Notes: a model not told the origin generated them from the sequence alone. A stretch of DNA of 64,000 nt from Candidatus Melainabacteria bacterium (GCA_003963305.1 RXJR01000009.1:248150-312149), one strand, 5' to 3'; shown: positions 1 to 64,000, numbered from the stretch's first letter. Translations and numbers: made by a program.

Positions 1-1235
1 GGAGGAGGAGGTGGTGGTGGCGGTGGAGGAGGTGGAGGTGGTGGTGGTGGTGGTGGTGGTGGTGGTGGTGGTGGTGGTGGTGGTGGAGGTGGTGGAGGTG
101 GCGGTGGTGGTGGTGGTGGTGGCGGAGGAGGTGGTGGTGGCGGCGGTGGCGGCGGTGGCGCACCAGTGAGATTGGCTACAAGAGTCTGCATTTGAGCTGT
201 ATCACCCTGGCCGGGTTGTGGCTCAATCAAGAATATGTAGCTTGCCGGGTACCACGCTCCGGCGGTCCAGTACGTGTAGCCTGTCCACTGATCCGAGTTG
301 GCGTGCATATACTGGAGCATCGCCGCCAGACTGGCATTTGCTCCCGGATCTGAGGTGACACCGATTTCGCTCAGGAATGCAGTTTTGCCGTTTGTTTTCA
401 ACCAATCTGTGAAACTGCTCAGTGTAGCTACTGCGTCAGTCGGACTCAGATAGTCTGTGTGCGTTCCAGAGCCATCGTAGTCTAGATACTGGTGCACATC
501 ATATGACCAGTTATTCATTGGATCGGTAATCTTGATCATCTCGGATGCATTTAACGAGAGGAAATTAACGGGGTGCATCCAATAAGTCGATGGAACTAGA
601 ATCAAGTTTGAAGCACCAGTCGCACGAATCGCATCAATTGCTGCTTGCGAAGAAGCGCGCCAGGTGGCAGAAGTCATACTGCTGCCCACTGGCTCGTTCA
701 TCAATCCAAATATTACTTTTGGATTGCTCGCGTAGTGCGCAGCTAATTTCGCCCAGAAGTCAGCAAACATGGAATTTGGCTGACCACCCGTTACACCAAC
801 TGTAGAGCCAAACCACGCTCCATAGTTATGTGGGTCGATAACTGTCGAGAGCCCTTTAGAAGTTGCATACGCAACTACTGCGTCAAGCCTCGCTAGTTCT
901 GCCGTAGTCAGAGGTCCATTGGCAGTCGGTTGCATGCGCTCCCAGGAGAATGGTACGCGGATGACAGTCAGACCTTTGGATGCGAAATAGTCAATCTCTG
1001 AGTTTGATGGATAGACGTAATTCGTGTTGTAAACGCCTGGTACTGTCGTAAGATTGAATTCTCCGCCGGAGATGTTGACGCCTTGCAGTGTCATGCCACC
1101 GCCCGCGAAGGCTGGTAAACTGAGTCCAAATGTCGCTGCCAACAGCATTCCTGCGCACGACAAAGTCGTCAGGCGCATATTTTCTCGTATCGATGGCATC
1201 GCCTTCTTACGATTAAAACGTTTTCGAATTGACAT
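1..1235 (-). CDS. Secreted GH5 cellulase (endoglucanase) with polyproline linker, partial
   Basis: This gene starts at ATG 1235-1233, eight bases after AGGAG, and runs off the left edge, so its C-terminus is missing. A signal peptide of about 44 residues ends in LPAFA before GGG. The GH5 core follows, with GVNISGGEFN, the FGLMNEP motif (Glu as acid/base, near 710-695) and FLSEIGV (Glu as nucleophile, near 375). It also has YTYWTAGAW and FLIEPQPG, as in subfamily 5 enzymes of the fungal EGII type. Such enzymes cut internal beta-1,4-glucan bonds outside the cell. After residue 359 comes an unbroken run of at least 52 prolines, encoded by the GGN repeats on the + strand. It probably links to a carbohydrate-binding or anchoring domain outside the window. 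Confidence 0.88.
   Translation of the reverse strand, partial: MSIRKRFNRKKAMPSIRENMRLTTLSCAGMLLAATFGLSLPAFAGGGMTLQGVNISGGEFNLTTVPGVYNTNYVYPSNSEIDYFASKGLTVIRVPFSWERMQPTANGPLTTAELARLDAVVAYATSKGLSTVIDPHNYGAWFGSTVGVTGGQPNSMFADFWAKLAAHYASNPKVIFGLMNEPVGSSMTSATWRASSQAAIDAIRATGASNLILVPSTYWMHPVNFLSLNASEMIKITDPMNNWSYDVHQYLDYDGSGTHTDYLSPTDAVATLSSFTDWLKTNGKTAFLSEIGVTSDPGANASLAAMLQYMHANSDQWTGYTYWTAGAWYPASYIFLIEPQPGQGDTAQMQTLVANLTGAPPPPPPPPPPPPPPPPPPPPPPPPPPPPPPPPPPPPPPPPPPPPPPPPPPPP
3..158. repeat. GGN trinucleotide repeat coding for polyproline
   Basis: All triplets from 1 to 159 on the + strand are GGN (GGT, GGA or GGC), with a long pure GGT run in the middle. In the reading frame of the minus-strand cellulase they are CCN codons, giving 52 consecutive prolines. 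The mixture of codons inside the run suggests it is selected at the protein level. The pure GGT core could slip during replication or cause assembly errors. Confidence 0.9.
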
Positions 1236-1586
1236 TGCTTATACTCCTGATTGAGAAGTTGCGCCCGGTTTGTTATTCAAACCGCGCAACAAGTCAATTG
1301 AATTGGACACGCAATTCAACGGACATGGAATTTCTTTTCCAGGAGTTATGTATTCCTTACGCCCGCAAAAATTTGATCTCTAACAGTTTCTGACTAAAGT
1401 CGACAAAGTCTGTAACAGTCGTACAGTTCGTGCATTCGGCGTCTGACTATCGCCAAACCTATAAGAAATTATGGGATGACCAGATGAAATTTCCAGGGTG
1501 TCTTTCAGTTACGTAATTTCCCCACTGCGAAATTCCAGGATTTTCATATTATTAGGATCCTCCTCAATTGAATAACAGGTTAACCC
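1236..1586. other. Intergenic region upstream of the cellulase and the protease gene
   Basis: This region of about 350 bases holds the divergent upstream regions of the cellulase (minus) and the HtrA-like protease (plus). A Shine-Dalgarno AGGAG sits eight bases from the cellulase ATG. I see no convincing sigma-70 promoter pair, RNA gene or long hairpin, and no coding frame with good start context. Confidence 0.4.
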
Positions 1587-2729
1587 GTGGGAATAGACCG
1601 GTCTCGCGACCTGCCAGCTTCCGCAGGTGGTGAATCTCCACATTCGTGGAGTGATACCGCTTCGCATATCTGGAGTAGCGCCACAACTTTTGTTCATGAC
1701 CATCCAGTCGTTGCAACCAGCATTGCTGTGGTTGGCACTGCAGGTGCTTTAGCCGCCTTAAAGGGACGTGCTGGGGTTGTCCTGGATGCTTCGGCAGGCG
1801 GAAGAGTCGGACTAGAGGCGGCGGGCGCTGAATCGTTACTGGCAAACAGTAAGGCGGTCTTTGCGGGCAGTGACTCAATGCTTGCAAGAACTGAATCCAG
1901 TCTCGCTTCGGGTCTTGGTGAAAAAATTGTTGCAAGAAATGTGGGAGGCGAACTTTCTCCCGTCTGGATCAGCGGCCCTGAGAAAATCATCTCACCGTCA
2001 GGCATACAGATAATCACGGCCGACCTGAGCAGCCTTGGTGCCGGTGGAGTAGTCGATGCATTTCCGCAAATTCCGAAGATGGTTGTCTCTGATCCTCTCT
2101 TTCGCGCCGGCGGATTGGTAACCAACTTTGAGGGCAATCTGCCATCGCTTTATGAAGCCGCCTCCAGCAATGTTGTTCGACTGCAGGTGACGAGAACTGA
2201 AGGCGCTGCTACTTATGCAAAAACTGGTTCAGGATACTTCAATCCGCAGGGAGAAATCGTCACCGCGCATCATGTCATAAGTGGTGGACACGAGATCAAC
2301 GTCTTCGGAAAACCTTTTGAGCAGCCGCTGCGTGCCATCGTTCAATCTGTTGATCCCGAACACGATCTTGCTGTTCTTAAACTTATAGATCCCCCGGCAA
2401 GTATTCTTAAGAATATTCGTCCATTTAATTATCGTCCTGCAAGCGAACTCTTGCAGCCGTCTGAGCAGGTGATTGGATTCGGTTATCCAAATGGCGCACA
2501 CACTCTTACAGCAATGCCTGGTAATTTTTCCAACTGGAAAAATATACAGCTGGGCGTCAGTCCTGAAATGACCGGGGATGCTATGCGAACCTTCATGGAA
2601 ACTGCTCCAGGTGCATCTGGTGGTGCTATGGTTGACGCAAATGGGCGCCTGTTTGGCACTATTGTGCAAATGAACAAAGGCGACCATGTCGGCTGGTCTG
2701 TGCCATATTCAGCAGCGCGTGGCTTTTGA
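1587..2729 (+). CDS. HtrA/DegP-like trypsin-fold serine protease with membrane-like N-terminus
   Basis: This is a 380-residue protein with a C-terminal trypsin-like (S1C) domain at about 195-375. The catalytic triad is visible: His229 in VTAHHVIS, Asp260 in EHDLAVLK and Ser344 in GASGGAM. No PDZ domain follows, unlike DegP. The first 60 residues contain a small hydrophobic stretch (HPVVATSIAVVGTAG) rather than a clear signal peptide. A similar HPV plus Ala/Gly-rich stretch occurs in the PHP protein at 46817-49099. The start is uncertain: the frame opens after a stop at 1581 and the first start codon is GTG with no clear ribosome site. The substrate is unknown. Confidence 0.72.
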   Translation: MGIDRSRDLPASAGGESPHSWSDTASHIWSSATTFVHDHPVVATSIAVVGTAGALAALKGRAGVVLDASAGGRVGLEAAGAESLLANSKAVFAGSDSMLARTESSLASGLGEKIVARNVGGELSPVWISGPEKIISPSGIQIITADLSSLGAGGVVDAFPQIPKMVVSDPLFRAGGLVTNFEGNLPSLYEAASSNVVRLQVTRTEGAATYAKTGSGYFNPQGEIVTAHHVISGGHEINVFGKPFEQPLRAIVQSVDPEHDLAVLKLIDPPASILKNIRPFNYRPASELLQPSEQVIGFGYPNGAHTLTAMPGNFSNWKNIQLGVSPEMTGDAMRTFMETAPGASGGAMVDANGRLFGTIVQMNKGDHVGWSVPYSAARGF

Positions 2730-2779
2730 TCGAGTTCACAGTTCCGCTCGAGCTAAACTGCATTTGATTCAAATGACTT

Positions 2780-3904
2780 TCAATAACACTGCAGTTCGAG
2801 CCAGACGTTGCTGAAATCTTGCTTCTGCAATGCCTGTTCATCAATACAGAAATAGAGCATTCCGCCGTCGCCCCACATGAAATCAAGGGTTTCATCGGAA
2901 TCTAATTGCAACAATAGTTTCCAGCGGCGCGAATCGTTGAACAGTTTCTGCTCTTTTTCGTCGATACCGCGAATTTGTTCGTAATCGATACCACTGGTGA
3001 CCAGTTCGATTGATTCGCGAAAGTCGGCTTGAACTAAGTGAGGATGCCCGAGTAACTGATGGAATGGTGGCTCTTCGTAACAATTTTCGATGAATTTTTC
3101 ATATTCACTATGAGCTTGTTCTGGAAGAGAAGAGAATTCGTCTGAGGCAAGATCGGGATAAGTAGGCTCCTCTATCCAATCTATCGAGTATTTTGTTCCC
3201 TCCTCCTCGTTGTGATCGAAATACTGCTCAAGCTCCGTTTTCTTTGGAAAGTAGAACACTTTCCATCCGTCCTTATCGGCGGAGGATGAACCCCACGGCT
3301 GATCTTCCGTATCGTAAAAGAAGGATAAGATTCCCTTTTGAGGCAGCAAATCTTCGATATCTTTGAATCTCGCTATTTCTTCCAGATCAATCTGGGCGAG
3401 GAATGTTAGTTCAGTGCCGTCTGCTCGTGCGGGCCATCGAAAGTGCTTTGGCAAAAGCGGATTGCCTTTTATTTGAGAGCTGGAGCCATTTTTAAACACC
3501 GGGCGCAGTCGCAGTGAAGGACATTTGTGCTCTTGCGCAAAGGCTTTTGCAATCGTTCCCTTGATCGCGCCTTCTTTGTGCTCTGCGATCTCCTTTCTGA
3601 ATTGTTTCACTTCTTGCTCTTTGTCCGCCGCCAGTGAATGACATGTTTCGAGAAATTTTGTCAATTCGCTCTTTATCTGGTCATCTGAGCTGGTGCATGC
3701 TGCTACACCAAGTTCGGCTTCGCGAATCGCCATCTCAATGTCGTTCTTTTTAGTTTGCACTTTCGCTTTCAGTAGATAGGCGAGTGGTTTTCTCTTGTAG
3801 CTGAGCGACATGGAAAGATTTTTGAGCGCAGCATCATAGTCACCAGACTCCAAGGCTTCCTCGCCAAGTGCAAACAGTCTTTCGGCCTCTTTGTCCGTCG
3901 TCAT
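2780..3904 (-). CDS. TPR plus DUF1963 (YwqG-like) protein
   Basis: The N-terminal 110 residues form TPR-like helices (AERLFALGEEALESGDYD). A DUF1963 domain follows, related to B. subtilis YwqG, recognisable by NPLLPKHFRWP, LTFLAQIDLEEI and GILSFFYD. The biochemical role of DUF1963 is not known. I chose ATG 3904 because GAGG lies eight bases before it; a TTG nine codons upstream falls at the expected transcript start just after a TATAAT at 3933-3938. No signal peptide is visible, so it is probably cytoplasmic. It stands alone, divergent from the next gene. Confidence 0.75.
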   Translation of the reverse strand: MTTDKEAERLFALGEEALESGDYDAALKNLSMSLSYKRKPLAYLLKAKVQTKKNDIEMAIREAELGVAACTSSDDQIKSELTKFLETCHSLAADKEQEVKQFRKEIAEHKEGAIKGTIAKAFAQEHKCPSLRLRPVFKNGSSSQIKGNPLLPKHFRWPARADGTELTFLAQIDLEEIARFKDIEDLLPQKGILSFFYDTEDQPWGSSSADKDGWKVFYFPKKTELEQYFDHNEEEGTKYSIDWIEEPTYPDLASDEFSSLPEQAHSEYEKFIENCYEEPPFHQLLGHPHLVQADFRESIELVTSGIDYEQIRGIDEKEQKLFNDSRRWKLLLQLDSDETLDFMWGDGGMLYFCIDEQALQKQDFSNVWLELQCY

Positions 3905-3932
3905 TCGCTCAGCCTCATCAGTGACATCCAAT

Positions 3933-3938
3933 TATACA
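3933..3938 (-). promoter_or_regulatory. Possible -10 box (TATAAT) for the DUF1963 gene
   Basis: Read on the minus strand, a perfect TATAAT lies about 30 bases before ATG 3904. The -35 element is poor. If it is used, transcription begins near the alternative TTG codon, which supports the downstream ATG as the true start. Confidence 0.35.
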
Positions 3939-4031
3939 TGAGCTTCCGGCAATATCAGGTGCCTGTCGAGTTTGAGCAACCTTACTGAATATCAATTTAC
4001 CTGGTAAGTTGGTATTTTAGACTAAAAGGAA

Positions 4032-4754
4032 ATGATGACTATGAGATACATTATTCCGCTGTCTTTCGCTGGCTGTCTTCTGGTTTGCATCTCATGCAGC
4101 ACCGCTTTTGCTGGTAATGCTGAGTGGGAGCAGGCAACTCATCTGTACTCACAGGGCGATTACAGAAGCGCTTTGAGTGGTTTTCAAAAAATTGCTGAGA
4201 GAATGCCGCGCGACCCATCTGTGCATTATATGCTCGGGCAGTGCTATAAGAATTTGAATAACACGAAGCAAGCAGTATCGGAATTGGAATGGGTATCCAA
4301 ATACGCAACAGACCCACGTATCAAGAATGGTGCGATTGCGCTGCTGGCACAGATGAAGCAGGGAACCAGCATTACTTCTAGTGGCGGCATCATTCCTGGT
4401 GCTATTTCGCCCTACTCCGTAGCTCCATTTGCCTCAACGTCATCTTCCACACAGCCGGCCAAAATTCCACCACCAAAAACGCTGCTAAATGATTCTGTGT
4501 CATATACGGTTTCGGAAGCTTACAAGAAAGGTTGGGTTCCTTGTAAAGGAACTAATTGCCTGAATTATGGAACATCAGGATGGCACCACGAGAAAGTGGA
4601 GGGTTATCCGGATTCGAACATGTGGATGGTGTATCCGAAACCTGACGGTAAACAGTATATTTCTCAGCTCCATGTCGGTGAGCTGGTCAAAGATGGCGTA
4701 CGCATGGGCGCTTGTCCAGTGTGCAACGGAAGCGGATGGGTACCCGCCAAATGA
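4032..4754 (+). CDS. Secreted TPR protein with C-terminal CxxC motifs
   Basis: This is a 240-residue exported protein. The signal peptide ends near STAFA before GNAEW. It has about two TPR units (ATHLYSQGDYRSALSGFQKI and VHYMLGQCYKNLNNTKQAVS), then a Ser/Pro-rich linker. The C-terminal domain carries CKGTNC early and CPVCNGSGW at the end; the latter resembles a single DnaJ-type zinc-finger half. The pair may bind a metal or form disulfides outside the cytoplasm. Three in-frame ATGs lie close together after AAGGA; 4035 or 4041 are equally possible starts. A hairpin follows the stop directly. The function is unknown. Confidence 0.72.
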   Translation: MMTMRYIIPLSFAGCLLVCISCSTAFAGNAEWEQATHLYSQGDYRSALSGFQKIAERMPRDPSVHYMLGQCYKNLNNTKQAVSELEWVSKYATDPRIKNGAIALLAQMKQGTSITSSGGIIPGAISPYSVAPFASTSSSTQPAKIPPPKTLLNDSVSYTVSEAYKKGWVPCKGTNCLNYGTSGWHHEKVEGYPDSNMWMVYPKPDGKQYISQLHVGELVKDGVRMGACPVCNGSGWVPAK

Positions 4755-4787
4755 GAGCCGCCCGGGCTCCTGGACCTGGACGGCTCT
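4754..4787 (+). repeat. GC-rich hairpin, copy 1 of the GGGCTCCTGGACC element
   Basis: AGAGCCG (4754-4760) pairs with CGGCTCT (4781-4787). The interior contains the 13-base core GGGCTCCTGGACC, found again at 5835-5847 in a second hairpin. It begins at the stop codon of the upstream gene. It may act as a 3' end stabiliser or a weak terminator, although no long T-run follows. Confidence 0.5.
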
Positions 4788-4812
4788 GATTGTTTCAGCG
4801 TTGGGCCGAATT

Positions 4813-5229
4813 CTAGTGGACTGCAGAATGTTTCGTAGTGCTCGCCTGGTTCATCTTGGCACGAGCACGTCTGACTTTGTCTATTGTTTCCATCGCTCGT
4901 GCGGCAACGAATACGTTGCTGTCATCGCTGAGATCTCGAAGCAGGCACATGGGCAAGTTAGGGTCTTCAGCTAGAGCGTAACGAACATCACCTGATTCAT
5001 CGTGAGCAAGCCATTTGAGTAAATCCATAGTGACGTTAGGATTGCTTGCAACGCTGGCACGCACGGCCGGATCGTTATCCCATGTCAGCGCCGATAAAAG
5101 TGTGAGAGGGCTTCTAGGATTTTCCGCTACTCTGCTGCGAATTTCTGGTTCAACATGCTCCGCCAGAACTTTTAATTGCACTGTTACTGTTTGTGGATTG
5201 CTTGCTCTGAGATGATTTTCGTTAACCAT
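4813..5229 (-). CDS. HEAT/LRV-like repeat protein, paralog A
   Basis: This is a 138-residue alpha-helical repeat protein. Each repeat follows a pattern such as VRASVASNPNVTMDLLKWLAHDE, seen in variant leucine-rich repeats (LRV) and short HEAT families. Four units are visible: EIRSRVAENP, AVRASVASNP, DVRYALAEDP and VFVAARAM. ATG 5229 is chosen because GGAGG sits eight bases upstream. No signal peptide is visible. It is clearly paralogous to the gene at 6141-6545. Such proteins usually act in protein-protein binding; the partner is not known. Confidence 0.72.
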   Translation of the reverse strand: MVNENHLRASNPQTVTVQLKVLAEHVEPEIRSRVAENPRSPLTLLSALTWDNDPAVRASVASNPNVTMDLLKWLAHDESGDVRYALAEDPNLPMCLLRDLSDDSNVFVAARAMETIDKVRRARAKMNQASTTKHSAVH

Positions 5230-5610
5230 TCTGTATTCCTCCAGGATGAGCGGCTTCGCACGCCTCTTTCGAGACGCACCAAAGGTGGTTGTAGCCAAAT
5301 TTGCAGTTAATTTGATTGGGAGGAGAGTTGCATCGTCTGTTTTGCCAAGAGTCGTCGAGATTTCCGATCAACGTACGACCTCTTGCTCGATGTCTCTCCC
5401 GTCCCCAACTTTTTCATCTTATCTCTGCAGCAAGCGAGCGTCCAATATGCACAGCCTATCGATTCGATTACGAATCCTAATGGATGGGCTTGCGAATGCA
5501 TTGAAACCAGCTCAGCAACTGTGTTAGCGAAATATGGAACTTTCTGTTAACGTCCTCCGTCCTGTCGATAGTTCAACAAAGTATTCACAATTACGAGGGA
5601 GAAACAAGCT
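5230..5610. other. Intergenic region between repeat protein A and the 27-residue peptide gene
   Basis: About 380 bases with no open frame that has good start context. It must hold the divergent promoters for the minus-strand repeat protein and the plus-strand small membrane peptide. I see no clear -35/-10 pair and no conserved RNA element. Confidence 0.35.
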
Positions 5611-5694
5611 ATGGGTAAGGCAGCGATTTTGTGGTTTATGGGCGTTCCTACAGGCGTTATCGCTCTTCTCTGGATGTTTGGATTCCTTCACTAA
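5611..5694 (+). CDS. 27-residue single-pass membrane peptide
   Basis: This very short open frame begins MGKAAILWFMGVP and ends FGFLH before TAA. It is almost entirely hydrophobic with one Lys near the N-terminus, as expected of a single membrane helix. A ribosome site (GAGGGAG) lies nine bases before the ATG, and a strong intrinsic terminator follows 33 bases after the stop, so it looks like a complete monocistronic unit. Short membrane peptides with a similar N-terminal pattern occur in many bacteria without known function. Confidence 0.62.
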   Translation: MGKAAILWFMGVPTGVIALLWMFGFLH

Positions 5695-5727
5695 ACCAAT
5701 TTCCTTTTATATTGATTTGTTTTGCGG

Positions 5728-5766
5728 CACCGCCTGCGACGCCATACGCGTCGGCGGTGTTTTTTT
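5728..5766 (+). terminator. Intrinsic terminator after the small membrane peptide
   Basis: CACCGCC and GACGC (with a TGC bulge) pair with GCGTC and GGCGGTG around the loop CATAC. The stem is followed by seven T residues. This is a textbook intrinsic terminator on the + strand. Confidence 0.85.
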
Positions 5767-5824
5767 CGTAACGTCCGTGCACATGTCTTACAAAGACCTG
5801 GCTTACGGCCACTTCTATAAAAAG

Positions 5825-5858
5825 AGAGCCGACCGGGCTCCTGGACCCGGCCGACTCT
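5825..5858 (+). repeat. GC-rich hairpin, copy 2 of the GGGCTCCTGGACC element
   Basis: AGAGCCGACCGGG pairs, with two mismatches, with CCCGGCCGACTCT around the loop CTCCTGGA. The core GGGCTCCTGGACC is identical to that of the hairpin at 4754-4787, but the flanking stems differ by compensating or wobble changes, so the structure appears to be conserved. It lies in the spacer between the peptide terminator and repeat protein B. Confidence 0.5.
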
Positions 5859-6140
5859 AACCTGTAGGTGCGCGGAACGGCACTGCGCAATCGCGCAGAT
5901 CGCCATCAACCAGCGAACCGGAATATTTTTTTGTGTCGGTCTACGAAAACCAATCTGGTTCGTGAGACGTTCCACTGAATGAAGTCATTAGGACTTCGTT
6001 AACACACACACAACATGCAATAACCGTATGACGGTTGCAGTTCCCGGGAGAGTGCGTGCTGCAATAAGCAGCACAGTTTTTGAATACCTGTCTGCACTCC
6101 CAGGTGCGGAAAACCAGGTCAAACACGTTGCTAGGCGTTT

Positions 6141-6545
6141 CTAGGCGGCTATCCGTGCGTAAGTACTCGTGGTCGACAGTTCTCTTTTGAGAGAAATTAG
6201 TGTTCTTCTCGCTCTTTCGGCGACATAACAATTGCTGTCATTACTGAGCTTGCGAAGCAGTGCCGTGGGCAGTGCCGGGTCTTCTGCTAGTGAGTAACGC
6301 ACATCGACACATTCATCGTTGGAGAGCCAGGTCAGCATCTCCATCGTTACTTTAGGATTGTTAGCTACACTTGCTCTTACTTCCGGCTCGCGGTCCCATA
6401 AGAACGCCGCTAACAGCGTTACGGTGATGCCTGGGTTCTCAGCCACACGGCTGCGAATTGACGGAAAGACGCTGTACGCCAGCAGGTTTAAATGAGATGA
6501 AGCCGTAGCTGGATTTGAAGCATACAATTTATCCCTATTAAACAT
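6141..6545 (-). CDS. HEAT/LRV-like repeat protein, paralog B
   Basis: This is a 134-residue alpha-helical repeat protein closely related to the one at 4813-5229. It shares RSRVAENP, VRASVANNP and DVRYSLAEDP at the same positions. The ATG lies about 11 bases after AGGAGG. The two copies probably arose by local duplication and now flank the 27-residue membrane peptide. The role is presumably as a binding scaffold; nothing shows the partner. Confidence 0.72.
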   Translation of the reverse strand: MFNRDKLYASNPATASSHLNLLAYSVFPSIRSRVAENPGITVTLLAAFLWDREPEVRASVANNPKVTMEMLTWLSNDECVDVRYSLAEDPALPTALLRKLSNDSNCYVAERARRTLISLKRELSTTSTYARIAA

Positions 6546-6867
6546 GGTCCTGACGTCCTCCTGAATACGCGCTACTCAGTTCGCCCCCTCAGGAGGCGCA
6601 CCAATGGCGGTGTTTAAGTTGTAATGTTATGGGAGAGACAGGTCTGTCGAACTACTGGTGGAATAAATCCGCTTTTCATTTCGACTGCCTTGGTCGTCCC
6701 TCGGCTTCCATACTTCTATGATAGACCTCGGAACCTGGAACGTCCAATACATGGTTCTTATAGAACTCATTGGGAATCCTAATGAATGGGGACAAACTAT
6801 TTCTAAGCCCGGAAAGGCGATAAAGTGACATAATTCCGGTTTGCAGAGATCCCAGTTGGAGTTGCCC
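6546..6867. other. Intergenic region
   Basis: About 320 bases between the divergent repeat protein B and the secreted protein gene. It presumably contains both promoters. A 126-residue minus-strand frame here overlaps the next gene and has no support. I see no RNA element. Confidence 0.35.
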
Positions 6868-7830
6868 TTGAGATATATAGTACTTATTTGGACAGTCTGG
6901 ACCGTTTGTTTCACCGGTGTGACCTGCCTTTCTACCCCAGCGGCGCTGGCGGAGAGCGCGAACGTGCGGGGCACGCGCGTGCAGATGGAAGTGCCTGAGG
7001 GCTTCAAGCCTGCTGCGAATTTCTCTGGCTATGGTAACGAAGCGCTCTCAGCTTCCGTTATGGTCACCGAGATGCCCATCCCATTTGAGGCAGCCACCGC
7101 CGGGTTCAACCAAGCCGGATTGGAATCAAAGGGGATGAAGCTTATTTCTAAAGAGGCGGTAACGAGCGGTCCATATAATGGATTCATCGTCGAGGTCAAA
7201 CAGAATGCCTATGGGGTTGATTTTGATAAGTGGATAAACGTATTTGGCGATCAGTCGATGACTGTGATCGTAACAGCAACTTATCCTGTATCCCAATCGG
7301 AGGTTTTGTCTAAGAAACTGAAGGACGTGGTTTTGTCGGCTCGCTTTGATGCTACAGCAAAAGTCAATGATCCGATGGAAGACTTACCCTTCACCGTATC
7401 TGGTACTACTTCTTTGAAGATTGCAGGACGCGTGCAAAATACTTTGTTGTTGACGCCCTCAGGCAAAATGACGGCGCCTGCCGATGCTGTTGACAAGTCT
7501 GTATTCGTTGTAGGACAGGCACTTTCCGATATGGAGATTGGCGACAAAAATTCTTTTGCTCGCGCAAGACTGGAGAAGACCGAGAATTTGACCGATATCA
7601 AAGTGCTTGAGGAGAAGGATACGACAGTGTCAGGCATGCCTGCACGTGAAATTCTCGCCAGTGCAAAAGGCAAGAAGGGAGAGCCTTTATTCATCTTGCA
7701 GACTATCGCATTTGGTCGCGGCAGTTATTTCATCATGCAGGGCTTGACCGATATGACCAGAAAGACGCGCATGGAATACGAATTTCGTTCCGTTATTAAT
7801 TCGTTGAAACTCAAGGCAGCAGCAAGTTAG
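6868..7830 (+). CDS. Secreted protein of unknown function, PsbP/DUF1795-like feel
   Basis: The protein has a signal peptide (hydrophobic LIWTVWTVCFTGVTC, cleavage near AALA). Two similar alpha/beta halves follow: residues 35-150 (VQMEVPEGFKP, MTVIVTATYP) and 180-320 (MPAREILASAKGKKGE, SVINSLKL). Each resembles the PsbP/Mog1/DUF1795 fold, in which one reads a predicted-surface beta sheet and a final VxSxK helix; this is my inference only. I chose TTG 6868 because GGAG lies six bases upstream; a TTG at 6841 is the longer option. It is probably co-transcribed with the LysR gene, which starts eight bases after its stop. Confidence 0.6.
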   Translation: MRYIVLIWTVWTVCFTGVTCLSTPAALAESANVRGTRVQMEVPEGFKPAANFSGYGNEALSASVMVTEMPIPFEAATAGFNQAGLESKGMKLISKEAVTSGPYNGFIVEVKQNAYGVDFDKWINVFGDQSMTVIVTATYPVSQSEVLSKKLKDVVLSARFDATAKVNDPMEDLPFTVSGTTSLKIAGRVQNTLLLTPSGKMTAPADAVDKSVFVVGQALSDMEIGDKNSFARARLEKTENLTDIKVLEEKDTTVSGMPAREILASAKGKKGEPLFILQTIAFGRGSYFIMQGLTDMTRKTRMEYEFRSVINSLKLKAAAS

Positions 7831-7838
7831 GTGATTAA

Positions 7839-8735
7839 ATGGAGCTTCGACATTTAGGATACTTCGTTCGCGCCGCTGAACTCTTGCACTTTACGCGCGC
7901 AGCTGAATCGCTTTATATTTCTCAGCCGACTCTCTCCGTGCACATTCAGCAGCTTGAAGAAGAGTTTGGTTCACCTCTGTTTGCTCGCATCGGGCGTAAT
8001 GTTCGATTGACAGAAGCTGGTCAAATTTTGCTCGATCGTTCTCGTAATGTTATTCGTGAACTGGAGTTGGCCCAGCAGGAGATTTCCAGCCTGCAAGGTT
8101 TGATGCGAGGTACGCTGCGTATAGGTGCCTTGCTTGCATTCAGTCTGGAGATGGTGCCGGTGTGGCTGGGTGTGTTCACTAAAGCTTATCCGGAAGTGCA
8201 TGTCATCGTCAGCACTGGTAATCATCATGATCTGGAGCGAGGAATATTGGACGGCAATTTCGAACTTGCCTTTTCCTTCCTGCCTCTTGAATCTGACGAT
8301 CTCGCCTACACCCCTCTTTTCGAAGAAGATGTAGTGATGGTAGTTTCGGCAGATCATCCATTTAGTAAGCACGAGCACATCTCGATTCGGGATCTCGAAC
8401 ACATTCCGCTGGTGTTGCCCAGTCGGCAAACTAACACTCGCAGAAAACTGGACGAATTTCTGGTGGAGTATGACGTGCATCCCAAAATCATTGCCGATGT
8501 CGACGATCTGCACGCACTTTTGACAATGGTGCGAATCGGCAAAGTTGGCACTGTTTTGACACGTATGGCAGTAGCGGGCACTCGTGACCTGGCTACGATT
8601 CCGTTTGGCAAGGCATCGGAGAAACTGATGGCTGTAGCTATGTGGGATCGTCGGGCGCAAACTACGCCTGCGGGGGAAGCGTTTCTGGAAGTCGTGAAAA
8701 CTCATTGTGGTATAGAGCCATCGAAATCGACATAA
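7839..8735 (+). CDS. LysR-family transcriptional regulator
   Basis: The N-terminal winged helix-turn-helix is typical: MELRHLGYFVRAAELLHFTRAAESL then ISQPTLSVHIQQLE and LTEAGQILL. A periplasmic-binding-like effector domain fills residues 90-295. The protein is 298 residues, the usual LysR length. A ribosome site AGGTGA precedes the ATG and overlaps the stop of the upstream secreted-protein gene, so the two are likely one transcript. That differs from the common arrangement in which LysR genes are divergent from their targets. The effector is not evident; the sequence looks closest to the CynR/CbbR side of the family. Confidence 0.88.
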   Translation: MELRHLGYFVRAAELLHFTRAAESLYISQPTLSVHIQQLEEEFGSPLFARIGRNVRLTEAGQILLDRSRNVIRELELAQQEISSLQGLMRGTLRIGALLAFSLEMVPVWLGVFTKAYPEVHVIVSTGNHHDLERGILDGNFELAFSFLPLESDDLAYTPLFEEDVVMVVSADHPFSKHEHISIRDLEHIPLVLPSRQTNTRRKLDEFLVEYDVHPKIIADVDDLHALLTMVRIGKVGTVLTRMAVAGTRDLATIPFGKASEKLMAVAMWDRRAQTTPAGEAFLEVVKTHCGIEPSKST

Positions 8736-9139
8736 ATCAGCCGCTTGTAGGAATCACCTTATTCCTATCCACTGTGATGATTATCATTCTGGCCAGGAAG
8801 ACGCAGTTGCTCTATGGTCCAAGGTCGCGACCGGGGAAAGTGTCGGCCAAAACTATAGGGGAACTGGAAGTCAAAATTAAGCTCAATAGTGGTGCAGCGG
8901 TGCTGGATGACATGATCAGTTTGATTCAGCTTTACAGGAAAGCGAATCGATTTGAGGAAGCCGAACGCTACTGCAAACAAGCACTCTTGATTGCAGAGGC
9001 TGAAAAAGGCAGTGAAAGTGAAATTCTGGTGCCCGTCTTGACTGAATATGCCAATGTTCTCACGGGCATGCGACGAAAGGTCGAAGCCGACAAATTGAAG
9101 GAGCGCGCCAGACAGTTAAGCAAAAACAAATCGGCATAG
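8705..9139 (+). CDS. Membrane-anchored TPR protein
   Basis: This frame encodes one membrane segment (LVGITLFLSTVMIIIL) followed by a cytoplasmic TPR pair (ISLIQLYRKANRFEEAERYC and VPVLTEYANVLTGMRRKVEA). It overlaps the 3' end of the LysR gene. No ATG has good context: TTG 8705 gives a compact N-terminus, while GTG 8642 would add 21 residues. It is probably translationally coupled to the regulator. Whether it senses or assembles anything is not visible. Confidence 0.55.
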   Translation: MWYRAIEIDINQPLVGITLFLSTVMIIILARKTQLLYGPRSRPGKVSAKTIGELEVKIKLNSGAAVLDDMISLIQLYRKANRFEEAERYCKQALLIAEAEKGSESEILVPVLTEYANVLTGMRRKVEADKLKERARQLSKNKSA

Positions 9140-9155
9140 CACCGATTCAGTTTGG

Positions 9156-9560
9156 CTAGGCTGATTTTTGCAGGTCTTCGAGCACACCAGGATAGATCTC
9201 GAATGCTGGTTTCAGCACCGGCAGAAGTGCCAGGGCTTTGTTAACCTCGCCCTTAGATTGCATTTTACCTGTGAGCAAAGCAAGCGCTGGATTCTCTTTG
9301 CCAAGCCAAAAGTGATGTGCGACATCTGCTTTCATGAACATCTCTACGTCTGGTTTAAGTTCATTTTGGCCGATGCTGACTTTGATTTCCCGTCCATCAC
9401 TGCCATCAACAGTCACCCAACCGTCTGGATCTTTGTAGTGAAAACGGACGATCAGCCTTGATTGCAGCAATCGATCAGACATGCCTTTATCGGCTTTGAT
9501 GCGGGTCCATAGCTCCTGCATGACGTCATATAAGTGTTGTGTGTTAGTAAATATGGACAT
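9156..9560 (-). CDS. SCP2 sterol-carrier-like lipid-binding protein
   Basis: This is a 134-residue protein that matches the SCP2 fold throughout. It has LIVRFHYKDPDGWVTVDG, an amphipathic middle (VEMFMKADVAHHFWLGKENP) and the family's LLTGKMQSKGEVNKALAL near the end. SCP2 domains bind lipids or acyl chains in a hydrophobic tunnel; as single-domain bacterial proteins their ligands are mostly unknown. The start is well supported by GGGGGGAG seven bases upstream. No signal peptide is visible. The gene stands alone. Confidence 0.82.
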   Translation of the reverse strand: MSIFTNTQHLYDVMQELWTRIKADKGMSDRLLQSRLIVRFHYKDPDGWVTVDGSDGREIKVSIGQNELKPDVEMFMKADVAHHFWLGKENPALALLTGKMQSKGEVNKALALLPVLKPAFEIYPGVLEDLQKSA

Positions 9561-9750
9561 GTGCGAACTCCCCCCTTGTTTCTACACTATCACAACAACG
9601 CAATATGAGTAATGGCTGAAAGGCTTACCAGGTTGCCTTGCGCGGGCGTATGTGGTTGTCGGATCGAACTATTTACTGCCCGGTGATCGAAATTAGGACT
9701 CCGGCAATAGTGACGCGGAGCCTCAAGTGTTTGTTGCCACCACCGGTGAA

Positions 9751-11067
9751 TCAGGAACTGCCGCTGGATTTGGCTAATTCTTCTTGCAAAAGTGCAAGCA
9801 TCGGATGTGCTGGGCTGAGTTTTTTAGCGCGGTCAATCGAGGCTTGAGCCCCTTCAACCTTTTGCAATTTCAAATAAGCCTGAGCTTGCCCGAGGGCAAA
9901 CATGGGGTCATTTGGGCTGAGTTCCTCCCCGGCACTGAACTGAGTTATCGCTTTCTCAGGGTCGTGCTCCAGGTAAAATAGACCGGCACCAAATCGAGCT
10001 GCGGCAAAATTTGGAAACTTGCTTACGACATCCTCGTACAGACTTTCAACTTTATCTGCACCTTTGTCACCTGAGAGTCGGGCGATGTCGCACCTCATCA
10101 ACTCTGCTTCTCGCCAGTCTTTGCGACCGCTGGTTGACAGGGCTCGGTTGACGAGCTGATCTGCCTCTTTTACCAATTCTGTTGCCGAGGGTGAGCCGAC
10201 GCGATATTTATGCAGCAGGAGTTCGGCTTTACACAAAAGACCTGCAGGATCACCAGGGCGATGATCCAGATGTCCGTTTATAATCGCTTCGCAGATATCC
10301 GCTTTGTTGCCTGCCAGTAAGCCTGTCACTACCGAGAGCAGTTTAGGCTCTCCGTGAAATTGTTGCAGGGCGAGCTTAGCAGCTGCTTCGGCATCTTCGA
10401 AATTGCTTGCGGCAGTGTAGCCGATGATTGAACGGATAAAATAGTCAGCGTCGACTTTATCTTCGTCTCGAATGTCTTCTTGCGAGACGACACGGTAATC
10501 TTTTCCATCAAACCATAACAATGCATAACGCTTATTCGGATCGAAGCCGAACGTAAGACTTCGCACTATCAGGTCTTCGCCTGATTCTTTTACAAAGTGG
10601 TGGTAGTCGACGAAAAGCATCTCTAATGGTGCTCCACACAGGTCGCACTTCTGATCGCTTGCTTGCACCGACGAAGATGACAGGAGTGCCCAGGCTATGA
10701 AGTCCCATACAGTGCGGTAAAACTTAACGCCCTCCAGCCCGATCAGAGTTTTGTCGGTTGTCGTATCGCCGCAGGTCTGGCATTTAGAGGTGCGGATCAG
10801 CATGTCGACAAGCGGTTCACCTGACTTTGCCAGTGCAATAGTCTTTCCCCGCACCTCCAGGCTGGTTTTGTTGGCTGGTACGATCAGGGTAGGCGTTGTT
10901 CTGTCTGAATTGGTCAGAAAAACCTTTCTGATCCAGTAAATCGCTCTGGCCGCACTGGCTGGGTTGTTATCGGACATGTAGGCGATAGCGGCGTCTAGTT
11001 GAGCATTGACGTCGCCTTCTTGTGCTTCCAGTTCGATTCTTGCCAATGTTTCAGCGCCATCATTCAT
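9751..11067 (-). CDS. TPR protein with a four-cysteine zinc-binding site
   Basis: This is a 438-residue cytoplasmic protein. The N-terminus has a Sel1/TPR-like helix pair, then CxxC at 96-99 (KCQTCG) and CxxC at 141-144 (KCDLCG), probably one zinc ribbon. Six or more TPR units fill residues 200-435, the last ones very regular (AAARFGAGLFYLEHDPEKAI and ALGQAQAYLKLQKVEGAQAS). I chose ATG 11067 because AAGGA lies eight bases before it; the earlier ATG at 11097 has no ribosome site. It is probably a scaffold; no enzymatic motif is seen. Confidence 0.72.
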   Translation of the reverse strand: MNDGAETLARIELEAQEGDVNAQLDAAIAYMSDNNPASAARAIYWIRKVFLTNSDRTTPTLIVPANKTSLEVRGKTIALAKSGEPLVDMLIRTSKCQTCGDTTTDKTLIGLEGVKFYRTVWDFIAWALLSSSSVQASDQKCDLCGAPLEMLFVDYHHFVKESGEDLIVRSLTFGFDPNKRYALLWFDGKDYRVVSQEDIRDEDKVDADYFIRSIIGYTAASNFEDAEAAAKLALQQFHGEPKLLSVVTGLLAGNKADICEAIINGHLDHRPGDPAGLLCKAELLLHKYRVGSPSATELVKEADQLVNRALSTSGRKDWREAELMRCDIARLSGDKGADKVESLYEDVVSKFPNFAAARFGAGLFYLEHDPEKAITQFSAGEELSPNDPMFALGQAQAYLKLQKVEGAQASIDRAKKLSPAHPMLALLQEELAKSSGSS

Positions 11068-11154
11068 CCTGTAATTCCTTAAATCGCATCTGAGCATTAC
11101 AAGCTAAATTACACCTTTGACTTGAGCGTTTTGACTTCCATAATAATAAGTCAA

Positions 11155-11553
11155 CTATCGCGCGCGACCGCACCAGTAGACCCAGAGGATAAAAACTAAC
11201 TGAAAAGGTAGCCGCCACCACAAAATTTCGTGAGGCATGCCGAAGTCGATGCTGTTGACCGCCATATTTATATTGGCTGGAAAGACGGCGATAAGCAGAG
11301 CGATCAGCCCGTAGGAAGCAAGTTTGCGCAACTTTGGCACGAGCAGTCCCAGACCGCCGGCGATTTCGCAGGCGCCGCTAAAATAGACCAGAAACTCGGG
11401 GAACGGCAGCCCTTCGGGAATTATTTCCTTGTAGACGTAAGGGTTTTGAAAGTGCAAATAGCCGGCAAAAATAAAGAAGAGGGCGCACAGGATAGTGGCA
11501 ATGTTCTTCGCTGCTTGCAGATATTTCTCGCGTGTCGTTTTGTTTTCTTTCAT
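11155..11553 (-). CDS. DoxX-family four-helix membrane protein
   Basis: This 132-residue protein has four membrane helices. It shows the DoxX features HFQNPYVYKEIIPEGLP after the first helix and SGACEIAGGLGLLVPKLRKLASYGL across the second and third. DoxX-like proteins occur with thiol and redox-stress proteins in many bacteria. The OsmC peroxidase gene lies next door in divergent orientation, which suits an oxidative-stress role, but this is only context. Confidence 0.82.
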   Translation of the reverse strand: MKENKTTREKYLQAAKNIATILCALFFIFAGYLHFQNPYVYKEIIPEGLPFPEFLVYFSGACEIAGGLGLLVPKLRKLASYGLIALLIAVFPANINMAVNSIDFGMPHEILWWRLPFQLVFILWVYWCGRAR

Positions 11554-11860
11554 TGCATTCCAATGATACTAGCTTTGATGATACTAGTTTTCGCAATTTG
11601 GATCTTTCGTCTATGTTTGTGTGATCGCAGTGTCATATCCTGTTCGTCCGTGAGCTTGGTGGGCACCATATATAGTATCATATTTACTGCTGAGTTGGCG
11701 CGGAATATTTCCGAGACAATGATCAAAGTCTGATCTTTTCCATTCAGCAGCATCGCCACTGTTACACTGTGCAGACGTTGAAGAAACAGCAGCGACCTGT
11801 TCTAAACGGTCTAATTGGCGGCTTTGTAGCCGCGCTTTGGTACTTCATAAGGAGAGAACA
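11554..11860. other. Divergent upstream region of doxX-like and osmC-like genes
   Basis: About 300 bases. GATACTAG occurs twice, at 11565-11572 and 11580-11587, just upstream of the DoxX start, with period 15. An inverted GTATCA occurs near 11673. These could be a regulator's half-sites. No open frame here has good start context. Confidence 0.35.
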
Positions 11861-12298
11861 ATGAAACGTAAAGCATCAGCCGTATGGCAAGGTGGATTGA
11901 AAGACGGGAAAGGCACGATTTCGACCGACAGCGGCGTATTGTCGAACACACAATACTCTTTTGGTACACGTTTTGAAGAAGGCAAAGGCACCAACCCGGA
12001 AGAGCTAATTGCAGCTGCTCACGCTGGTTGCTTCTCGATGGCTCTTTCAGCTCAGCTCGGTGAGGCTAAATTGACAGCCGAAAGCATCAACACCACCTCG
12101 ACTGTAACCTTGGAAAAAGACGAAAAGGGTTTTGCTGTAACTGAAATACATCTCGATGTTGTATGCAGAATTCCAGGAGCCGACGAGAAGGCTTTCATGA
12201 CTGCGGCTGAAAATGCTAAGTCAGGTTGCCCGATTTCACGTTTGTTCAACGCCAAGATTACGATGAACGCACGTCTGGAAACCAAGGCTGCTGTGTAA
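11861..12298 (+). CDS. OsmC-family peroxidase (organic hydroperoxide detoxification)
   Basis: This is a 145-residue protein of the OsmC/Ohr superfamily. The two redox cysteines are visible: Cys57 in [13 protein letters not shown] and the second in SGCPISRLF near residue 125. The length and the N-terminal [14 protein letters not shown] fit the OsmC branch rather than Ohr. It reduces organic and lipid hydroperoxides in the cytoplasm. The ATG at 11861 follows AAGGAGAG by about five bases; an upstream ATG at 11837 is less likely. A strong terminator follows, so it is monocistronic. Confidence 0.88.
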
Positions 12299-12380
12299 GC
12301 GGCTGGTCGCTGACCGTCGCTGACTGTTGGGATAAGAGAATATCCCGGAAGGCGTCAGGTTCTAGCAGTTTCTTATGAGA

Positions 12381-12404
12381 GGGGGGCATTTTGCCCCCTT
12401 TTTT
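12381..12404 (+). terminator. Intrinsic terminator of the OsmC gene
   Basis: GGGGGCA pairs with TGCCCCC around a TTT loop and is followed by six T residues. It lies about 80 bases after the OsmC stop on the + strand. Confidence 0.88.
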
Positions 12405-12534
12405 ACTGTGATTGCGCACAGAAGCTCCGTCCGCTGGCAGAGGCGCATTAAAAAACACGGGGTACCCCTCAGGTGAGGTATGGCGTGCAGCTGAGCCGAT
12501 GGCTATGCTGTGTGGATAGCTACCGGAGTTTTCG

Positions 12535-12885
12535 ATGAATAGAGTCCCCGCGGATTCAGACGTTTTGAACAGCACCTTGAAAGAGGAGGCGCAACTTTCT
12601 CGCAATGTAAAAGTCGCTGCTAAAGACCTTGGCCCCGAACACACCGACGTCGCGCTGTCGCTCATGGACCTCGGAGATTTTTATTTCAGAGAAGAGAGAT
12701 TTGTAGATAGTGCCGAGTCATTTAGACGAGCCATCGATATCTACGAAGCTCTTGGAGAAGGACATCAAATGCTTGCTGCGATGGCAATGAGAAGCTTATC
12801 TGCGGTTTTGATGTTGCAAGGGAAGTATGCTGAAGGTCAAGTCATGAATAGGAATGCGCGCATCCTTATTCAGAGCTATCAATAG
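12535..12885 (+). CDS. Small TPR protein
   Basis: This is a 116-residue cytoplasmic protein made of kinesin-light-chain-like TPR helices: TDVALSLMDLGDFYFREERFVDSAESF and MLAAMAMRSLSAVLMLQGKYAEGQ. The ATG follows CGGAG by six bases. It is shorter than the other TPR proteins in the window and contains no other domain, signal peptide or membrane segment. The partner is unknown. Confidence 0.65.
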   Translation: MNRVPADSDVLNSTLKEEAQLSRNVKVAAKDLGPEHTDVALSLMDLGDFYFREERFVDSAESFRRAIDIYEALGEGHQMLAAMAMRSLSAVLMLQGKYAEGQVMNRNARILIQSYQ

Positions 12886-13048
12886 TTGCTTTCATAGACA
12901 GCTGCGAAATTATCAGGCGTTTGCTTCCACCTGTTTGCATCGTTTCAAATTTATGATTCGAAATTTTTCGTATCTGATCAGTTTATTGTGCATTTAGCGG
13001 TATACAATAATAACCAGGCAAATGAATGCAGTATTCGGGGATATATTC

Positions 13049-13456
13049 ATGCGGCGACCAGTTCGAGCATTGAACATAAGCAAGAACATCAACTTCGTAG
13101 CGCGTCTAATCGCGTTACTCGTGTTGATGATTTCTGCATTCCCGAACTCGGCCAGTTGTGCTGTTCGTGCCGACATGAATGTCGCGCCCGCCCATAAATG
13201 TTGTGCACCATCTGCACCATCATGCGAGAAATCTGTGATTTCGAATGGATGTTGTTGCAAAGCTGCTCCACTGGATCGAGCCGCGACACCAGGTCTCATA
13301 GCACCGTCCACAACACCATTCAATGCGGTGGCAACATTACCGCAAACGCCTCTGCCGACAAGGTATCTGGCCCAGTCGGTCGTGGCTCGTGATAGTGATG
13401 TCAGCAAGCCGCCGGCGCCCAAGATATACATTTTTTATCGTGCACTTCTGATTTAA
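13049..13456 (+). CDS. Exported cysteine-rich small protein, possible metal binder
   Basis: The protein has a signal peptide (VARLIALLVLMISAFPNSASCA). A short cysteine cluster follows with the pattern KCC, SCEK and NGCCCK, then a Pro/Ala/Thr-rich tail. It matches no family I recognise. The gene is directly upstream of a Csp1-like copper-storage protein and near copA, so copper or another soft metal is a reasonable ligand by context. I chose ATG 13049 because GGGGA lies about eight bases upstream; ATG 13022 would add nine residues. Confidence 0.5.
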   Translation: MRRPVRALNISKNINFVARLIALLVLMISAFPNSASCAVRADMNVAPAHKCCAPSAPSCEKSVISNGCCCKAAPLDRAATPGLIAPSTTPFNAVATLPQTPLPTRYLAQSVVARDSDVSKPPAPKIYIFYRALLI

Positions 13457-13540
13457 AAAGCACTTGAATTCAGGAATCAATTATTTGGTTTGCGAACAGC
13501 GAGCTGTCTTTGTTCGCAGTAATTCAAGGAGTATTTAATT

Positions 13541-13951
13541 ATGAAGACTATCACTACAAAGCTTTTGATGTTTGCAGTTATGCTGCTGTCCTTCGTTTCT
13601 TTCGTCAACGTTGTACCAGCCTTCGCTGGCATGGCAGGGATGGAAGCTTGCATAAAGAACTGTGGCGACTGCTCCACTGCTTGTGACAAGGCTCTGGCCG
13701 TAGAGCAAGCTAAGGGCAAATCTGCAAATGCTGAATTGGTCAAGGCGCTCACTGATTGCGCCGCAATCTGCAAAACCAGCGAAGGCATGCTGAAGCGTGG
13801 TTCAGAGTTCCATCCTAGCGTATGCAAAGTATGTGCAGATATCTGTGCAAAATGCGCTAAGCTCTGCGAAAAGTCGAAAGACAAAGCGATGCAAGACTGC
13901 GCTAAAGAGTGCCGCAAGTGCGAAGAATCCTGCAAGAAAATGGCGAGCTGA
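13541..13951 (+). CDS. Exported four-helix-bundle copper-storage protein (Csp1-like)
   Basis: This 136-residue protein has a signal peptide ending near PAFA before GMAG. The mature part carries 15 cysteines in helical spacing: ACIKNCGDCSTAC, LTDCAAIC, SVCKVCADICAKCAKLC and MQDCAKECRKCEESC. This matches the DUF326/Csp family, whose cysteines line the core of a four-helix bundle and hold many Cu(I) ions. The signal peptide makes it the exported Csp1 type rather than cytosolic Csp3. A good AAGGAG site precedes the ATG and a terminator follows. The neighbours include copA on the opposite strand. Confidence 0.88.
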   Translation: MKTITTKLLMFAVMLLSFVSFVNVVPAFAGMAGMEACIKNCGDCSTACDKALAVEQAKGKSANAELVKALTDCAAICKTSEGMLKRGSEFHPSVCKVCADICAKCAKLCEKSKDKAMQDCAKECRKCEESCKKMAS

Positions 13952-14016
13952 CATTTCAATGCAGTGTTGATCAGCGCTAGCTGCATCGGCAATTTCGCAG
14001 GAACGAAAACGGTTGA

Positions 14017-14045
14017 GTGGGGCGCGGCAATCCGCGCTCCACTTT
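14017..14045 (+). terminator. Intrinsic terminator of the copper-storage gene
   Basis: GTGGGGCGCGG pairs with CCGCGCTCCAC (one G-T wobble) around a CAAT loop, followed by TTTG. The T-run is short but the stem is strong. It separates the copper-storage gene from the DUF3370 gene. Confidence 0.65.
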
Positions 14046-14059
14046 GCTACGATCTCTGC

Positions 14060-15448
14060 ATGAAGATTTCTACCTTATTAAGTGCATCGATATTGTTTTT
14101 GAACACAAGCACCACCGCGCTTGCTGAAGACATGAAACCAGCCGCACCTCGTATCCACAGCGAAGCAATGGAATTTCGAGGACTGCCAGGCAAGCTGAAC
14201 ACCGTGCCGATGTTTAACAGTAACAGTCCCGAAGTCGTTCAAAGCGAGGGTATCTTGCTGTCGACTTTTCCGGCTCGGGAAATGAAATTTCCGGCGGCGC
14301 ATTTGCACCAGGCACTCAAAGGCAACTTCAATATCTTCTTTCATCACATCTCCAACGGTTTGCTGACAAAGTCGACCAGGACGATATACATCGGGATAAT
14401 TGCGCACAATCCGAATAACGTGAGTGCGATTCTGAGAATAGATCGGGCCGCTGCATATTTGAGTCAGCCTGATGCTCCATTCAAGACGCTGCCTGCAAGC
14501 TCTGACAATAGCCAGGGTGATGTTTACGCAGGACCAGGCGATAGGGTGATGTCCGACTTTTTGCATGAAAAAACAAATGATCCCATTTGGCCTGAAAGCA
14601 TCATCATTCCTCCACATCAAACGCGGGTTATCGCTGCGTTGCCGATTCCGATCAAGGCCTTGACCCCTCCCCTCAATGGGCTTTCGGGCTTAATTTCAGC
14701 GAACTCCAGTCAGTCTATTTACCTGGCATCACTTGCGCTATACGGCAAGAATGATGGCGAGGTTGATGTCGTGCCTGAGCTGGCTGATTGGGAGAAGGCT
14801 TTGCACAACGATGACCTGGTGCGCCCGAGAGAAAAGCCACCAACTCAACCAGGCACCAAAAATAGTATCGTCTACGGGCGCGTAGCAGGCATATCGAACG
14901 GCACCGTGTGGGATGGTCTCATAACTGATGGACCAGATGAAAAGTACTTGTCAGTAAAGCCTGGCACGAAGATTTCGTATCCAATCAGCTCGATTGAACA
15001 GGGCACTTTCGGCACGGGACAAATTCAGAGCGCTGCCATGGTGAAGCGGTACGCCGATACCGCTCATCAGTCACATGGAAATTATGGGGTGCACTATGTT
15101 CTGCAAATTCCTCTGCATAATACAAACGAGATAGAGACGGTTGTGACTATACACTTGCAAACGCCTTTGAAGTCAGATGAACGCAAGAATGAGTTGCTGT
15201 TTTACGAAACGCCTCCTACCCGCGTATTTTTTCGCGGTACGGTGCGGGCCCGTTACAAAGACGACAGCGACCAGGCCTGTGATAAGTTCATTCATCTCGT
15301 AGAAAATCGCGGTGAACGAACCGGGCCGCTTGTGCAGCTTCTTTTGAAGGGGGGAGAGCGCAGGAAGGTCACTCTTGATTTGTTTTACCCGCCCGATGCG
15401 ACACCACCGCAGGTTCTAACTATTAAGGCTTTTCCCCTGGTGCAATAG
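14060..15448 (+). CDS. Secreted DUF3370 protein
   Basis: This 462-residue protein has a signal peptide ending near TTALA. It matches DUF3370 along its length: LPGKLNTVPMFNSNSPEVVQ, GILLSTFPAREM, HHISNG, IGIIAHNPNN, AAAYLSQPDAPF, AGPGDRVMSDFL and IPPHQTRVIAALPIPIK. I know this family essentially only from Cyanobacteria, where its function is unknown, so it is one of the best clues to the organism's lineage. I use the ATG at 14060, which begins the signal peptide; the frame opens upstream at GTG 13964 across the terminator. Its ribosome site is weak. Confidence 0.85.
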   Translation: MKISTLLSASILFLNTSTTALAEDMKPAAPRIHSEAMEFRGLPGKLNTVPMFNSNSPEVVQSEGILLSTFPAREMKFPAAHLHQALKGNFNIFFHHISNGLLTKSTRTIYIGIIAHNPNNVSAILRIDRAAAYLSQPDAPFKTLPASSDNSQGDVYAGPGDRVMSDFLHEKTNDPIWPESIIIPPHQTRVIAALPIPIKALTPPLNGLSGLISANSSQSIYLASLALYGKNDGEVDVVPELADWEKALHNDDLVRPREKPPTQPGTKNSIVYGRVAGISNGTVWDGLITDGPDEKYLSVKPGTKISYPISSIEQGTFGTGQIQSAAMVKRYADTAHQSHGNYGVHYVLQIPLHNTNEIETVVTIHLQTPLKSDERKNELLFYETPPTRVFFRGTVRARYKDDSDQACDKFIHLVENRGERTGPLVQLLLKGGERRKVTLDLFYPPDATPPQVLTIKAFPLVQ

Positions 15449-15541
15449 ACTTTTTCGGATTTCGCATCGTTTGGAACGTCCGGGCAATTGGCATTTGCAC
15501 GATTGGGTGTTTCACCGCATGAAGTGTGGATTCTCTACGAG

Positions 15542-18019
15542 CTAATCAGCGTCAGTGCCACCGAGTTTGCTGGTCTGGAGCCGCAGCGAATTGGCGATTA
15601 CAGATACCGAACTCAGGCTCATTGCGGCGCTGGCGATCATTGGGTTAAGCAGGATTCCCAGTGAGGGGTAGAGCACTCCCGCTGCCAGTGGGATTGCCAG
15701 AGCGTTGTAAACGAATGCCAGGAAGAGATTTTGTCTGATGTTGGTAAGCAATAAGTGGCTGAGCGTGACTGCGCGGAGCAGTCCTCGCAAATCGCCGTTG
15801 ACTAGCACAATGCCGGCTGCTTCCAGCGCGATATCGGAACCAGCATCCATAGCGATGCCGACGTCTGCTGCACTCAAGGCAGGTGCATCATTGATTCCGT
15901 CTCCAGCCATCGCCACTATGTGTTTGTTCGCTTGTAGCGATTTTATGTAGTTTGCTTTGTCGATGGGTTTAAGGCCCGATTTGGCCTCGTCGATGCCAGC
16001 TTGTGCAGCTATAAAATCTACTGCCTGTTTTTGATCGCCGCTCAACATGATTGTTTTGAGACCGCGTGCTTTTAGTTCGTTCGTTGATTTTTTTGCTGAG
16101 GCTTTAATTTTGTCGCCAGCCGCCAGCACTGCGATTAGCTTGTTATCTGCTTTCAGATACATCAATGTTGCACCCTGAGCCGATGCGGCGGCGATGCGTT
16201 TTTTTGCGGCATCATTTGAAATTAGCTCGGTTCCAGCTGCGTCGTTCGCGGACGGTTCGCCGCTGTCGTTGTGTCTGTGGCTATCGTAGTCGTTGTTGTC
16301 GCTGCTGTTGCTGTTGCTGCTGCTGCTGCTGCTGCTGCTGTCAGCGCCACTTTTGCCTAGAAAATAATTGACACCATCTATTTTTCCAGTGACACCAAAC
16401 CCGGTGAGAGCTTGAAAATCTGTCGACTGTGAAAGCTGCTGCCCCTGTTTTTGCGATGCATTCAAGATGGCGTGCGCAAGCGGATGTTCGCTGCCTTGCT
16501 CTAGAGAGGCGGCTATGCGCAGCGCCTCACTCTCAGTTCCTTCGATTGCGATCGTTTCCAGTAACGTTGGTTTTCCTTCTGTCACCGTTCCGGTTTTGTC
16601 TACGATGAGCGTGTCCACTTTGGCTAAGCGCTGTAAAACCTCAGCGTTGCGAATCAGCAATCCGCTAGATGCTCCTCGCCCGACAGCAGCAATTACAGCC
16701 ATGGGCGCAGCCAGCCCAAGCGCACAGGGGCATGCGACGATTAAGACCGCGATGGAGTTCATCACTGCATTCGTCAATGATTGAGCAACCAATGACCAAT
16801 ATGCAAATGTTGCTATCGCGATCAGGATAACGGTAGGCACAAAATATTCTGCAACTTTGTCGACGTCTTTTTGCATGGGCAAACGACTGCGTTGACCTTG
16901 GTTAACAGCCTGGATTATGCGTGCTAAAACTGTGTTGGCGCCGATTTCCCGGGCTATTATGATGCAGCTTCCGGTGAGGTTAATGGTGCCGGTTGTGACT
17001 GTATCACCAGCAGTCTTGTCGAGCGGCAACGGTTCGCCGGAGAGCATCGATTCGTCAACCGTCGTTGCGCCTTCCGAGACGATTCCATCGACAGGAATTT
17101 TTTCGCCAGGTCGAACTCGTACCGAGTCTCCGACGCGAATTGAATCAATTGTTACATCGACTTCACTGCCGTCAGGTTGAACGACTCGTGCTGTTTTTGG
17201 TGCCAGCGACAATAACTTGCGAATGGCGTTCCCGGTTTGTTCGCGTGCGCGCAATTCCAGAACCTGACCCAAAAGCACCAGTGTGGTGATTGTTGCGCCT
17301 GATTCGAAATAGACCATCGATTCACCGTGCGCCATTGGATTACCGTGCGCCATTAATTGACCGTGCGCCAGCGCGCTGTTCAAGACGTCGGGAAATATGG
17401 TCACAACGCTGCTGTACACAAATGAGATGCCAATGCCCATGCCGATCAATGTGAACATATTCGGGCTGCGATTGAGTATTGAATCCCAGGCGCGCTGAAA
17501 GAATGGTGCACCGCCATAAAATAAAACAGGGATGGAAAGCACCATTTGGATCCATGCACTTGTCTTTTCATCAAAGGGAGAATGTACAGCAGGAATCATG
17601 TCCGGCATACTGAGCGCGAATAAGACAACGGTGAAAATTGCGCTGACAACAAAGCGACGTTGCATGTCGACTAATTCTGGATCAACGGCGTTTGGATCCA
17701 ATGAGCTGATATCTTTCGCTTCCAGTGCCATGCCACATTTCGGGCAAGGTCCAGGCTTAGTTGACAGAACCTCCGGATGCATTGGACAGGTCCATTCTGT
17801 TCCAGGTTTTGCCACTGCCACCACATCTGGTTGCGGCGCAAGATATTTGCCGGGGTCGTTCTTGAATTTTTCCTTGCAACCCGGGTGGCAGAAATAGTAT
17901 CGAGTGCCATCCAGATCGTAACTGGGCGTGCCATCAACCGGTATCACGTCCATGCCGCAGACAGGGTCGAGCATGGCGATCGATTCGCCTTTTGTGGACG
18001 GGGAAAGGTGGTCTTTCAT
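15542..18019 (-). CDS. copA: Copper-translocating P1B-type ATPase with YHS and HMBD domains
   Basis: This 825-residue P-type ATPase exports copper. The N-terminus lacks the usual CxxC HMA domain. Instead it has a YHS domain ([21 protein letters not shown]) and a heavy-metal-binding domain ([18 protein letters not shown]). The ATPase core has LSGEPLP (actuator), ACPCALGL in the metal-binding helix, [11 protein letters not shown] near residue 473 (phosphorylated Asp), SEHPLAHAI and [11 protein letters not shown] Ser/Asn/Asp/His-rich insertion at about residues 557-590 interrupts the nucleotide-binding domain. Two starts are possible: ATG 18019, or the ATG 15 codons later that begins MLDPVCGM. 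It stands divergent from the HEAT-repeat gene and near the copper-storage gene. Confidence 0.9.
16305..16345. repeat. GCT/TGC trinucleotide repeat inside copA (polyserine)
   Basis: A run of TGC/GCT triplets on the + strand encodes consecutive serines in CopA on the minus strand. It lies inside an otherwise hydrophilic Ser/Asn/Asp/His insertion. Such a repeat can change length by replication slippage while keeping frame. Confidence 0.75.
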
Positions 18020-18087
18020 ATACTACGTTTGATTAGTGTTGCTCGGAGTCGGTGCGAGCATGCCCACTAAATAGTACATGGAGTTTT

Positions 18088-19071
18088 ATGCCGGAACCCA
18101 CTCTCAAGCAAATTTTTCTAGCATCGGTAATGCTGTTTGGGGCTCCTTTCGCGGCTTTAGCTGCAGCGGATGCTGGTGAGAGTTATAAAGGACTGGAATA
18201 TTTCGGTTCATCTCAGCTCACAACGATGGAACTGGAGAAGATTCTTGCTCTCAAACCCGGAGCCAGCTTAATTCAGGTCCAGAAAGCTCTGGATCGGTTG
18301 GACAAATCCCTGGAAGCGCGGCACATTCCGAACAATCTGGAGGTTGTTGCCGGCGAGCCTGGCTCTGTCTTCATAAGTGTGGACATTCTAGATAGTTCAA
18401 ATGAGACTGTGCCGACTCGGAAACTTAAAAATCCCCGACACGTTCTGGTCCGCAGCGAAAAACCGTTCATCGTCCTAGATGAGCTGACCAAAAGGCTCGA
18501 AAAGCTTACGCAAGAGGGGCGAACGTGGTCTGAGTCGTATCGTGACGGCTGCAAGTATTACTCTGATGAACCGTCCAATCAGTGTGTCGCTGAGATTGAA
18601 CGATTTGCTCCTGACATGCGCGAGGAGCTTCTTGCGGTAGTGGAAAGCGATCCTGACGCGACCAGGCGGAGGAAGGCAATCGAACTGCTCGGTTGGTCAG
18701 GCGAAGTGCCGTATACGGCTAATCGTCTTACCGATGCTTTTGACGATAGCGACCCGAAGGTTAGAGTTGCCGCAATCAAGTACGTCTTTCCGAGACTGTC
18801 GATGCTTCCTGAAGATTATCCATACATACGCCTGGTTCAGGCTGCATCTAGAGAGTTGAACAGACCCTCTCATCAAGATCGTTCCAAGGCGCTCTACGTA
18901 CTGCTGTGGCTTGCGAAGAAGAACGTGCTTTTCGTGCGTGACATCAAGCAGCTAGACGAGGCAAGGCTCAAGCAGCTTGCTAGCGATAGCGTTTTGCCTA
19001 CGGTCAAAGTTCCAGCTCAGCAGTTGCTTGACATTATTGCCCAGTGGGATAAGGGACCACTCAGCCAGTAG
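18088..19071 (+). CDS. Secreted HEAT-repeat protein with POTRA-like N-terminus
   Basis: This protein has a signal peptide (IFLASVMLFGAPFAALAAA). Residues 35-110 look like a POTRA-type fold (LTTMELEKILALKPG, LIQVQKALDRLDK, VFISVDILDSS). The C-terminal part contains HEAT-like pairs (RRRKAIELLGWSG, DDSDPKVRVAAIKYVF). POTRA-like domains bind partner proteins at envelope surfaces; the assignment here is by pattern only. I use ATG 18088, preceded by GGAG. Its promoter region is shared with divergent copA, but no metal motif is seen. Confidence 0.55.
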   Translation: MPEPTLKQIFLASVMLFGAPFAALAAADAGESYKGLEYFGSSQLTTMELEKILALKPGASLIQVQKALDRLDKSLEARHIPNNLEVVAGEPGSVFISVDILDSSNETVPTRKLKNPRHVLVRSEKPFIVLDELTKRLEKLTQEGRTWSESYRDGCKYYSDEPSNQCVAEIERFAPDMREELLAVVESDPDATRRRKAIELLGWSGEVPYTANRLTDAFDDSDPKVRVAAIKYVFPRLSMLPEDYPYIRLVQAASRELNRPSHQDRSKALYVLLWLAKKNVLFVRDIKQLDEARLKQLASDSVLPTVKVPAQQLLDIIAQWDKGPLSQ

Positions 19072-19272
19072 TTAAGTGACGTATTGATTTCCGTACTCAG
19101 CGATTGCGCTGCTCGTGAACGAATTAAGCTTGCGCTGCAGGCAGTAGTTTCGGACCTTCAGGGATTAGTCCGATAAATAATGTTTGGAGCCGTTATGTTG
19201 ACAAGCGTACGGGTATTAATCAATTAGCCGGTGGGAGTGGTTGCAGCCTCTTTAATAGACCACATGTCGTGA

Positions 19273-19304
19273 GGGCGCCCCATCCACCGGCGCCCTTTCT
19301 TTTT
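19273..19304 (+). terminator. Hairpin terminator with a competing upstream stem
   Basis: GGGCGCC (19273-19279) pairs with GGCGCCC (19289-19295), followed by TTTCTTTT. Upstream, GCCGGTGG (19227-19234) is complementary to CCACCGGC (19284-19291), which overlaps the 3' arm of the terminator. The two stems exclude each other, as in an attenuator. No + strand gene follows for about 475 bases, so this may simply end the 18088-19071 transcript or a short RNA. Confidence 0.55.
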
Positions 19305-19365
19305 GAATATTTTCGCCAGGTCTCGCGGCACCGTTGGTGGTGTACGGCTCAGTGGTCGTTTCGAT

Positions 19366-19674
19366 TTAGACGACACGCCCTCTGCCATCGTAAAGCAGCC
19401 TTTCAACAGGCTTTCCACCCACAAGATGCTGTTCGACTATCTCTTTGCAGTCGGTAGGTTGCACTTTTGCGTACCAGGTCGACTCGGGATAAACAACGAT
19501 GAGTGGACCGTTTCCACATTGATCGAAACAGCCGGCCTTGTTGATGCGAATCTTTTTCTTCAGTCCGCGATCGGCGATTTCCTTGCGCAAAGCGTCGCAA
19601 ACTTCGTTGGCACCTTCGTTCGGACATACCTTTCCGCTCGTGCAGACGAAAACATGCTTCTCGAATACTTCCAT
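19366..19674 (-). CDS. Thioredoxin-like [2Fe-2S] ferredoxin
   Basis: This is a 102-residue protein of the thioredoxin-like 2Fe-2S ferredoxin family. The cluster ligands are visible: Cys in VFVCTSGKVCPNEG, and KAGCFDQCGNGP further on (C-x3-C). The family pattern IRINKAGCFDQCGNGPLIVVYPE is nearly complete. It carries electrons in the cytoplasm; the partner enzyme is not apparent. I chose ATG 19674, with AAGGAA eight bases upstream, over ATG 19710. A possible 54-residue basic frame starts inside its 3' end and is described under findings. Confidence 0.85.
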   Translation of the reverse strand: MEVFEKHVFVCTSGKVCPNEGANEVCDALRKEIADRGLKKKIRINKAGCFDQCGNGPLIVVYPESTWYAKVQPTDCKEIVEQHLVGGKPVERLLYDGRGRVV

Positions 19675-19779
19675 AATCAGGTTTCCTTCGTGGTTAAACT
19701 CAACCAACAACTCTTTGCGCTTGCCGATCTTTGATGTTGAACATTCAATTATTCATCTTATGATCAACCTGGGCAACTA

Positions 19780-19808
19780 TTGACCACTCTATCGGTTGCT
19801 TCTATAGA
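19780..19808 (+). promoter_or_regulatory. Sigma-70-type promoter for rplJ-rplL
   Basis: TTGACC at 19780-19785 and TATAGA at 19803-19808 are separated by exactly 17 bases. Transcription would start near 19815, leaving a leader of about 345 bases before rplJ. This is the best promoter match in the window. Confidence 0.75.
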
Positions 19809-20008
19809 GCTTTAGCTCAATGTGTTGACGAAAGCTCGCAAGTGACCGGGTCAACTCTTAAGAAAGTCTTACAGCTGCTTATAGAACCGGAACGAAGGGT
19901 TGACGCATATACGCATTACTGGCAGAATGACCCATTGCGCTTATGCGTAGACCGCAGACAGCACGGTGCCTGGCTTGCAACAGTCAGACCTAATGATCCA
20001 CAAGGGTC

Positions 20009-20118
20009 GCCGGCTCGAGGTCACAAACGACAGCATCAGTCGAAAGACAGCAATAGTCGAAGGGAGCATACTCCCTTATTTGTGATCCCGGCGGAAAATC
20101 GTTTCCCCTGGGATTTTT
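20009..20118 (+). promoter_or_regulatory. Ribosomal protein L10 leader with terminator/antiterminator
   Basis: Two mutually exclusive structures are visible. The first pairs GCCGG (20009-20013) with CCGGC (20088-20092) and GGTCACAAA (20019-20027) with TTTGTGATCC (20079-20088), enclosing a GGGAG/CTCCC hairpin (20062-20075). The second is a terminator-like stem of GATCCC (20084-20089) with GGGATT (20110-20115), followed by T residues. In known L10 leaders, the L10-L12 complex binds the leader and lowers expression. Position and structure fit that mechanism; I have not compared the k-turn region with a covariance model. Confidence 0.7.
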
Positions 20119-20159
20119 CTTTGGGGAACTCAAAGTACTCACGAGTACAGGAGACGTTC

Positions 20160-20687
20160 ATGGCCACCAAAGCACGCAAGCAGGAAATCGTTTCCGAATT
20201 GCATCAATTTTTTGATAACGGCAAGGTCGCCGTTGTAGCTGACGTGACTGGACTTACGGTTGCCGAACTGACACAACTTCGTCGCAAATTGGACAAAGAC
20301 AATGCCAAATGCCGAGTTGCTAAGAACACTTTGGTCAAGATTGCCACAAATTCAAAAGATTTCGAAGCAATCAAATCTCTGGCCAAGGGACCGTCAGCCA
20401 TTATCGTTGGTTACGATGACCCTGCCCAGCCCGCAAAAACTACAGTCGATTTCTTCAAAAGCTTGAAGAAGGGCACCTTGCGCGGCGGAGTTCTCGAAGG
20501 CAAAGCAATTTCTGCTGAAGAAGTTAAAGGCCTGGCTGAACTTCCGTCCAAAGAAGTCTTGCTGTCCAGCATTATGGGCGGTTTGGATTCTGGCGCAAGA
20601 GGCGTCGCTGGATTACTTGAATCGCTCATTCGCGATATCGCTCTCCTTGCTGAGGAAGTGGCGAAGAAGAATGAGTCAGCATCCTGA
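20160..20687 (+). CDS. rplJ: 50S ribosomal protein L10
   Basis: This 175-residue protein matches L10 along its length: VVADVTGLTVAELTQLRRKL, CRVAKNTLVKIA, LAKGPSAIIVGYDDP, LRGGVLEGKAIS and ELPSKEVLLSSIMGGL. The C-terminal helix that binds L12 dimers is present. L10 forms the base of the ribosomal stalk and represses its own operon by binding the leader. The true start is ATG 20160, eight bases after AGGAG; the frame stays open upstream to 19842 only by chance. Confidence 0.96.
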   Translation: MATKARKQEIVSELHQFFDNGKVAVVADVTGLTVAELTQLRRKLDKDNAKCRVAKNTLVKIATNSKDFEAIKSLAKGPSAIIVGYDDPAQPAKTTVDFFKSLKKGTLRGGVLEGKAISAEEVKGLAELPSKEVLLSSIMGGLDSGARGVAGLLESLIRDIALLAEEVAKKNESAS

Positions 20688-20761
20688 ACGCAGGTTCCAG
20701 GATTTTAGTTGCAGCTCGCTGCATTTGACACGTGATTTGAATTGAACAAAGGAGTTTAATC

Positions 20762-21151
20762 ATGGCTACTGCTGTTAATGTCGATGAATTGCTCGAACAG
20801 ATCGGCAATTTGACACTTCTTCAAGCTGCAGACTTGAAAAAGAAAATGGAAGAAAAGTTCGGCGTCACTGCCGCTGCACCTGTCGCTTTCGCTGCTGCTC
20901 CTGGAGCTGGTGGCGGCGCCGGAGCTGCTGCTGAAGAGAAGACCGAATTCGACGTAATCTTGACGTCAGTTGGCGACAAGAAGATCGAAGTTCTGAAGGT
21001 TGTTCGCGAAGTAACCGGACTTGGTTTGAAAGAAGCCAAAGACCTGGTTGACTCTGCTCCTAAGCCATTGAAGGAAAAGGTCAAAAAGGAAGACGCTCAG
21101 CAGATGAAAGAAAAGATCGAAGCTGCTGGCGCAAAGGTAGAAATCAAGTAG
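20762..21151 (+). CDS. rplL: 50S ribosomal protein L7/L12
   Basis: This is a 129-residue protein with the classic two-domain L12 layout. There is an N-terminal dimerisation helix ([28 protein letters not shown]), an Ala/Gly-rich hinge, and a C-terminal factor-binding domain ([42 protein letters not shown]). The C-terminal domain recruits translation GTPases. AAAGGAG lies before the ATG. It is 74 bases downstream of rplJ in the usual rplJL order. Confidence 0.97.
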
Positions 21152-21226
21152 TTTGTACATTTGCCGACCGAATAAGGTATTCTCTGATCATGATCGCGAG
21201 AAGCGCCTGACTAAGGAACGCAAAGT

Positions 21227-23335
21227 ATGAAATGCCCTGGATGCGGACTTTATCACCCGCCACAGTATGAGAAATGTGTCTCATGCGGTGCCAATTTGAA
21301 AAACCAGGCACAACCAAACAATCAAGAAGTGGCGGGACCGTCGGTAGTTACTACTGCGCGACCCGCCACTTTTGATAGTGAGCCTGCACCCGCTAAAGGC
21401 GGCCGAGGCAGGCGCCCTGAAAAGAAGAAGAGTCGAGCCGAGCTGGAGGCCGAATTAGAATTTCAAGATCACGAACGGGCGCCTGAAAATCGGACGGGAC
21501 GCGGGGGCGTTTCCGACCAACAAGTTGCTCGTGATGACAGTTACGTTAGCAAACATGGTTACAACCATAACGAGCAGGTCTCTGGTGCCGAGCAGTATGC
21601 AGGTGCCGAGCAAAGTTCAAGTGATGAGCGGTACGCCGCTGACGATCGCTATACCGGTAGTGATCGGTATGCTGGTGATGGCGGTTACGCCAGTGATCGC
21701 GGTTACGGCGGTGATGGCGGTTATGCTGGTGACGCTGGTGATGGCAGTTACGCCGGTGATGAGCATTACGAAAGCGGATCTACCGCGAGCAGATCGCGCC
21801 GTTATACTTCAGAAAACGAATTTGATATGTCCGAGCGTCCGCCAGATCCTGTGCGGCGCTCTAAACATGTAAAAGGTAATTTCAAAAGTGGTGTGCCCAC
21901 ATCGATGGGGATACTACTGGCGGTGACTGTTTTGCTCATCTCTGCGGGAGCAACATTTTTCTTCGTCACCAAACAGCCCGATGACGAGCGCTTGTATGAA
22001 CAAGGACAGAAGGAGTTGGCAAACGGACAGTATGCATTCGCAGTCACCACTTTGAATAAAGCGCTCTCTTTGCGTAAGAAAGATGGAAAGATTTACCTGG
22101 CTCTGGCTCGTGCTTATGTGGGTGTCGATCAAGTTGAGAAGGCCTGGGATTGTATAAGTCAGGCTCAGCAACTCGGCATGGGCGTCGTCGCTGAACCTGC
22201 ACTGGCATCGGATCTGGCGAATTTTTACCGGCAGCGTGGCAAGTACGAAAGAGCAGTTGAGCTACTGCGTCCGTTAGCGCAGGGAGGCATAGCAGGCAAG
22301 AAAGCGGAGCTCGCCGATCTTGATGCTCTCTGGGGCGATGAATCTCTGCGCGCCGGAAATCTTGATCAGGCTTTGAAATGCTGGGAAGAAGTGCGCGATT
22401 TGCGAGAAGGCTCCAGGTACGGTGAGGCTGATGCGCGCCTGGCGACGATTTACCAGAAGTGCGCAAACACGGCAGCCAACGATAATGATGATGCCAAAGC
22501 TCTCGTCTATTTGAGCAAATTGAATAACATCGCTCAAAACTCTAGAAATTACGAGATGGCATCAGATATTTACGTGCGAACAGGAGAGCTCGAACTGGCT
22601 ATCGATCAGCTTCGCAAAGCCATAAAGATGAGTGCACGCAATCCTGTGCTGGAGAAAAAGCTTTCTATACTTTTGTCTAAACGAGGCAAGGAGCTTCTCG
22701 ACCAGGGTAATACGGATGCGGGCTATGGCTACTTGCAGCAAGCCAAAGAGATGAGCGGCGACAATAAAGTTCCTGAAATCGCTTTGCGCAATGTAGAAAC
22801 TTCGTTTGAAGGACACTATCCCAAGATCAGTGGTGAGGTCTGGAATCCTTCAGAGAAAACGATTAACTCGCTCAATTTGAAAGTAGAGTTGTACGACAAT
22901 CCGACCTCTCGTGTTGTCTGGTTCAAAGATCAAAAGGTTGTAGACGAATTCGTGCCGCCGTTAGGCGCCAAGGATGCAAAACCATTCGACTTTCTGGCTG
23001 GCGAGTCAGTGAGAGCAAATGGTTCAGCCGAATTTAGAATTTATCTTGATGGCACCCTGTACAAGTCTTATCCGATAGGAAAGAAAGATCAGAGTGCGAA
23101 ATCAGATGATGACGGCTCGATCAAAATGACCATTAGTACGCCACTCAAGCCGATTCCAACTGAGAAGCCGCGACTGAAGCCTAAAGCTGCTGCACCGGAA
23201 GATTTGCAGAAATCAGACACGGTGCCCGCTACAGCCCCGGCACCGAGTTTGGTGCCTACAGCTCCTGTGACTGCTCCGACACCGGGCAGAGGCACCAGTT
23301 CTGAGGAGAAGACAATGAAGGATCTCGAGCCGTAG
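21227..23335 (+). CDS. Zinc-ribbon, transmembrane, TPR and FxLYD-domain protein
   Basis: This 702-residue protein has four parts. A zinc ribbon opens it (MKCPGCGLYHPP, KCVSCGANL). A disordered region at about 40-225 contains Tyr/Gly/Asp repeats such as DRYAGDGGYASDRGYGGD. One membrane helix follows at 226-248 (GILLAVTVLLISAGATFFFV). The outside part has several TPR units (250-520) and an FxLYD-like beta domain (FEGHYPKISGEVWNPSEKTI, VELYDNP). It ends in a Pro/Ala-rich tail. The layout suits an envelope scaffold with a cytoplasmic regulatory tail. AAGGA precedes the ATG. It follows rplL by 75 bases but is unlikely to be a ribosomal operon member. Confidence 0.72.
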   Translation: MKCPGCGLYHPPQYEKCVSCGANLKNQAQPNNQEVAGPSVVTTARPATFDSEPAPAKGGRGRRPEKKKSRAELEAELEFQDHERAPENRTGRGGVSDQQVARDDSYVSKHGYNHNEQVSGAEQYAGAEQSSSDERYAADDRYTGSDRYAGDGGYASDRGYGGDGGYAGDAGDGSYAGDEHYESGSTASRSRRYTSENEFDMSERPPDPVRRSKHVKGNFKSGVPTSMGILLAVTVLLISAGATFFFVTKQPDDERLYEQGQKELANGQYAFAVTTLNKALSLRKKDGKIYLALARAYVGVDQVEKAWDCISQAQQLGMGVVAEPALASDLANFYRQRGKYERAVELLRPLAQGGIAGKKAELADLDALWGDESLRAGNLDQALKCWEEVRDLREGSRYGEADARLATIYQKCANTAANDNDDAKALVYLSKLNNIAQNSRNYEMASDIYVRTGELELAIDQLRKAIKMSARNPVLEKKLSILLSKRGKELLDQGNTDAGYGYLQQAKEMSGDNKVPEIALRNVETSFEGHYPKISGEVWNPSEKTINSLNLKVELYDNPTSRVVWFKDQKVVDEFVPPLGAKDAKPFDFLAGESVRANGSAEFRIYLDGTLYKSYPIGKKDQSAKSDDDGSIKMTISTPLKPIPTEKPRLKPKAAAPEDLQKSDTVPATAPAPSLVPTAPVTAPTPGRGTSSEEKTMKDLEP

Positions 23336-23389
23336 TGCCACGGTGGTGCTAAGCACTAGTGGGACAGACAGCAGTGCCGGAGAGCGACC

Positions 23390-24532
23390 TTAGTTTTCTG
23401 GTTCGCAATCGACACTTTTTAAACGCTTTTGAATTTCCTCTTCTATCTCATCAGCATTCAGTTTGTTAGCCAGCATAGTCTCTTCGCAGAGAGTGCGCCA
23501 CTTTGCGCCGGTCAGTCCTATGCGCACAATTACTTCAAAAATTTGTTCGCGAGTCAATGAGCCGTCAGTTGGAATCATCGTTTTCGGTTTTGGTCCGATT
23601 TTTGAAATAGCCTCCGCTTCCCGATCCCGTTCAGCTTTCACAATGTTAGGGTCTGGTTTTGGTGCAGTCTCGGACCGTGGCATCGTACCTGGGCGAGGTG
23701 GGGTCTCTGGTCTGGAAGTGTTTTCTGATCGCGATTGACTTCGTTTAGCGCCTTTGTCGGCTCCCTTTTCATTTTTGGCTTCTGCGGCCTTGTTCTCTCG
23801 TTCGATGAATCTCTGGATTTCGACTCGCACTTTCTCCATGAAGTCATGCTGCGCGTCTTCGAAAGTATCCTGATGTTGAACCGTGCGTGCAGCTATACAG
23901 AAGGCAAGGTCGACGTCGAGTTTGAATGTAAGATTAACGCATAGGCTCAAAGCCAGATGGGCTGCTGTTGCGGGCGCATTTTCGCGTTGACGAGCTTTAT
24001 CAAATCGCTGACCCCAGTTGTCATCCACAGCCTTCACGTCATAGCTGTACAAGCACTTACTTGTGCACATGTCGCATGCTGCCATAGGTCCCATATCTCT
24101 GTTCAGCAGCTTTACCAGCCTGTTCTTCCAGGCTTTGATAACTGAGATGTCCAGGGAGCGATTGTAATCACCGGGAAGAAAACCAGGTGCGATCAATCCG
24201 AACCAGTCCTTCTGGGCTTCTTCGCGTTCTTCGTCGCTCCAGGCGTAGTCCAGAGCTTTTTCATTGAAGTATTTTTCCGTTGCCAGGCTGAGCGAACACC
24301 ATACTGTTTTGATAATGGATGCCTGAGGCGCCAGTGACTGCACTTCGTTGACAATCGAGCTGCGTGCATGAACCAGTTGGGTGGGGTCTAGCAAGGTTTT
24401 CAGGAAGTAGGAGACAAAGGTTCGATAAAATCGTTTGTCATTAACGATTTTGCTTGCCAATTCGTAGATTCCAGGGTCGAAAGCCTCTGGATAATACTCA
24501 TAGCCTGCTGCAGAATGCACGTTCTCGCTCAT
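23390..24532 (-). CDS. Unrecognised protein with a CxxCxxxC motif
   Basis: This is a 380-residue protein I cannot place in a family. Residues 1-230 are mostly helical. CDMCTSKC near residue 152 could bind a metal. A charged, Pro/Arg/Glu-rich disordered segment lies at about 250-310 and includes the repeat-like RPETPPRPGTMPRSETAPKP. A helical C-terminal domain follows (LTREQIFEVIVRIGLTGAKW). There is no signal peptide or membrane segment. The codon use and composition look like those of the neighbours, so it is a real gene. It is convergent with the TPR protein upstream. Confidence 0.6.
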   Translation of the reverse strand: MSENVHSAAGYEYYPEAFDPGIYELASKIVNDKRFYRTFVSYFLKTLLDPTQLVHARSSIVNEVQSLAPQASIIKTVWCSLSLATEKYFNEKALDYAWSDEEREEAQKDWFGLIAPGFLPGDYNRSLDISVIKAWKNRLVKLLNRDMGPMAACDMCTSKCLYSYDVKAVDDNWGQRFDKARQRENAPATAAHLALSLCVNLTFKLDVDLAFCIAARTVQHQDTFEDAQHDFMEKVRVEIQRFIERENKAAEAKNEKGADKGAKRSQSRSENTSRPETPPRPGTMPRSETAPKPDPNIVKAERDREAEAISKIGPKPKTMIPTDGSLTREQIFEVIVRIGLTGAKWRTLCEETMLANKLNADEIEEEIQKRLKSVDCEPEN

Positions 24533-25007
24533 TGTTCTATTTTAGCTTTGCAGTCCATGGTTTGGGGGGATTGCTGCGAAATGGAACGTGGAGTATTTGT
24601 TGTCAACATTGTTGTGTTACGGATACGAACGGCAATTCACAAAGTGTACCGGGGATCATTAAAGCACTACGGGCGGTATCATTTGCTTTGCGGTTGAGCA
24701 ACTTTTGGTTTTGTAATTCAGATTTCGCAATTCAGATTTTAAAGTGCTGAATTGCAATTCAGATTTCGCGGTGTTGATTTTTCAGTGTTGATTTCGCAAT
24801 GGTCATTTCGTAATACTGATCTTTAACCACCACAGATATTGTTCAGGCTGAGCTCTACAGTTGAGTCAATAGGCGATGGTAGCCTATTGAGTACTTAGTA
24901 TCCACATCCGGTTTTGAGAAAATAATCTGGACCATCTGCCTAAACCTTGCTCTCAAGGGCTTTCCCCGTGCCAAAATATGTTTTTTAGAGGTCAGAAAGT
25001 CATTCGT
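24533..25007. other. AT-rich intergenic region upstream of the bacillithiol-type operon
   Basis: About 475 bases without a supported gene. It contains AATTCAGATTT repeated three times (near 24716, 24729 and 24756), the perfect palindrome CTGAATTGCAATTCAG at 24747-24762, and an inverted repeat at 24866-24890. The region must hold the promoter of the operon starting at 25008 and that of the divergent 24532 gene; I see no strong -35/-10 pair. Confidence 0.5.
24866..24890. promoter_or_regulatory. Inverted repeat, possible operator or leader hairpin
   Basis: TCAATAGGC (24866-24874) and GCCTATTGA (24882-24890) are perfect inverted repeats around a seven-base spacer. The element lies about 120 bases before the DUF2911 gene. 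There is no T-run, so it fits an operator or a leader hairpin better than a terminator. Confidence 0.5.
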
Positions 25008-25871
25008 ATGAAATCCAAAATAATTCCCTTCTTTCTCATAGCAGGTTGCGCGTTTATGGTTTCTTCTTCCACTTCACAGGCGCAAGCGGCTGCGCTCGAG
25101 TTCCCTGCCGCAAGTCCAGCCGGCACTATCAAGCAACGTGTAGGTTTGACTGATATAGAAGTCGTTTACTCACGCCCGAGCATGAAGAACCGGCAAATTT
25201 TCGGCAACGTAGTGCCATACGGGAAGGTCTGGCGAACAGGAGCCAACGCTGCCACTAAACTCGTTTTCAGCACGCCTGTGAAATTGAATGGCACAGAAAT
25301 TCCTGCTGGAACCTATGCTTTGATGACTATTCCAGGCAAAGACGAATGGACCATTATCATCAATAAAGGTTCTGAGCAGTGGGGCGCCTATAAATACGAC
25401 GAAAAGTCGGATGTGGCTCGATTCAAGGTCAAGCCGATCAAAATCGACTGGAAAATGGAGACTTTCACGATTGAATTCAATCCAGTCAAAGAAGATTCGG
25501 CGGACATGCGTTTGATGTGGTCGGATGTCGAAGTTCCGATTGAAATTAAAGTCGATTTTGTCGATAAGTTGCACGCAGACATCGAGAAGGTTATGGCATC
25601 AGATGAGCCGAAGAAGCCATACTTCCAGGCTGCATCTTTCTATTACAATCACGGATTCGATCTGAAGAAAGCGAAAGAGTGGGTTGACAAGGCGATTGCA
25701 GAGCGCGACGCATTTTTCATGGTTTATCTCAAAGCTCAAATCCTGGCCAAGGAAGGCGACAAAGCTGGTGCGATTGCAGCGGCGGAACACTCCAGAGAGT
25801 TGGCTGTCAAGGCTGATGATGGTGCTTACGTGAGAATGAACGATGAGCTGCTCAAGACTTTGAAGCAGTGA
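25008..25871 (+). CDS. Secreted DUF2911 protein with C-terminal TPR-like helices
   Basis: This protein has a signal peptide (IIPFFLIAGCAFMVSSSTS). The DUF2911 domain spans about 35-175 with its typical features: VGLTDIEVVYSRPSMKNRQIFG, VPYGKVWRTGANAAT and IPAGTYALMTIP. The C-terminal helical part resembles a TPR pair. DUF2911 proteins are exported and of unknown function. I use ATG 25008; ATG 24978 has no ribosome site. Its stop overlaps the GTG of the next gene (GTGA), so the two are translationally coupled and form the head of the operon. Confidence 0.8.
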   Translation: MKSKIIPFFLIAGCAFMVSSSTSQAQAAALEFPAASPAGTIKQRVGLTDIEVVYSRPSMKNRQIFGNVVPYGKVWRTGANAATKLVFSTPVKLNGTEIPAGTYALMTIPGKDEWTIIINKGSEQWGAYKYDEKSDVARFKVKPIKIDWKMETFTIEFNPVKEDSADMRLMWSDVEVPIEIKVDFVDKLHADIEKVMASDEPKKPYFQAASFYYNHGFDLKKAKEWVDKAIAERDAFFMVYLKAQILAKEGDKAGAIAAAEHSRELAVKADDGAYVRMNDELLKTLKQ

Positions 25872-28435
25872 GTGTTGTCCGTGTCATTCCTGGTAGTGGG
25901 CAGCTTGGTAAGTTGTTGCCTTTTGCAGCTGTGCTTGTGCTCTTGTGCTCCGCACTCATCGGCATGTCAATGTCGTCAACATGCAGCGCGGCTGCAGGAG
26001 TGCAAATGAAAGCAGATTCGGCACGAGCAACCAGCTCCGATCAATCGCTCGTGATACTGCATGAGCTTGAATGTTTTCGTCAGTTGGGAAGCGCGCTATA
26101 CATAGCCGCGCATCCCGATGACGAGAACACCGAATTGCTGGCTTATCTTGCGCGTGGAAGGAACTATCGAACTGCATATCTTTCTCTGACTCGTGGTGAT
26201 GGCGGGCAAAATGTGCTGGGTCCAGACTTTGGTGAAAAGCTCGGCATCGCTCGCACGCAGGAGCTTCTGGCTGCGCGAAAGATCGATGGTGCGCGTCAAT
26301 ATTTTTCGCGCGCGGTAGATTTCGGTTTTTCGAAAGACTACAAAGAGACCTTGAATAACTGGGATAGACAACAAGTTCTGTCAGATATAGTGCGAGTGAT
26401 CAGGAAGTTTCATCCGGACGTTTTAATCACGCGTTTCTCTCCCAGTCCCGGCGGTACTCACGGGCATCATACGGCTTCGGCGGTGTTGGCTCTGGAGGCT
26501 TACAAACTTGCGGGCGACCCGACTGCGTTTCCAGAGCAGGGCTTAGCGCCGTGGTGTCCGAAGAGAATTTTTTGGAATGTTTCCAAGTTCCAGAAGGATA
26601 AATTTGACGGCACCAATGTCACGAAAATGATCACGGAAGGAAAAGATTCGGTCTCTGGAGAATCTTTCTTAGAGATGGCTGAACGAAGCCGAGGTATGCA
26701 TAAAACGCAGGGATTTGACACTTTTCGTATGAGCAATGCCAATGAGCCTAGAGTGGAATTGTTCCAGCTCCTCGACGGACCGGCTCCGAAAGATGACATT
26801 ATGGACGGTGTTGATACCACATGGAATCGCTATCCCGGAGGTGCAGAAATAGGAAAAGCTGCCGGGGCGATTATCGACCAATTCAAACTAGATGATCCTG
26901 CTGCTAGTGTTCCTGCTTTACTGAAATTGCGACGGCAGTTGGATTCTCTGCCGCTCCATGACCCAGTTGTAACTGAGAAGCGTGAACTGTTGGATCATAT
27001 TCTGCAGGAGTGTCTTGGATTACAAGTCGAGACAACTGTCAATAATTTCAGTGTTGTTCCTGGTGAGTCGGTTAAGTTGCACCACTCGGCTAAAGTCGTT
27101 GCTACGGTGCCTGTGAAGTGGGTCTCCACGCGTTATCATCTTCTAGATAAGACTGAAACTAAAAACCTGGAACTGAAGCGCAATGTCGCGACTGAGTGGC
27201 AATCAACTGAGATTGTTCCATTTGATACGCCCATTGCTCAACCCTACTGGTTGCGTGCTCAGGGTACACCGGGTATGGTGCGGGTCGATGATGCTGATTT
27301 AATAGGTAGTGCTGAGAACGCTTCATCTTTTCCTGTGGAGAATGTTTTTGAAATAGGCGGTCAAAAGCTTGTCGTGCGTGACGAGCCTGTGCAAATTACC
27401 GAAGTTGGTGGCACGGAAATTCGGCGCCGCTTGGACGTCATATCACCGGTGTGGTTACGTTTTATCTCTGAGGTCTCTCTTTTTCGCCCTGGTAGCAGCC
27501 GAGAAGTGGAATTGGAAGTAACGGCTGCACGCGACAAGTCACAAGGAACTGTAGAACTGAACGCGCCTGCCGGTTGGAGCGTGTCACCCACGAACGTTCC
27601 TTTTCACCTGGCAGAAGCTGGTGAACACGCGATCTTCAAGTTCCAACTGACCGCTCCGTCGACGCCGGCCACTGCGAGGATCTCGGCTACTGCCTTGATG
27701 AATGGTCAGCGGTATCAAAGTAAGCGAGAGGAAGTGAACTATGCGCACATTCCTCCGCAGTTGCTGCAGTCTCCGGCGAGCTTGAAAGCGGTTAGCTTTG
27801 ATCTTGTCACGAGAGGTCACAATGTTGGTTACTTGCCCGGTGCCGGTGATAGTCTCGCCCTCAATATGCAAGAGATGGGCTACAAGGTCAGGGTGCTGGA
27901 CGATGCTCATCTCTCCGCTGAGCAATTGCATGATTTAGACGCTGTCGTTATCGGCGTTCGTGCTTTCAATGTGCGTGAACATCTTGAGCAGGAATTGCAA
28001 ACACTTTTTTCTTACGTGGAAAGTGGCGGCACCGTAATTGCCCAATACAATCTTTCTGATCGGCTCAAAGCGCCCAAAATTGCTCCCTATGATTTGCATC
28101 TTTCCAGGGACAGAGTTACTGACGAAAAGTCGCAGATGACATTTCTGGTTCCTGACAGTCCGGTTCTCAATAGTCCGAATAAGATAAGCGCAGCAGACTT
28201 CGAGGGCTGGGTGCAGGAGCGTGGGCTATATTTCCCGGATCGGTGGGAAGATCATTTCAGTGCTGTGCTCGAGTGCCGGGACCCGAATGATAAGCCGTCG
28301 AGGGGCGCCTTGCTCGTCTGCAAGTATGGAAAAGGATATTTTGTCTACACTGGACTGTCGTTCTTTCGTCAGCTTCCAGCCGGAGTGCCTGGCGCTTATC
28401 GCTTGTTCGCCAATTTGATTTCTTTAGGCAAATGA
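25868..28435 (+). CDS. Large exported PIG-L (LmbE-like) deacetylase with C-terminal beta domains
   Basis: This 855-residue protein has an N-terminal export signal (LPFAAVLVLLCSALIGMSMSS). The PIG-L domain at about 75-330 shows AAHPDDENTE and GGTHGHHTAS, the zinc ligands of N-acetylglucosamine deacetylases. Beta-rich domains follow (NEW3-like, SREVELEVTAARDKS, about 520-620), then a glutamine-amidotransferase-like segment (LDAVVIGVRAFNVRE, SGGTVIAQYN) at 660-830. The start is GTG 25868, overlapping the DUF2911 stop. The family includes bacillithiol and mycothiol deacetylases and conjugate amidases. Lying in front of bshC-bshB1-bshA, it might act on a related amino-sugar outside the cytoplasm. 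Confidence 0.8.
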   Translation: MSVVRVIPGSGQLGKLLPFAAVLVLLCSALIGMSMSSTCSAAAGVQMKADSARATSSDQSLVILHELECFRQLGSALYIAAHPDDENTELLAYLARGRNYRTAYLSLTRGDGGQNVLGPDFGEKLGIARTQELLAARKIDGARQYFSRAVDFGFSKDYKETLNNWDRQQVLSDIVRVIRKFHPDVLITRFSPSPGGTHGHHTASAVLALEAYKLAGDPTAFPEQGLAPWCPKRIFWNVSKFQKDKFDGTNVTKMITEGKDSVSGESFLEMAERSRGMHKTQGFDTFRMSNANEPRVELFQLLDGPAPKDDIMDGVDTTWNRYPGGAEIGKAAGAIIDQFKLDDPAASVPALLKLRRQLDSLPLHDPVVTEKRELLDHILQECLGLQVETTVNNFSVVPGESVKLHHSAKVVATVPVKWVSTRYHLLDKTETKNLELKRNVATEWQSTEIVPFDTPIAQPYWLRAQGTPGMVRVDDADLIGSAENASSFPVENVFEIGGQKLVVRDEPVQITEVGGTEIRRRLDVISPVWLRFISEVSLFRPGSSREVELEVTAARDKSQGTVELNAPAGWSVSPTNVPFHLAEAGEHAIFKFQLTAPSTPATARISATALMNGQRYQSKREEVNYAHIPPQLLQSPASLKAVSFDLVTRGHNVGYLPGAGDSLALNMQEMGYKVRVLDDAHLSAEQLHDLDAVVIGVRAFNVREHLEQELQTLFSYVESGGTVIAQYNLSDRLKAPKIAPYDLHLSRDRVTDEKSQMTFLVPDSPVLNSPNKISAADFEGWVQERGLYFPDRWEDHFSAVLECRDPNDKPSRGALLVCKYGKGYFVYTGLSFFRQLPAGVPGAYRLFANLISLGK

Positions 28436-28463
28436 CGGACGTCCCGACGAACCCGAAATCCAG

Positions 28464-28622
28464 ATGACAGAAAGCGGCGCTACACACCCAGAACCATCAG
28501 AGGACACTGAATGTACCGGACTGCCCTGGCTGAAAACGTGGAAGAGCGTTTACATTTTTGTTTTCTGTAGTTTCATTGTCTGGCTTACTCTGCTCGTTGC
28601 CTTGACGGAGCTGAGCGCATGA
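28464..28622 (+). CDS. 52-residue membrane peptide coupled to the symporter
   Basis: This short frame begins MTESGATHPEPSEDTE and contains LPWLKTWKSVYIF followed by one membrane helix (FCSFIVWLTLLVALTEL). Its TGA overlaps the ATG of the symporter (ATGA), which implies translational coupling. Small one-helix or two-helix partner proteins accompany several SSS-type transporters (for example DUF485 or DUF997 types). This one is shorter and I cannot assign it to a named family. The operon position strongly supports it as a real gene. Confidence 0.7.
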   Translation: MTESGATHPEPSEDTECTGLPWLKTWKSVYIFVFCSFIVWLTLLVALTELSA

Positions 28623-30319
28623 ACTGGCTCGACTATGTCGTCTTAATCGTCACGATACTCGGCATTGCTGGCTACGGAATTTGGCAGACGCGTATAAGAA
28701 CCAATCTTCACGATTACCTTAAAGGCAGTCGGCAGACGCCCTGGTTCTTCATCGGAGTTTCTGTGATGGCCACTCAGGCAAGTGCGATAACCTTTTTGTC
28801 GACCCCGGGACAGGGCTTCATGGGCGGGCTGAGCTTTCTGCAAGTGTATTTTGGTGTTCCTTTTGCACTCCTGATAATTGCGATATTTTTCTTGCCGATG
28901 TTTCGAAGGTTGGATGTTTATACCGCATATGAATATCTGGAGAAGCGCTTTGATGGAAAGACGCGCTCGCTTGGCGCGGCGCTGTTTCTCTTGCAGCGCG
29001 GTCTCGGGGCCGGGCTGACCATCTATGCTCCGGCGATTGTTATGACGACCGTCTTCGGTTGGCCGCTCAACGCCACTATTATTAGTGCAGGACTGATCGT
29101 CATCATTTATACGGTCGTTGGTGGCAGCGATGCGGTTACTGTAACGCAGAAGTATCAGATGGCAATTATTTTTGCAGGCATGTTGACGGCAACTTGTTTG
29201 CTGATTTCGAAACTGCCATCGAATCTGGAACTGGCAGACACGATAAAACTTGCCGGTCATTTTCACAAAATGAATGCTGTGGATTTTTCGCCTAATCTTA
29301 ATCAGCGCTATACGTTCTGGTCAGGAATTCTTGGTGGAACCTTCTTGATGCTCTCCTACTTCGGCACCGATCAGTCACAAGTTCAGCGATACCTCGCCGG
29401 TTCTTCTTTGCGGGAAAGCAGACTGGGGCTCATGTTCAATGCGGTATTGAAGATACCGATGCAGTTCTCTATTCTGCTGATCGGTGTTTTGATGTTTGTC
29501 TTTTATCAGTTTCAGTCCCCGCCGATGTTTTTTGACGTAGCATCGCGAAATTATTTGGAGAGCCATCAATCAGATGCGAAACTGGCTGCCTATAAGAGCG
29601 ATTTCAATTCCGCTCATGCTCAGGTCCATAAATACCTGAATAGTTGGCTCGACTATCGACACAAAGGTGATCGCAATTCTGCCAATTCTGCATTTGTTGC
29701 AGCCGCGTTGGAGGAAGAAAAGGCAGAGGAAATACGCAAGGTGGCGGCCCGGGAGCTGGCTCTCCGAAATCCCGATGCCAGGGCAAATGACGCCGACTAT
29801 GTTTTCATCACCTTCATTTTGCAGGAACTGCCGCACGGCGTGATCGGCTTGCTTGTAGCTGCCTTCTTTGCCGCCACGTTGTCTTCAAAGTCGGCTGAGT
29901 TGAATGCGCTTGGCACCAGCACAACAATTGATTTTTATCGTCGGTTGATTAAAAAAGGTGCCAGCGATTCTGAATGTCTGACAGCGACCAAGATATTTAC
30001 CGCTATCTGGGGCGCAGTTGCAATAACATTCGCCCTTTATGCGCATCTGGCAGAAAACCTTATTCAGGCTGTAAATATCCTGGGCTCGATATTTTATGGC
30101 GTTCTGCTCGGGCTATTTGTTGTGGCGTTTTTCATTCGAAGGGTCGAGGGAACCGCTGTCTTTTGGGGTGCTCTGCTTGCACAATTATTAGTCTTTGCGC
30201 TCTATTTTTCATTGTCGATTTCGTACTTGTGGTATCCCTTAATTGGTTGCGCTGCGTGCGTTCTTTTCAGTCTTGCCATCCAGTACTCTACAAATAAGAC
30301 GCAATCAGTCGAAGGATAA
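28619..30319 (+). CDS. Sodium:solute symporter (SSS family)
   Basis: This 566-residue membrane protein has about 13 helices. SSS features include GYGIWQTRIRT, FFIGVSVMATQASAITFLSTPGQGF and QYMA-like YQMAIIFAGM. A long hydrophilic segment of about 90 residues (roughly 300-395, with many Lys/Glu and NSANSAFVAAALEEEK) interrupts the membrane region, which is unusual among characterised members. It imports a solute with sodium, but the solute is not readable from sequence. It is coupled to the small membrane peptide before it, and the next gene (bshC-like) starts four bases after its stop. Confidence 0.88.
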   Translation: MNWLDYVVLIVTILGIAGYGIWQTRIRTNLHDYLKGSRQTPWFFIGVSVMATQASAITFLSTPGQGFMGGLSFLQVYFGVPFALLIIAIFFLPMFRRLDVYTAYEYLEKRFDGKTRSLGAALFLLQRGLGAGLTIYAPAIVMTTVFGWPLNATIISAGLIVIIYTVVGGSDAVTVTQKYQMAIIFAGMLTATCLLISKLPSNLELADTIKLAGHFHKMNAVDFSPNLNQRYTFWSGILGGTFLMLSYFGTDQSQVQRYLAGSSLRESRLGLMFNAVLKIPMQFSILLIGVLMFVFYQFQSPPMFFDVASRNYLESHQSDAKLAAYKSDFNSAHAQVHKYLNSWLDYRHKGDRNSANSAFVAAALEEEKAEEIRKVAARELALRNPDARANDADYVFITFILQELPHGVIGLLVAAFFAATLSSKSAELNALGTSTTIDFYRRLIKKGASDSECLTATKIFTAIWGAVAITFALYAHLAENLIQAVNILGSIFYGVLLGLFVVAFFIRRVEGTAVFWGALLAQLLVFALYFSLSISYLWYPLIGCAACVLFSLAIQYSTNKTQSVEG

Positions 30320-30322
30320 CCT

Positions 30323-31108
30323 ATGACCTCACCTGTTATTTGTTTTGGACAGCAACCCTGCGGATTTTTCCCGAAACGATTTCTGGTTTCGAAGTTTCGC
30401 ACAGCAAGGCGCCTTCAGCAGGAGATTGGTGGCGAGATCGTCTTCTTCTACCATGACAGCGATCACGACCCACGCGAGACGAGGACGATTTTGCGTCATC
30501 GTAAAACGGATGAGCAAGCGCAGCTCAATTTCGTTTTTGAAAATAAGTGGCAGCGTAAGTTTTCGCCGTTATCTCTGAAAAGAATTCCGGCCGGCTGGCA
30601 GGACAAGACGGTTTTGCAGTTGCCAAATTACATCGGGCATCCGCTGATCGACGTCTTCAAAGGCGTACATCAAACTAATGTCGCTGATTTTTGTCTGCAG
30701 ATGTATCGTGACATGGGACTCATTGATGGAATGAGAATAGTGCGTTCCAGCGATCCAGAAGTGCGTCGCATGGCGTGTGATATTGACGATTACTTCGTCG
30801 ATCTTCCATATCAAGGAGAGATCGTGCGAGCCCGTCACAAAGATGGAACGTTCAAGTTGCATGAAGGTGGCGATCTATACATCGATCTTCCGCCCACATC
30901 TTTTACAAAGGAGCAAGTGAGCCCGAGTCGTGATAGCCGTCTCGGTTGGATGCAGTCAGTTATTCACTGCACGCATTATATTGCCGGTCTGGGAGAACAA
31001 CAGTATCTGGATAAGTCGGATGCGCCGGAAATTACCTTCGTTGTTCGGGAAGAGATCGATCGTTCTGATGAGGCTTACACCGATTTGGAGGCGTTGGATC
31101 CAGTCTAG
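30323..31108 (+). CDS. bshC: Compact BshC-like protein (putative bacillithiol cysteine-adding enzyme)
   Basis: This 261-residue protein carries the hallmark segments of BshC in the right order. VICFGQQPCGFF (GQQ at 9-11) matches the GQQxGLF region. IVFFYHDSDHD (45-49) matches the VFWxxxEDHD segment. The C-terminal SPSRDSRLGWMQS and HYIAGLGEQQYL match the Q...AYVGGPxExxY region. Typical BshC is about 540 residues; the connective and coiled-coil parts appear to be missing or shortened. BshC is thought to add cysteine to GlcN-malate in the last step of bacillithiol synthesis. The gene starts four bases after the symporter stop and precedes bshB1 and bshA, which supports the call. Whether the short form works is unknown. 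Confidence 0.75.
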   Translation: MTSPVICFGQQPCGFFPKRFLVSKFRTARRLQQEIGGEIVFFYHDSDHDPRETRTILRHRKTDEQAQLNFVFENKWQRKFSPLSLKRIPAGWQDKTVLQLPNYIGHPLIDVFKGVHQTNVADFCLQMYRDMGLIDGMRIVRSSDPEVRRMACDIDDYFVDLPYQGEIVRARHKDGTFKLHEGGDLYIDLPPTSFTKEQVSPSRDSRLGWMQSVIHCTHYIAGLGEQQYLDKSDAPEITFVVREEIDRSDEAYTDLEALDPV

Positions 31109-31209
31109 CTAGCTGATGGTGCCGATCGAGACGATGGAGTCCGTTAAGATGATGGATCCTGTCTAAAAGATGGAGCTGGTTGGTTTGGTTCGATTTAGCA
31201 CTGCGTATA

Positions 31210-31947
31210 ATGGCATTAGGAGACCCGGCTATTAAAGACATTCGACGATTGTTAATATTTGGAGCCCATCCAGACGACATAGAATTCGGATGTGGTGGCA
31301 TCGTCGCTCAGGCGACGCAGAGCGGCAACACAGCGCATTTTGTTGTCACTTCATCGGGCGAAGCGGCCACAAATGGTACTGCTGAGTTGCGCATGAAAGA
31401 AGCAGAAATCGCTGCTAAATCGCTTGGTGCGTCAATCGAGTTTATAGAGCTTGACGGCGACTCTCATTTGGAAGTTCGTGCAGAGCACGCAATCAGGTTG
31501 GCCGGAATAATCCGCCGCATTCGTCCATCCAATGTGCTTGCTCCCACATGGGTCGAAAATCAGCATCCAGATCATTCTCGCCTGGGCAGGTTAGTGCGCG
31601 ATGCTGCTCGCCTGGCGCGTTATGGTGGATTGAAAGAAATTAGCGAGTATGAATCGCATTCGATCGAACAACTTTTTTTCTATGCTGTGACTCCAGATGG
31701 CGAGCCGAACGATGTACAGCCTGTCTTAATCGATGTTTCGTCTGCTGCGGTCATGGACGCCTGGGTCGCTGCCATGAACGCTCATAATTCCCAGGCTTCC
31801 ACACGTAATTACGTCGATCTTCAGTTGACTAGAGCAAAGTTATTTGGGGCGCGTGCTGGAGTTGATTACGCGATGGCCGTATTTCCAAATGATGCTCTTT
31901 TGTTTGATTCAATCATCGACGCAGGTAGAGGAGCAAGACGATTCTGA
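31210..31947 (+). CDS. bshB1: Bacillithiol biosynthesis deacetylase BshB1 (PIG-L family)
   Basis: This protein matches BshB1: LLIFGAHPDDIEFGCGGIVAQ, SSGEAATNGT, RMKEAEIAAKSLGA, APTWVENQHPDHSRLG and the C-terminal RNYVDLQLTRAKLFG. HPDD and the later HPDH supply the zinc ligands. The enzyme removes the acetyl group from GlcNAc-malate. ATG 31210 is used here. A strong AGGAG lies eight bases before an ATT codon (31228), which would give a start at MKDIRR, closer to family N-termini, so a rare ATT start is possible. The stop overlaps the next frame. Confidence 0.9.
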   Translation: MALGDPAIKDIRRLLIFGAHPDDIEFGCGGIVAQATQSGNTAHFVVTSSGEAATNGTAELRMKEAEIAAKSLGASIEFIELDGDSHLEVRAEHAIRLAGIIRRIRPSNVLAPTWVENQHPDHSRLGRLVRDAARLARYGGLKEISEYESHSIEQLFFYAVTPDGEPNDVQPVLIDVSSAAVMDAWVAAMNAHNSQASTRNYVDLQLTRAKLFGARAGVDYAMAVFPNDALLFDSIIDAGRGARRF

Positions 31948-31964
31948 TGAGTTCAGGAGGCGAA

Positions 31965-33122
31965 ATGGGGAGTTTGGGAAGTGCAATGCGTATCGGCATA
32001 ACCTGTTATCCGTCAGTTGGCGGTAGTGGCATCATTGCGACATTGCTGGGTAAGGAGCTGGCTGTTCGCGGTCACGAAGTGCATTTCATCAGCTACGAGA
32101 GACCCTTCAGATTGCCGAAGGATGAACCGCGCATAAAATTTCACCAGGTACGTGTCAATGACTATGGCCTATTTAAGTACCCTGATTACACCTTGCCATT
32201 GTCTGTAAAAATGGCGGAAGTCTGCCGCGAATACCGGCTCCATGTGTTGCACGTTCACTACGCTGTTCCTCACGCCACGGCGGCGCTGCTGTCGCGGTGT
32301 ATGTTGCCTGCAGAATTGCATCCACGAATTGTTACCACCTTACACGGCACTGATACCACATTGCTCGGACATGATCCTGGCTATGGACCGGCGATTCATC
32401 ATGCACTCAGTCAGTCTAATGGTGTTACTGCCGTTTCGCAGTTTCTGAAAAGCGAAACGCGAAGAGTGCTCAATTATGATTGTCCGATTGAAGTTGTCTA
32501 CAACTTCTTCAAACCACGCTTGCCTGCGAGATCCAGGCAAGAGGTTCGTCAAGACCTTGGTGTCAGTGACGAAGAAGTGTTGATAATACATTCCTCGAAT
32601 CTTCGACCAGTAAAGAGAATTGATTTATTGCTCGACACGGTGGCACGAGTCAACCCATCTTATCCATTTAAATTGCTCATTGTCGCAGGTGCAAGTTTCG
32701 CAGAATTCCTCGACCAGGCGAAACGGCTTGGACTCAGTGAGCGAATTATTGTGAGGGAAAACGTTCTGGAAATCGAAGACTATTTGCAGGCAGCTGATCT
32801 GGGATTGATTACGTCAGACAGTGAAAGCTTCTGCATGAGCATTTTAGAAGCCATGTTTTTTGAGGTTCCAAGTGTCGCTACAAATGTGGGTGGCATACCT
32901 GAGGTGATCGAAGATGGCGTCAGTGGATTACTCGCCCCTTCAGGCAGTGCAGCCGAGCTGGCGGGCGCTCTCGAAAAACTGATCGCTGATCCGGATTTGC
33001 GCAAAAGGCTGGGGCGTGCAGCAAAGGTTCGTGCCCAGGAACTGTTTTCGGCAGAAAGGATTGTCTCGCAGTACGAATCACTATATCGATCTGTGAGCGC
33101 CGAAGTAATTCCTTGCTCCTAG
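31965..33122 (+). CDS. bshA: N-acetyl-alpha-D-glucosaminyl L-malate synthase BshA
   Basis: This GT4-family glycosyltransferase makes the first intermediate of bacillithiol from UDP-GlcNAc and L-malate. It has the BshA hallmarks: RIGITCYPSVGGSGIIATLLGKELA, VHFISYERPFRL, DYTLPLSVKMAEV, LHGTDTTLLGHDPGY and SNLRPVKRIDLL. The retaining GT motif is ESFCMSILEAM. Three starts are possible: ATG 31947 overlapping the bshB1 stop, ATG 31965 with AGGAGG close before it (chosen), and ATG 31986, which gives the usual MRIGITCYP. It is the last gene of the operon. Confidence 0.93.
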   Translation: MGSLGSAMRIGITCYPSVGGSGIIATLLGKELAVRGHEVHFISYERPFRLPKDEPRIKFHQVRVNDYGLFKYPDYTLPLSVKMAEVCREYRLHVLHVHYAVPHATAALLSRCMLPAELHPRIVTTLHGTDTTLLGHDPGYGPAIHHALSQSNGVTAVSQFLKSETRRVLNYDCPIEVVYNFFKPRLPARSRQEVRQDLGVSDEEVLIIHSSNLRPVKRIDLLLDTVARVNPSYPFKLLIVAGASFAEFLDQAKRLGLSERIIVRENVLEIEDYLQAADLGLITSDSESFCMSILEAMFFEVPSVATNVGGIPEVIEDGVSGLLAPSGSAAELAGALEKLIADPDLRKRLGRAAKVRAQELFSAERIVSQYESLYRSVSAEVIPCS

Positions 33123-33191
33123 CCAACCGTGCCGGGGCAACCCAGTAAGGGGATATGGTCCTTATATGTCCCGAAAGCCCGTCTGGGTATT

Positions 33192-33219
33192 GAATTTTTT
33201 CCGATATCGGAAGAAATTC
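33192..33219. repeat. 28-base near-perfect palindrome
   Basis: GAATTT, then TTTCCGATATCGGAA, then GAAATTC form a dyad with no spacer and only one wobble pair per half. It lies in the 149-base gap between the convergent bshA and GGDEF genes. It could be a bidirectional transcription end or a protein-binding site. Confidence 0.6.
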
Positions 33220-33271
33220 AAAGGTTAAAGACCCTTCCGGGTAAAAGCTGAATCCCGAAAACGCCAGTGTT

Positions 33272-33964
33272 TCAACCGTTGTGAACTCGATCGCCGCCTT
33301 CACTCTGAGCAATGCGGAGAAATTCCAGAGCCCGGTTCAGCAGGTCCTGTTCGTCACGGGCGTGCGTGGGGAATGAAACGACTCCTACGCTTGCCGTAAC
33401 TCTCAACTGGCGCAAGTCTTCATTGATTTGCGTGCCTTTCATTTTTTCTCTGATTCGCTCTCCAACGACAATGGCGCGGGAAGAGTAGGTTTCAGGGAAG
33501 ATAATGGCAAGCTTGTCTGGGCTGCATCGCGCTGCCACATCTACGTCTCTGATGGCAGCCCGGCAAATATTTGCTGCCGAGCGAATCGTGTCATCGATGG
33601 CAAGCTGACCATACGTTCTGCCTACTTCGTCTAGATTGTCGACCGCGACAACAAGAAGCGAGAGCGGACGTTTATAGCGTTTCGCCCGGCGCAGTTCATA
33701 CTGCAGTTTTTTGCCGAAGGCTCGGGGATTGCACAGGTCTGTTAATTTATCTCGAAGTCCGACGCGTTCGAACTCTTCGATTTTTTCCTCGGTAAGCGCG
33801 TGTCTGCTTTTATCTAGGATGTGCTGCTGCTTGGTTTCTTTAAACTTCTGTCGATTACTGCGCATATCGAGAACCATTTTTGTAAACATGGATTCTCTAC
33901 CGAACAAGGCCCAGCCCTGATCTATGACTTTGGGGTCGTATTTTGATTCGAACGGATCAGACAT
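33272..33964 (-). CDS. Degenerate GGDEF-domain protein
   Basis: The C-terminal 160 residues have the fold markers of a diguanylate cyclase: LTDLCNPRAFGKKL, LSLLVVAVDNLDEV, VTASVGVVSFP and DLLNRALEFLRIAQSEGGDRV. However, the GGDEF signature is replaced by CSPDK at 147-151 (ARCSPDKLAIIFPE). The active-site residues needed to make cyclic di-GMP are absent, so the protein is probably not a cyclase; it could be a binding or regulatory relic. The first 70 residues are helical with no recognised domain. AGAGGAC precedes the ATG. Confidence 0.8.
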   Translation of the reverse strand: MSDPFESKYDPKVIDQGWALFGRESMFTKMVLDMRSNRQKFKETKQQHILDKSRHALTEEKIEEFERVGLRDKLTDLCNPRAFGKKLQYELRRAKRYKRPLSLLVVAVDNLDEVGRTYGQLAIDDTIRSAANICRAAIRDVDVAARCSPDKLAIIFPETYSSRAIVVGERIREKMKGTQINEDLRQLRVTASVGVVSFPTHARDEQDLLNRALEFLRIAQSEGGDRVHNG

Positions 33965-34155
33965 GTTCGTCCTCTGATTTCAGCCGGTGCTGCAACATTA
34001 AATTGTTCCGGGCGGATAAGTTTGATATTCCCAAGACCGACCAGTTTTGTCAATTCTCCTCTACTGGGGGTCAAATTTATACGCTTAGCAACCGCCGGCA
34101 GCTAATATTAGACGTGCGGATTGCTCCGTTGTAGATAAGGAGAAACGTTTAGGGC

Positions 34156-34848
34156 ATGAGAACGCTGAACTGGTCTGCCTGTGTTAATGTTCGCGACCTT
34201 GGTGGTCTTTCGACACGCCACGGCGATACGACTGTGTTTGGGCGGGTGGTCAGAGCCGATAGTCTTGACCGACTCGACGACGACGGCGTCGCCAGTATGC
34301 GCCGATATGGCATATCGACGATTATTGATATGAGGGATGCCCGTGAACGAGACGCTACAACTTCGTATGAGAGTATCGAGCGCCTTCATCTGCCTCTGGA
34401 AGATCAATCAGACGAGGAATTTTGGCAAAAATGGCGACACTATAACAGTACTCCTATTTACTACAGCGCCTTTTTGAAGCATTGTCCCGAGAGAGTGAGA
34501 AGCGTTTTTGAATCCATTGCCCTCGCGCCTCCCGGTGGCATAGTTTTTCACTGTGGTGCGGGAAGAGATCGCACAGGACTTATTGCCATTCTCTTGTTGA
34601 ACCTTGTTGGGGTAAGCCCGGAGCAGATCGTGGGGGACTATTGTCTGTCTGCACCTAACCTGAAGCCACTCGGTCAAGTCAAAGATCAGGAGGCAATCGA
34701 AGCAGCCTATAAGGCGAACAAAACTAATGCAGCGACGGAGATATTGGCACTTCTGAGCGATTTCGACGCCGAAACCTATCTGCTCGACAGTGGAGTGAGT
34801 CGCGAGATGATTGAACTGATTCGTTCTCGGCTCACTGCTTCGAAATGA
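34156..34848 (+). CDS. Tyrosine/dual-specificity protein phosphatase
   Basis: This 230-residue protein has the bacterial tyrosine phosphatase (Y_phosphatase3-type) layout. NVRDLGGLSTRHG opens the domain, VVRADSLDRL follows, and the P-loop is FHCGAGRDRTG with Cys133 and Arg139. Close relatives remove phosphate from tyrosine or from phosphoinositides. GGAGA lies about 14 bases before the ATG, so translation may be weak. It stands alone and divergent from the degenerate GGDEF gene. The window's kinase array lies 16 kb away, with no evidence linking them. Confidence 0.85.
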   Translation: MRTLNWSACVNVRDLGGLSTRHGDTTVFGRVVRADSLDRLDDDGVASMRRYGISTIIDMRDARERDATTSYESIERLHLPLEDQSDEEFWQKWRHYNSTPIYYSAFLKHCPERVRSVFESIALAPPGGIVFHCGAGRDRTGLIAILLLNLVGVSPEQIVGDYCLSAPNLKPLGQVKDQEAIEAAYKANKTNAATEILALLSDFDAETYLLDSGVSREMIELIRSRLTASK

Positions 34849-34891
34849 CCATCTGAATGATTCAAAACTCCTTTGCTGCGTTCTTCGCTAA

Positions 34892-35383
34892 TCAACGGTC
34901 TCTTGCCGCGTACAGGTTTGCGACTGTGTAAAGCTTCAGCTGTTGGTTTGTGGAATTGAGGTCTTGTACATAAAACACCGGAACCAGGATTCTTTGATAA
35001 TCAGGTCCCTCGAACTCATCGACGGGGCGCCAACCCTCAGGCAACGCATTTGATTTCAGCACTTTTATTTGCACGATGGGCCCGCCCGCTGCAGGTCTGA
35101 AGGCTGGATAACCCTGGGTCGCGCCCCATCCAGTTTCTTGCAGTGTTCCTTCGATCAGACCGTCTGTCCACTCGCCTCCGAGTGGTTCCACAATATGATA
35201 ATTCTGACGACCTGGTGCCAGTGTTCCGTAAACTGCAAGAGTGTGGTCTGTTCCGAACAATTCGTTTAGTTGTTGCTCTTCAGGTGAATTGTGCAATGTA
35301 GGAAAGTTTGCCTGAGCGCGTGCTTTGTTTACGAGCTCAATCAAGGCTGTTACTTCATTCAGCGTCAGTTTATTCTGCATCAT
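34892..35383 (-). CDS. Gamma-glutamylcyclotransferase-like (GGCT/AIG2) protein
   Basis: This 163-residue protein has the GGCT-fold signature: AVYGTLAPGRQNYHIV, IEGTLQETGWGATQGYPAFRPA and WRPVDEFEGPDYQRILVPV. Glu in DEFEGPDY is at the place of the catalytic Glu. Members release 5-oxoproline from gamma-glutamyl amines or related groups, and many have other roles. Its first 14 bases overlap the end of the dynamin-like gene, so the two are translationally coupled. The N-terminal 45 residues are helical. Confidence 0.78.
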   Translation of the reverse strand: MMQNKLTLNEVTALIELVNKARAQANFPTLHNSPEEQQLNELFGTDHTLAVYGTLAPGRQNYHIVEPLGGEWTDGLIEGTLQETGWGATQGYPAFRPAAGGPIVQIKVLKSNALPEGWRPVDEFEGPDYQRILVPVFYVQDLNSTNQQLKLYTVANLYAARDR

Positions 35384-37148
35384 TTTGTTTCAGGTTCTCC
35401 AGTACTCTGTCGATCGTTTTCAAATCCTCAGTCAATTGTTGCTGCAACTGCATCTGTTGCTCTTCTGATTTTGCCTTGCTTTCCATAGTCCGCTCCATCA
35501 CAGCGGCGATTTCAGCCATGAATGCATTGGTCTCACTTTTGAATTCGGTAAGAAACGCTCGTGCACTCTTTTCAATTCTTTCTTGCATGTCAGCGCGCAA
35601 TCGTCCGGCGTTACGCTGCATTTCTTCTCGAACGTTTTCGATAAATCTCTCTTTGATGATATTTTTCGCCAGGAATCCGGGCAGAAGCAGTGGCATCATC
35701 TGCATCGAAAGTGTAAATGGATTATCAACTGCAAAATAATGACTGCTTTTCTTCGTCAGAGATTCCATTTCAAAAGTCTTTTGAAATTCAAGACCAAATA
35801 ATTTCTCTGTTACTGCATTTATCTCTTCCACGATCGAGTTGGCTACTGTCGCGAATCGCGCTGTAATGTCATTCAGTTGTTTCGATACGAGTTCTTCTTC
35901 GGTAACACGCCATGTTGCGAATGCAGTGGCGATCTCACTGCGCAATCGTGATTGAAGTGCGTCTATCAATCGATCTTTCGACTCACTTTGATGTAGTGAG
36001 TATTCATCGTTGATGGCTTGCTTGATTTGTTCGATGTGCTCTTCTACGAGCGGATAGAGATCGGTTTCTATGGATTTTATCAACCTCTTCGTCTCGCCCG
36101 AGACAATGTGATCGACATCGTTTTGCTGGTTGACGATATTTTTTGTGCACTGCTGAAACACTTCCATTCCGTGTTTTAAAGTCTCGCCGGGCAACTGTGC
36201 CGTCTTTATTTCCAACTCCAGTAATTGTTTCGCTTCTAAAGCCAGTCTGCGAGTCTTCGCGTTCAAACTCCTGGTGAAAGTGCGAGATTTTTCATTGGCA
36301 AGAAATCCGAATATGGCTTCTTCCAGGTTTTGAAAATCTTTGTCTGGTGCAGATGCTGTGGATGTTGAGGCGTCGAGCTTGCAATTGAGTGCGCGTCTGG
36401 CTGAGATAGGATATATCGTCGGTTTAGTGCCTATTTGCTCGGTCAGGCTACGTTCCAGAAATTCCAGAGCTTCAAGTCGCTCGGGTTCAGTCAAAATATC
36501 GATCTTGTTTTGTACAAAGAAGAATTTGTCGATCAAATTTTTTGCATCGTTCAGGAATTTGAGTTCGTTTATGCTGGCAGGCTGGTCCGCAGAAAGAACA
36601 AATAGTGCGGCGTCGGCTTCCGGCAGAAATTGGTATGTTGTTTCGGTATTGTGTTGGTTAACTGAGCCTGTTCCAGGCGTATCAACTATGCGCACGCTGT
36701 GTTGCAAGAGTGGTGATGGATAGTGAACCTCGACCTGGTCAACTGAGAGAGTATTTTTCGGATTGCCACGCTCAGTCACATACTTTTCCAGTTCGGACAG
36801 ATTCATTCGTTCCGTTTGCCCGCTTAGAAAATGCACGTTAATTTCCGGCGTGTCGCCATATTGAATTATCGTGGTGATACTGGTCAGTGGTATGACGCCG
36901 GTAGGAAGGATGTTTGCGCCCAGCAGTGCATTGACGAGAGTAGATTTGCCGCGTTTGAATTCGCCTAAAATGACCAGGTTGAAAACATAAGACCGCAGCT
37001 TGTCATGCAATGTGGTGGCTACTTTTTGCAGTCGCGGATTGCCCTGGATCATCGGCAACGAAACCAGCTGCTCTAAATTGTCTGCAATTTCTAGTTTGCG
37101 GGCTGCGAATCCGTCCGTGATGGACGCCGCTGCGAGAGTGTCTGCCAA
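35370..37148 (-). CDS. Bacterial dynamin-like GTPase
   Basis: This is a roughly 592-residue dynamin-superfamily GTPase. The P-loop is GEFKRGKSTLVNALLG (about 58-73), with a switch-I-like LPTGVIPLTSITT, DTPG in VRIVDTPGTGS and the NKID specificity motif (FVQNKIDIL). Long helical parts follow, with a short hydrophobic loop (MQMMPLLLPGFLA) that may be a membrane paddle. Such proteins shape or repair membranes. I chose TTG 37148 with AGGAA six bases upstream; the longer ATG 37202 lies inside a terminator hairpin. It is coupled to the GGCT-like gene. Confidence 0.85.
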   Translation of the reverse strand: MADTLAAASITDGFAARKLEIADNLEQLVSLPMIQGNPRLQKVATTLHDKLRSYVFNLVILGEFKRGKSTLVNALLGANILPTGVIPLTSITTIIQYGDTPEINVHFLSGQTERMNLSELEKYVTERGNPKNTLSVDQVEVHYPSPLLQHSVRIVDTPGTGSVNQHNTETTYQFLPEADAALFVLSADQPASINELKFLNDAKNLIDKFFFVQNKIDILTEPERLEALEFLERSLTEQIGTKPTIYPISARRALNCKLDASTSTASAPDKDFQNLEEAIFGFLANEKSRTFTRSLNAKTRRLALEAKQLLELEIKTAQLPGETLKHGMEVFQQCTKNIVNQQNDVDHIVSGETKRLIKSIETDLYPLVEEHIEQIKQAINDEYSLHQSESKDRLIDALQSRLRSEIATAFATWRVTEEELVSKQLNDITARFATVANSIVEEINAVTEKLFGLEFQKTFEMESLTKKSSHYFAVDNPFTLSMQMMPLLLPGFLAKNIIKERFIENVREEMQRNAGRLRADMQERIEKSARAFLTEFKSETNAFMAEIAAVMERTMESKAKSEEQQMQLQQQLTEDLKTIDRVLENLKQNDAE

Positions 37149-37183
37149 AGTGAATTCCTGATTGAAAACGATAATCTTAAACG

Positions 37184-37213
37184 AAAAGGACGGAGTAAGC
37201 ACTCCGTCCTTTT
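37184..37213. terminator. Bidirectional intrinsic terminator
   Basis: AAAAGGACGGAGT (37184-37196) and ACTCCGTCCTTTT (37201-37213) form a perfect 13-base stem around AAGC. A-run and T-run flank both sides, so it can act on both strands. It ends the RRM gene just before the dynamin-like gene, showing the two are separate transcripts unless read-through occurs. Confidence 0.88.
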
Positions 37214-37234
37214 ATGATGATTTCGGTCTGAAAC

Positions 37235-37510
37235 CTACCAGTTGCCACGACGTGGTGCAGTTTCTCTAGGCTTAGATTCGTTGACAACGATCTGGCGTCC
37301 ATCAAGTGACTGACCGTTGAAATCTTTGACGGCTGCGTCTGCCATCTCTTTGGTTTCCATTTCAACGAAGCCAAATCCACGCTTTCTGCCAGTCTCACGA
37401 TCCGTTGGAATCGCTACTGAAACCACAGTGCCGCTTCTGGAAAATGCTTCTTCCAATTGAGCTTCAGTGGTTTTGAATGAAAGGTTGCCTACAAATAGTT
37501 TATTAGTCAT
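37235..37510 (-). CDS. RRM-type RNA-binding protein
   Basis: This 91-residue protein is one RNA recognition motif with a short basic tail. RNP2 is KLFVGNLSF and RNP1 is KRGFGFVEM; the rest (TTEAQLEEAFSRSG, VVKDFNGQSLDGRQIVV-like) fits closely. The family is abundant in Cyanobacteria, where members are often cold-induced. I start at the ATG 37510 giving MTNKLFVG; a longer ATG is at 37531. A strong terminator follows. It binds single-stranded RNA in the cytoplasm. Confidence 0.93.
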   Translation of the reverse strand: MTNKLFVGNLSFKTTEAQLEEAFSRSGTVVSVAIPTDRETGRKRGFGFVEMETKEMADAAVKDFNGQSLDGRQIVVNESKPRETAPRRGNW

Positions 37511-37649
37511 ATTCTCAAATATCCCGTACATGTGACAGCGCCAGAGAACTTATGTTGACGCTGAGGGCTTGAACCCCGCGTAAGTATGGCAGATTTAATC
37601 GCCGCGGATGCCTGCCAGGCCTTAAATTAGAATAAATCCTCTTTTGCCG

Positions 37650-40469
37650 TTATTTCTTCTGGTCGGTCGGTTTGAAGCTGCCGGAGGCTGAAACGGTCAA
37701 CTGGTCAGGCTGGAAGTATTTTCGAATGGCCGCGTTGACCTCCTCGAGGGTCGTGGCATTGATCGATCTGGCATAGGTGTCCATGTACTGGGCCCCTACC
37801 CCGAGCATCTCGTACTCGCATAGTCGAGCTGCAATTTGTTTGGCAGAACGCATGCCCACGTAAAAAACGCCGGCTAAGTGTGACTTTTCGCTGGCCAGTT
37901 CCTGCGGCGTGATACCACCTTTGACGTATTCACTGAGCAGTCTGGAGACCAGGCTCACCGTTTTGCCGTAATTTTCCGGATTGACGGAGAATGAAATGGC
38001 CCAGGGGGCAAATTTTTCTGCCGGTCCAGCGAGATAAGAGTTGATTGCATAAGTCAATCCGTATTGGTCTCGCACAGGTGCCAGTCTGCAGGCAAAACTG
38101 TCGTATCCGAAAGCCGCGTTACCGACTGAAGTGGCTGGATAGTCTTTTGATTGGACGCTAATAGGAACTGGACGACCCATAACCACATCCACATTTGCTT
38201 TGTCGGGAAGCGGAACGCTCAGGTGTTTCGGTTTGGTCGATAGCAAGTCAGACTGAGAAAGCTTTATTGGTTGTCGCGGTCCACCTGACCAGTCCTGGAA
38301 TTGTTTAGTGATTGTCGAAATCGCGTCATCTGGATTTATGTCGCCAACGACTGTCAGAACCGTGTTGGACGGTATGTAATGTGCTTGATGGTAGGCGCGC
38401 AGGTCGTCCACATTCATTTTGTCCAGTTCGTTGATTTGTTCTTCGAATGTTTTGTCGTAGTAGACGCTGCTAGGTTTGTAAAGGCTGCGCGTAAAAGCAT
38501 TCCAGCTCTGATCGCTTGTGCTGGAGATGCGGTCATTGAGGATGCTGTGCTTCTGCTTCTTGGTTTTGCCCAATTCGACGCTCAGAAATTTCGGCTTGCG
38601 AATGCAGTCTGCGGCAAGTGAAATAATCGATGGATAGTCTTCCGTAATTACTTCTGTGTCAAATGAAACCCAGAAGTCATCCTCGCCGAAGGCTAAATTG
38701 GTGCCCATTTCTTCCAGTCGTTTTGCCACTTCTTCCTTCGAGAATGATTCAGATCCTTTGGTAAGCATGTCTGCAACAAACTCGGGCACCTGACTTTTTT
38801 CGAGATCTCTGAATATCGTACCGGCTTGAATTTTTCCTGACACTGCGACAGTGCCAGTGCCTGGAGTCGGCAAGACGACAACGGTCAAGCCGTTCGGCAG
38901 GACTTGTTTTTTGACTCGCGCAGCGAAAGTGGAAGGAATTGCAGCAGAGACGTCGGCAGGGCGAATCTTCTGCGCAGTTTTTAGCGGCACCGCAGATGGT
39001 GTCAAATGAGAGTCGGTGGTTGTCTCTGACTGCGAATCGGCCGCGGTGTCAGGTTGGGAGGTGGAAACGGCTTCAGGAGCTGCTGGAGTTTTGGGTATGT
39101 AGTAACCGACAGTACGATTGTCTTCCTTGAAATATTTGTTGGCTACGCGCAGAATGTCGGCTTGACTGACCTGCTCAATGTTCCGCGAAAAGTTCAGCCA
39201 CCAATTTAGATTCGAACTGGCAATCACTTCGGTCAGTTGGTCAGCCAGTCCAATCGGATCCGACGCCTCGAGTTTGAGGCGCTTTACGATTGCTTGTTTT
39301 GCTAGATTCAGTTCGTCGATTGGAACGGCTTCGGTCTTCAGTCGTTCAATCTCTTTTATGGTTTCTTTCTCGACCTTTTCGAGTGCCACATTCGGTGCCG
39401 CCGCAGCGGTTACCGAAAACAGCCCGGGGTCATGCATTTGGTAGTTCGAGGTGTTGAAGTCCGAAGCAATCGACGCATCGATCAGCCTTTTGTATAATCG
39501 GCTGGACCGTTTGCTTTCATCGCCCAGCAAGTTTTCTATTATTGTCAGGGCGTATTGATCTTTGTTCAGAGCATTCGGCGAATGGTAGGCAACCATAAGT
39601 TTTGGTGATTCGCTGCCGCGTTTAACTGTGTAGCGGCGCTCGCCTTCTTGCGGTGGCTCGGTCGTATAAACTTTTGGAAACGGCTTTGGTGCCCGCGGTA
39701 TTGAAGCGAAGTATTTTTCGATGAGGGCGAGAGTCGGTTCGGTTTTGAAGTCGCCTACAAGAATCAGTGTTGCGTTATTGGGATAGTAAAAGTCTTTGTA
39801 GAACTGCTTCAGCCGTTCAGTTGGAACGCCCTCCACATCTGATCTCCAGCCAATAACAGGGTGATGATATGGATGTTCCTTAAATGCGGATGCGAACGTA
39901 TTGTTCTCTAAAATCTCGCGCGAATCGTCCTCGCCTCGTTCCAGTTCGTTGCGTACAACCGTCATTTCTGAAGCGCGATCGGCCGGGCGAAGCAAAAGAT
40001 GCTGCATTCTGTCCGATTCGATCTCCAGGGTTACAGGAAGGCTTTTGGCAGGAACGATTTCGAAATAATTGGTTCGGTCTTGAGAGGTTGTGGCGTTGTT
40101 GTAACCGCCCAGAGGCTTGAGTGTGTCATCGAAGCCCGTCTTCTTGAGCGGATCGTGTTTCTGCGTTCCTTTGAACATCATGTGTTCGAGGAAATGAGTG
40201 GAGCCTGTATATCCAACTGCTTCGTTTCGTGACCCGATGTGATATACCACCATCGTCGTCACGATTGGCGTGGCATGTCGTTCGCACAATATGACATCTA
40301 AACCATTCGATTTCAGACGATATTGGCGAATGTTCTGCGGATTCGGTGTGCCTGCCGGCAGTTTTATCGCCTCGAAGGCGTTGCCGGTTCGCCCAAACGA
40401 CTGAGATGGAGCGATTGAACAAAAGAAAACTACCGCCGCAAACCAGGCGATAGTTTTCATTGCATTCAT
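37650..40469 (-). CDS. Exported M16 zinc protease (pitrilysin family), two-domain
   Basis: This roughly 939-residue protease has a signal peptide (MKTIAWFAAVVFFCSIAP). The zinc site is HFLEH in GSTHFLEHMMFKGT near residues 85-90, with the distal Glu in VVRNELERGED. A second, inactive M16 half begins near residue 540 (VKKQVLPNGLTVVVLPTPG), after a Ser/Thr/Gln-rich linker. The two halves form the usual clam shell that traps peptides. It is paralogous to the protein at 59390-62143, which lacks a signal peptide. The start is ATG 40469; a TTG at 40511 is unlikely. Confidence 0.9.
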   Translation of the reverse strand: MNAMKTIAWFAAVVFFCSIAPSQSFGRTGNAFEAIKLPAGTPNPQNIRQYRLKSNGLDVILCERHATPIVTTMVVYHIGSRNEAVGYTGSTHFLEHMMFKGTQKHDPLKKTGFDDTLKPLGGYNNATTSQDRTNYFEIVPAKSLPVTLEIESDRMQHLLLRPADRASEMTVVRNELERGEDDSREILENNTFASAFKEHPYHHPVIGWRSDVEGVPTERLKQFYKDFYYPNNATLILVGDFKTEPTLALIEKYFASIPRAPKPFPKVYTTEPPQEGERRYTVKRGSESPKLMVAYHSPNALNKDQYALTIIENLLGDESKRSSRLYKRLIDASIASDFNTSNYQMHDPGLFSVTAAAAPNVALEKVEKETIKEIERLKTEAVPIDELNLAKQAIVKRLKLEASDPIGLADQLTEVIASSNLNWWLNFSRNIEQVSQADILRVANKYFKEDNRTVGYYIPKTPAAPEAVSTSQPDTAADSQSETTTDSHLTPSAVPLKTAQKIRPADVSAAIPSTFAARVKKQVLPNGLTVVVLPTPGTGTVAVSGKIQAGTIFRDLEKSQVPEFVADMLTKGSESFSKEEVAKRLEEMGTNLAFGEDDFWVSFDTEVITEDYPSIISLAADCIRKPKFLSVELGKTKKQKHSILNDRISSTSDQSWNAFTRSLYKPSSVYYDKTFEEQINELDKMNVDDLRAYHQAHYIPSNTVLTVVGDINPDDAISTITKQFQDWSGGPRQPIKLSQSDLLSTKPKHLSVPLPDKANVDVVMGRPVPISVQSKDYPATSVGNAAFGYDSFACRLAPVRDQYGLTYAINSYLAGPAEKFAPWAISFSVNPENYGKTVSLVSRLLSEYVKGGITPQELASEKSHLAGVFYVGMRSAKQIAARLCEYEMLGVGAQYMDTYARSINATTLEEVNAAIRKYFQPDQLTVSASGSFKPTDQKK

Positions 40470-40541
40470 ATTGCCAACGTTTTTGTGCGTTCGATTATTC
40501 AGAATCACCAATTGCTAACTCCGAATAATGCTCACGCCTGA

Positions 40542-40913
40542 CTACTTAGCATCTGTGGCTGAGTCAGTGGTCGTTGTGGTTGTGGTGGTCTTTGCAGCTT
40601 TCTTGTGCGGGATCAGCTTCTTGAGTTCGTTTCCTGTGCCAGTAACGACCTTCTTGGTTTCGCTGCCGACCTTCTTGATGCCTTTGCCGGTGTCCTTGAC
40701 GACAGTTTCAGTGCCGTGCTCAACAGCTGTGACGCCTTTTTTAGCGTCGTTGCCTACTGCTTCTGCGCCTTTTACAACTACGTTCTTTTTCTTAGTTGTG
40801 GTCTTGGTGGTGGTGGTGTCAGTGGTTGTGCTTGTTGTATCGTCAGCCATCGCTGCGGTCATTGACAAACCGGCGATTACTGAAAGAGTTAAAATTCCCA
40901 GCGTCCTTTTCAT
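40542..40913 (-). CDS. Small exported Thr/Lys-rich protein
   Basis: This 123-residue protein has a signal peptide (LGILTLSVIAGLSMTAAMA). The mature part is low complexity: a Thr-rich stretch, then Lys/Gly/Val-rich segments of repeating type (VVVKGAEAVGNDAKKG, TVVKDTGKGIKKVG) and a Thr run at the end. It has no fold I recognise; it could be a disordered envelope or matrix component. AAGGAG precedes the ATG. It is divergent from the M20 peptidase gene and upstream of the M16 gene. Confidence 0.7.
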   Translation of the reverse strand: MKRTLGILTLSVIAGLSMTAAMADDTTSTTTDTTTTKTTTKKKNVVVKGAEAVGNDAKKGVTAVEHGTETVVKDTGKGIKKVGSETKKVVTGTGNELKKLIPHKKAAKTTTTTTTTDSATDAK

Positions 40914-41034
40914 GATTGCTCCTTCGTAAATTCGTGCTCGGACATTTTGGCAAATTTGGTCGGTTTCTTCTACAAAATGCCGTCGGAATTACATTGTATT
41001 CTTTACGGAATTCGATTGCTTTGAGGTTGTTGAC

Positions 41035-42444
41035 ATGCGAAAAATTTCACAGCGAGTTATCATGCTCTTTACAGCGCTGTGTTTGCCGATTTGTGGAGGA
41101 AGTGCCAGTGCTGCCTCAGATGCAGACATTAAGGCTCAAACCGAAGCAGTTCAGTTGCTGGCCGATTATCTCAAAATCGATACAACCAACCCGCCTGGGA
41201 ATGAAAAACTAGGCGCTGAATATCTAGCCGGAGTTTTGCGAAAAAACGGCATTGAGGCTCAGATTTTCGATACGGATCCTAACCGTTCTTGCGTCTATGC
41301 ACGACTGAAAGGGACCGGCAAAAAGAAGGCGATAGTCCTCTTAAATCACATCGACGTAGTTCCTGCGCGAGCCGAAGATTGGAAATATCCGCCGTTTGGT
41401 GGGGAGATACATGATGGCGAACTCTGGGGTCGCGGCGCACTCGACATGAAAGGTATGGGCATTATCGAGCTGGAAGCGATGCTCAGGCTGAAGCGGTCAG
41501 GCGTAACACTTGATCGGGACATCATTTTTCTGGGCACGCCAGACGAGGAAGTGGGCGGCGATCATGGTGCCAAATGGTTCAAGGATCATAAGCCGGAACT
41601 GTTGAAAGACGCAGAATTCTTGATTAACGAAGGATTTCACATCGACACCGACAAAGACGGAAAAGTTCTTTACTGGGGTGTTAACGTAGCCGAGAAATCT
41701 CTTCTGTGGCTCAAAGTTACAGCCAGAGGAGATGCAGGGCACGCATCTATGCCTATTGCTGATTCAGCGCCGAATCGATTGGTGCGTGGATTGAAGAGAT
41801 TGATCGACAGTCCTCCTGCTCCAGTGGTATTGCCTCTGGTGCAACAGTACTTTAATCAGATCAGTGTAAATGAAACTGGTAAAACCAAAGAAGCTTATGC
41901 CGACGTTAAGAAGGCGCTTGATAATCCTCAGTTGCGTGACATTTTGCTCAAAGACAAAATGAAAAGCGCGATGCTCCTCAATACAGTCTCTTTGACTGTT
42001 TTGAAGGCTGGCTACAAGACGAATGTGATTCCGGCGGAAGCATATGCTGAGCTTGATTGTCGTCTTCTGCCCGGTACAGATCATGCAAAATTTGCAGAAG
42101 AGGTGAAGTCCAAATTAGCCGACCCGTTGCTGGAGGTGACCGTTCTGGAATCCGAAATCGGAGCGCCGTCCAGTGCTGATACCGATTTGTTCGCAGCAAT
42201 CAAGGCTGTTGCGCAAGAAGAGAAGCCCGGTGTTCCAGTGGTACCGGTCGTGGTGCAATGGTTCACAGACTCGCACTGGTTTCGTGAACTTGGATTGACC
42301 GCGTATGGGTGGGAGCCTGTAGAGCAAGATCCTGAGCACATTGCTTCCGTTCACGGGAAAAATGAGCGAGTTTCTCTAAAGGGTCTGGAAGATGGTGCCA
42401 ATCGTTTGGAGAAAGTTTTACTGAAACTCTCCAAATCGCAGTAA
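41035..42444 (+). CDS. Exported M20-family metallopeptidase
   Basis: This 469-residue protein has a signal peptide (VIMLFTALCLPICGGSASA). The M20 zinc-site motifs are present: LLNHIDVVPA, then WGRGALDMKG (Asp ligand) and GTPDEEVGG (Glu). The dimerisation domain is at about 205-320, and EHIASVHGKNERVSL closes the catalytic domain. Family members cleave dipeptides or amino-acid amides; the substrate cannot be told here. GAGG precedes the ATG by eight bases. The gene is monocistronic and convergent with the GNAT gene. Confidence 0.9.
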   Translation: MRKISQRVIMLFTALCLPICGGSASAASDADIKAQTEAVQLLADYLKIDTTNPPGNEKLGAEYLAGVLRKNGIEAQIFDTDPNRSCVYARLKGTGKKKAIVLLNHIDVVPARAEDWKYPPFGGEIHDGELWGRGALDMKGMGIIELEAMLRLKRSGVTLDRDIIFLGTPDEEVGGDHGAKWFKDHKPELLKDAEFLINEGFHIDTDKDGKVLYWGVNVAEKSLLWLKVTARGDAGHASMPIADSAPNRLVRGLKRLIDSPPAPVVLPLVQQYFNQISVNETGKTKEAYADVKKALDNPQLRDILLKDKMKSAMLLNTVSLTVLKAGYKTNVIPAEAYAELDCRLLPGTDHAKFAEEVKSKLADPLLEVTVLESEIGAPSSADTDLFAAIKAVAQEEKPGVPVVPVVVQWFTDSHWFRELGLTAYGWEPVEQDPEHIASVHGKNERVSLKGLEDGANRLEKVLLKLSKSQ

Positions 42445-42459
42445 TCTTAACCCTTAACG

Positions 42460-43044
42460 CTAAGAATGCAGGGTTTTCGTCATTTTCACTATCGGAAGGG
42501 TTAAACCGTTTTCCAGCGGCACTTCCATAGGACCTGCCGCGACATATCCTTTAGCTGAATAGAGCGCTACACCCGTTAAAGTAGAACTCAATTCCAGCCG
42601 ACGAAATCCAGCCTGGCTGGCGGCATTCTCGCAAGCCTCCAGAATGCGTCCACCGATTCCTAGTCGAACCCAATCTGGGTGTATGAAAAATGCCCTGATT
42701 TTGGCAGCGTCAGTTGAGTGATCTAAAAGAGTGTCTTCGCGCCCTGCAAACTGATCGCCACCATGCAGAGTATTGCGCTTGCTCCAGCCTCCGCATCCGA
42801 CAATGAGAGTCTGCTGAGGTTGGTCTGTTGCCTCGGCTACAAAATAGGTACCGTCGGCAATTAATTGTGAATCGACTCCGTAAACCGTTCTCAAAGCGCT
42901 GTCGATTTGAGCCTGTGAATAATCACCATGTTGCAAACCGCGCACGGATGCATCTATAAGCTTAGTCAGAACGGGAACGTCTTCCTGTTTCGCCAGGCGT
43001 AAGGCTATTTTGCTGGATCTTTTGTTTGAGTCTTCCGCAGACAT
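42460..43044 (-). CDS. GNAT-family N-acetyltransferase
   Basis: This 194-residue protein has the GNAT fold with ALRLAKQEDVPVLTKLID at the start. The acetyl-CoA loop is IHPDWVRLGIGGRILEACE, with the final strand LYSAKGYVAAGP. It resembles acetyltransferases of the type that follow a small-molecule or protein N-terminal substrate; the substrate is not readable. The start is the ATG at 43044, with no strong ribosome site. It is convergent with the M20 peptidase. Confidence 0.82.
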   Translation of the reverse strand: MSAEDSNKRSSKIALRLAKQEDVPVLTKLIDASVRGLQHGDYSQAQIDSALRTVYGVDSQLIADGTYFVAEATDQPQQTLIVGCGGWSKRNTLHGGDQFAGREDTLLDHSTDAAKIRAFFIHPDWVRLGIGGRILEACENAASQAGFRRLELSSTLTGVALYSAKGYVAAGPMEVPLENGLTLPIVKMTKTLHS

Positions 43045-43148
43045 TGGTTTGACGCACCATACAGGGAGGAAAGGATATTCTATATGAAACGTCTTGGAGT
43101 AGCTTGGTCATAAACACAGGGCGTACAAAATGATACTGGAGGAGATCA

Positions 43149-43613
43149 ATGTTCAGCGAATCGAGAATCCGCTTGAAAGAATTGGAGCGCGAAGAGAGGT
43201 ATGTTTTTCACGGCTCCGGAATGCGCATCGCTAAACTCGAACCTCGTCAGGCAATTACTATCGTCGATGGAAAAATGGTGGATGATGGACCGCCGGCGAT
43301 TTATGCGAGCAGCTTGTTGGACTACGCTATTTTTATGGCCTTGCTGAACAAAGAAAATTGTCCATCAGGTGCTCGGTCGTCATGCAGCTACGAAAATGGC
43401 GAATTGAAATTTGGTGCTTCCCAGGCGACGCTTGACCAGATGACCGACCGCTCAATTGGACATGTTCACGTATTACGTCGATCTGATTTTACTTTGCGGG
43501 GTGGCTGCGAATGGTTTGCGACCAGCGCCCTGGAGCCAGTTGAAGTAATTGAAGTGAGATGGAACGATTTTGATTGTCCAATTTCGATTATGGAACAGCA
43601 TATGTTGGAGTAG
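43149..43613 (+). CDS. Putative ADP-ribosyltransferase-fold (ART-like) protein
   Basis: This 154-residue protein resembles short ART-like domains. YVFHGSGMRIAKLEPRQA would supply the NAD-binding His motif, and DGPPAIYASSLLDYAIFMALL matches the following segment in KptA/PARP-like families. I do not see a certain catalytic Glu, so activity is open. A ribosome site GGAGGAG precedes the ATG. It is followed by a 12-base repeat array. It could modify a protein or nucleic acid in the cytoplasm; this is inference from fold pattern alone. Confidence 0.5.
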   Translation: MFSESRIRLKELEREERYVFHGSGMRIAKLEPRQAITIVDGKMVDDGPPAIYASSLLDYAIFMALLNKENCPSGARSSCSYENGELKFGASQATLDQMTDRSIGHVHVLRRSDFTLRGGCEWFATSALEPVEVIEVRWNDFDCPISIMEQHMLE

Positions 43614-43614
43614 A

Positions 43615-43738
43615 CTGCTGCGTCAGTCTGCTGCATCAGTTTGCTGAGTCAGTCTGCTGAGTCAGTTTGCTGAGTCAGTCTGCTGCATCAGTCTGCTGCA
43701 TCAGTTTGCTGAGTCAGTCTGCTGCATCAGTCTGCTGT
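43615..43738. repeat. 12-base tandem repeat (GTCAGTCTGCTG type)
   Basis: About ten copies of a 12-base unit (TCAGTCTGCTGC, TCAGTTTGCTGA and variants) fill the gap between the convergent ART-like gene and the TPR-matrixin gene. The end of the array includes the matrixin gene's stop codon. Alternate units differ at two positions in a higher-order pattern. It does not look like a CRISPR array: units are too short and there are no spacers. Confidence 0.85.
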
Positions 43739-45373
43739 TACTTTGTATTTTGCTTCTATCTGTTTGGCGGCTGCGCTTTTACCAAGTTTTTCCAGCGCGG
43801 TTGCATATTCTGAGGCGGCCTTTGTTAGAAGCTCCTGGAAGTTGAGTTCTTCACATTTTTCGATCGCTAGCTTCAATTCAGGCTCGGCTTCGCTGAATTT
43901 CGCCGCGCGCATTGAATTTAGCCCCATGTTGTAGTGTACCGTTGCAATGTTGTGTTTCGCTGCATTGCTGTCTGGATTCAGAACGAGCGCTTCCTGAAAA
44001 GTTGCGAGAGCTTTGCTGAATTGCCTGGCATTCATCGCCATTAAGCCCTTGTTGTTTAAGGCTGCTCCCAGGTTGTGTTTGAGTGACACAGAGTCTGGAT
44101 ATTTTGCCACTCCCTCCTGCAGCAATACTGTAGCCTTGTCGTAGTCCTTTGCGTTCATAGCGTCCGTCGCCTGTCTGGTGATGGTCACCAGGTCCGACGA
44201 GTTGGCGATATCTGATGCGGATAGCAAGCCCTGCGCGTTTATGCTGGCATGCGGTACTGATGCTAAATCAATCGAGTAGAGTTTGCGCAAGGTTTTCGCA
44301 TCGCGCTGGCTGACTTTGAGTCTTTCATAGTCGAGCGGCAGGCTGCTATACATGATGTCGTTTGGTGATGGGCTGTGTCCTGCAATTCCCAGAGCATGTC
44401 CCAGTTCGTGAGTGCATATCAAGCGTATCAACTGATCGTTTAAGTGCATGCCCTGGTCGATGTCGATTGTCAGCACAGTAATCCTCACTGCAGCCAGGCT
44501 ATTCCCCAGCGGTCGCAGCAACGCCTCGCCACCTTCCGCTGGATTCGAAACATCTTTTGGATTGTCGGACCAGAGAAAGACGATAGAAGCCTGCTCCTGT
44601 TTATCGACCTGTACGAACTTGATCAAACCGTTGCTGGCGTCTTCCCACGCCTTCAGCGCGTTCTGCAATTCCGCGGCATAACTTTGTTTGTATCCACGTT
44701 TGCTGGAGCCGTCTGAGATAAAGATTTTGATTGGAATGTTTTCTTTGTTCCAGCGAACAGGATTGTTTCCTATTGCCTCGTCAAAGTAATCTTCGGGATT
44801 GTGTGATGTCACCGCCTGACTGTGATTGCTGCCCATCAAGTCGACAAAGGCTCTGGCTTGCGAAGCGCGTGCATTGGCTGGATATTTAGCGAGAAACTCT
44901 TTAAATGATGCCAGCGCTTCTGCTGTTCTTCCTGATGATTGGAGTGTCGCGGACAAGCTCCAGAGCGCATCTGGTTGATTGGGGTTGAGACTGAGTGCTT
45001 TTCTGAATGACGCGATTGCATCGTCTGACATTCCTGAACGTGCCTGGCAGACGCCCAGGGCGCACACTGAGTAATAGAATTCCGGTGCCAGTGCAACTGC
45101 CTCTTGTGCCTGCTTGAGCGCATTCTGCACGTTGCCGCCCTCCAGCGTTTGCATGGACTCTTTGACCAGATTTGCTGATTGAGCTTCTTTTGCAGATATC
45201 GCTTTGCCGTCCATCATGAATGTGTCAGCAGCTAAGCAAGGACTTTGAGTTCCCACCATAAAGGTGTCGATCAATGCAACGCCAAAAGCCAGCGTCAGAA
45301 GAATGACGATGTTCAGGTTTGTAAGATGTGGGTGCCTAATCATTTTGCGTCTATTCATTTGGCGTTTATTCAT
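43727..45373 (-). CDS. Exported TPR-matrixin-TPR metalloprotease
   Basis: This 548-residue protein has a signal peptide (LNIVILLTLAFGVALIDTF). TPR units lie before and after a matrixin-type protease domain. The zinc site is HELGHALGIAGHS (about 321-333), with the Met-turn in NDIMYSSLP. The upstream TPR block covers about 60-180 and the downstream block about 395-540. Such metzincins act outside the cytoplasm. The N-terminus repeats MNKRQ, MNRRK, MIRHP, generated by a tandem repeat that also supplies several possible start codons. The last codons overlap a 12-base repeat array. Confidence 0.82.
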   Translation of the reverse strand: MNKRQMNRRKMIRHPHLTNLNIVILLTLAFGVALIDTFMVGTQSPCLAADTFMMDGKAISAKEAQSANLVKESMQTLEGGNVQNALKQAQEAVALAPEFYYSVCALGVCQARSGMSDDAIASFRKALSLNPNQPDALWSLSATLQSSGRTAEALASFKEFLAKYPANARASQARAFVDLMGSNHSQAVTSHNPEDYFDEAIGNNPVRWNKENIPIKIFISDGSSKRGYKQSYAAELQNALKAWEDASNGLIKFVQVDKQEQASIVFLWSDNPKDVSNPAEGGEALLRPLGNSLAAVRITVLTIDIDQGMHLNDQLIRLICTHELGHALGIAGHSPSPNDIMYSSLPLDYERLKVSQRDAKTLRKLYSIDLASVPHASINAQGLLSASDIANSSDLVTITRQATDAMNAKDYDKATVLLQEGVAKYPDSVSLKHNLGAALNNKGLMAMNARQFSKALATFQEALVLNPDSNAAKHNIATVHYNMGLNSMRAAKFSEAEPELKLAIEKCEELNFQELLTKAASEYATALEKLGKSAAAKQIEAKYKVTAD

Positions 45374-45430
45374 GTCTATTCATTCATGTCTGCTCGTTTT
45401 ATGTCTATTCATGTCTATTCATTTTGTGTC
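45345..45430. repeat. Tandem ATGAATAGAC repeats at the start of the matrixin gene
   Basis: On the minus strand, ATGAATAGAC or close variants occur at least five times between the upstream gene's stop codon and the first codons of the matrixin gene. In-frame copies code for MNKRQ and MNRRK. The repeat offers alternative start codons, so the true start could be any of three ATGs. Confidence 0.65.
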
Positions 45431-46681
45431 GGTCAATTGTTCGAGGTAATCTTTCTGGGTCGTATAGACGATGTTATTTCCGGGAATCGCGCCGAATGCC
45501 CGGCGAATTTTTTCGGCATCTTCCAATTTTGATTTGACCTCTTTGTCAGGTGAGCCGATCAGATTTTCGAAGCCGCGGCTCATCTCATTGCGTCGGGCAA
45601 TTCTCCAGTTGAGAATACGGATTATTGCCAGTCTGATTATTGGCACAAGTACAAACAGTGTTCCGTAAATAGCAAAAAAGAGGAATAGAGCGGGTGGTTT
45701 GCTGACGCGGTGGGTGAACAGGCAGAGCCACCAGAAAAACAGTGAACCGAGAAAATTGCCTATCGCCAGTGCGAGTACTGGTCGAAGCGCCTGTGGACTC
45801 ATTTTCGAGAATTGCCAGGGCTTCTCTTCAATGTATTCCGGCATGAAAGTGTAGGAAACGTTGGTACTGCGCTGTTGCATGTCCGGAAAAACATAAATCA
45901 ATTGTCCGGACTCTGAAAGTCTCGGATAGCCGCTAAATTTTGATAAGACCTGAAAAAGTGCTGGTTCATCGTCTGCAGGACGCCCCGTATATGGTGGCAG
46001 ATGTTCGGCAATAATTATTCCTTCGTTTAAACGAATTACTTGAGCAAGCAACTTCCATCGATTTTCGCTAAGTTGCTCGTTGGGATTTCCTTCGCCGAAC
46101 AGAAAGGAATAGCAGTCGAGCAGAAAACCTTGTTTTGACTTGCCCGATGACGCATCTTCTTGTGATGGGTCGTGTTTTTTCCAGAGCACGATGTCTTGCA
46201 TCGCGATGCGCTTGATCAGGTACCCAAAGTCGCCCCACATCGCTCCGACTTCATGAGATGCCCCCATTCCTGCTGCGATAACTGTCTGGAAAAGCAGTAT
46301 CGTGCCGAATATGAAGAGAAAGGAGAGCAGTAGCGTGATACCAAATGAGATGCGAAAGAGAAAGAACAAAACTTTGAAGATGCTGTTCCAGGCATTCAGT
46401 AAAACTCGTTTCACGCCCTGAGCGTAGTATGCCATCGCGAAGTTTGGCGGAAAATTGTAGAAGACTTCTCCTACATCTGTGACGTCGAGTGTGGCTTGAC
46501 TTTGCGCGGCGACTGAGTTGAGTTCTTCAGTCACTTCATTGAGCGGCAGACCTGTCGTTGCCACCACATCGGCGACTGTGACGCGATTGTTGAGTTCGCG
46601 TATGGCTTTGATGATCGTTCGCTTTCTGGTTGAGGCGCTCAATGCTGACGTCTTATACCTTAAATTAGAGCATCCGTTCAC
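45419..46681 (-). CDS. Winged-helix membrane protein of cyanobacterial/plastid type
   Basis: This 420-residue protein begins with a winged-helix-like domain (IIKAIRELNNRVTVADVVATTGLPLNEV). Two strongly hydrophobic segments follow (FKVLFFLFRISFGITLLLS and FLFIFGTILLFQTV), and two more lie near residues 300-360. The N-terminal pattern through DVGEVFYNFPPNF resembles, from memory, a family found in Cyanobacteria and chloroplast-bearing eukaryotes; I cannot verify this. The function is unknown. It is upstream of the matrixin gene, which starts 46 bases after its stop, so they may be one operon. GTG 46681 is used as start. Confidence 0.6.
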   Translation of the reverse strand: MNGCSNLRYKTSALSASTRKRTIIKAIRELNNRVTVADVVATTGLPLNEVTEELNSVAAQSQATLDVTDVGEVFYNFPPNFAMAYYAQGVKRVLLNAWNSIFKVLFFLFRISFGITLLLSFLFIFGTILLFQTVIAAGMGASHEVGAMWGDFGYLIKRIAMQDIVLWKKHDPSQEDASSGKSKQGFLLDCYSFLFGEGNPNEQLSENRWKLLAQVIRLNEGIIIAEHLPPYTGRPADDEPALFQVLSKFSGYPRLSESGQLIYVFPDMQQRSTNVSYTFMPEYIEEKPWQFSKMSPQALRPVLALAIGNFLGSLFFWWLCLFTHRVSKPPALFLFFAIYGTLFVLVPIIRLAIIRILNWRIARRNEMSRGFENLIGSPDKEVKSKLEDAEKIRRAFGAIPGNNIVYTTQKDYLEQLTDTK

Positions 46682-46767
46682 TATGTGCCCGCTTCACGAA
46701 CGGACAGTCGCTTCCGAGTCTATCTACAGAAGGCAGTGTAACATTGCAGCTGTTAAGAAATGGAGCG

Positions 46768-46794
46768 CCCGGTCCTCACAGTCGAGGAGCCGGG
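46768..46794 (-). terminator. Hairpin after the PHP-domain gene
   Basis: CCCGGTCCTC pairs with GAGGA-CCGGG around ACAGTC. It lies between the PHP-domain gene's stop and the winged-helix membrane gene. The T-run on the minus strand is weak. The arm GGCTCCT is shared with the hairpins at 4754 and 5825. Confidence 0.45.
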
Positions 46795-46816
46795 AACTGA
46801 GTTATTGTTGCCTGAC

Positions 46817-49099
46817 CTAGAACCCTGTTCCAAAAGTACCGGCGCCAATTCCGGCCATCCAGCGAGTTGCCAGAGAATGCTGGGCGCCTGCTAGCGGCTC
46901 GACCCAAATTGGTGCTGTCCACATGCGGTCAAGGTTCGCTGTTTTTGGATCTGTTCTGCCGACTTCGACATAATAGGCTGAACCCTGACCGACTTTGTTG
47001 GTTACCGGATCGAAGGCGACAACCTGGTTGTTGCTTAGTAGCTGACTGCCGGTCATCGTCTGTTCCTGGACGACTTCCGCTAATTTACCGTCGCCAATTT
47101 TCTTGTCTCCCCAGAGTTTCACTGAATACTGCGCGTCGGGTTCAATCTTTCCGTCTATCTTCATTTTCAAGGCCAACGAATCGACGGCGCTCTGGTCGAG
47201 GATGCTGCCCATGACGAACTTATCATTGGCGGTCAACACTCCGCTCAGTTTTTCACTGCTTGTGGTGGCGATGGTGCGGCGCTCGCGCAGGGCATCAAGA
47301 ATATCGACTTTGGTTAGCCCTCTGGCGTAGATGCCTGTAGCTCCCGGGTTGCCGACAGGGTCGCCGAAGTGGAAATCGCGCCCGAATGTAGGGCTGGCGT
47401 GCACGCCTTTGTCGAGATAGCCTGCGAAGCTAGTTGGATCGAGGTTGCCGGTTGGCACTTTGTCGACCGGGTTTGGATTGAGAGCGCCGCCTTTAATTAA
47501 TTCGATCTGTCTGACATACGGGTCAGCAAATCGGCGCAGCCACTCATCGTGGTTTTTGAAAGACTTTTGACCGTAATCTCTGCCGCGCTGTGCTGCAGGT
47601 GTGTTTGGATTTTCATCCGCCAGATAGCGGGGGTGATTCAGTTGAATGACCGGAGTGTTGCCGGTCGTATCTTTTAATTTGTCGAGGTGGTCGACCATTG
47701 CTTTGTAGTCGCCGTCGTTGTACTTGATCACGTCTGGTGCTTTGACGACAGGTTCGGGGGGTCTGCCTGTCAATCGCGACATGAAGCCGTCGAGCAAGCC
47801 AGGCTGTTGCTTTTGAGAGAGGAAGAATTGAGGCACTTCAAAGAGGTTGATGTGATTGACGCCACCAATGTGAGCGGCGGCATTCGATTCAGCTCGTGCT
47901 TCAGCAAGGTTGAAGGTTCCGCCCGGGTTGGTTTCGCCTATCGCTTCGGCACCAGCCATGCCATGGGTATGGTGTTCGCCAGCCTCTAGCCCTGCTTCTA
48001 TGCCACCGCCGCCGTGACTGTGTCCACCGCCGACTTTGCCAATGGTACCCATTTCGACGCCCACTAAGGAGACGTGTTTTTCGTTAGTAGTAGCTGCGGC
48101 ATCTGCGAATGTTTGAGAATATTCGATGGGATTTTCGGCTACGACCGGCGTTCCTGCCTGGTCTGCGGTGCGCGGGTCATCTGCTCCGACCCCACCGCGA
48201 GCGGCAGCGTGATTGTGGTCAGTGATAGTAGTGACTTGCTGACCTTCCTGTTGAGCTCGCTCGTACAGTTGTTTTGGCAAACCCATGCCATCTGAATAGC
48301 GTGAGTGTCCGTGTAGCGAACCGTAATACATTGTCAAATCGTCCGGTGCGCCAGTGAGCGACCTTTCGACACTTTCATTGGCGATGCCGTATTGCTGCAG
48401 GCGGCGACCGAGCGCAGTTTTCGGTTCTATCTTGCCGGTCAGGGATTCGGCGGTGGCCGTGGCGGTATTAGCATCGAGATTGGGATTAAGGATGCCTCGT
48501 GATTTCGCCTTTACTGCGTTGACGTCGAGAGCGATGCCTCCGCCGGGTGTTTCAGTGACTGGTGCTGATTCGCTGCGGCTGAACTTGCCTTTCATACTGT
48601 TTATCCAGGAGTCGGCGGCGATCATGCCTTCGTTCTCGCCTTTGAGAATGAATCGCTGCGACTTTTGTGCGAAATCACCGAAAACTGTGTCGCTGGTGGC
48701 GACTTTGTGGCCAAATGAGGCGCCTGCGAAGCCGCCTGCCAGGTTCAATCCCAGGTCGACAGTGCCTGCGACTGTACTTTTCGCCAGACCTTTGGCTGCT
48801 GCATTGAGACTGCCTGCTGGGCTGTTGGCTTCATCTTCTGCGGCTCTGACGCGGTTCACAGCTCCGACGACCATGGGAATTGTGAAAGCGGCGCCGATTA
48901 TCATGCCCGCTGGACCCCGCGCTGGAATGATGTAACCGAGCGCTGAACCCATCAGTGCAGAAGTGGCTAAAGTCTTCCCTGCCACGATGGCTGTATCGAC
49001 CGGGTGTTCGTATGCTTCCTTGACAAACTGAGCGCTGGCGTTGGGCAACTCCTGAGCCGCTGCGAGTGTGACATCGAGGGTTCCGATTCTGTCTGCCAT
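46817..49099 (-). CDS. PHP-domain metallohydrolase (CehA/McbA-like) with membrane-like N-terminus
   Basis: This 760-residue protein has an N-terminal Ala/Gly-rich hydrophobic region (about 30-135) with HPVDTAIVAGKTLATSA, then a PHP domain. The metal motifs are LHGHSRYSDG (His263, His265, Asp270), ITDHNH (Asp294, His295), LNHPRY (His489) and DFHFGDP (Asp575, His577). A His/Gly-rich loop at 357-385 (GGGHSHGGGG, GEHHTHG) is inserted in it. A beta-rich C-terminal domain follows from about 610. PHP proteins hydrolyse phosphoesters; the substrate is unknown. The start is ATG 49099. Confidence 0.75.
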   Translation of the reverse strand: MADRIGTLDVTLAAAQELPNASAQFVKEAYEHPVDTAIVAGKTLATSALMGSALGYIIPARGPAGMIIGAAFTIPMVVGAVNRVRAAEDEANSPAGSLNAAAKGLAKSTVAGTVDLGLNLAGGFAGASFGHKVATSDTVFGDFAQKSQRFILKGENEGMIAADSWINSMKGKFSRSESAPVTETPGGGIALDVNAVKAKSRGILNPNLDANTATATAESLTGKIEPKTALGRRLQQYGIANESVERSLTGAPDDLTMYYGSLHGHSRYSDGMGLPKQLYERAQQEGQQVTTITDHNHAAARGGVGADDPRTADQAGTPVVAENPIEYSQTFADAAATTNEKHVSLVGVEMGTIGKVGGGHSHGGGGIEAGLEAGEHHTHGMAGAEAIGETNPGGTFNLAEARAESNAAAHIGGVNHINLFEVPQFFLSQKQQPGLLDGFMSRLTGRPPEPVVKAPDVIKYNDGDYKAMVDHLDKLKDTTGNTPVIQLNHPRYLADENPNTPAAQRGRDYGQKSFKNHDEWLRRFADPYVRQIELIKGGALNPNPVDKVPTGNLDPTSFAGYLDKGVHASPTFGRDFHFGDPVGNPGATGIYARGLTKVDILDALRERRTIATTSSEKLSGVLTANDKFVMGSILDQSAVDSLALKMKIDGKIEPDAQYSVKLWGDKKIGDGKLAEVVQEQTMTGSQLLSNNQVVAFDPVTNKVGQGSAYYVEVGRTDPKTANLDRMWTAPIWVEPLAGAQHSLATRWMAGIGAGTFGTGF

Positions 49100-49232
49100 T
49101 GGGGCGTCCTCATCAGGCTAGCGAGGTTATTCTCACAGTAAATAGCCGCCACATCATTGGGGAAATTACGCACGCAGCTCACATCTAATGATCGAAATGC
49201 GACAATGAAACTTTTCGCCCGGGAGATCAAAG

Positions 49233-50249
49233 TTGTTCGGAAATCAAAGGAAACTCTTCGTACTTTTTGCAGTCGCTGTTGGCGTATCTTCTCTTGCACC
49301 ACAATTGGTGCGTGCTCAGGATGATTCAACTGATGATAGTGTTACTTTGTCACGCGAAAAGCCAATAGCAGCGCCGGTTCCAGAAAACCAACCTGCTACG
49401 CTGGCACCGCCAGAGGTGCCGGTTCTGGGTTCGAATCAGCCATCTTATCCGTCCGCGCCGCAGTATGAAAATGACGATTCGAACAGACCTTTTCGGTATC
49501 CTCAGTATTCACCGTATAATTCCTACACGCCTCAAGAACAGTATGGACAGCCTTACACGCGTCCAGGATATTATCCTTCGGGTTCGCCTGACTATGAGCC
49601 TACTTCTAACTTTCCGCAGTATGGCGGTTCGCAGCAAACTCCCTACTATCGCGGTGGAATCACAGTTGTACCGCAAGGGCTGGTAATTCCAATTGATCTG
49701 CGCACGGCGATTTCGACGCAGGTGGCGAAAGCCGGCGACTTCATTGAAGCGACGGTAAATCAGAACATTCCCTTGAATGGCTCAGGCTATCTGCCGGCTG
49801 GATCGGTGATCAGTGGGCAGGTCACTGAAGCCAAAGCCGGGCGCAGACTCAGTCGCTCCGGTTCGCTCAGTATCGCCTTCAACAACTTGAGACTGCCCAG
49901 CGGTGCCAGTTTTCCGATGACCGCTCATCTTGTCGGGAGCATCGGACGATACAAGGATGTTAACGGTGTCGAACGCGGTGAGGGGTGGAAGGCAAAATTA
50001 GGCCAGTTCGCTCTCAGAGGAGTGGGCGGGGCCGGACTCGGCGCGGCTCTCGGTACCGGTCTGGGAGCCATCGTCAACGGCGGCTCCGGAGCTGGAACGG
50101 GTGCCTGGGCCGGAGCTGCTTTCGGCGGCGGTCTCGGCGCTATGGATATGCTTTTGAGAAAGGGTCGCGATGTCATCATTCCATCGGGCACTGAGATGAA
50201 ATTACAGATGGATCAGCCTCTCAATTTGCCATTACCCGGTGGATCATGA
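49233..50249 (+). CDS. Secreted VirB10/TrbI-like C-terminal domain protein
   Basis: This 338-residue protein has a signal peptide (LFVLFAVAVGVSSLAPQLVRA). A Pro/Tyr/Gln-rich linker follows (residues 40-140), and then a beta domain with LPAGSVISGQVTEAKAGRRLSRSGSLSI. That segment resembles the C-terminal domain of VirB10/TrbI. A Gly-rich helix (GGAGLGAALGTGLGAIVNGG) follows, then VIIPSGTEMKLQMDQPL. No other secretion gene is nearby, so it more likely has an envelope role of its own. TTG 49233 is preceded by GGGAGA. Confidence 0.6.
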   Translation: MFGNQRKLFVLFAVAVGVSSLAPQLVRAQDDSTDDSVTLSREKPIAAPVPENQPATLAPPEVPVLGSNQPSYPSAPQYENDDSNRPFRYPQYSPYNSYTPQEQYGQPYTRPGYYPSGSPDYEPTSNFPQYGGSQQTPYYRGGITVVPQGLVIPIDLRTAISTQVAKAGDFIEATVNQNIPLNGSGYLPAGSVISGQVTEAKAGRRLSRSGSLSIAFNNLRLPSGASFPMTAHLVGSIGRYKDVNGVERGEGWKAKLGQFALRGVGGAGLGAALGTGLGAIVNGGSGAGTGAWAGAAFGGGLGAMDMLLRKGRDVIIPSGTEMKLQMDQPLNLPLPGGS

Positions 50250-50329
50250 AGAGCTGATTACGTCTGCTTAATCGCAGGGGCTTGAGCCGGGCACTGGGCA
50301 TAATACCCGTGTGGTGTCCGGAAGCGAGT

Positions 50330-51826
50330 ATGGCTAGAATCAGAAAAGCTGCACAGCTGCAAGCGATTGCTTATCGCGCGGTTCCCGGTGCGCAATTCCG
50401 GGCCAAGTTACGCGAATACGACTCGGGATCGCAAGGTACCCTTTATGGTCTCTTTCTGTTCCTTGGTTTGATCGGCATTGTACTGTGCAGTTTCATGAAC
50501 TTTCTCGTGCCGTATTGCTTGCCACTGTTGATTTTGTTCGGCACATTGGCTTTCTTTTGCGTGTCCAGTGATTTGATCAGCATCGGCGAACGTGGCGTTG
50601 CTTTTCCGATTGCCAGCGGGTTTGGATTGGGCGGACGGACGATCCGTCTGTGGTCGGATGTTGAGTCTGTGGAAGTGATCTCGGCGCACGGCAAACTCGA
50701 TTCGCCCATACAGAAGGGTGGCAGTGCATTTCGGCTTGTTTTCAAATCTGGCGGGCATATTGTTTTGCCCTTGCAGAATTTCACCCGTGAAAGTGTGGGT
50801 TCATTTGTCGCGGCTTTGCAGGAGTGGGCAAAAGAGGATGCTCAGGTCGATCGTCAGCTTGAACATGTACCGCGTTTGTGGGAACTCGAGAACGGCGATT
50901 TCAGCGAAACAAGAGAGCTTTCCTACACTAAGTTCTGGGAAGAGGAACTGGCGAATAACTACAGTTTTACCGCGTTTGTGCCTCTGCAAGTAGGTCAGAA
51001 ACTTCGCAATGGTTCTCTTGTTGTCGTCAAACAAATTGCAGCTGGTGGTTTTTCTGCAATCTACACCGTGCATGACGATGAGCGCAGAATGTTTGTCTTG
51101 AAAGAGTCAGTCATACCAAACACGACCGATGAAAAGACTAAAGAGAAGGCGAAAGAACATTTTAAACGTGAAGCAGAAATTCTGATCAAGTTGGATCATC
51201 CTAATATAGCCAAAGTGGTCGACCACTTTGTTGATACTGCCCGCGATTACTTGCTTCTAGAGTACATTGAAGGTCCGGACGCAAGAGATCTGGCAAGACA
51301 TAAGGGTAAGCAGCCCGTTGCAAGCGTTTTGAAGTGGGCACTTCAGATGACGGATGTTTTGCACTATTTGCATTCGCAGACCCCACCCGTGATTCATCGT
51401 GATATATCGCCGGATAATATGGTCATCAATAAAGCTGGTGATGCTGTTCTGATCGATTTCGGTGCGGCAAATGAATTTGTTGGTGAGGCGACGGGTACTC
51501 TCGTCGGCAAGCAAGCATACATGTCGCCGGAGCAGATTCGTGGAAAAGTGACACCCCAAAGTGACATCTATTCGCTTGGTGCAACGATTCATTTTTTACT
51601 GACCGGTAAAGATCCTGAACCGCTTAGTTCCTCTCATCCTTCTCAAGTAGATGCTTCCATACCTGAGGAACTGGATGGTCTTGTGAATTTATGTACGCGG
51701 CTGGAACTGAGCGAGCGAGTCAAAGATGCTGCAGATCTTCAGTCTCGTTTGGCTGCACTCTCGCTTCTGGCAAATCAGAAGATGCCTGCTGCTGCCGGTC
51801 TTGATCGGGGTCATGATGATGTCTGA
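50330..51826 (+). CDS. Membrane Ser/Thr kinase 1 with PH-like domain (intact catalytic motifs)
   Basis: This roughly 498-residue protein has two membrane helices at about 40-80 and a PH-like domain at about 85-165 (WSDVESVEVISAHGK, FRLVFKSGGHIVLPL). The kinase domain (about 220-480) is complete: a glycine loop (AAGGFSAIY), catalytic Lys258 (FVLKES), HRDISPDN at 356-363, DFG at 376-378 and SPEQ. It is the only one of the four array members with fully canonical motifs. I chose ATG 50330, preceded by GGAAGCGAG; TTG 50282 is the longer option. Its 3' end overlaps the start of kinase 2. Confidence 0.88.
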   Translation: MARIRKAAQLQAIAYRAVPGAQFRAKLREYDSGSQGTLYGLFLFLGLIGIVLCSFMNFLVPYCLPLLILFGTLAFFCVSSDLISIGERGVAFPIASGFGLGGRTIRLWSDVESVEVISAHGKLDSPIQKGGSAFRLVFKSGGHIVLPLQNFTRESVGSFVAALQEWAKEDAQVDRQLEHVPRLWELENGDFSETRELSYTKFWEEELANNYSFTAFVPLQVGQKLRNGSLVVVKQIAAGGFSAIYTVHDDERRMFVLKESVIPNTTDEKTKEKAKEHFKREAEILIKLDHPNIAKVVDHFVDTARDYLLLEYIEGPDARDLARHKGKQPVASVLKWALQMTDVLHYLHSQTPPVIHRDISPDNMVINKAGDAVLIDFGAANEFVGEATGTLVGKQAYMSPEQIRGKVTPQSDIYSLGATIHFLLTGKDPEPLSSSHPSQVDASIPEELDGLVNLCTRLELSERVKDAADLQSRLAALSLLANQKMPAAAGLDRGHDDV

Positions 51827-53675
51827 GCAGTCGACAGGGGTTGTTCATGAAGAGCCGACTGGAGTAGTTCATGATGAACCGATTCGAGTTGTTAAAGATG
51901 AGCCGACTGTAGTTCATGACGAATCGATTCTAGTTGTTCAAGATGATCCGGCTGTTGTTCATGATGAACAGATCAGAGTTGTTCCAACTGAGCAGCCCGG
52001 ACTCGTTCATGAAGAGCCCGACGACGCTGTACATGCGAAGCCGACTCAAGTTGTTCAGAAAGAGCCAGCCGTTCATGGGCGCACTGTCGTTGCCGATAAC
52101 CTCTTTGCTTACCAGCAAACTGAAGTCCTGATACAGTACGGTCATTTAGAAGAAGACTTGCAGCAGCTTTCCCTTGCGACACAGCGTCAAAAGGAACGTG
52201 TTCAGGAATTGCAGCTAGCCATGATGATTGCAATTGCTGCTCCCTTCGTCACTATTGAAAGCCTTTTTGCCGCGGGAAAAGTCCTCTGTCCCTCTTTGTT
52301 GATCAGTTTTGCCAAAGCCTGCAACGTGATGCACCCGCACACTAGCGAGTTCTATCTGGAGCAGTCTCATGGGTTTATGTATGCCATTGGCGGACCCCTG
52401 CTGATTCTCTTTATTGTTCTGTTCGCCCTTTATCGATTGCACGCACTGGGACCATGGGGACCGCTCGCTCCGACTCATATCGGGCTGCTGCCATCAGGTG
52501 TACGTCGTCACTGGAAGAGTCTGTTCCTCGGTTGGACCCCAGGATTGAGACCGTGGGATGAAGTCAAATCTGTTGAGATTCGTGAGTATGGAAAAAAGAA
52601 ACATCGTAAACGCATCACGTTGCGATACGAAAAGAGGCGACCGCTGTCTATCGAGGTGACTGCTATCCGGCGCATGCCTGAGAAGGAGGCTCTAGCCAAT
52701 GCCCTCAGATATTATTTGCCATCGCATGTTAAAGGTGAATTGAACACTCTTTTGGAAAAAACTCTCCCCAGGCAAAACCGTTATACGGAAATCTGGACGC
52801 AGGCGCTTTTGAACCGCCCACAGCGATTGCTTCTGACGGCGCTCGCTCCGCAGACTGTTCTGCATGAGGGGCGCTATACCATCAAAGAGCAGATTGGTGC
52901 AGGTGGACAGGGTACTGCATATTTAGCTTCCGCTGATGGACTGATACCTGAAGTAGTGCTGAAAGAGTATGTATTGCCAGACCACAATAACGTGCATGAC
53001 AGACGCCGGGCTCTCAAACGACTTGAAGATGAAGTGCAGATTCTCAGCCGCCTGAATCATTCTCAAATAGTCAGGCTGCATGATGTTTTCATTGAGGATC
53101 ACCGAGCTTATCTGGTTCTCGATTATATAGACGGACCGTCTTTGAAATCAGCAGTTATCAAAGATGGAAAGTTGGATGTTTTGAAGACGCTGGAACTATC
53201 TCTGCAGATGTGCTCAATGTTGAAATACTTACATTCTTTGTCACCGCCTCTGGTGCATCAAGATTTTACACCTGATAACTTGTTGCTCACCAAATCTGGT
53301 GTCCTTAAGCTGGTCGATTTTAACGTAGCGAAGGAAAGCGCGACTACGAAAACCAGTCTGGTAGTGGGTAAACAGTGTTATATGCCTCCGGAACAGTTCC
53401 GCGGTAAAACAAGTGTTCAGAGTGACATCTACGCGATGGGTGCTTCGCTCTATTTCCTCCTTGTCGGCTCGGAGCCTGAGCCTCTTACGTCTTCTCACCC
53501 GCGTTCTGTTTGTTCTGAGATCCCTGAAGAATTGGACCAGATTGTTGCTAGAGCTACTGCATTAGAACCGGAAAGCCGATACGCTTCCGCTCTGGAGTTA
53601 GAGCGCGACCTTCAGAAGGTTCAGCATGAACTTTTGTCTGCTCACAGGCAGAATTCATCCCTGCAGGAGGGCTGA
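51813..53675 (+). CDS. Membrane kinase 2 with N-terminal VVHDEP repeats (HQD/DFN motifs)
   Basis: This roughly 620-residue protein opens with eight or more copies of a 9-10 residue repeat such as GVVHEEPTGVVHDEP (residues 8-90). A coiled coil (110-135) and two membrane helices follow, with a PH-like domain (235-290). The kinase domain (353-600) keeps Lys384 (VVLKEY) and the catalytic Asp in VHQDFTPDN (482-484), but has DFN instead of DFG (502-504). It may be active with altered metal binding. The start is ATG 51813; the frame stays open upstream inside kinase 1. Its stop overlaps the next start (TGATG). Confidence 0.85.
   Translation: MMMSEQSTGVVHEEPTGVVHDEPIRVVKDEPTVVHDESILVVQDDPAVVHDEQIRVVPTEQPGLVHEEPDDAVHAKPTQVVQKEPAVHGRTVVADNLFAYQQTEVLIQYGHLEEDLQQLSLATQRQKERVQELQLAMMIAIAAPFVTIESLFAAGKVLCPSLLISFAKACNVMHPHTSEFYLEQSHGFMYAIGGPLLILFIVLFALYRLHALGPWGPLAPTHIGLLPSGVRRHWKSLFLGWTPGLRPWDEVKSVEIREYGKKKHRKRITLRYEKRRPLSIEVTAIRRMPEKEALANALRYYLPSHVKGELNTLLEKTLPRQNRYTEIWTQALLNRPQRLLLTALAPQTVLHEGRYTIKEQIGAGGQGTAYLASADGLIPEVVLKEYVLPDHNNVHDRRRALKRLEDEVQILSRLNHSQIVRLHDVFIEDHRAYLVLDYIDGPSLKSAVIKDGKLDVLKTLELSLQMCSMLKYLHSLSPPLVHQDFTPDNLLLTKSGVLKLVDFNVAKESATTKTSLVVGKQCYMPPEQFRGKTSVQSDIYAMGASLYFLLVGSEPEPLTSSHPRSVCSEIPEELDQIVARATALEPESRYASALELERDLQKVQHELLSAHRQNSSLQEG
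51837..52080 (+). repeat. Tandem repeats coding for VVHDEP-type units
   Basis: Units of 27-33 bases, with the core GTTGTTCATGATGA, repeat about eight times in kinase 2. The protein units alternate Val-Val-His/Lys/Gln with Asp/Glu-rich and Pro residues. The copies have diverged more than a recent slippage product would. Confidence 0.75.
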
Positions 53676-55144
53676 TGAAAGAAGAGGTTCTCGATCTGTC
53701 TGGAAATATCAGGAAGACTATTCACTATCCGAGCTACAGAATCAGCTCAGAGCATCCGCATCGCCTCTATCCTTTCTTTGATATTAGCATTCAAGCGTTT
53801 CATTGCATCCTTATCGTTTTTTTTCTGGAAGCCATCATGCTCGCTTCGGTGCATTTTGGCGGAACTCCTGAATTGGGAATGTTTTTAGCGGCCATAATTC
53901 CTTTCTCTGTTTTTTGTTCAGGAATTTTCTTACGTAATACCCGTCTGACTGTTTCTGAAGGTGGTATTTCGTTTCCTGTATTGATGGCTCCAGCGCTTAA
54001 CGGCAGGCTGTTTCGACCCTGGTCCGATTTGTTGTCTGTAGATTTGCACGAAACCAGAGACTCTCTCAACTATGTGAACGGCAATTCTTTGACTTTTACT
54101 TTTAAATCTGGAGGCTGCGTAAATATTGGCACCACTAGAATCCCTCGCGCCGATCTGCGTCTGTTGCAACAAAGTTTGATTGATAAAACAGATCTTTCTG
54201 CTGATCTGCCGGCATTAACAGACCTTGTTGCCCGAAACGACCTGGAAATATTCGATTCCCAGCTCTTTGTGTTTCTAAAGAAACACAGGCATGTTCTGTC
54301 TGATTCGTTTGGTGTGACGAACCATAATCTCTATGCAGCAGGCAAGCCGATTCTGAATAACGAGTTTATTGTCGAGAGAGTTTTGGCGGGTTCGGCAGGG
54401 CGCAGCGCTTATCTTGTCGCTGATGTGGCGAATGGACGGAACGTCTGCATGCGTGAATATGATATTCGCATGCTGGATGGTGATGCGCGCCTGCTCGCTG
54501 CGCAAGAATTGCAATCAACAGGCGAAATGTACAAAAATCTGCAGATTCCGTATCTGTTGAATTTGCTGGATGTGCGCCTCGAGAACGATAACTTCTATGT
54601 CTTTATGGAGCCACAATCAAAGAGCCTCAGGGAGTATCTGAAGAAGTCTGGGACCTTAGATGAGAAAGCTGTCTTGTCTCTGGCTTTGAAGTTGGCTGAG
54701 GCTGTCGACAGGCTTCAAAATTTGAATCCCCTTCTTACCATTGGCGGTATCAGACCTGATTCCATCGCATACAGCCCGGATGGTTCGACTTCAATCGGCG
54801 AGTTTGGTTTTGCCGATGATGTTTTAATGAAGTTTTCTAATCAGCTGCTTGTTGATGCACCATATGCGGCACCAGAAAGAATTTCTTCACGTCCCGGAAA
54901 TAGGAGTGATCTGTATTCAATTGGCGCCACCATGTACTTTGCTCTTACGGGCATAGATCCGATACCATTTGCTACGGCGCAGGTTCGCTCCAGTAAACCC
55001 AAAGTTTCTCAAACAACAGCTCTGCTAATTGAAGAATTGCTCAACCCCGACCCGACTCTGAGGGGAACCGTGCAAGAGTTGATAATGAAATTAGGGGGCT
55101 TTGTCTCAGTGACTGAAGCAGTCAGCGGAGGCGGGCATGAGTGA
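53675..55144 (+). CDS. Membrane pseudokinase 3 (lost catalytic residues)
   Basis: This 489-residue protein has the array layout: two membrane helices (about 40-85), a PH-like domain (90-170, FTFKSGGCVNIGTT) and a kinase fold (229-480). The catalytic residues are gone. The ATP Lys is Arg260 (VCMREYD), HRD is IGG (356-358), the Asn is Ser, and DFG is EFG (376-378). The fold markers YAAPERI and SDLYSIGATMYFALTG remain. It cannot be a normal kinase but could bind nucleotide or regulate a partner. The start overlaps the kinase 2 stop by one base. Confidence 0.83.
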   Translation: MKEEVLDLSGNIRKTIHYPSYRISSEHPHRLYPFFDISIQAFHCILIVFFLEAIMLASVHFGGTPELGMFLAAIIPFSVFCSGIFLRNTRLTVSEGGISFPVLMAPALNGRLFRPWSDLLSVDLHETRDSLNYVNGNSLTFTFKSGGCVNIGTTRIPRADLRLLQQSLIDKTDLSADLPALTDLVARNDLEIFDSQLFVFLKKHRHVLSDSFGVTNHNLYAAGKPILNNEFIVERVLAGSAGRSAYLVADVANGRNVCMREYDIRMLDGDARLLAAQELQSTGEMYKNLQIPYLLNLLDVRLENDNFYVFMEPQSKSLREYLKKSGTLDEKAVLSLALKLAEAVDRLQNLNPLLTIGGIRPDSIAYSPDGSTSIGEFGFADDVLMKFSNQLLVDAPYAAPERISSRPGNRSDLYSIGATMYFALTGIDPIPFATAQVRSSKPKVSQTTALLIEELLNPDPTLRGTVQELIMKLGGFVSVTEAVSGGGHE

Positions 55145-56864
55145 CGAATTAGTGCCACGCTCTGAGTCAGATTGCGAGCGCGTGCTGAATGAGGTCGCTA
55201 TGCCTCTGTTTGATTTACGAGACACTTCTTTGCAGGCTCTTGATCAATGCAATTCGACTGGTGGTGATCTGCAGAGTCAGTTGCTGCTTGCATATCGTGG
55301 CAGCGAAACGCCGGCGCGTGTTTTTTCGAGGTCGACTTTTGAATCAAATCAACTCGGGCTCTTCAAGTGGCTTCAAGCCTTTTCACCGATTCCTGTCGTG
55401 ATTGGTGCTATAGTCGGCTTCGAGCTACCGGCTGTTTTGATGGCATTCCATTTTGATGGTCTGTTTTTTAATACGTTGTTAGTTATCTTTGTCAGCGTGA
55501 CCATTGGTTCTTTGCTTGCGGTGTTACTCTTCAGCGTTTACATGAATCGACGTGGACGCACCACTGGCGAGCAGGGCGTGAAAGCTTCATTCGCCAGTGT
55601 CTTTGAGCCAGATCATATCGCTATCTCTCCACAGGGACTTAATTTGCAGTGGTCATCCAAGTGTTTTTCGCACATGGGTCTTGTATTGCCCTGGAAGCGA
55701 ATCGCTCTCGCTTATGTTGAGGAGCATGTGGATGCGGAAACAAATGAGTCATATGAAATTCTCTGTATTCGTGACAATATCGGCAAGGCTTTGCGACTGG
55801 ATTGCCGCGCATTTGCCAGCAGCGTACTGGTGAAGGCGCTGCAAAAGAGAGCACCGTGGGCGGTCAAGGCACCTCCAATGGTGCTGGCGTTGCAACCGGT
55901 GCAGTTGTTCAGGTGGCAATACTTGTTGCGCTGGTCTTATGACCTGTTCAGAACTTCATCGTCGCAAACAATGCTTGAGATCGGTGTCGGTTCTCTGCTT
56001 AAAAAGGATAAGTATAAGATTCTTGAAACAATTGACCTGCAACGGTTTGGAGTAGAGCACATCGCAGAAGTTTTGACGGGAAGTGGCGATAGGACATCGA
56101 CTGCACGATCGTACAAAGGGCTGAACTGCTATGACCAGAGTGAAAGTTCATGTTCTACTCAGGTGAAGGTACAGCAGTTCGTGCTGCCGCGTCAGCAGTC
56201 TGTAGTTGAATGGTATTGGATGTTGAACCATTTCGAAATGGATGTGCGTCGCCTCAGTGGCGTTAATAGCAATAACATAACGCGATGGTTAGATGTGTTT
56301 ATCGAAAATGGTTCGGCATTCGTCGTCACTGAATACGATGCTTCAAAAACGTTGCGTCAGATTGTTCAGGAGTCCGGTCCGTTATCTGAAGCGCGAGTGA
56401 GAGAAATTGCACTAGAAATGACAGAAGTTCTATTGCATCTGCATCAACTAGACCCGCCGTACGTGCATGGATCTTTCACGCCCGATGCCCTGGTACTTGC
56501 CGGAGAAGGATTTGTAAAACTGAACCAGTTTGCACTTGGGCGACATCTTGTGCCATCTAAAATGTTCTCCTCGTACTGTGATCGTCGCTACGCTTCTATG
56601 GAATTATTGCGCGATCGTCCAAGCGTGCAGTCAGACATATACTCGTTCGGATGTACACTCTATTATTTGCTGACCGGCGATGATCCAGAGCCTTTTCAGC
56701 ACTCCAATCCGAAACTGAAACGATCTGATATTTCGGACCGTTTTAACCAGATCGTCATGAAGGCAACAGAAACGTCTGCTGGTCGTCGTTTCGATTCAGC
56801 ATCGGAGATCAAGGATGCCATTCTCGAACTGGCAAACTCTGAAACAAGTTTGGTTTTGCTCTAA
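55137..56864 (+). CDS. Membrane pseudokinase 4 (lost catalytic residues)
   Basis: This 575-residue protein repeats the array plan: membrane helices at about 85-140, a PH-like domain at 155-245, and a kinase fold at 290-570. The substitutions are: ATP Lys to Gln346 (VQQFVLP), HRD to HGS (444-446, VHGSFTPDA, where Asn also becomes Ala) and DFG to NQF (463-465). The late fold features SVQSDIYSFGCTLYYLLTG are well kept. It is probably a non-catalytic scaffold. The ATG overlaps the end of pseudokinase 3 by eight bases with GGAGG upstream, so translation is coupled. Confidence 0.83.
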   Translation: MSDELVPRSESDCERVLNEVAMPLFDLRDTSLQALDQCNSTGGDLQSQLLLAYRGSETPARVFSRSTFESNQLGLFKWLQAFSPIPVVIGAIVGFELPAVLMAFHFDGLFFNTLLVIFVSVTIGSLLAVLLFSVYMNRRGRTTGEQGVKASFASVFEPDHIAISPQGLNLQWSSKCFSHMGLVLPWKRIALAYVEEHVDAETNESYEILCIRDNIGKALRLDCRAFASSVLVKALQKRAPWAVKAPPMVLALQPVQLFRWQYLLRWSYDLFRTSSSQTMLEIGVGSLLKKDKYKILETIDLQRFGVEHIAEVLTGSGDRTSTARSYKGLNCYDQSESSCSTQVKVQQFVLPRQQSVVEWYWMLNHFEMDVRRLSGVNSNNITRWLDVFIENGSAFVVTEYDASKTLRQIVQESGPLSEARVREIALEMTEVLLHLHQLDPPYVHGSFTPDALVLAGEGFVKLNQFALGRHLVPSKMFSSYCDRRYASMELLRDRPSVQSDIYSFGCTLYYLLTGDDPEPFQHSNPKLKRSDISDRFNQIVMKATETSAGRRFDSASEIKDAILELANSETSLVLL

Positions 56865-56866
56865 AT

Positions 56867-58072
56867 CTAACCGCGTATCGCTTTGGCTCGTCCGCGCATC
56901 TTTGCTGCTTCGGACTTATGATTAGTCTTTTCCAGAACATCAGCATAGCTATCTAAAATTGGCGACAGCGAAGCATGTTGTGGTCCATTTAGTTTCTCGG
57001 AAACTTTCACTGCATCGCTTAATAGAGGTGCTGCTTCGGCATATCTGCCTTGCTTGGCGAGTAAAGAGCTGAGGGCCAACTGGCAGCTCAAAAGATAGCC
57101 GCTGTTTTTTCCGTATGCCTTTTCGAATACTTCCAGTCCGTGATGATAGAGCGCTTCTGCCTCTTGCGCATTGCCCATTTTGATCAGGCATTGGGCCAGG
57201 TTGTCTGTGCGAGTGAGAGTTTCTGGTTTTTGCTCCCCTAAGACTTTCCTTGATATTTCCAGAGCGCGTCGGTAGAGAGGTTCAGCCTGAGCCGGTTTTC
57301 CTTCTTGAAGATAAAGTTTGGCAAGGTTTTCGCAGCTTGATGCAATAGCGATATGTGAAGGCGAAAGAATCTGTTCGCGTATTTGCAATGAGCGTTTGTA
57401 GAACTGCTCACCATAAGAAAGTTTGCCTGCTCCGGCGTAAGAGCCGCCCAATCCATCGAGCAAAGTTGCGAGCTCCAGATCTCCTTCTGAACCTCGCTTT
57501 TCGGTCATCTCCTGGGCTTGTTTCACAAGTATCTCGGCTGATTCCAGTTCTCGGTGAGTTTGATAGAACGCCGACAATTTGGCAAAACTTGATGTAACGG
57601 CGCTGCGATCTTTCATCATTTTGTCTGCGTAGGCGAGAATTTTATTGCTCAGCGCATCAGCTTTGGCTTGATTGCCCGCTTTCAAATAGAAGTGGCACAT
57701 CTTTCCAACACTGGCGATAACTTCTGGATTGTCTGCACCCATCGCCTTTTGCTTGATAGCAATTGCCCGTTCAAACAAAGGCTCTGCTTTCGCCGATTGT
57801 CCTCGAAAGTTGTACAAAACGCCGAGATTGGTCAAACTCGATGCAAGACGCAAATCTTTGTCACCGAAGCCCTCGGCTTCCTTCAAAGCTTGTTTAAACA
57901 AACGTTCGGCTTGTCCCCAGCTGGCCTGGTCGTAAGCTTTAGCCCCTTCCGTACTGTACTTGTTCCATTCTTCTTCTCCTGCCAATGATGCTTGCGCTGT
58001 GAGCGCACAAAGCACAGCGGTAAGTGAGGTGGCGGCAAATGTAGATCGCATATACAAGAATGGCTTTGTCAC
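56867..58072 (-). CDS. Secreted kinesin-light-chain-type TPR protein
   Basis: This protein of about 401 residues has a signal peptide (STFAATSLTAVLCALTAQA). Regular TPR units of the 42-residue kinesin-light-chain type follow: AEPLFERAIAIKQKAMGADNPEV, GEQFYKRSLQIREQIL, AEPLYRRALEISRKVLGE and AEALYHHGLEVFEKAYGK. I chose GTG 58072 because AGGAG lies eight bases before it; the ATG at 58120 has no such site. The gene is convergent with the kinase array, only two bases apart. It is probably a binding scaffold in the envelope or periplasm. Confidence 0.78.
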   Translation of the reverse strand: MTKPFLYMRSTFAATSLTAVLCALTAQASLAGEEEWNKYSTEGAKAYDQASWGQAERLFKQALKEAEGFGDKDLRLASSLTNLGVLYNFRGQSAKAEPLFERAIAIKQKAMGADNPEVIASVGKMCHFYLKAGNQAKADALSNKILAYADKMMKDRSAVTSSFAKLSAFYQTHRELESAEILVKQAQEMTEKRGSEGDLELATLLDGLGGSYAGAGKLSYGEQFYKRSLQIREQILSPSHIAIASSCENLAKLYLQEGKPAQAEPLYRRALEISRKVLGEQKPETLTRTDNLAQCLIKMGNAQEAEALYHHGLEVFEKAYGKNSGYLLSCQLALSSLLAKQGRYAEAAPLLSDAVKVSEKLNGPQHASLSPILDSYADVLEKTNHKSEAAKMRGRAKAIRG

Positions 58073-58207
58073 GGCGTTTGCTCCTGTGCTAATTCTAGCG
58101 CGTTCTGCATGACATCGCATTATGAGTTAATTCATCAAACAAAATTTGATTATCTAAATTGCATATAAAGGTGCATCGAAAGCCAATACAACAGGCTTCT
58201 GCAACTA

Positions 58208-59134
58208 TTAAATTTGTCCGGGTTCTTTCAGCCCCGCTCGTATTGTTTCTTCGTTGAACTCTTTGTGTGGCACGAGATCAGAGGGAAGCATCTCTGAATC
58301 GGCAAGAGGTTGACTGATTCCCTCAGACAGCATTCTGATCTGGGCAAATGCGGTGAGCGGATTGCGCATAGATTTTTCCGATGCTGCAGCGACCACATAG
58401 TGAGCTAGTGCCGGCACCGGAAGAATCAGGACAGGCTTTTTCATTACTTTCGCTACGCGTTTGACCGCTTTCGATAGCGTGATTTCCTCTGGTCCTACTA
58501 CTGCGCAAGTTTGTTTAGAGAGTCTTCCATCTGTTAATGAGGCAATAATGATCCGCACCATGTCTTCGACTGCGATCGGGCTCATCTTTTTTTCCAACAA
58601 TCCGACAGATGGAAACACCGCGACACCCGGCACTATGTCGAGGGTCCTTTTGATGCTGGTCAGCATGCTGTCGCCACTGCCGTAAATAATTCCAGGTTTG
58701 AGTATTGTGTAGTCAAGACCACTATTGCGAATTAGTTCTTCGGCTTCCCACTTTGATTTGTAATAAGCCGAAAACGCTCGAGGCCTTGCTCTTAAGTAAC
58801 TGACATAGAGGATCTTTTTGACTCCGGCTCGCAGAGCCGCGTTGATAACGTGTTTAGTCGCCTCCACGTGAATGCGATGGAAATCGCCGCTTTGAGATTC
58901 TCGATTGATGCCAACCAGGTGGGCGACCGCATCGCATCCCTGGAATGCCGCGTAGAGTTTTTTGTCATCGGTGTACTGGATGGGCGTAAACGCCGCGTTC
59001 GGTGTTTTGCGGATCTCCGGGTCGCGATTGTTGATGCCGCGTGCCAGTACTTTCGCGTACTGCCCATTGGCAACCAGGGTTCGCGCCAGGTGTGCCCCAA
59101 GGAAGCCTGTTCCGCCTGTTATTGCAACGATCAT
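58208..59134 (-). CDS. Atypical SDR-family NAD(P)-binding protein (NDUFA9-like)
   Basis: This 308-residue protein has the extended/atypical SDR fold. The nucleotide loop is TGGTGFLGAHLARTL. VAHLVGINRESQ follows, and the Tyr-Lys pair is in SAYYKSKWEAEELIRNS, with DYTILKPGIIYGSGD next. It resembles the NDUFA9 side of the family, whose members accompany complex I or act on lipid-linked substrates; the reaction is not known. AGGTG precedes the ATG. It is divergent from the second M16 protease. Confidence 0.82.
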   Translation of the reverse strand: MIVAITGGTGFLGAHLARTLVANGQYAKVLARGINNRDPEIRKTPNAAFTPIQYTDDKKLYAAFQGCDAVAHLVGINRESQSGDFHRIHVEATKHVINAALRAGVKKILYVSYLRARPRAFSAYYKSKWEAEELIRNSGLDYTILKPGIIYGSGDSMLTSIKRTLDIVPGVAVFPSVGLLEKKMSPIAVEDMVRIIIASLTDGRLSKQTCAVVGPEEITLSKAVKRVAKVMKKPVLILPVPALAHYVVAAASEKSMRNPLTAFAQIRMLSEGISQPLADSEMLPSDLVPHKEFNEETIRAGLKEPGQI

Positions 59135-59389
59135 TTTTGCACCTGAAAATCGCTATTGCACGACTAGCCTAACTCAGCGATGGATGTCGAGCAAGGTCGT
59201 TATCCTGTTACCCTGTCGCTCGCTCTGGCATACTTTACCAGCATCGGTGAGAGTCGACTTCCTGTTGTGGCTAATGACAACCGGCGGCGCGTAATGTTAT
59301 GTGCGAGAGCGGCAAAAACACTGGGATTAGCTGTGCCGATCCTGTATCGTTACTGTTCTTGCCAGATCTCGGAGCCAACAGCGAGAAAA

Positions 59390-62143
59390 ATGATTAACAC
59401 TATGAACGAAACTGAACCGTTGAATCAAGTTGCGATTACCAAAGTTTCAGAGGACAAGAACGTCGTTGAGTATCGTCTGCCCAATGGTCTGAAAGTTTTA
59501 CTGCTTGAGAATCACACTGCACCTGTGGTGACTGTTCTAGTGCTCTACAAAGTTGGCAGCCGCAACGAAGGTGTGGGATATACAGGATCTACGCACTTTC
59601 TGGAGCACATGCTATTCAAAGGCACGAAGAAGCATAACCCCGAGAAGGGCAATGGCATCGATGACTTGCTCACTCAGATTGGAGCTTACTGGAATGCCAC
59701 TACCTGGTTCGATCGAACCAGTTATTTTGAAGTGGTGCCGGCCGAGTATCTAGAATTGTGTGTCGAGCTGGAAGCTGACCGCATGCGCAATTTGTTGTTG
59801 CGCCAAATCGATCACGATTCAGAAATGTCGGTTGTTCGCAATGAACTCGAGCGCGGCGAGAATTATCCCGAGGAAGCGCTGGAGAAAGATTTGTATGCTC
59901 TGGCGTTTAGAGAGCATCCCTATCACCATCCGACCATCGGTTGGCGCACCGATGTTGAAGGTGTGCCAATGGATCGACTGCGTGAGTTCTATAACACCTT
60001 CTACTGGCCGAACAATGCCACAGTCGTTTTAGTCGGTGACTTTAAGTGCGATGAAGCTTTGTCTGTTGTTGCGAAGCACTATGGAAAAATTCCCGCGGCA
60101 CCACATCCGATTCCGGAAGTTTATACGACTGAGCCGCCGCAAGAAGGCGAGCGAAGATTTGAAATAAATAGAGCCGGCGATCTGGCTCGTATCTTGATCG
60201 GATACCACGTTCCAGAAGCCACGCACAAAGACAATCACGCGCTGGCTGCGTTGCGACACATCCTGGGCAGCACATATGAGCGCTCGAGCTGCCTGTACAA
60301 AATTCTTATCGATACCAGTCTGGCTGCAGAGACATTCGCTCGGCACGATGACTTGCGTGATCCCGGACTCTTCATCATTGGTGCAACCGTTACCGAAGAT
60401 GTTGAAGTGAAGCAGGTAGAAGAAGCCATCTATTCAGAATTAGAGCGCCTCAGTCGTGAACTGGTCACCCAGGAAGAATTAGATCGAGCCAAGAGTTCGA
60501 ATCGCAAGGGCACCATACTTGCAAAAGCAGACCCGAGCAGTCTTGCTTTCATGCTCGGTGAAGCTGAGTCAAAGGCTGATTGGCACTGGCTTATGGAGTA
60601 CGACGATAAGTTCGATCAGGTCACCCCTGAAGACGTTCGTCGCGTTGTAGCAACTTACTTCAATAAGTCGAATCGCACAGTCGGCACCTTTATTCCCAAA
60701 GAAATCGAGATGAGTCCCGAGCAGATGCAAGCAGCCATGGAGGCTGCTGAGGCTCAAGCTGAAATTGAAAGCGTTTTGGACGCAAAGCACGATCTCGCAG
60801 AATTGATGGCTAATAAACCTGCAGTAGCCAAAGCAAAAGTGAAGAAGCCTAAAATTCATACTTCCTCTTTTGCATCGCGATTGGTGAAAAAGGTTCTGCC
60901 AAATGGATTGACTGTATTGTTGATGCAGAACCCGGGAACTGAATCAGTCGGTGTCTGCGGCATTTTGAAAGCTGGCAAATATTTTACGACTGAGGGTTAC
61001 AAAAATAGCAATCTGGCTGAGTTGGTAGCAGATCTGTTGCCGAAAGGTTCAGTCAGATACAGCAAGATGCAGATCGCACAAGCTCTGGAAAGTATGGGTA
61101 TCGCCGGCGGTCTGGAGTTCTCTGTCGACAATTATAGACTCGGATTTGGCACCCATGTCGTATCCGACGATTTACCCATGTATCTCGATTTACTGGCCGA
61201 TCTGATTCGCAATCCGGAACTATCTTCTGAAGAGCTGGCTAAGACCAAGATAGAATGGCGCTCTCGCTTCACTGAAGCACTCAATAACACGCGCAGCATG
61301 GCATGGAATAAGATGCGCCGCACTATATTCGATGCCAACCATCCGTTCTACGAGAAGACCTTTGAAGAGCAGATGATTGACCTCGAGGAAGTTTCTCTGG
61401 AGACAGTCCGAGAAGCGCACAAGAAGCTGTTCACCCCGAAGGGAATGATTATTACAGTTGTTGGTGACACCGATCTCGACGAGGCCTTCCAGCACATTTC
61501 TGATAAATTCGGCGATTGGCACGGAGATGAACCGCCATCTGTCGATGTTCCACAGGCATCCCTGCCTGCGAAGCGGACCAGAATCGATGTTCCGATTCCC
61601 GAGAAAAAGAGCACCGATATCGTCATTGCTCATCCGACCGATTTGATGCGCACCGGTAAAGACTTTTACGCCGCCAAGCTGGCTAATGCTGCTCTGGGTC
61701 AGGACACCATCACCTCTCGTCTGGGTAATGTAGTGCGTGACCGGGCCGGTTTAACCTACGGCATCTATTCAGCATTTTCTGACACTGCATTTGGTAGTGC
61801 ACCATGGTCGGTGAGCCTGTCGGTCAATCCAAAGAATGTTGAGAAGTCACTAGATTTGGTGTCGCAAGTATTATCGGACTATATTGAAAATGGAATTTCT
61901 ACAGAAGAGTTGTCTAAAGAGACTGGTCGGGCTGTAGGTGCTTTCACTGTCGGTCTGGCTTCCTCTCTGGGCATTGCCCGGGCGCTGACTGAATTCGAGT
62001 TTTTGAATCTGGGACCTGAAGAATTGGATAACATGTCCAAGAATTATGCCGCAGTGACGAAACCGCAGGTAGATGCCGCGATGAAGAAATACTTCCATCC
62101 AGAAAAAGCCGTCACCGTTGTCAGTGGCACATTCGATAAATAG
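59390..62143 (+). CDS. Cytoplasmic M16 zinc protease (pitrilysin family), two-domain
   Basis: This 917-residue protease is paralogous to the one at 37650-40469. The zinc site is HFLEH in GSTHFLEHMLFKGT (about 66-74), with the distal Glu in VVRNELERGENY. The second half, from about 490 (VKKVLPNGLTVLLMQNPG), lacks the zinc residues. Unlike its paralog, it has no signal peptide, so the pair may work in different compartments. I chose ATG 59390 after GCGAGAA; the frame stays open upstream to 59180 without an M16 domain. Members degrade short peptides. Confidence 0.88.
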   Translation: MINTMNETEPLNQVAITKVSEDKNVVEYRLPNGLKVLLLENHTAPVVTVLVLYKVGSRNEGVGYTGSTHFLEHMLFKGTKKHNPEKGNGIDDLLTQIGAYWNATTWFDRTSYFEVVPAEYLELCVELEADRMRNLLLRQIDHDSEMSVVRNELERGENYPEEALEKDLYALAFREHPYHHPTIGWRTDVEGVPMDRLREFYNTFYWPNNATVVLVGDFKCDEALSVVAKHYGKIPAAPHPIPEVYTTEPPQEGERRFEINRAGDLARILIGYHVPEATHKDNHALAALRHILGSTYERSSCLYKILIDTSLAAETFARHDDLRDPGLFIIGATVTEDVEVKQVEEAIYSELERLSRELVTQEELDRAKSSNRKGTILAKADPSSLAFMLGEAESKADWHWLMEYDDKFDQVTPEDVRRVVATYFNKSNRTVGTFIPKEIEMSPEQMQAAMEAAEAQAEIESVLDAKHDLAELMANKPAVAKAKVKKPKIHTSSFASRLVKKVLPNGLTVLLMQNPGTESVGVCGILKAGKYFTTEGYKNSNLAELVADLLPKGSVRYSKMQIAQALESMGIAGGLEFSVDNYRLGFGTHVVSDDLPMYLDLLADLIRNPELSSEELAKTKIEWRSRFTEALNNTRSMAWNKMRRTIFDANHPFYEKTFEEQMIDLEEVSLETVREAHKKLFTPKGMIITVVGDTDLDEAFQHISDKFGDWHGDEPPSVDVPQASLPAKRTRIDVPIPEKKSTDIVIAHPTDLMRTGKDFYAAKLANAALGQDTITSRLGNVVRDRAGLTYGIYSAFSDTAFGSAPWSVSLSVNPKNVEKSLDLVSQVLSDYIENGISTEELSKETGRAVGAFTVGLASSLGIARALTEFEFLNLGPEELDNMSKNYAAVTKPQVDAAMKKYFHPEKAVTVVSGTFDK

Positions 62144-62287
62144 CCAAGCTGAAGCTTTCCGTCGGATGCAGCCGAGTTTTTAGAAGCCGCACTAACACTG
62201 ATGGTTCCGGTTGTTATTTTGATTGGCATTGATTAAAAAGTGCCGTCGAAAAATATGGTATGTGCAAGTGATACTTAATCCGGTACT

Positions 62288-62893
62288 ATGGTGATACGCA
62301 CTAGAAAGCGAGTCGCTATGTCCGCAGTACCGAAGCCCTCTTTATCAGACCCTTTGAGTCTGGATGGATTAGAGCCGCTGTTGGATCAAATATTCGCTCC
62401 AGCAGTTCAAAATGAATTTGCACCGGGCATCAGCACTTTTGAACGCACTAACGATCTGCAATCTAATCGTCTACAAGCGACGTCCCATGCCACTTCTCAT
62501 TCCACGTTGTTTGAGACTGAGAGTGTTTCAGACCTAAATGTTACGTCTACATCCAGGCAGTCTCACGTAGACTTTTATGTGGCTGAAGTTGGTTCTGCAG
62601 ACTCGGCTCGCAATGAGCTTTTGAGTAAGCAACTCACTGAGTTGAAAGAAGAACTGAAGGAATTTCAGTTTCAATATCGTCAGCTGCAATTGGAGCTGGC
62701 TACGAAAGAAGATCAGTTGCAGTATTTGCCGGAACTATTCAGCAAGGTTCTTTCTCTGACTGCTGTCGAAGCTGAAAACGCTGAGTTGAGGAAGGAAAAC
62801 GCCGCACTTTTGCAAACGATAGAGCACCTCACCCCAAAGCCAAACAAGCCATCGATGGGACGTCGAATTATTAACCGTTTTTTCGGCGCCTGA
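62288..62893 (+). CDS. Coiled-coil protein of unknown function
   Basis: This 201-residue protein has a disordered Ser/Thr-rich first half. A coiled coil follows at about 105-185: LLSKQLTELKEELKEFQFQY, LQLELATKEDQLQ and AELRKENAALLQTIEHL. It ends with a basic segment (GRRIINRFFGA). No domain is recognised. The start could be ATG 62288 or ATG 62318 (MSAVPKP). It could be a spacer or oligomerising protein. Its composition matches that of its neighbours. Confidence 0.62.
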   Translation: MVIRTRKRVAMSAVPKPSLSDPLSLDGLEPLLDQIFAPAVQNEFAPGISTFERTNDLQSNRLQATSHATSHSTLFETESVSDLNVTSTSRQSHVDFYVAEVGSADSARNELLSKQLTELKEELKEFQFQYRQLQLELATKEDQLQYLPELFSKVLSLTAVEAENAELRKENAALLQTIEHLTPKPNKPSMGRRIINRFFGA

Positions 62894-62993
62894 TTGGCAT
62901 TCGGGCACGTGGCGTTGTCAATGAGAGCAATCCAATAAAGGTAATTGGATGTCATAGTACAATTCTCAGCCGCACTACTCGAGTGGGCTGTAT

Positions 62994-64000
62994 ATGCGCT
63001 CAGCGCTGCTTTCTAGCATAATCTCCATATGTTTTTTGTTCTGTCAGGCCGTGCTGGCAAAGTCCCAGCTAGACGCAGCTACTTTGAAGCAGTTGACTAT
63101 GCTCGAACAGAAATTCTTCGGACACACGTACGATAACGAAACCGACGAAGAACGCACCGAGCGTATAGAGAAATTGATTCTGGGCAGTGCAGGCGAGGGC
63201 GCAGCTCCGGTGCGTATCAAGAAACTTGCTTCAGTTACCTATCTCGACACAAGACCAGATCCTCTCGAGACGTCGACACCCCAACCGAAGGCTGCGACAA
63301 CCACTCCAGTGCCTGCTCCAGTTGTTGCTCCGGTTCCCGTTCCTGTCTCGGCTCCGGTTGCATCCAGTCCAACCCCTAAAGCGCCTTCTGTGTCGCCATC
63401 AGCACTGTCTACTAAATCCGGGCAGTCTGCAGCACTGAATGATGACTATGACGCGCCTGTCAGTAAACCCGGCGCGGATGATTATCCTCACGTCACTGCG
63501 CTTGAAAAAGACATTCTCGGTGCAACTTACGTCGGTCAACCGTTATCTGCGCGTATCGTTCGAATGGAGACTAAAGCCTTTGGTGCAGCCTCAAAGAGCG
63601 ATGATCTTGGAGAGCGCACCGATAATTTAGAGAGCTATGCTGAGCAGAAACTGCACAAGAAGCCATTCTTAGCTGATGAAACAGCAGATGCTACTATTGA
63701 AGACACGCCTTATCCTGAACAGTCGCAGTCCGGCGGTGGTTCAACTCACCTGCAGAGTGACTACCCGCACGTCACTGCGCTGGAAAATTCAATATTAGGA
63801 CAGGCTTCACCATCGCTGCCATTGGAAAAGCGAATCAGCGCAATGGAGATCAAAGCGTTCGGAGCGGTTTCCAAATCTGACGACTTAAGTGGGCGAACAG
63901 ATGCGCTGGAAAAATATGCAGAGAAAACACTGCACAAGAAGCCCTATGGTGCTGATCTGAACTATGAAACAGCAGATGGCAGCGGCGCCGGGGCAGGAAA
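62994..64000 (+). CDS. Secreted repeat protein, truncated by the window edge
   Basis: This frame starts at ATG 62994 and is still open at the right edge. A signal peptide (SIISICFLFCQAVLA) opens it. An imperfect repeat follows, built on LEQKFFGHTY, ERTERIEKLILG, then VTALEKDILGATY, ARIVRMETKAFGA, and again VTALENSILGQA, KRISAMEIKAFGA. Between them is a Pro/Val/Ala-rich linker. The repeats LE-x-FG and R-x3-ME-x-K-x-FG are close to a family of secreted proteins with such units in Cyanobacteria. The function is unknown. Confidence 0.7.
   Translation, partial: MRSALLSSIISICFLFCQAVLAKSQLDAATLKQLTMLEQKFFGHTYDNETDEERTERIEKLILGSAGEGAAPVRIKKLASVTYLDTRPDPLETSTPQPKAATTTPVPAPVVAPVPVPVSAPVASSPTPKAPSVSPSALSTKSGQSAALNDDYDAPVSKPGADDYPHVTALEKDILGATYVGQPLSARIVRMETKAFGAASKSDDLGERTDNLESYAEQKLHKKPFLADETADATIEDTPYPEQSQSGGGSTHLQSDYPHVTALENSILGQASPSLPLEKRISAMEIKAFGAVSKSDDLSGRTDALEKYAEKTLHKKPYGADLNYETADGSGAGAG

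Follow-up and report, generated by a model that had tools for sequence, protein, structure and literature searches.

A membrane kinase pair encoded together with a maintained pair of predicted pseudokinases in a bacterium related to the Cyanobacteria

The window, by which we mean the whole 64,000-nucleotide stretch of DNA analyzed here, carries four consecutive plus-strand genes, K1 to K4, whose products share a plan already recognized in a preliminary description of the sequence: each combines two predicted N-terminal membrane segments with a PH-like domain and a kinase domain. The Pfam Pkinase profile (PF00069) matches all four above its cut-off of 31.7 bits, with scores of 127, 120, 57 and 72 bits and E-values of 8.9e-37, 2.1e-34, 2.3e-15 and 6.3e-20 for K1 to K4, respectively, and apart from kinase-superfamily models no other Pfam domain is found above cut-off in any of them. 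K1 (50330..51826, 498 residues) is a type-A membrane kinase in the classification given below, with its PH-like domain at 50600..50839 (residues 91-170, from domain profile A5 and boundaries) and its kinase domain at 50990..51769 (residues 221-480). K2 (51819..53675), a type-B membrane kinase of 618 residues when read from the ATG at 51819, has the corresponding domains at 52464..52718 (residues 216-300, counted from 51819) and 52854..53618 (residues 346-600). K3 (53675..55144, 489 residues) encodes a pseudokinase that we designate psi-A, with a PH-like domain at 53942..54187 (residues 90-171, modeled as strands and then a helix over residues 158-171) and a pseudokinase domain at 54353..55102 (residues 227-476). 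K4 (55137..56864, 575 residues) encodes the psi-B pseudokinase, in which a modeled PH-like domain at 55602..55856 (residues 156-240) is followed by the pseudokinase domain at 56001..56852 (residues 289-572).

Overlaps of 8 nucleotides between K1 and K2, 1 nucleotide between K2 and K3 and 8 nucleotides between K3 and K4 run through the array. The preliminary description had pointed to the overlaps among the last three genes, with which the coordinates agree; since K1 and K2 also overlap when K2 starts at ATG 51819, all four genes are coupled. This K2 start is conserved, an alternative upstream ORF start lying at 51726, and the K1 start at ATG 50330 is kept in L031 and L032. The overlaps recur in two further species, that between K2 and K3 measuring 4 nucleotides in both of them. 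Promoter and terminator scans gave nothing better than shuffled sequence. Outside the array, the left flank is a conserved plus-strand gene for a secreted protein with a TrbI-like stretch (49233..50249), and the right flank is a convergent, minus-strand gene for a TPR protein (56867..58120). Further out, the array lies between a gene for a PHP-like protein (46817-49099) and an NAD-epimerase gene (58208-59134) in each of the three species of the genus, and neither gene was detected at the matching sites of other genera.

With regard to catalysis, K1 is complete, retaining the lysine, glutamate, HRD, asparagine and DFG elements, and K2 is likewise complete, with HQD and DFN. In K3, the lysine is replaced by R, the alphaC glutamate by T, HRD by IGG, the asparagine by S and DFG by EFG; in K4, the Gly loop is lost, and the lysine is replaced by Q, HRD by HGS, the asparagine by A and DFG by NQF. 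These motif letters, and the series K, K, R, Q at the ATP lysine, are as first reported. The VAIK lysine, the HRD aspartate and the DFG aspartate are kept in K1 and K2 of all three species and are all lost in K3 and K4 of the same species. The loss is complete in each species although the exact letters vary: the replacement of the lysine is R, T and T in K3 and Q, Q and R in K4. The six dead proteins have likewise all lost an activation-loop Gly-Lys that type-A and type-B proteins retain almost without exception. Structure models of K3 and K4 both keep the kinase fold, which aligns best with the Stk1/PknB and PknA structures. We call these two proteins pseudokinases on three grounds, namely the modeled kinase fold, the motif loss and the selection described below.

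The N-domain in the K3 and K4 models displays a PH-like strand order plus a C-terminal helix. Its Pfam matches are weak (bPH_7 0.0042, bPH_6 0.034, GRAM 0.098 and YcxB 0.14); a PDB sequence search with this domain returned chance matches only, and the structure searches were filled by kinase-domain matches, with no solved structure among them confirming the PH-like fold. Inside the degenerate Gly loop of K3, an arginine (R243) is invariant, at what we take to be the site of the relocated catalytic lysine of the WNK kinases. The last 12 residues of K4 (56826-56861) are nearly invariant in the three species, with a single S-to-N change, the C-terminus ending in ELANSETSLVLL or ELANSETNLVLL; they may form a binding or localization tail.

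Proteins of the same plan in related genomes split into two types, type A resembling K1 and type B resembling K2, whose genes are almost always neighbors. We collected about 120 pair loci from one bacterial family and its sister family, and built N-domain and kinase-domain HMMs for the two types without the array locus, obtaining a clean separation. The 89 A-B pairs that were counted include 65 in the order A-B and 24 in the order B-A, with the two genes overlapping or spaced by at most 30 nucleotides in 79 of them. The distance matrices of the A and B proteins are correlated (r of 0.70, against a highest value of 0.29 in 2000 permutations), which suggests that each pair is multiplied as a unit; adjacent genes inherited in linkage could by themselves, without contact between their products, generate such a correlation. 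The type-A N-domain was found in each of the eight genomes searched in the family and its sister family; a further 291 genomes sampled from the phylum yielded no copy of it. Such pairs reach about a dozen per genome, and the source genome has eleven ordinary ones in addition to the array.

A census of 135 type-A and 129 type-B kinase domains (132 and 126, respectively, outside the dead pair) revealed a consistent division of motifs, with live type A being HRD/DFG and live type B HRD/DFx. In the 126 type-B domains outside the dead pair, the third residue of the latter motif is N in 96, S in 11, D in 9 and G in 2, and the lysine, HRD aspartate, asparagine and DFG aspartate are complete in every one. 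Similarly, all 132 type-A domains outside the dead pair keep the lysine, and the other three residues are present as well except in one with EFG in a visibly broken array (L057) and one cut by a contig end (L144). Double pairs with four complete kinases are also seen, ordered A-B-A-B in L054 and B-A-B-A in L058 and L188. A YTxxW linker motif was considered as a mark of live kinases and set aside, the strict pattern being present in about half of type A and three quarters of type B.

When classified by these HMMs, the N-domains of K1 and K3 are of type A and those of K2 and K4 of type B, the K3 N-domain scoring 67-72 bits with type A versus 15-22 with type B. K4 is type B by both its N-domain and its kinase domain; the K3 kinase domain by itself is too diverged for assignment. 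The preliminary description had perceived a stepwise loss of catalytic motifs along the operon. This does not hold, for the DFN of K2 is the norm in its type and K2 is complete; because K2 is thus a standard type-B kinase, the array has two states, its first pair being live and its second dead. Related genomes bear out the conserved gene order, in all three genomes of the genus, but not a motif gradient.

The source genome, of 7.48 Mb in 44 contigs, has 115 Pkinase matches, which places the array in a kinase-rich lineage. Its nearest named relatives, both metagenome-assembled, are Cyanobacteria bacterium SZAS-4 and Candidatus Melainabacteria palsa_1080, and we infer that it belongs to the non-photosynthetic Obscuribacterales. 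The four-gene block is present in all three genomes of the genus, in the same order and with matching overlaps, and in none of 47 other genomes of the family, where we detected neither a K3 orthologue (best profile score 167 versus at least 903 bits) nor a K4 orthologue (189 versus at least 1162 bits). In L071 and L072, which come from two other genera, the gene with the TrbI-like stretch is directly followed by the TPR gene at a kinase-free site; hence, most simply, the whole block was gained before the three species split. In a kinase-domain tree, K3 and K4 do not lie beside K1 and K2 and occupy separate long stems of 2.9 and 2.2 changes per column. A local duplication of K1-K2 as the source of K3-K4 is left unsupported by this tree, given these very long stems, and a derivation of K4 from K2 via a shared pre-membrane helix was unsupported as well (hhalign probability 0.6%).

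The K3 and K4 frames are full-length and free of stop codons in the three species. Since their synonymous sites are saturated (pS of about 0.8, with pN of 0.19-0.37), we relied on expectations for stop codons and identity instead of dN/dS: neutral evolution at the same divergence would have left 21 and 25 stops and an identity of 12-15%, whereas the observed amino-acid identity between species is 47-52% for K3 and 63-70% for K4. Judged from these sequences, K3 and K4 are under purifying selection, in keeping with the earlier proposal that the last two genes encode maintained pseudokinases.

To see where this constraint lies, one may compare the regions of each protein. In K1 and K2, the PH-like and kinase domains are equally conserved. 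In the dead pair, across three genomes of one genus and with region boundaries set by hand from the models, so that the p values are indicative, the PH-like domain of K4 equals that of K2 in conservation (78 versus 76% invariant, p = 1), whereas the K4 linker (48 versus 89%, p = 2e-5) and N-lobe (55 versus 88%, p = 3e-7) are relaxed; within K4 the PH-like domain, its most conserved region, exceeds the kinase domain (p = 0.002), and within K3 the same but weaker trend is seen (54 versus 42%, p = 0.07), the K3 PH-like domain being itself relaxed relative to that of K1 (p = 0.0017). In addition, the evolutionary rate of K3 is two to three times that of K1, and the function of K3 is for both of these reasons less certain. 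As far as the alignments tell, this comparison shows that constraint has moved from the linker and kinase domain to the membrane-proximal PH-like domain, significantly in psi-B and in the same direction in psi-A.

The relaxation of the kinase domains and linkers of K3 and K4 relative to K1 and K2, together with that of the K3 PH-like domain, might be taken to mean that the two genes are a decaying duplicate pair that remains open by chance, and genuine decay of a second pair does occur in this family. In L057:6908-9691 (genome G006), the B kinase domain of the second pair is deleted and its A gene is frameshifted and carries EFG, while in a relative from the same genus (L188:5752-9367, genome G063) the second pair is intact. 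L057 shows what decay looks like, and K3 and K4 do not resemble it: three species preserve their full-length frames, their order and their overlaps despite saturated synonymous divergence, neither the expected stops nor the expected fall in identity has materialized, and the K4 PH-like domain is conserved as well as that of K2. Decay is therefore very improbable in our judgment. Of the two signs in the pseudokinases that the preliminary description had named as telling against a complex, frameshifts are absent; relaxed selection is seen in the kinase domains and linkers, which nevertheless do not evolve neutrally.

Other readings accept that K3 and K4 are maintained and differ in what they are maintained for. 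They could form a membrane scaffold or sensor of their own, merely co-transcribed with K1 and K2, and their far divergence from the latter, with loss of the linker and activation-loop signatures, would agree with this, as would the precedent of the EssB/YukC pseudokinases, which are scaffolds without a kinase partner (PMC12599244). We regard such independence as unlikely but worth serious consideration, for each of the three species conserves the overlaps with K1 and K2, and wherever an orthologue of K3 or K4 was detected, K1 and K2 were present too. Alternatively, K3 and K4 might be substrates of K1 and K2 that recruit a phospho-binding partner, in the manner of MviN with PknB and FhaA in Mycobacterium (PMC12599244); co-translation with two complete kinases and the near-invariant K4 C-terminus are compatible with this role. 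However, K3 is devoid of a conserved Ser/Thr tail, the most constrained of the K4 regions compared is the PH-like domain and not the tail, and no FHA gene is found among the immediate neighbors of the array, making a substrate role quite improbable. Finally, SelO and SidJ provide precedents for kinase folds with changed chemistry (PMC12599244), and K3 or K4 might by analogy catalyze AMPylation or glutamylation, or use a relocated lysine or arginine, for which the invariant Arg243 of K3 would be the candidate. With the HRD aspartate and catalytic asparagine lost from both proteins in all species, and with K4 also lacking the DFG motif and the Gly loop, an altered enzymatic activity seems extremely improbable.

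Taken together, these observations lead us to a reading that we hold at an even chance, in which the dead pair has been maintained as a partner of the active pair that works without catalysis, mainly via the membrane-proximal PH-like domains, and the array is an obligate A plus B module to which psi-A and psi-B have been added. Its evolutionary part, comprising the pairing, motif loss, maintenance, synteny and constraint shift, is well supported. Mechanistically, A and B would form a heterodimer in the membrane. The dead proteins psi-A and psi-B, probably products of a pair duplication, would enter this assembly by way of transmembrane and PH-like contacts and there set its activity or choice of partner without phosphate transfer. 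The hetero-oligomer envisaged in the preliminary description, with inactive members controlling active ones, would agree both with the obligate pairing of A and B and with the way constraint has moved to the PH-like domain. Eukaryotic kinase/pseudokinase pairs include JAK JH1-JH2, HER3-EGFR and STRAD-LKB1. In these, a catalytic kinase is regulated by a related dead kinase, which is the logic proposed here; the analogy is drawn for the logic only, and not for the descent of the arrangement. By this analogy, it is conceivable, although we lean somewhat against it, that the array specifies a four-kinase membrane assembly in which an active heterodimer is allosterically set by its own dead copy, chiefly via the PH-like domains.

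Among known bacterial systems, PknA and PknB of the Actinobacteria are adjacent membrane Ser/Thr kinases, and resemble K1 and K2 in that neighboring genes encode two Hanks-type membrane kinases, both complete. They differ in that the array kinases are preceded by two N-terminal membrane segments and a PH-like domain, that type B is without the DFG glycine, and that in the A/B system the pairs have multiplied and dead copies have been added. We found no PASTA domains in K1 to K4: the PknB_PASTA model (NF033483) scores 142, 172, 37 and 66 bits, respectively, versus a cut-off of 450, and its matches cover the kinase part only. In MviN (ActPs3), a membrane pseudokinase tied to an active kinase, each of the three catalytic motifs is degraded (PMC12599244), and K3 and K4 are comparable in being membrane pseudokinases devoid of all three motifs beside active kinases. 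Unlike them, MviN does not duplicate a paralogous pair to which its own kinase belongs; moreover, ActPs3 members carry a deletion in the activation loop and, in many cases, a TM region at the C-terminus. Neither is seen in K3 and K4, whose activation-loop stretch matches that of K1 in length and whose TM segments are N-terminal. EssB/YukC of type VIIb secretion is another membrane pseudokinase without the three motifs, serving as a scaffold and dimerizer (PMC12599244). It belongs to a different family, with no secretion genes among the immediate neighbors of the array, and the EssB model (TIGR03926) gives 10.9 bits with K1, versus a cut-off of 229.75, and no match with K2 to K4. The CP1 (pseudo)kinases of Cyanobacteria and Proteobacteria have no TM region and are linked to COG3899, whereas K1 to K4 have TM segments. 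Hence, none of PknA/PknB, MviN and EssB/YukC has this architecture or a kinase pair accompanied by a dead copy of itself, and ActPs3 and CP1, judged by their descriptions, differ from the array in membrane topology or linked domains. A defense function (MAD6, PD-T4-6) was also considered, MAD6 reaching 132 bits versus a cut-off of 460 and the PADLOC matches lying on the kinase domain; it was rejected because the matches hit the generic kinase core and fall below the curated cut-offs.

A 2025 review counts seven of 42 bacterial kinase families as composed of or rich in pseudokinases, and the bacterial pseudokinases are largely unexplored (PMC12599244). Few of them have an obvious candidate kinase partner; here, one is encoded in the same overlapping gene set and belongs to the same two types of paralogue. 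If our reading is true, bacterial kinases might be controlled by their own dead copies, a question made directly testable by the co-encoded partner, the three species, the live and decaying double pairs as controls and a single constrained domain. We found no published description of the A/B pair family in the open-licence literature, and within that scope the two-kinase (DFG plus DFN) system underlying the array appears to be previously undescribed; the A and B types may lie inside one of the 42 described kinase families. With its fixed DFG/DFN split between partners, the A/B family would represent a large signaling system in uncultured relatives of the Cyanobacteria.

Some loci vary the pair theme. 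At L037:6800-8302 and L043:6493-8235, A and B are separated by a gene whose TPR product has an apparent membrane segment at its N-terminus, and gaps of similar size lie between A and B in L140, L145 and L146; the two TPR proteins show no kinship by BLAST beyond their TPR class. Certain type-A proteins, at L039:3669-6098, L122:3419-5989 and L151:5457-7964, possess a long N-terminal extension (>800 residues), and that of L039 further displays an abnormal Gly loop, LASKPLCAVY, with its remaining catalytic residues intact.
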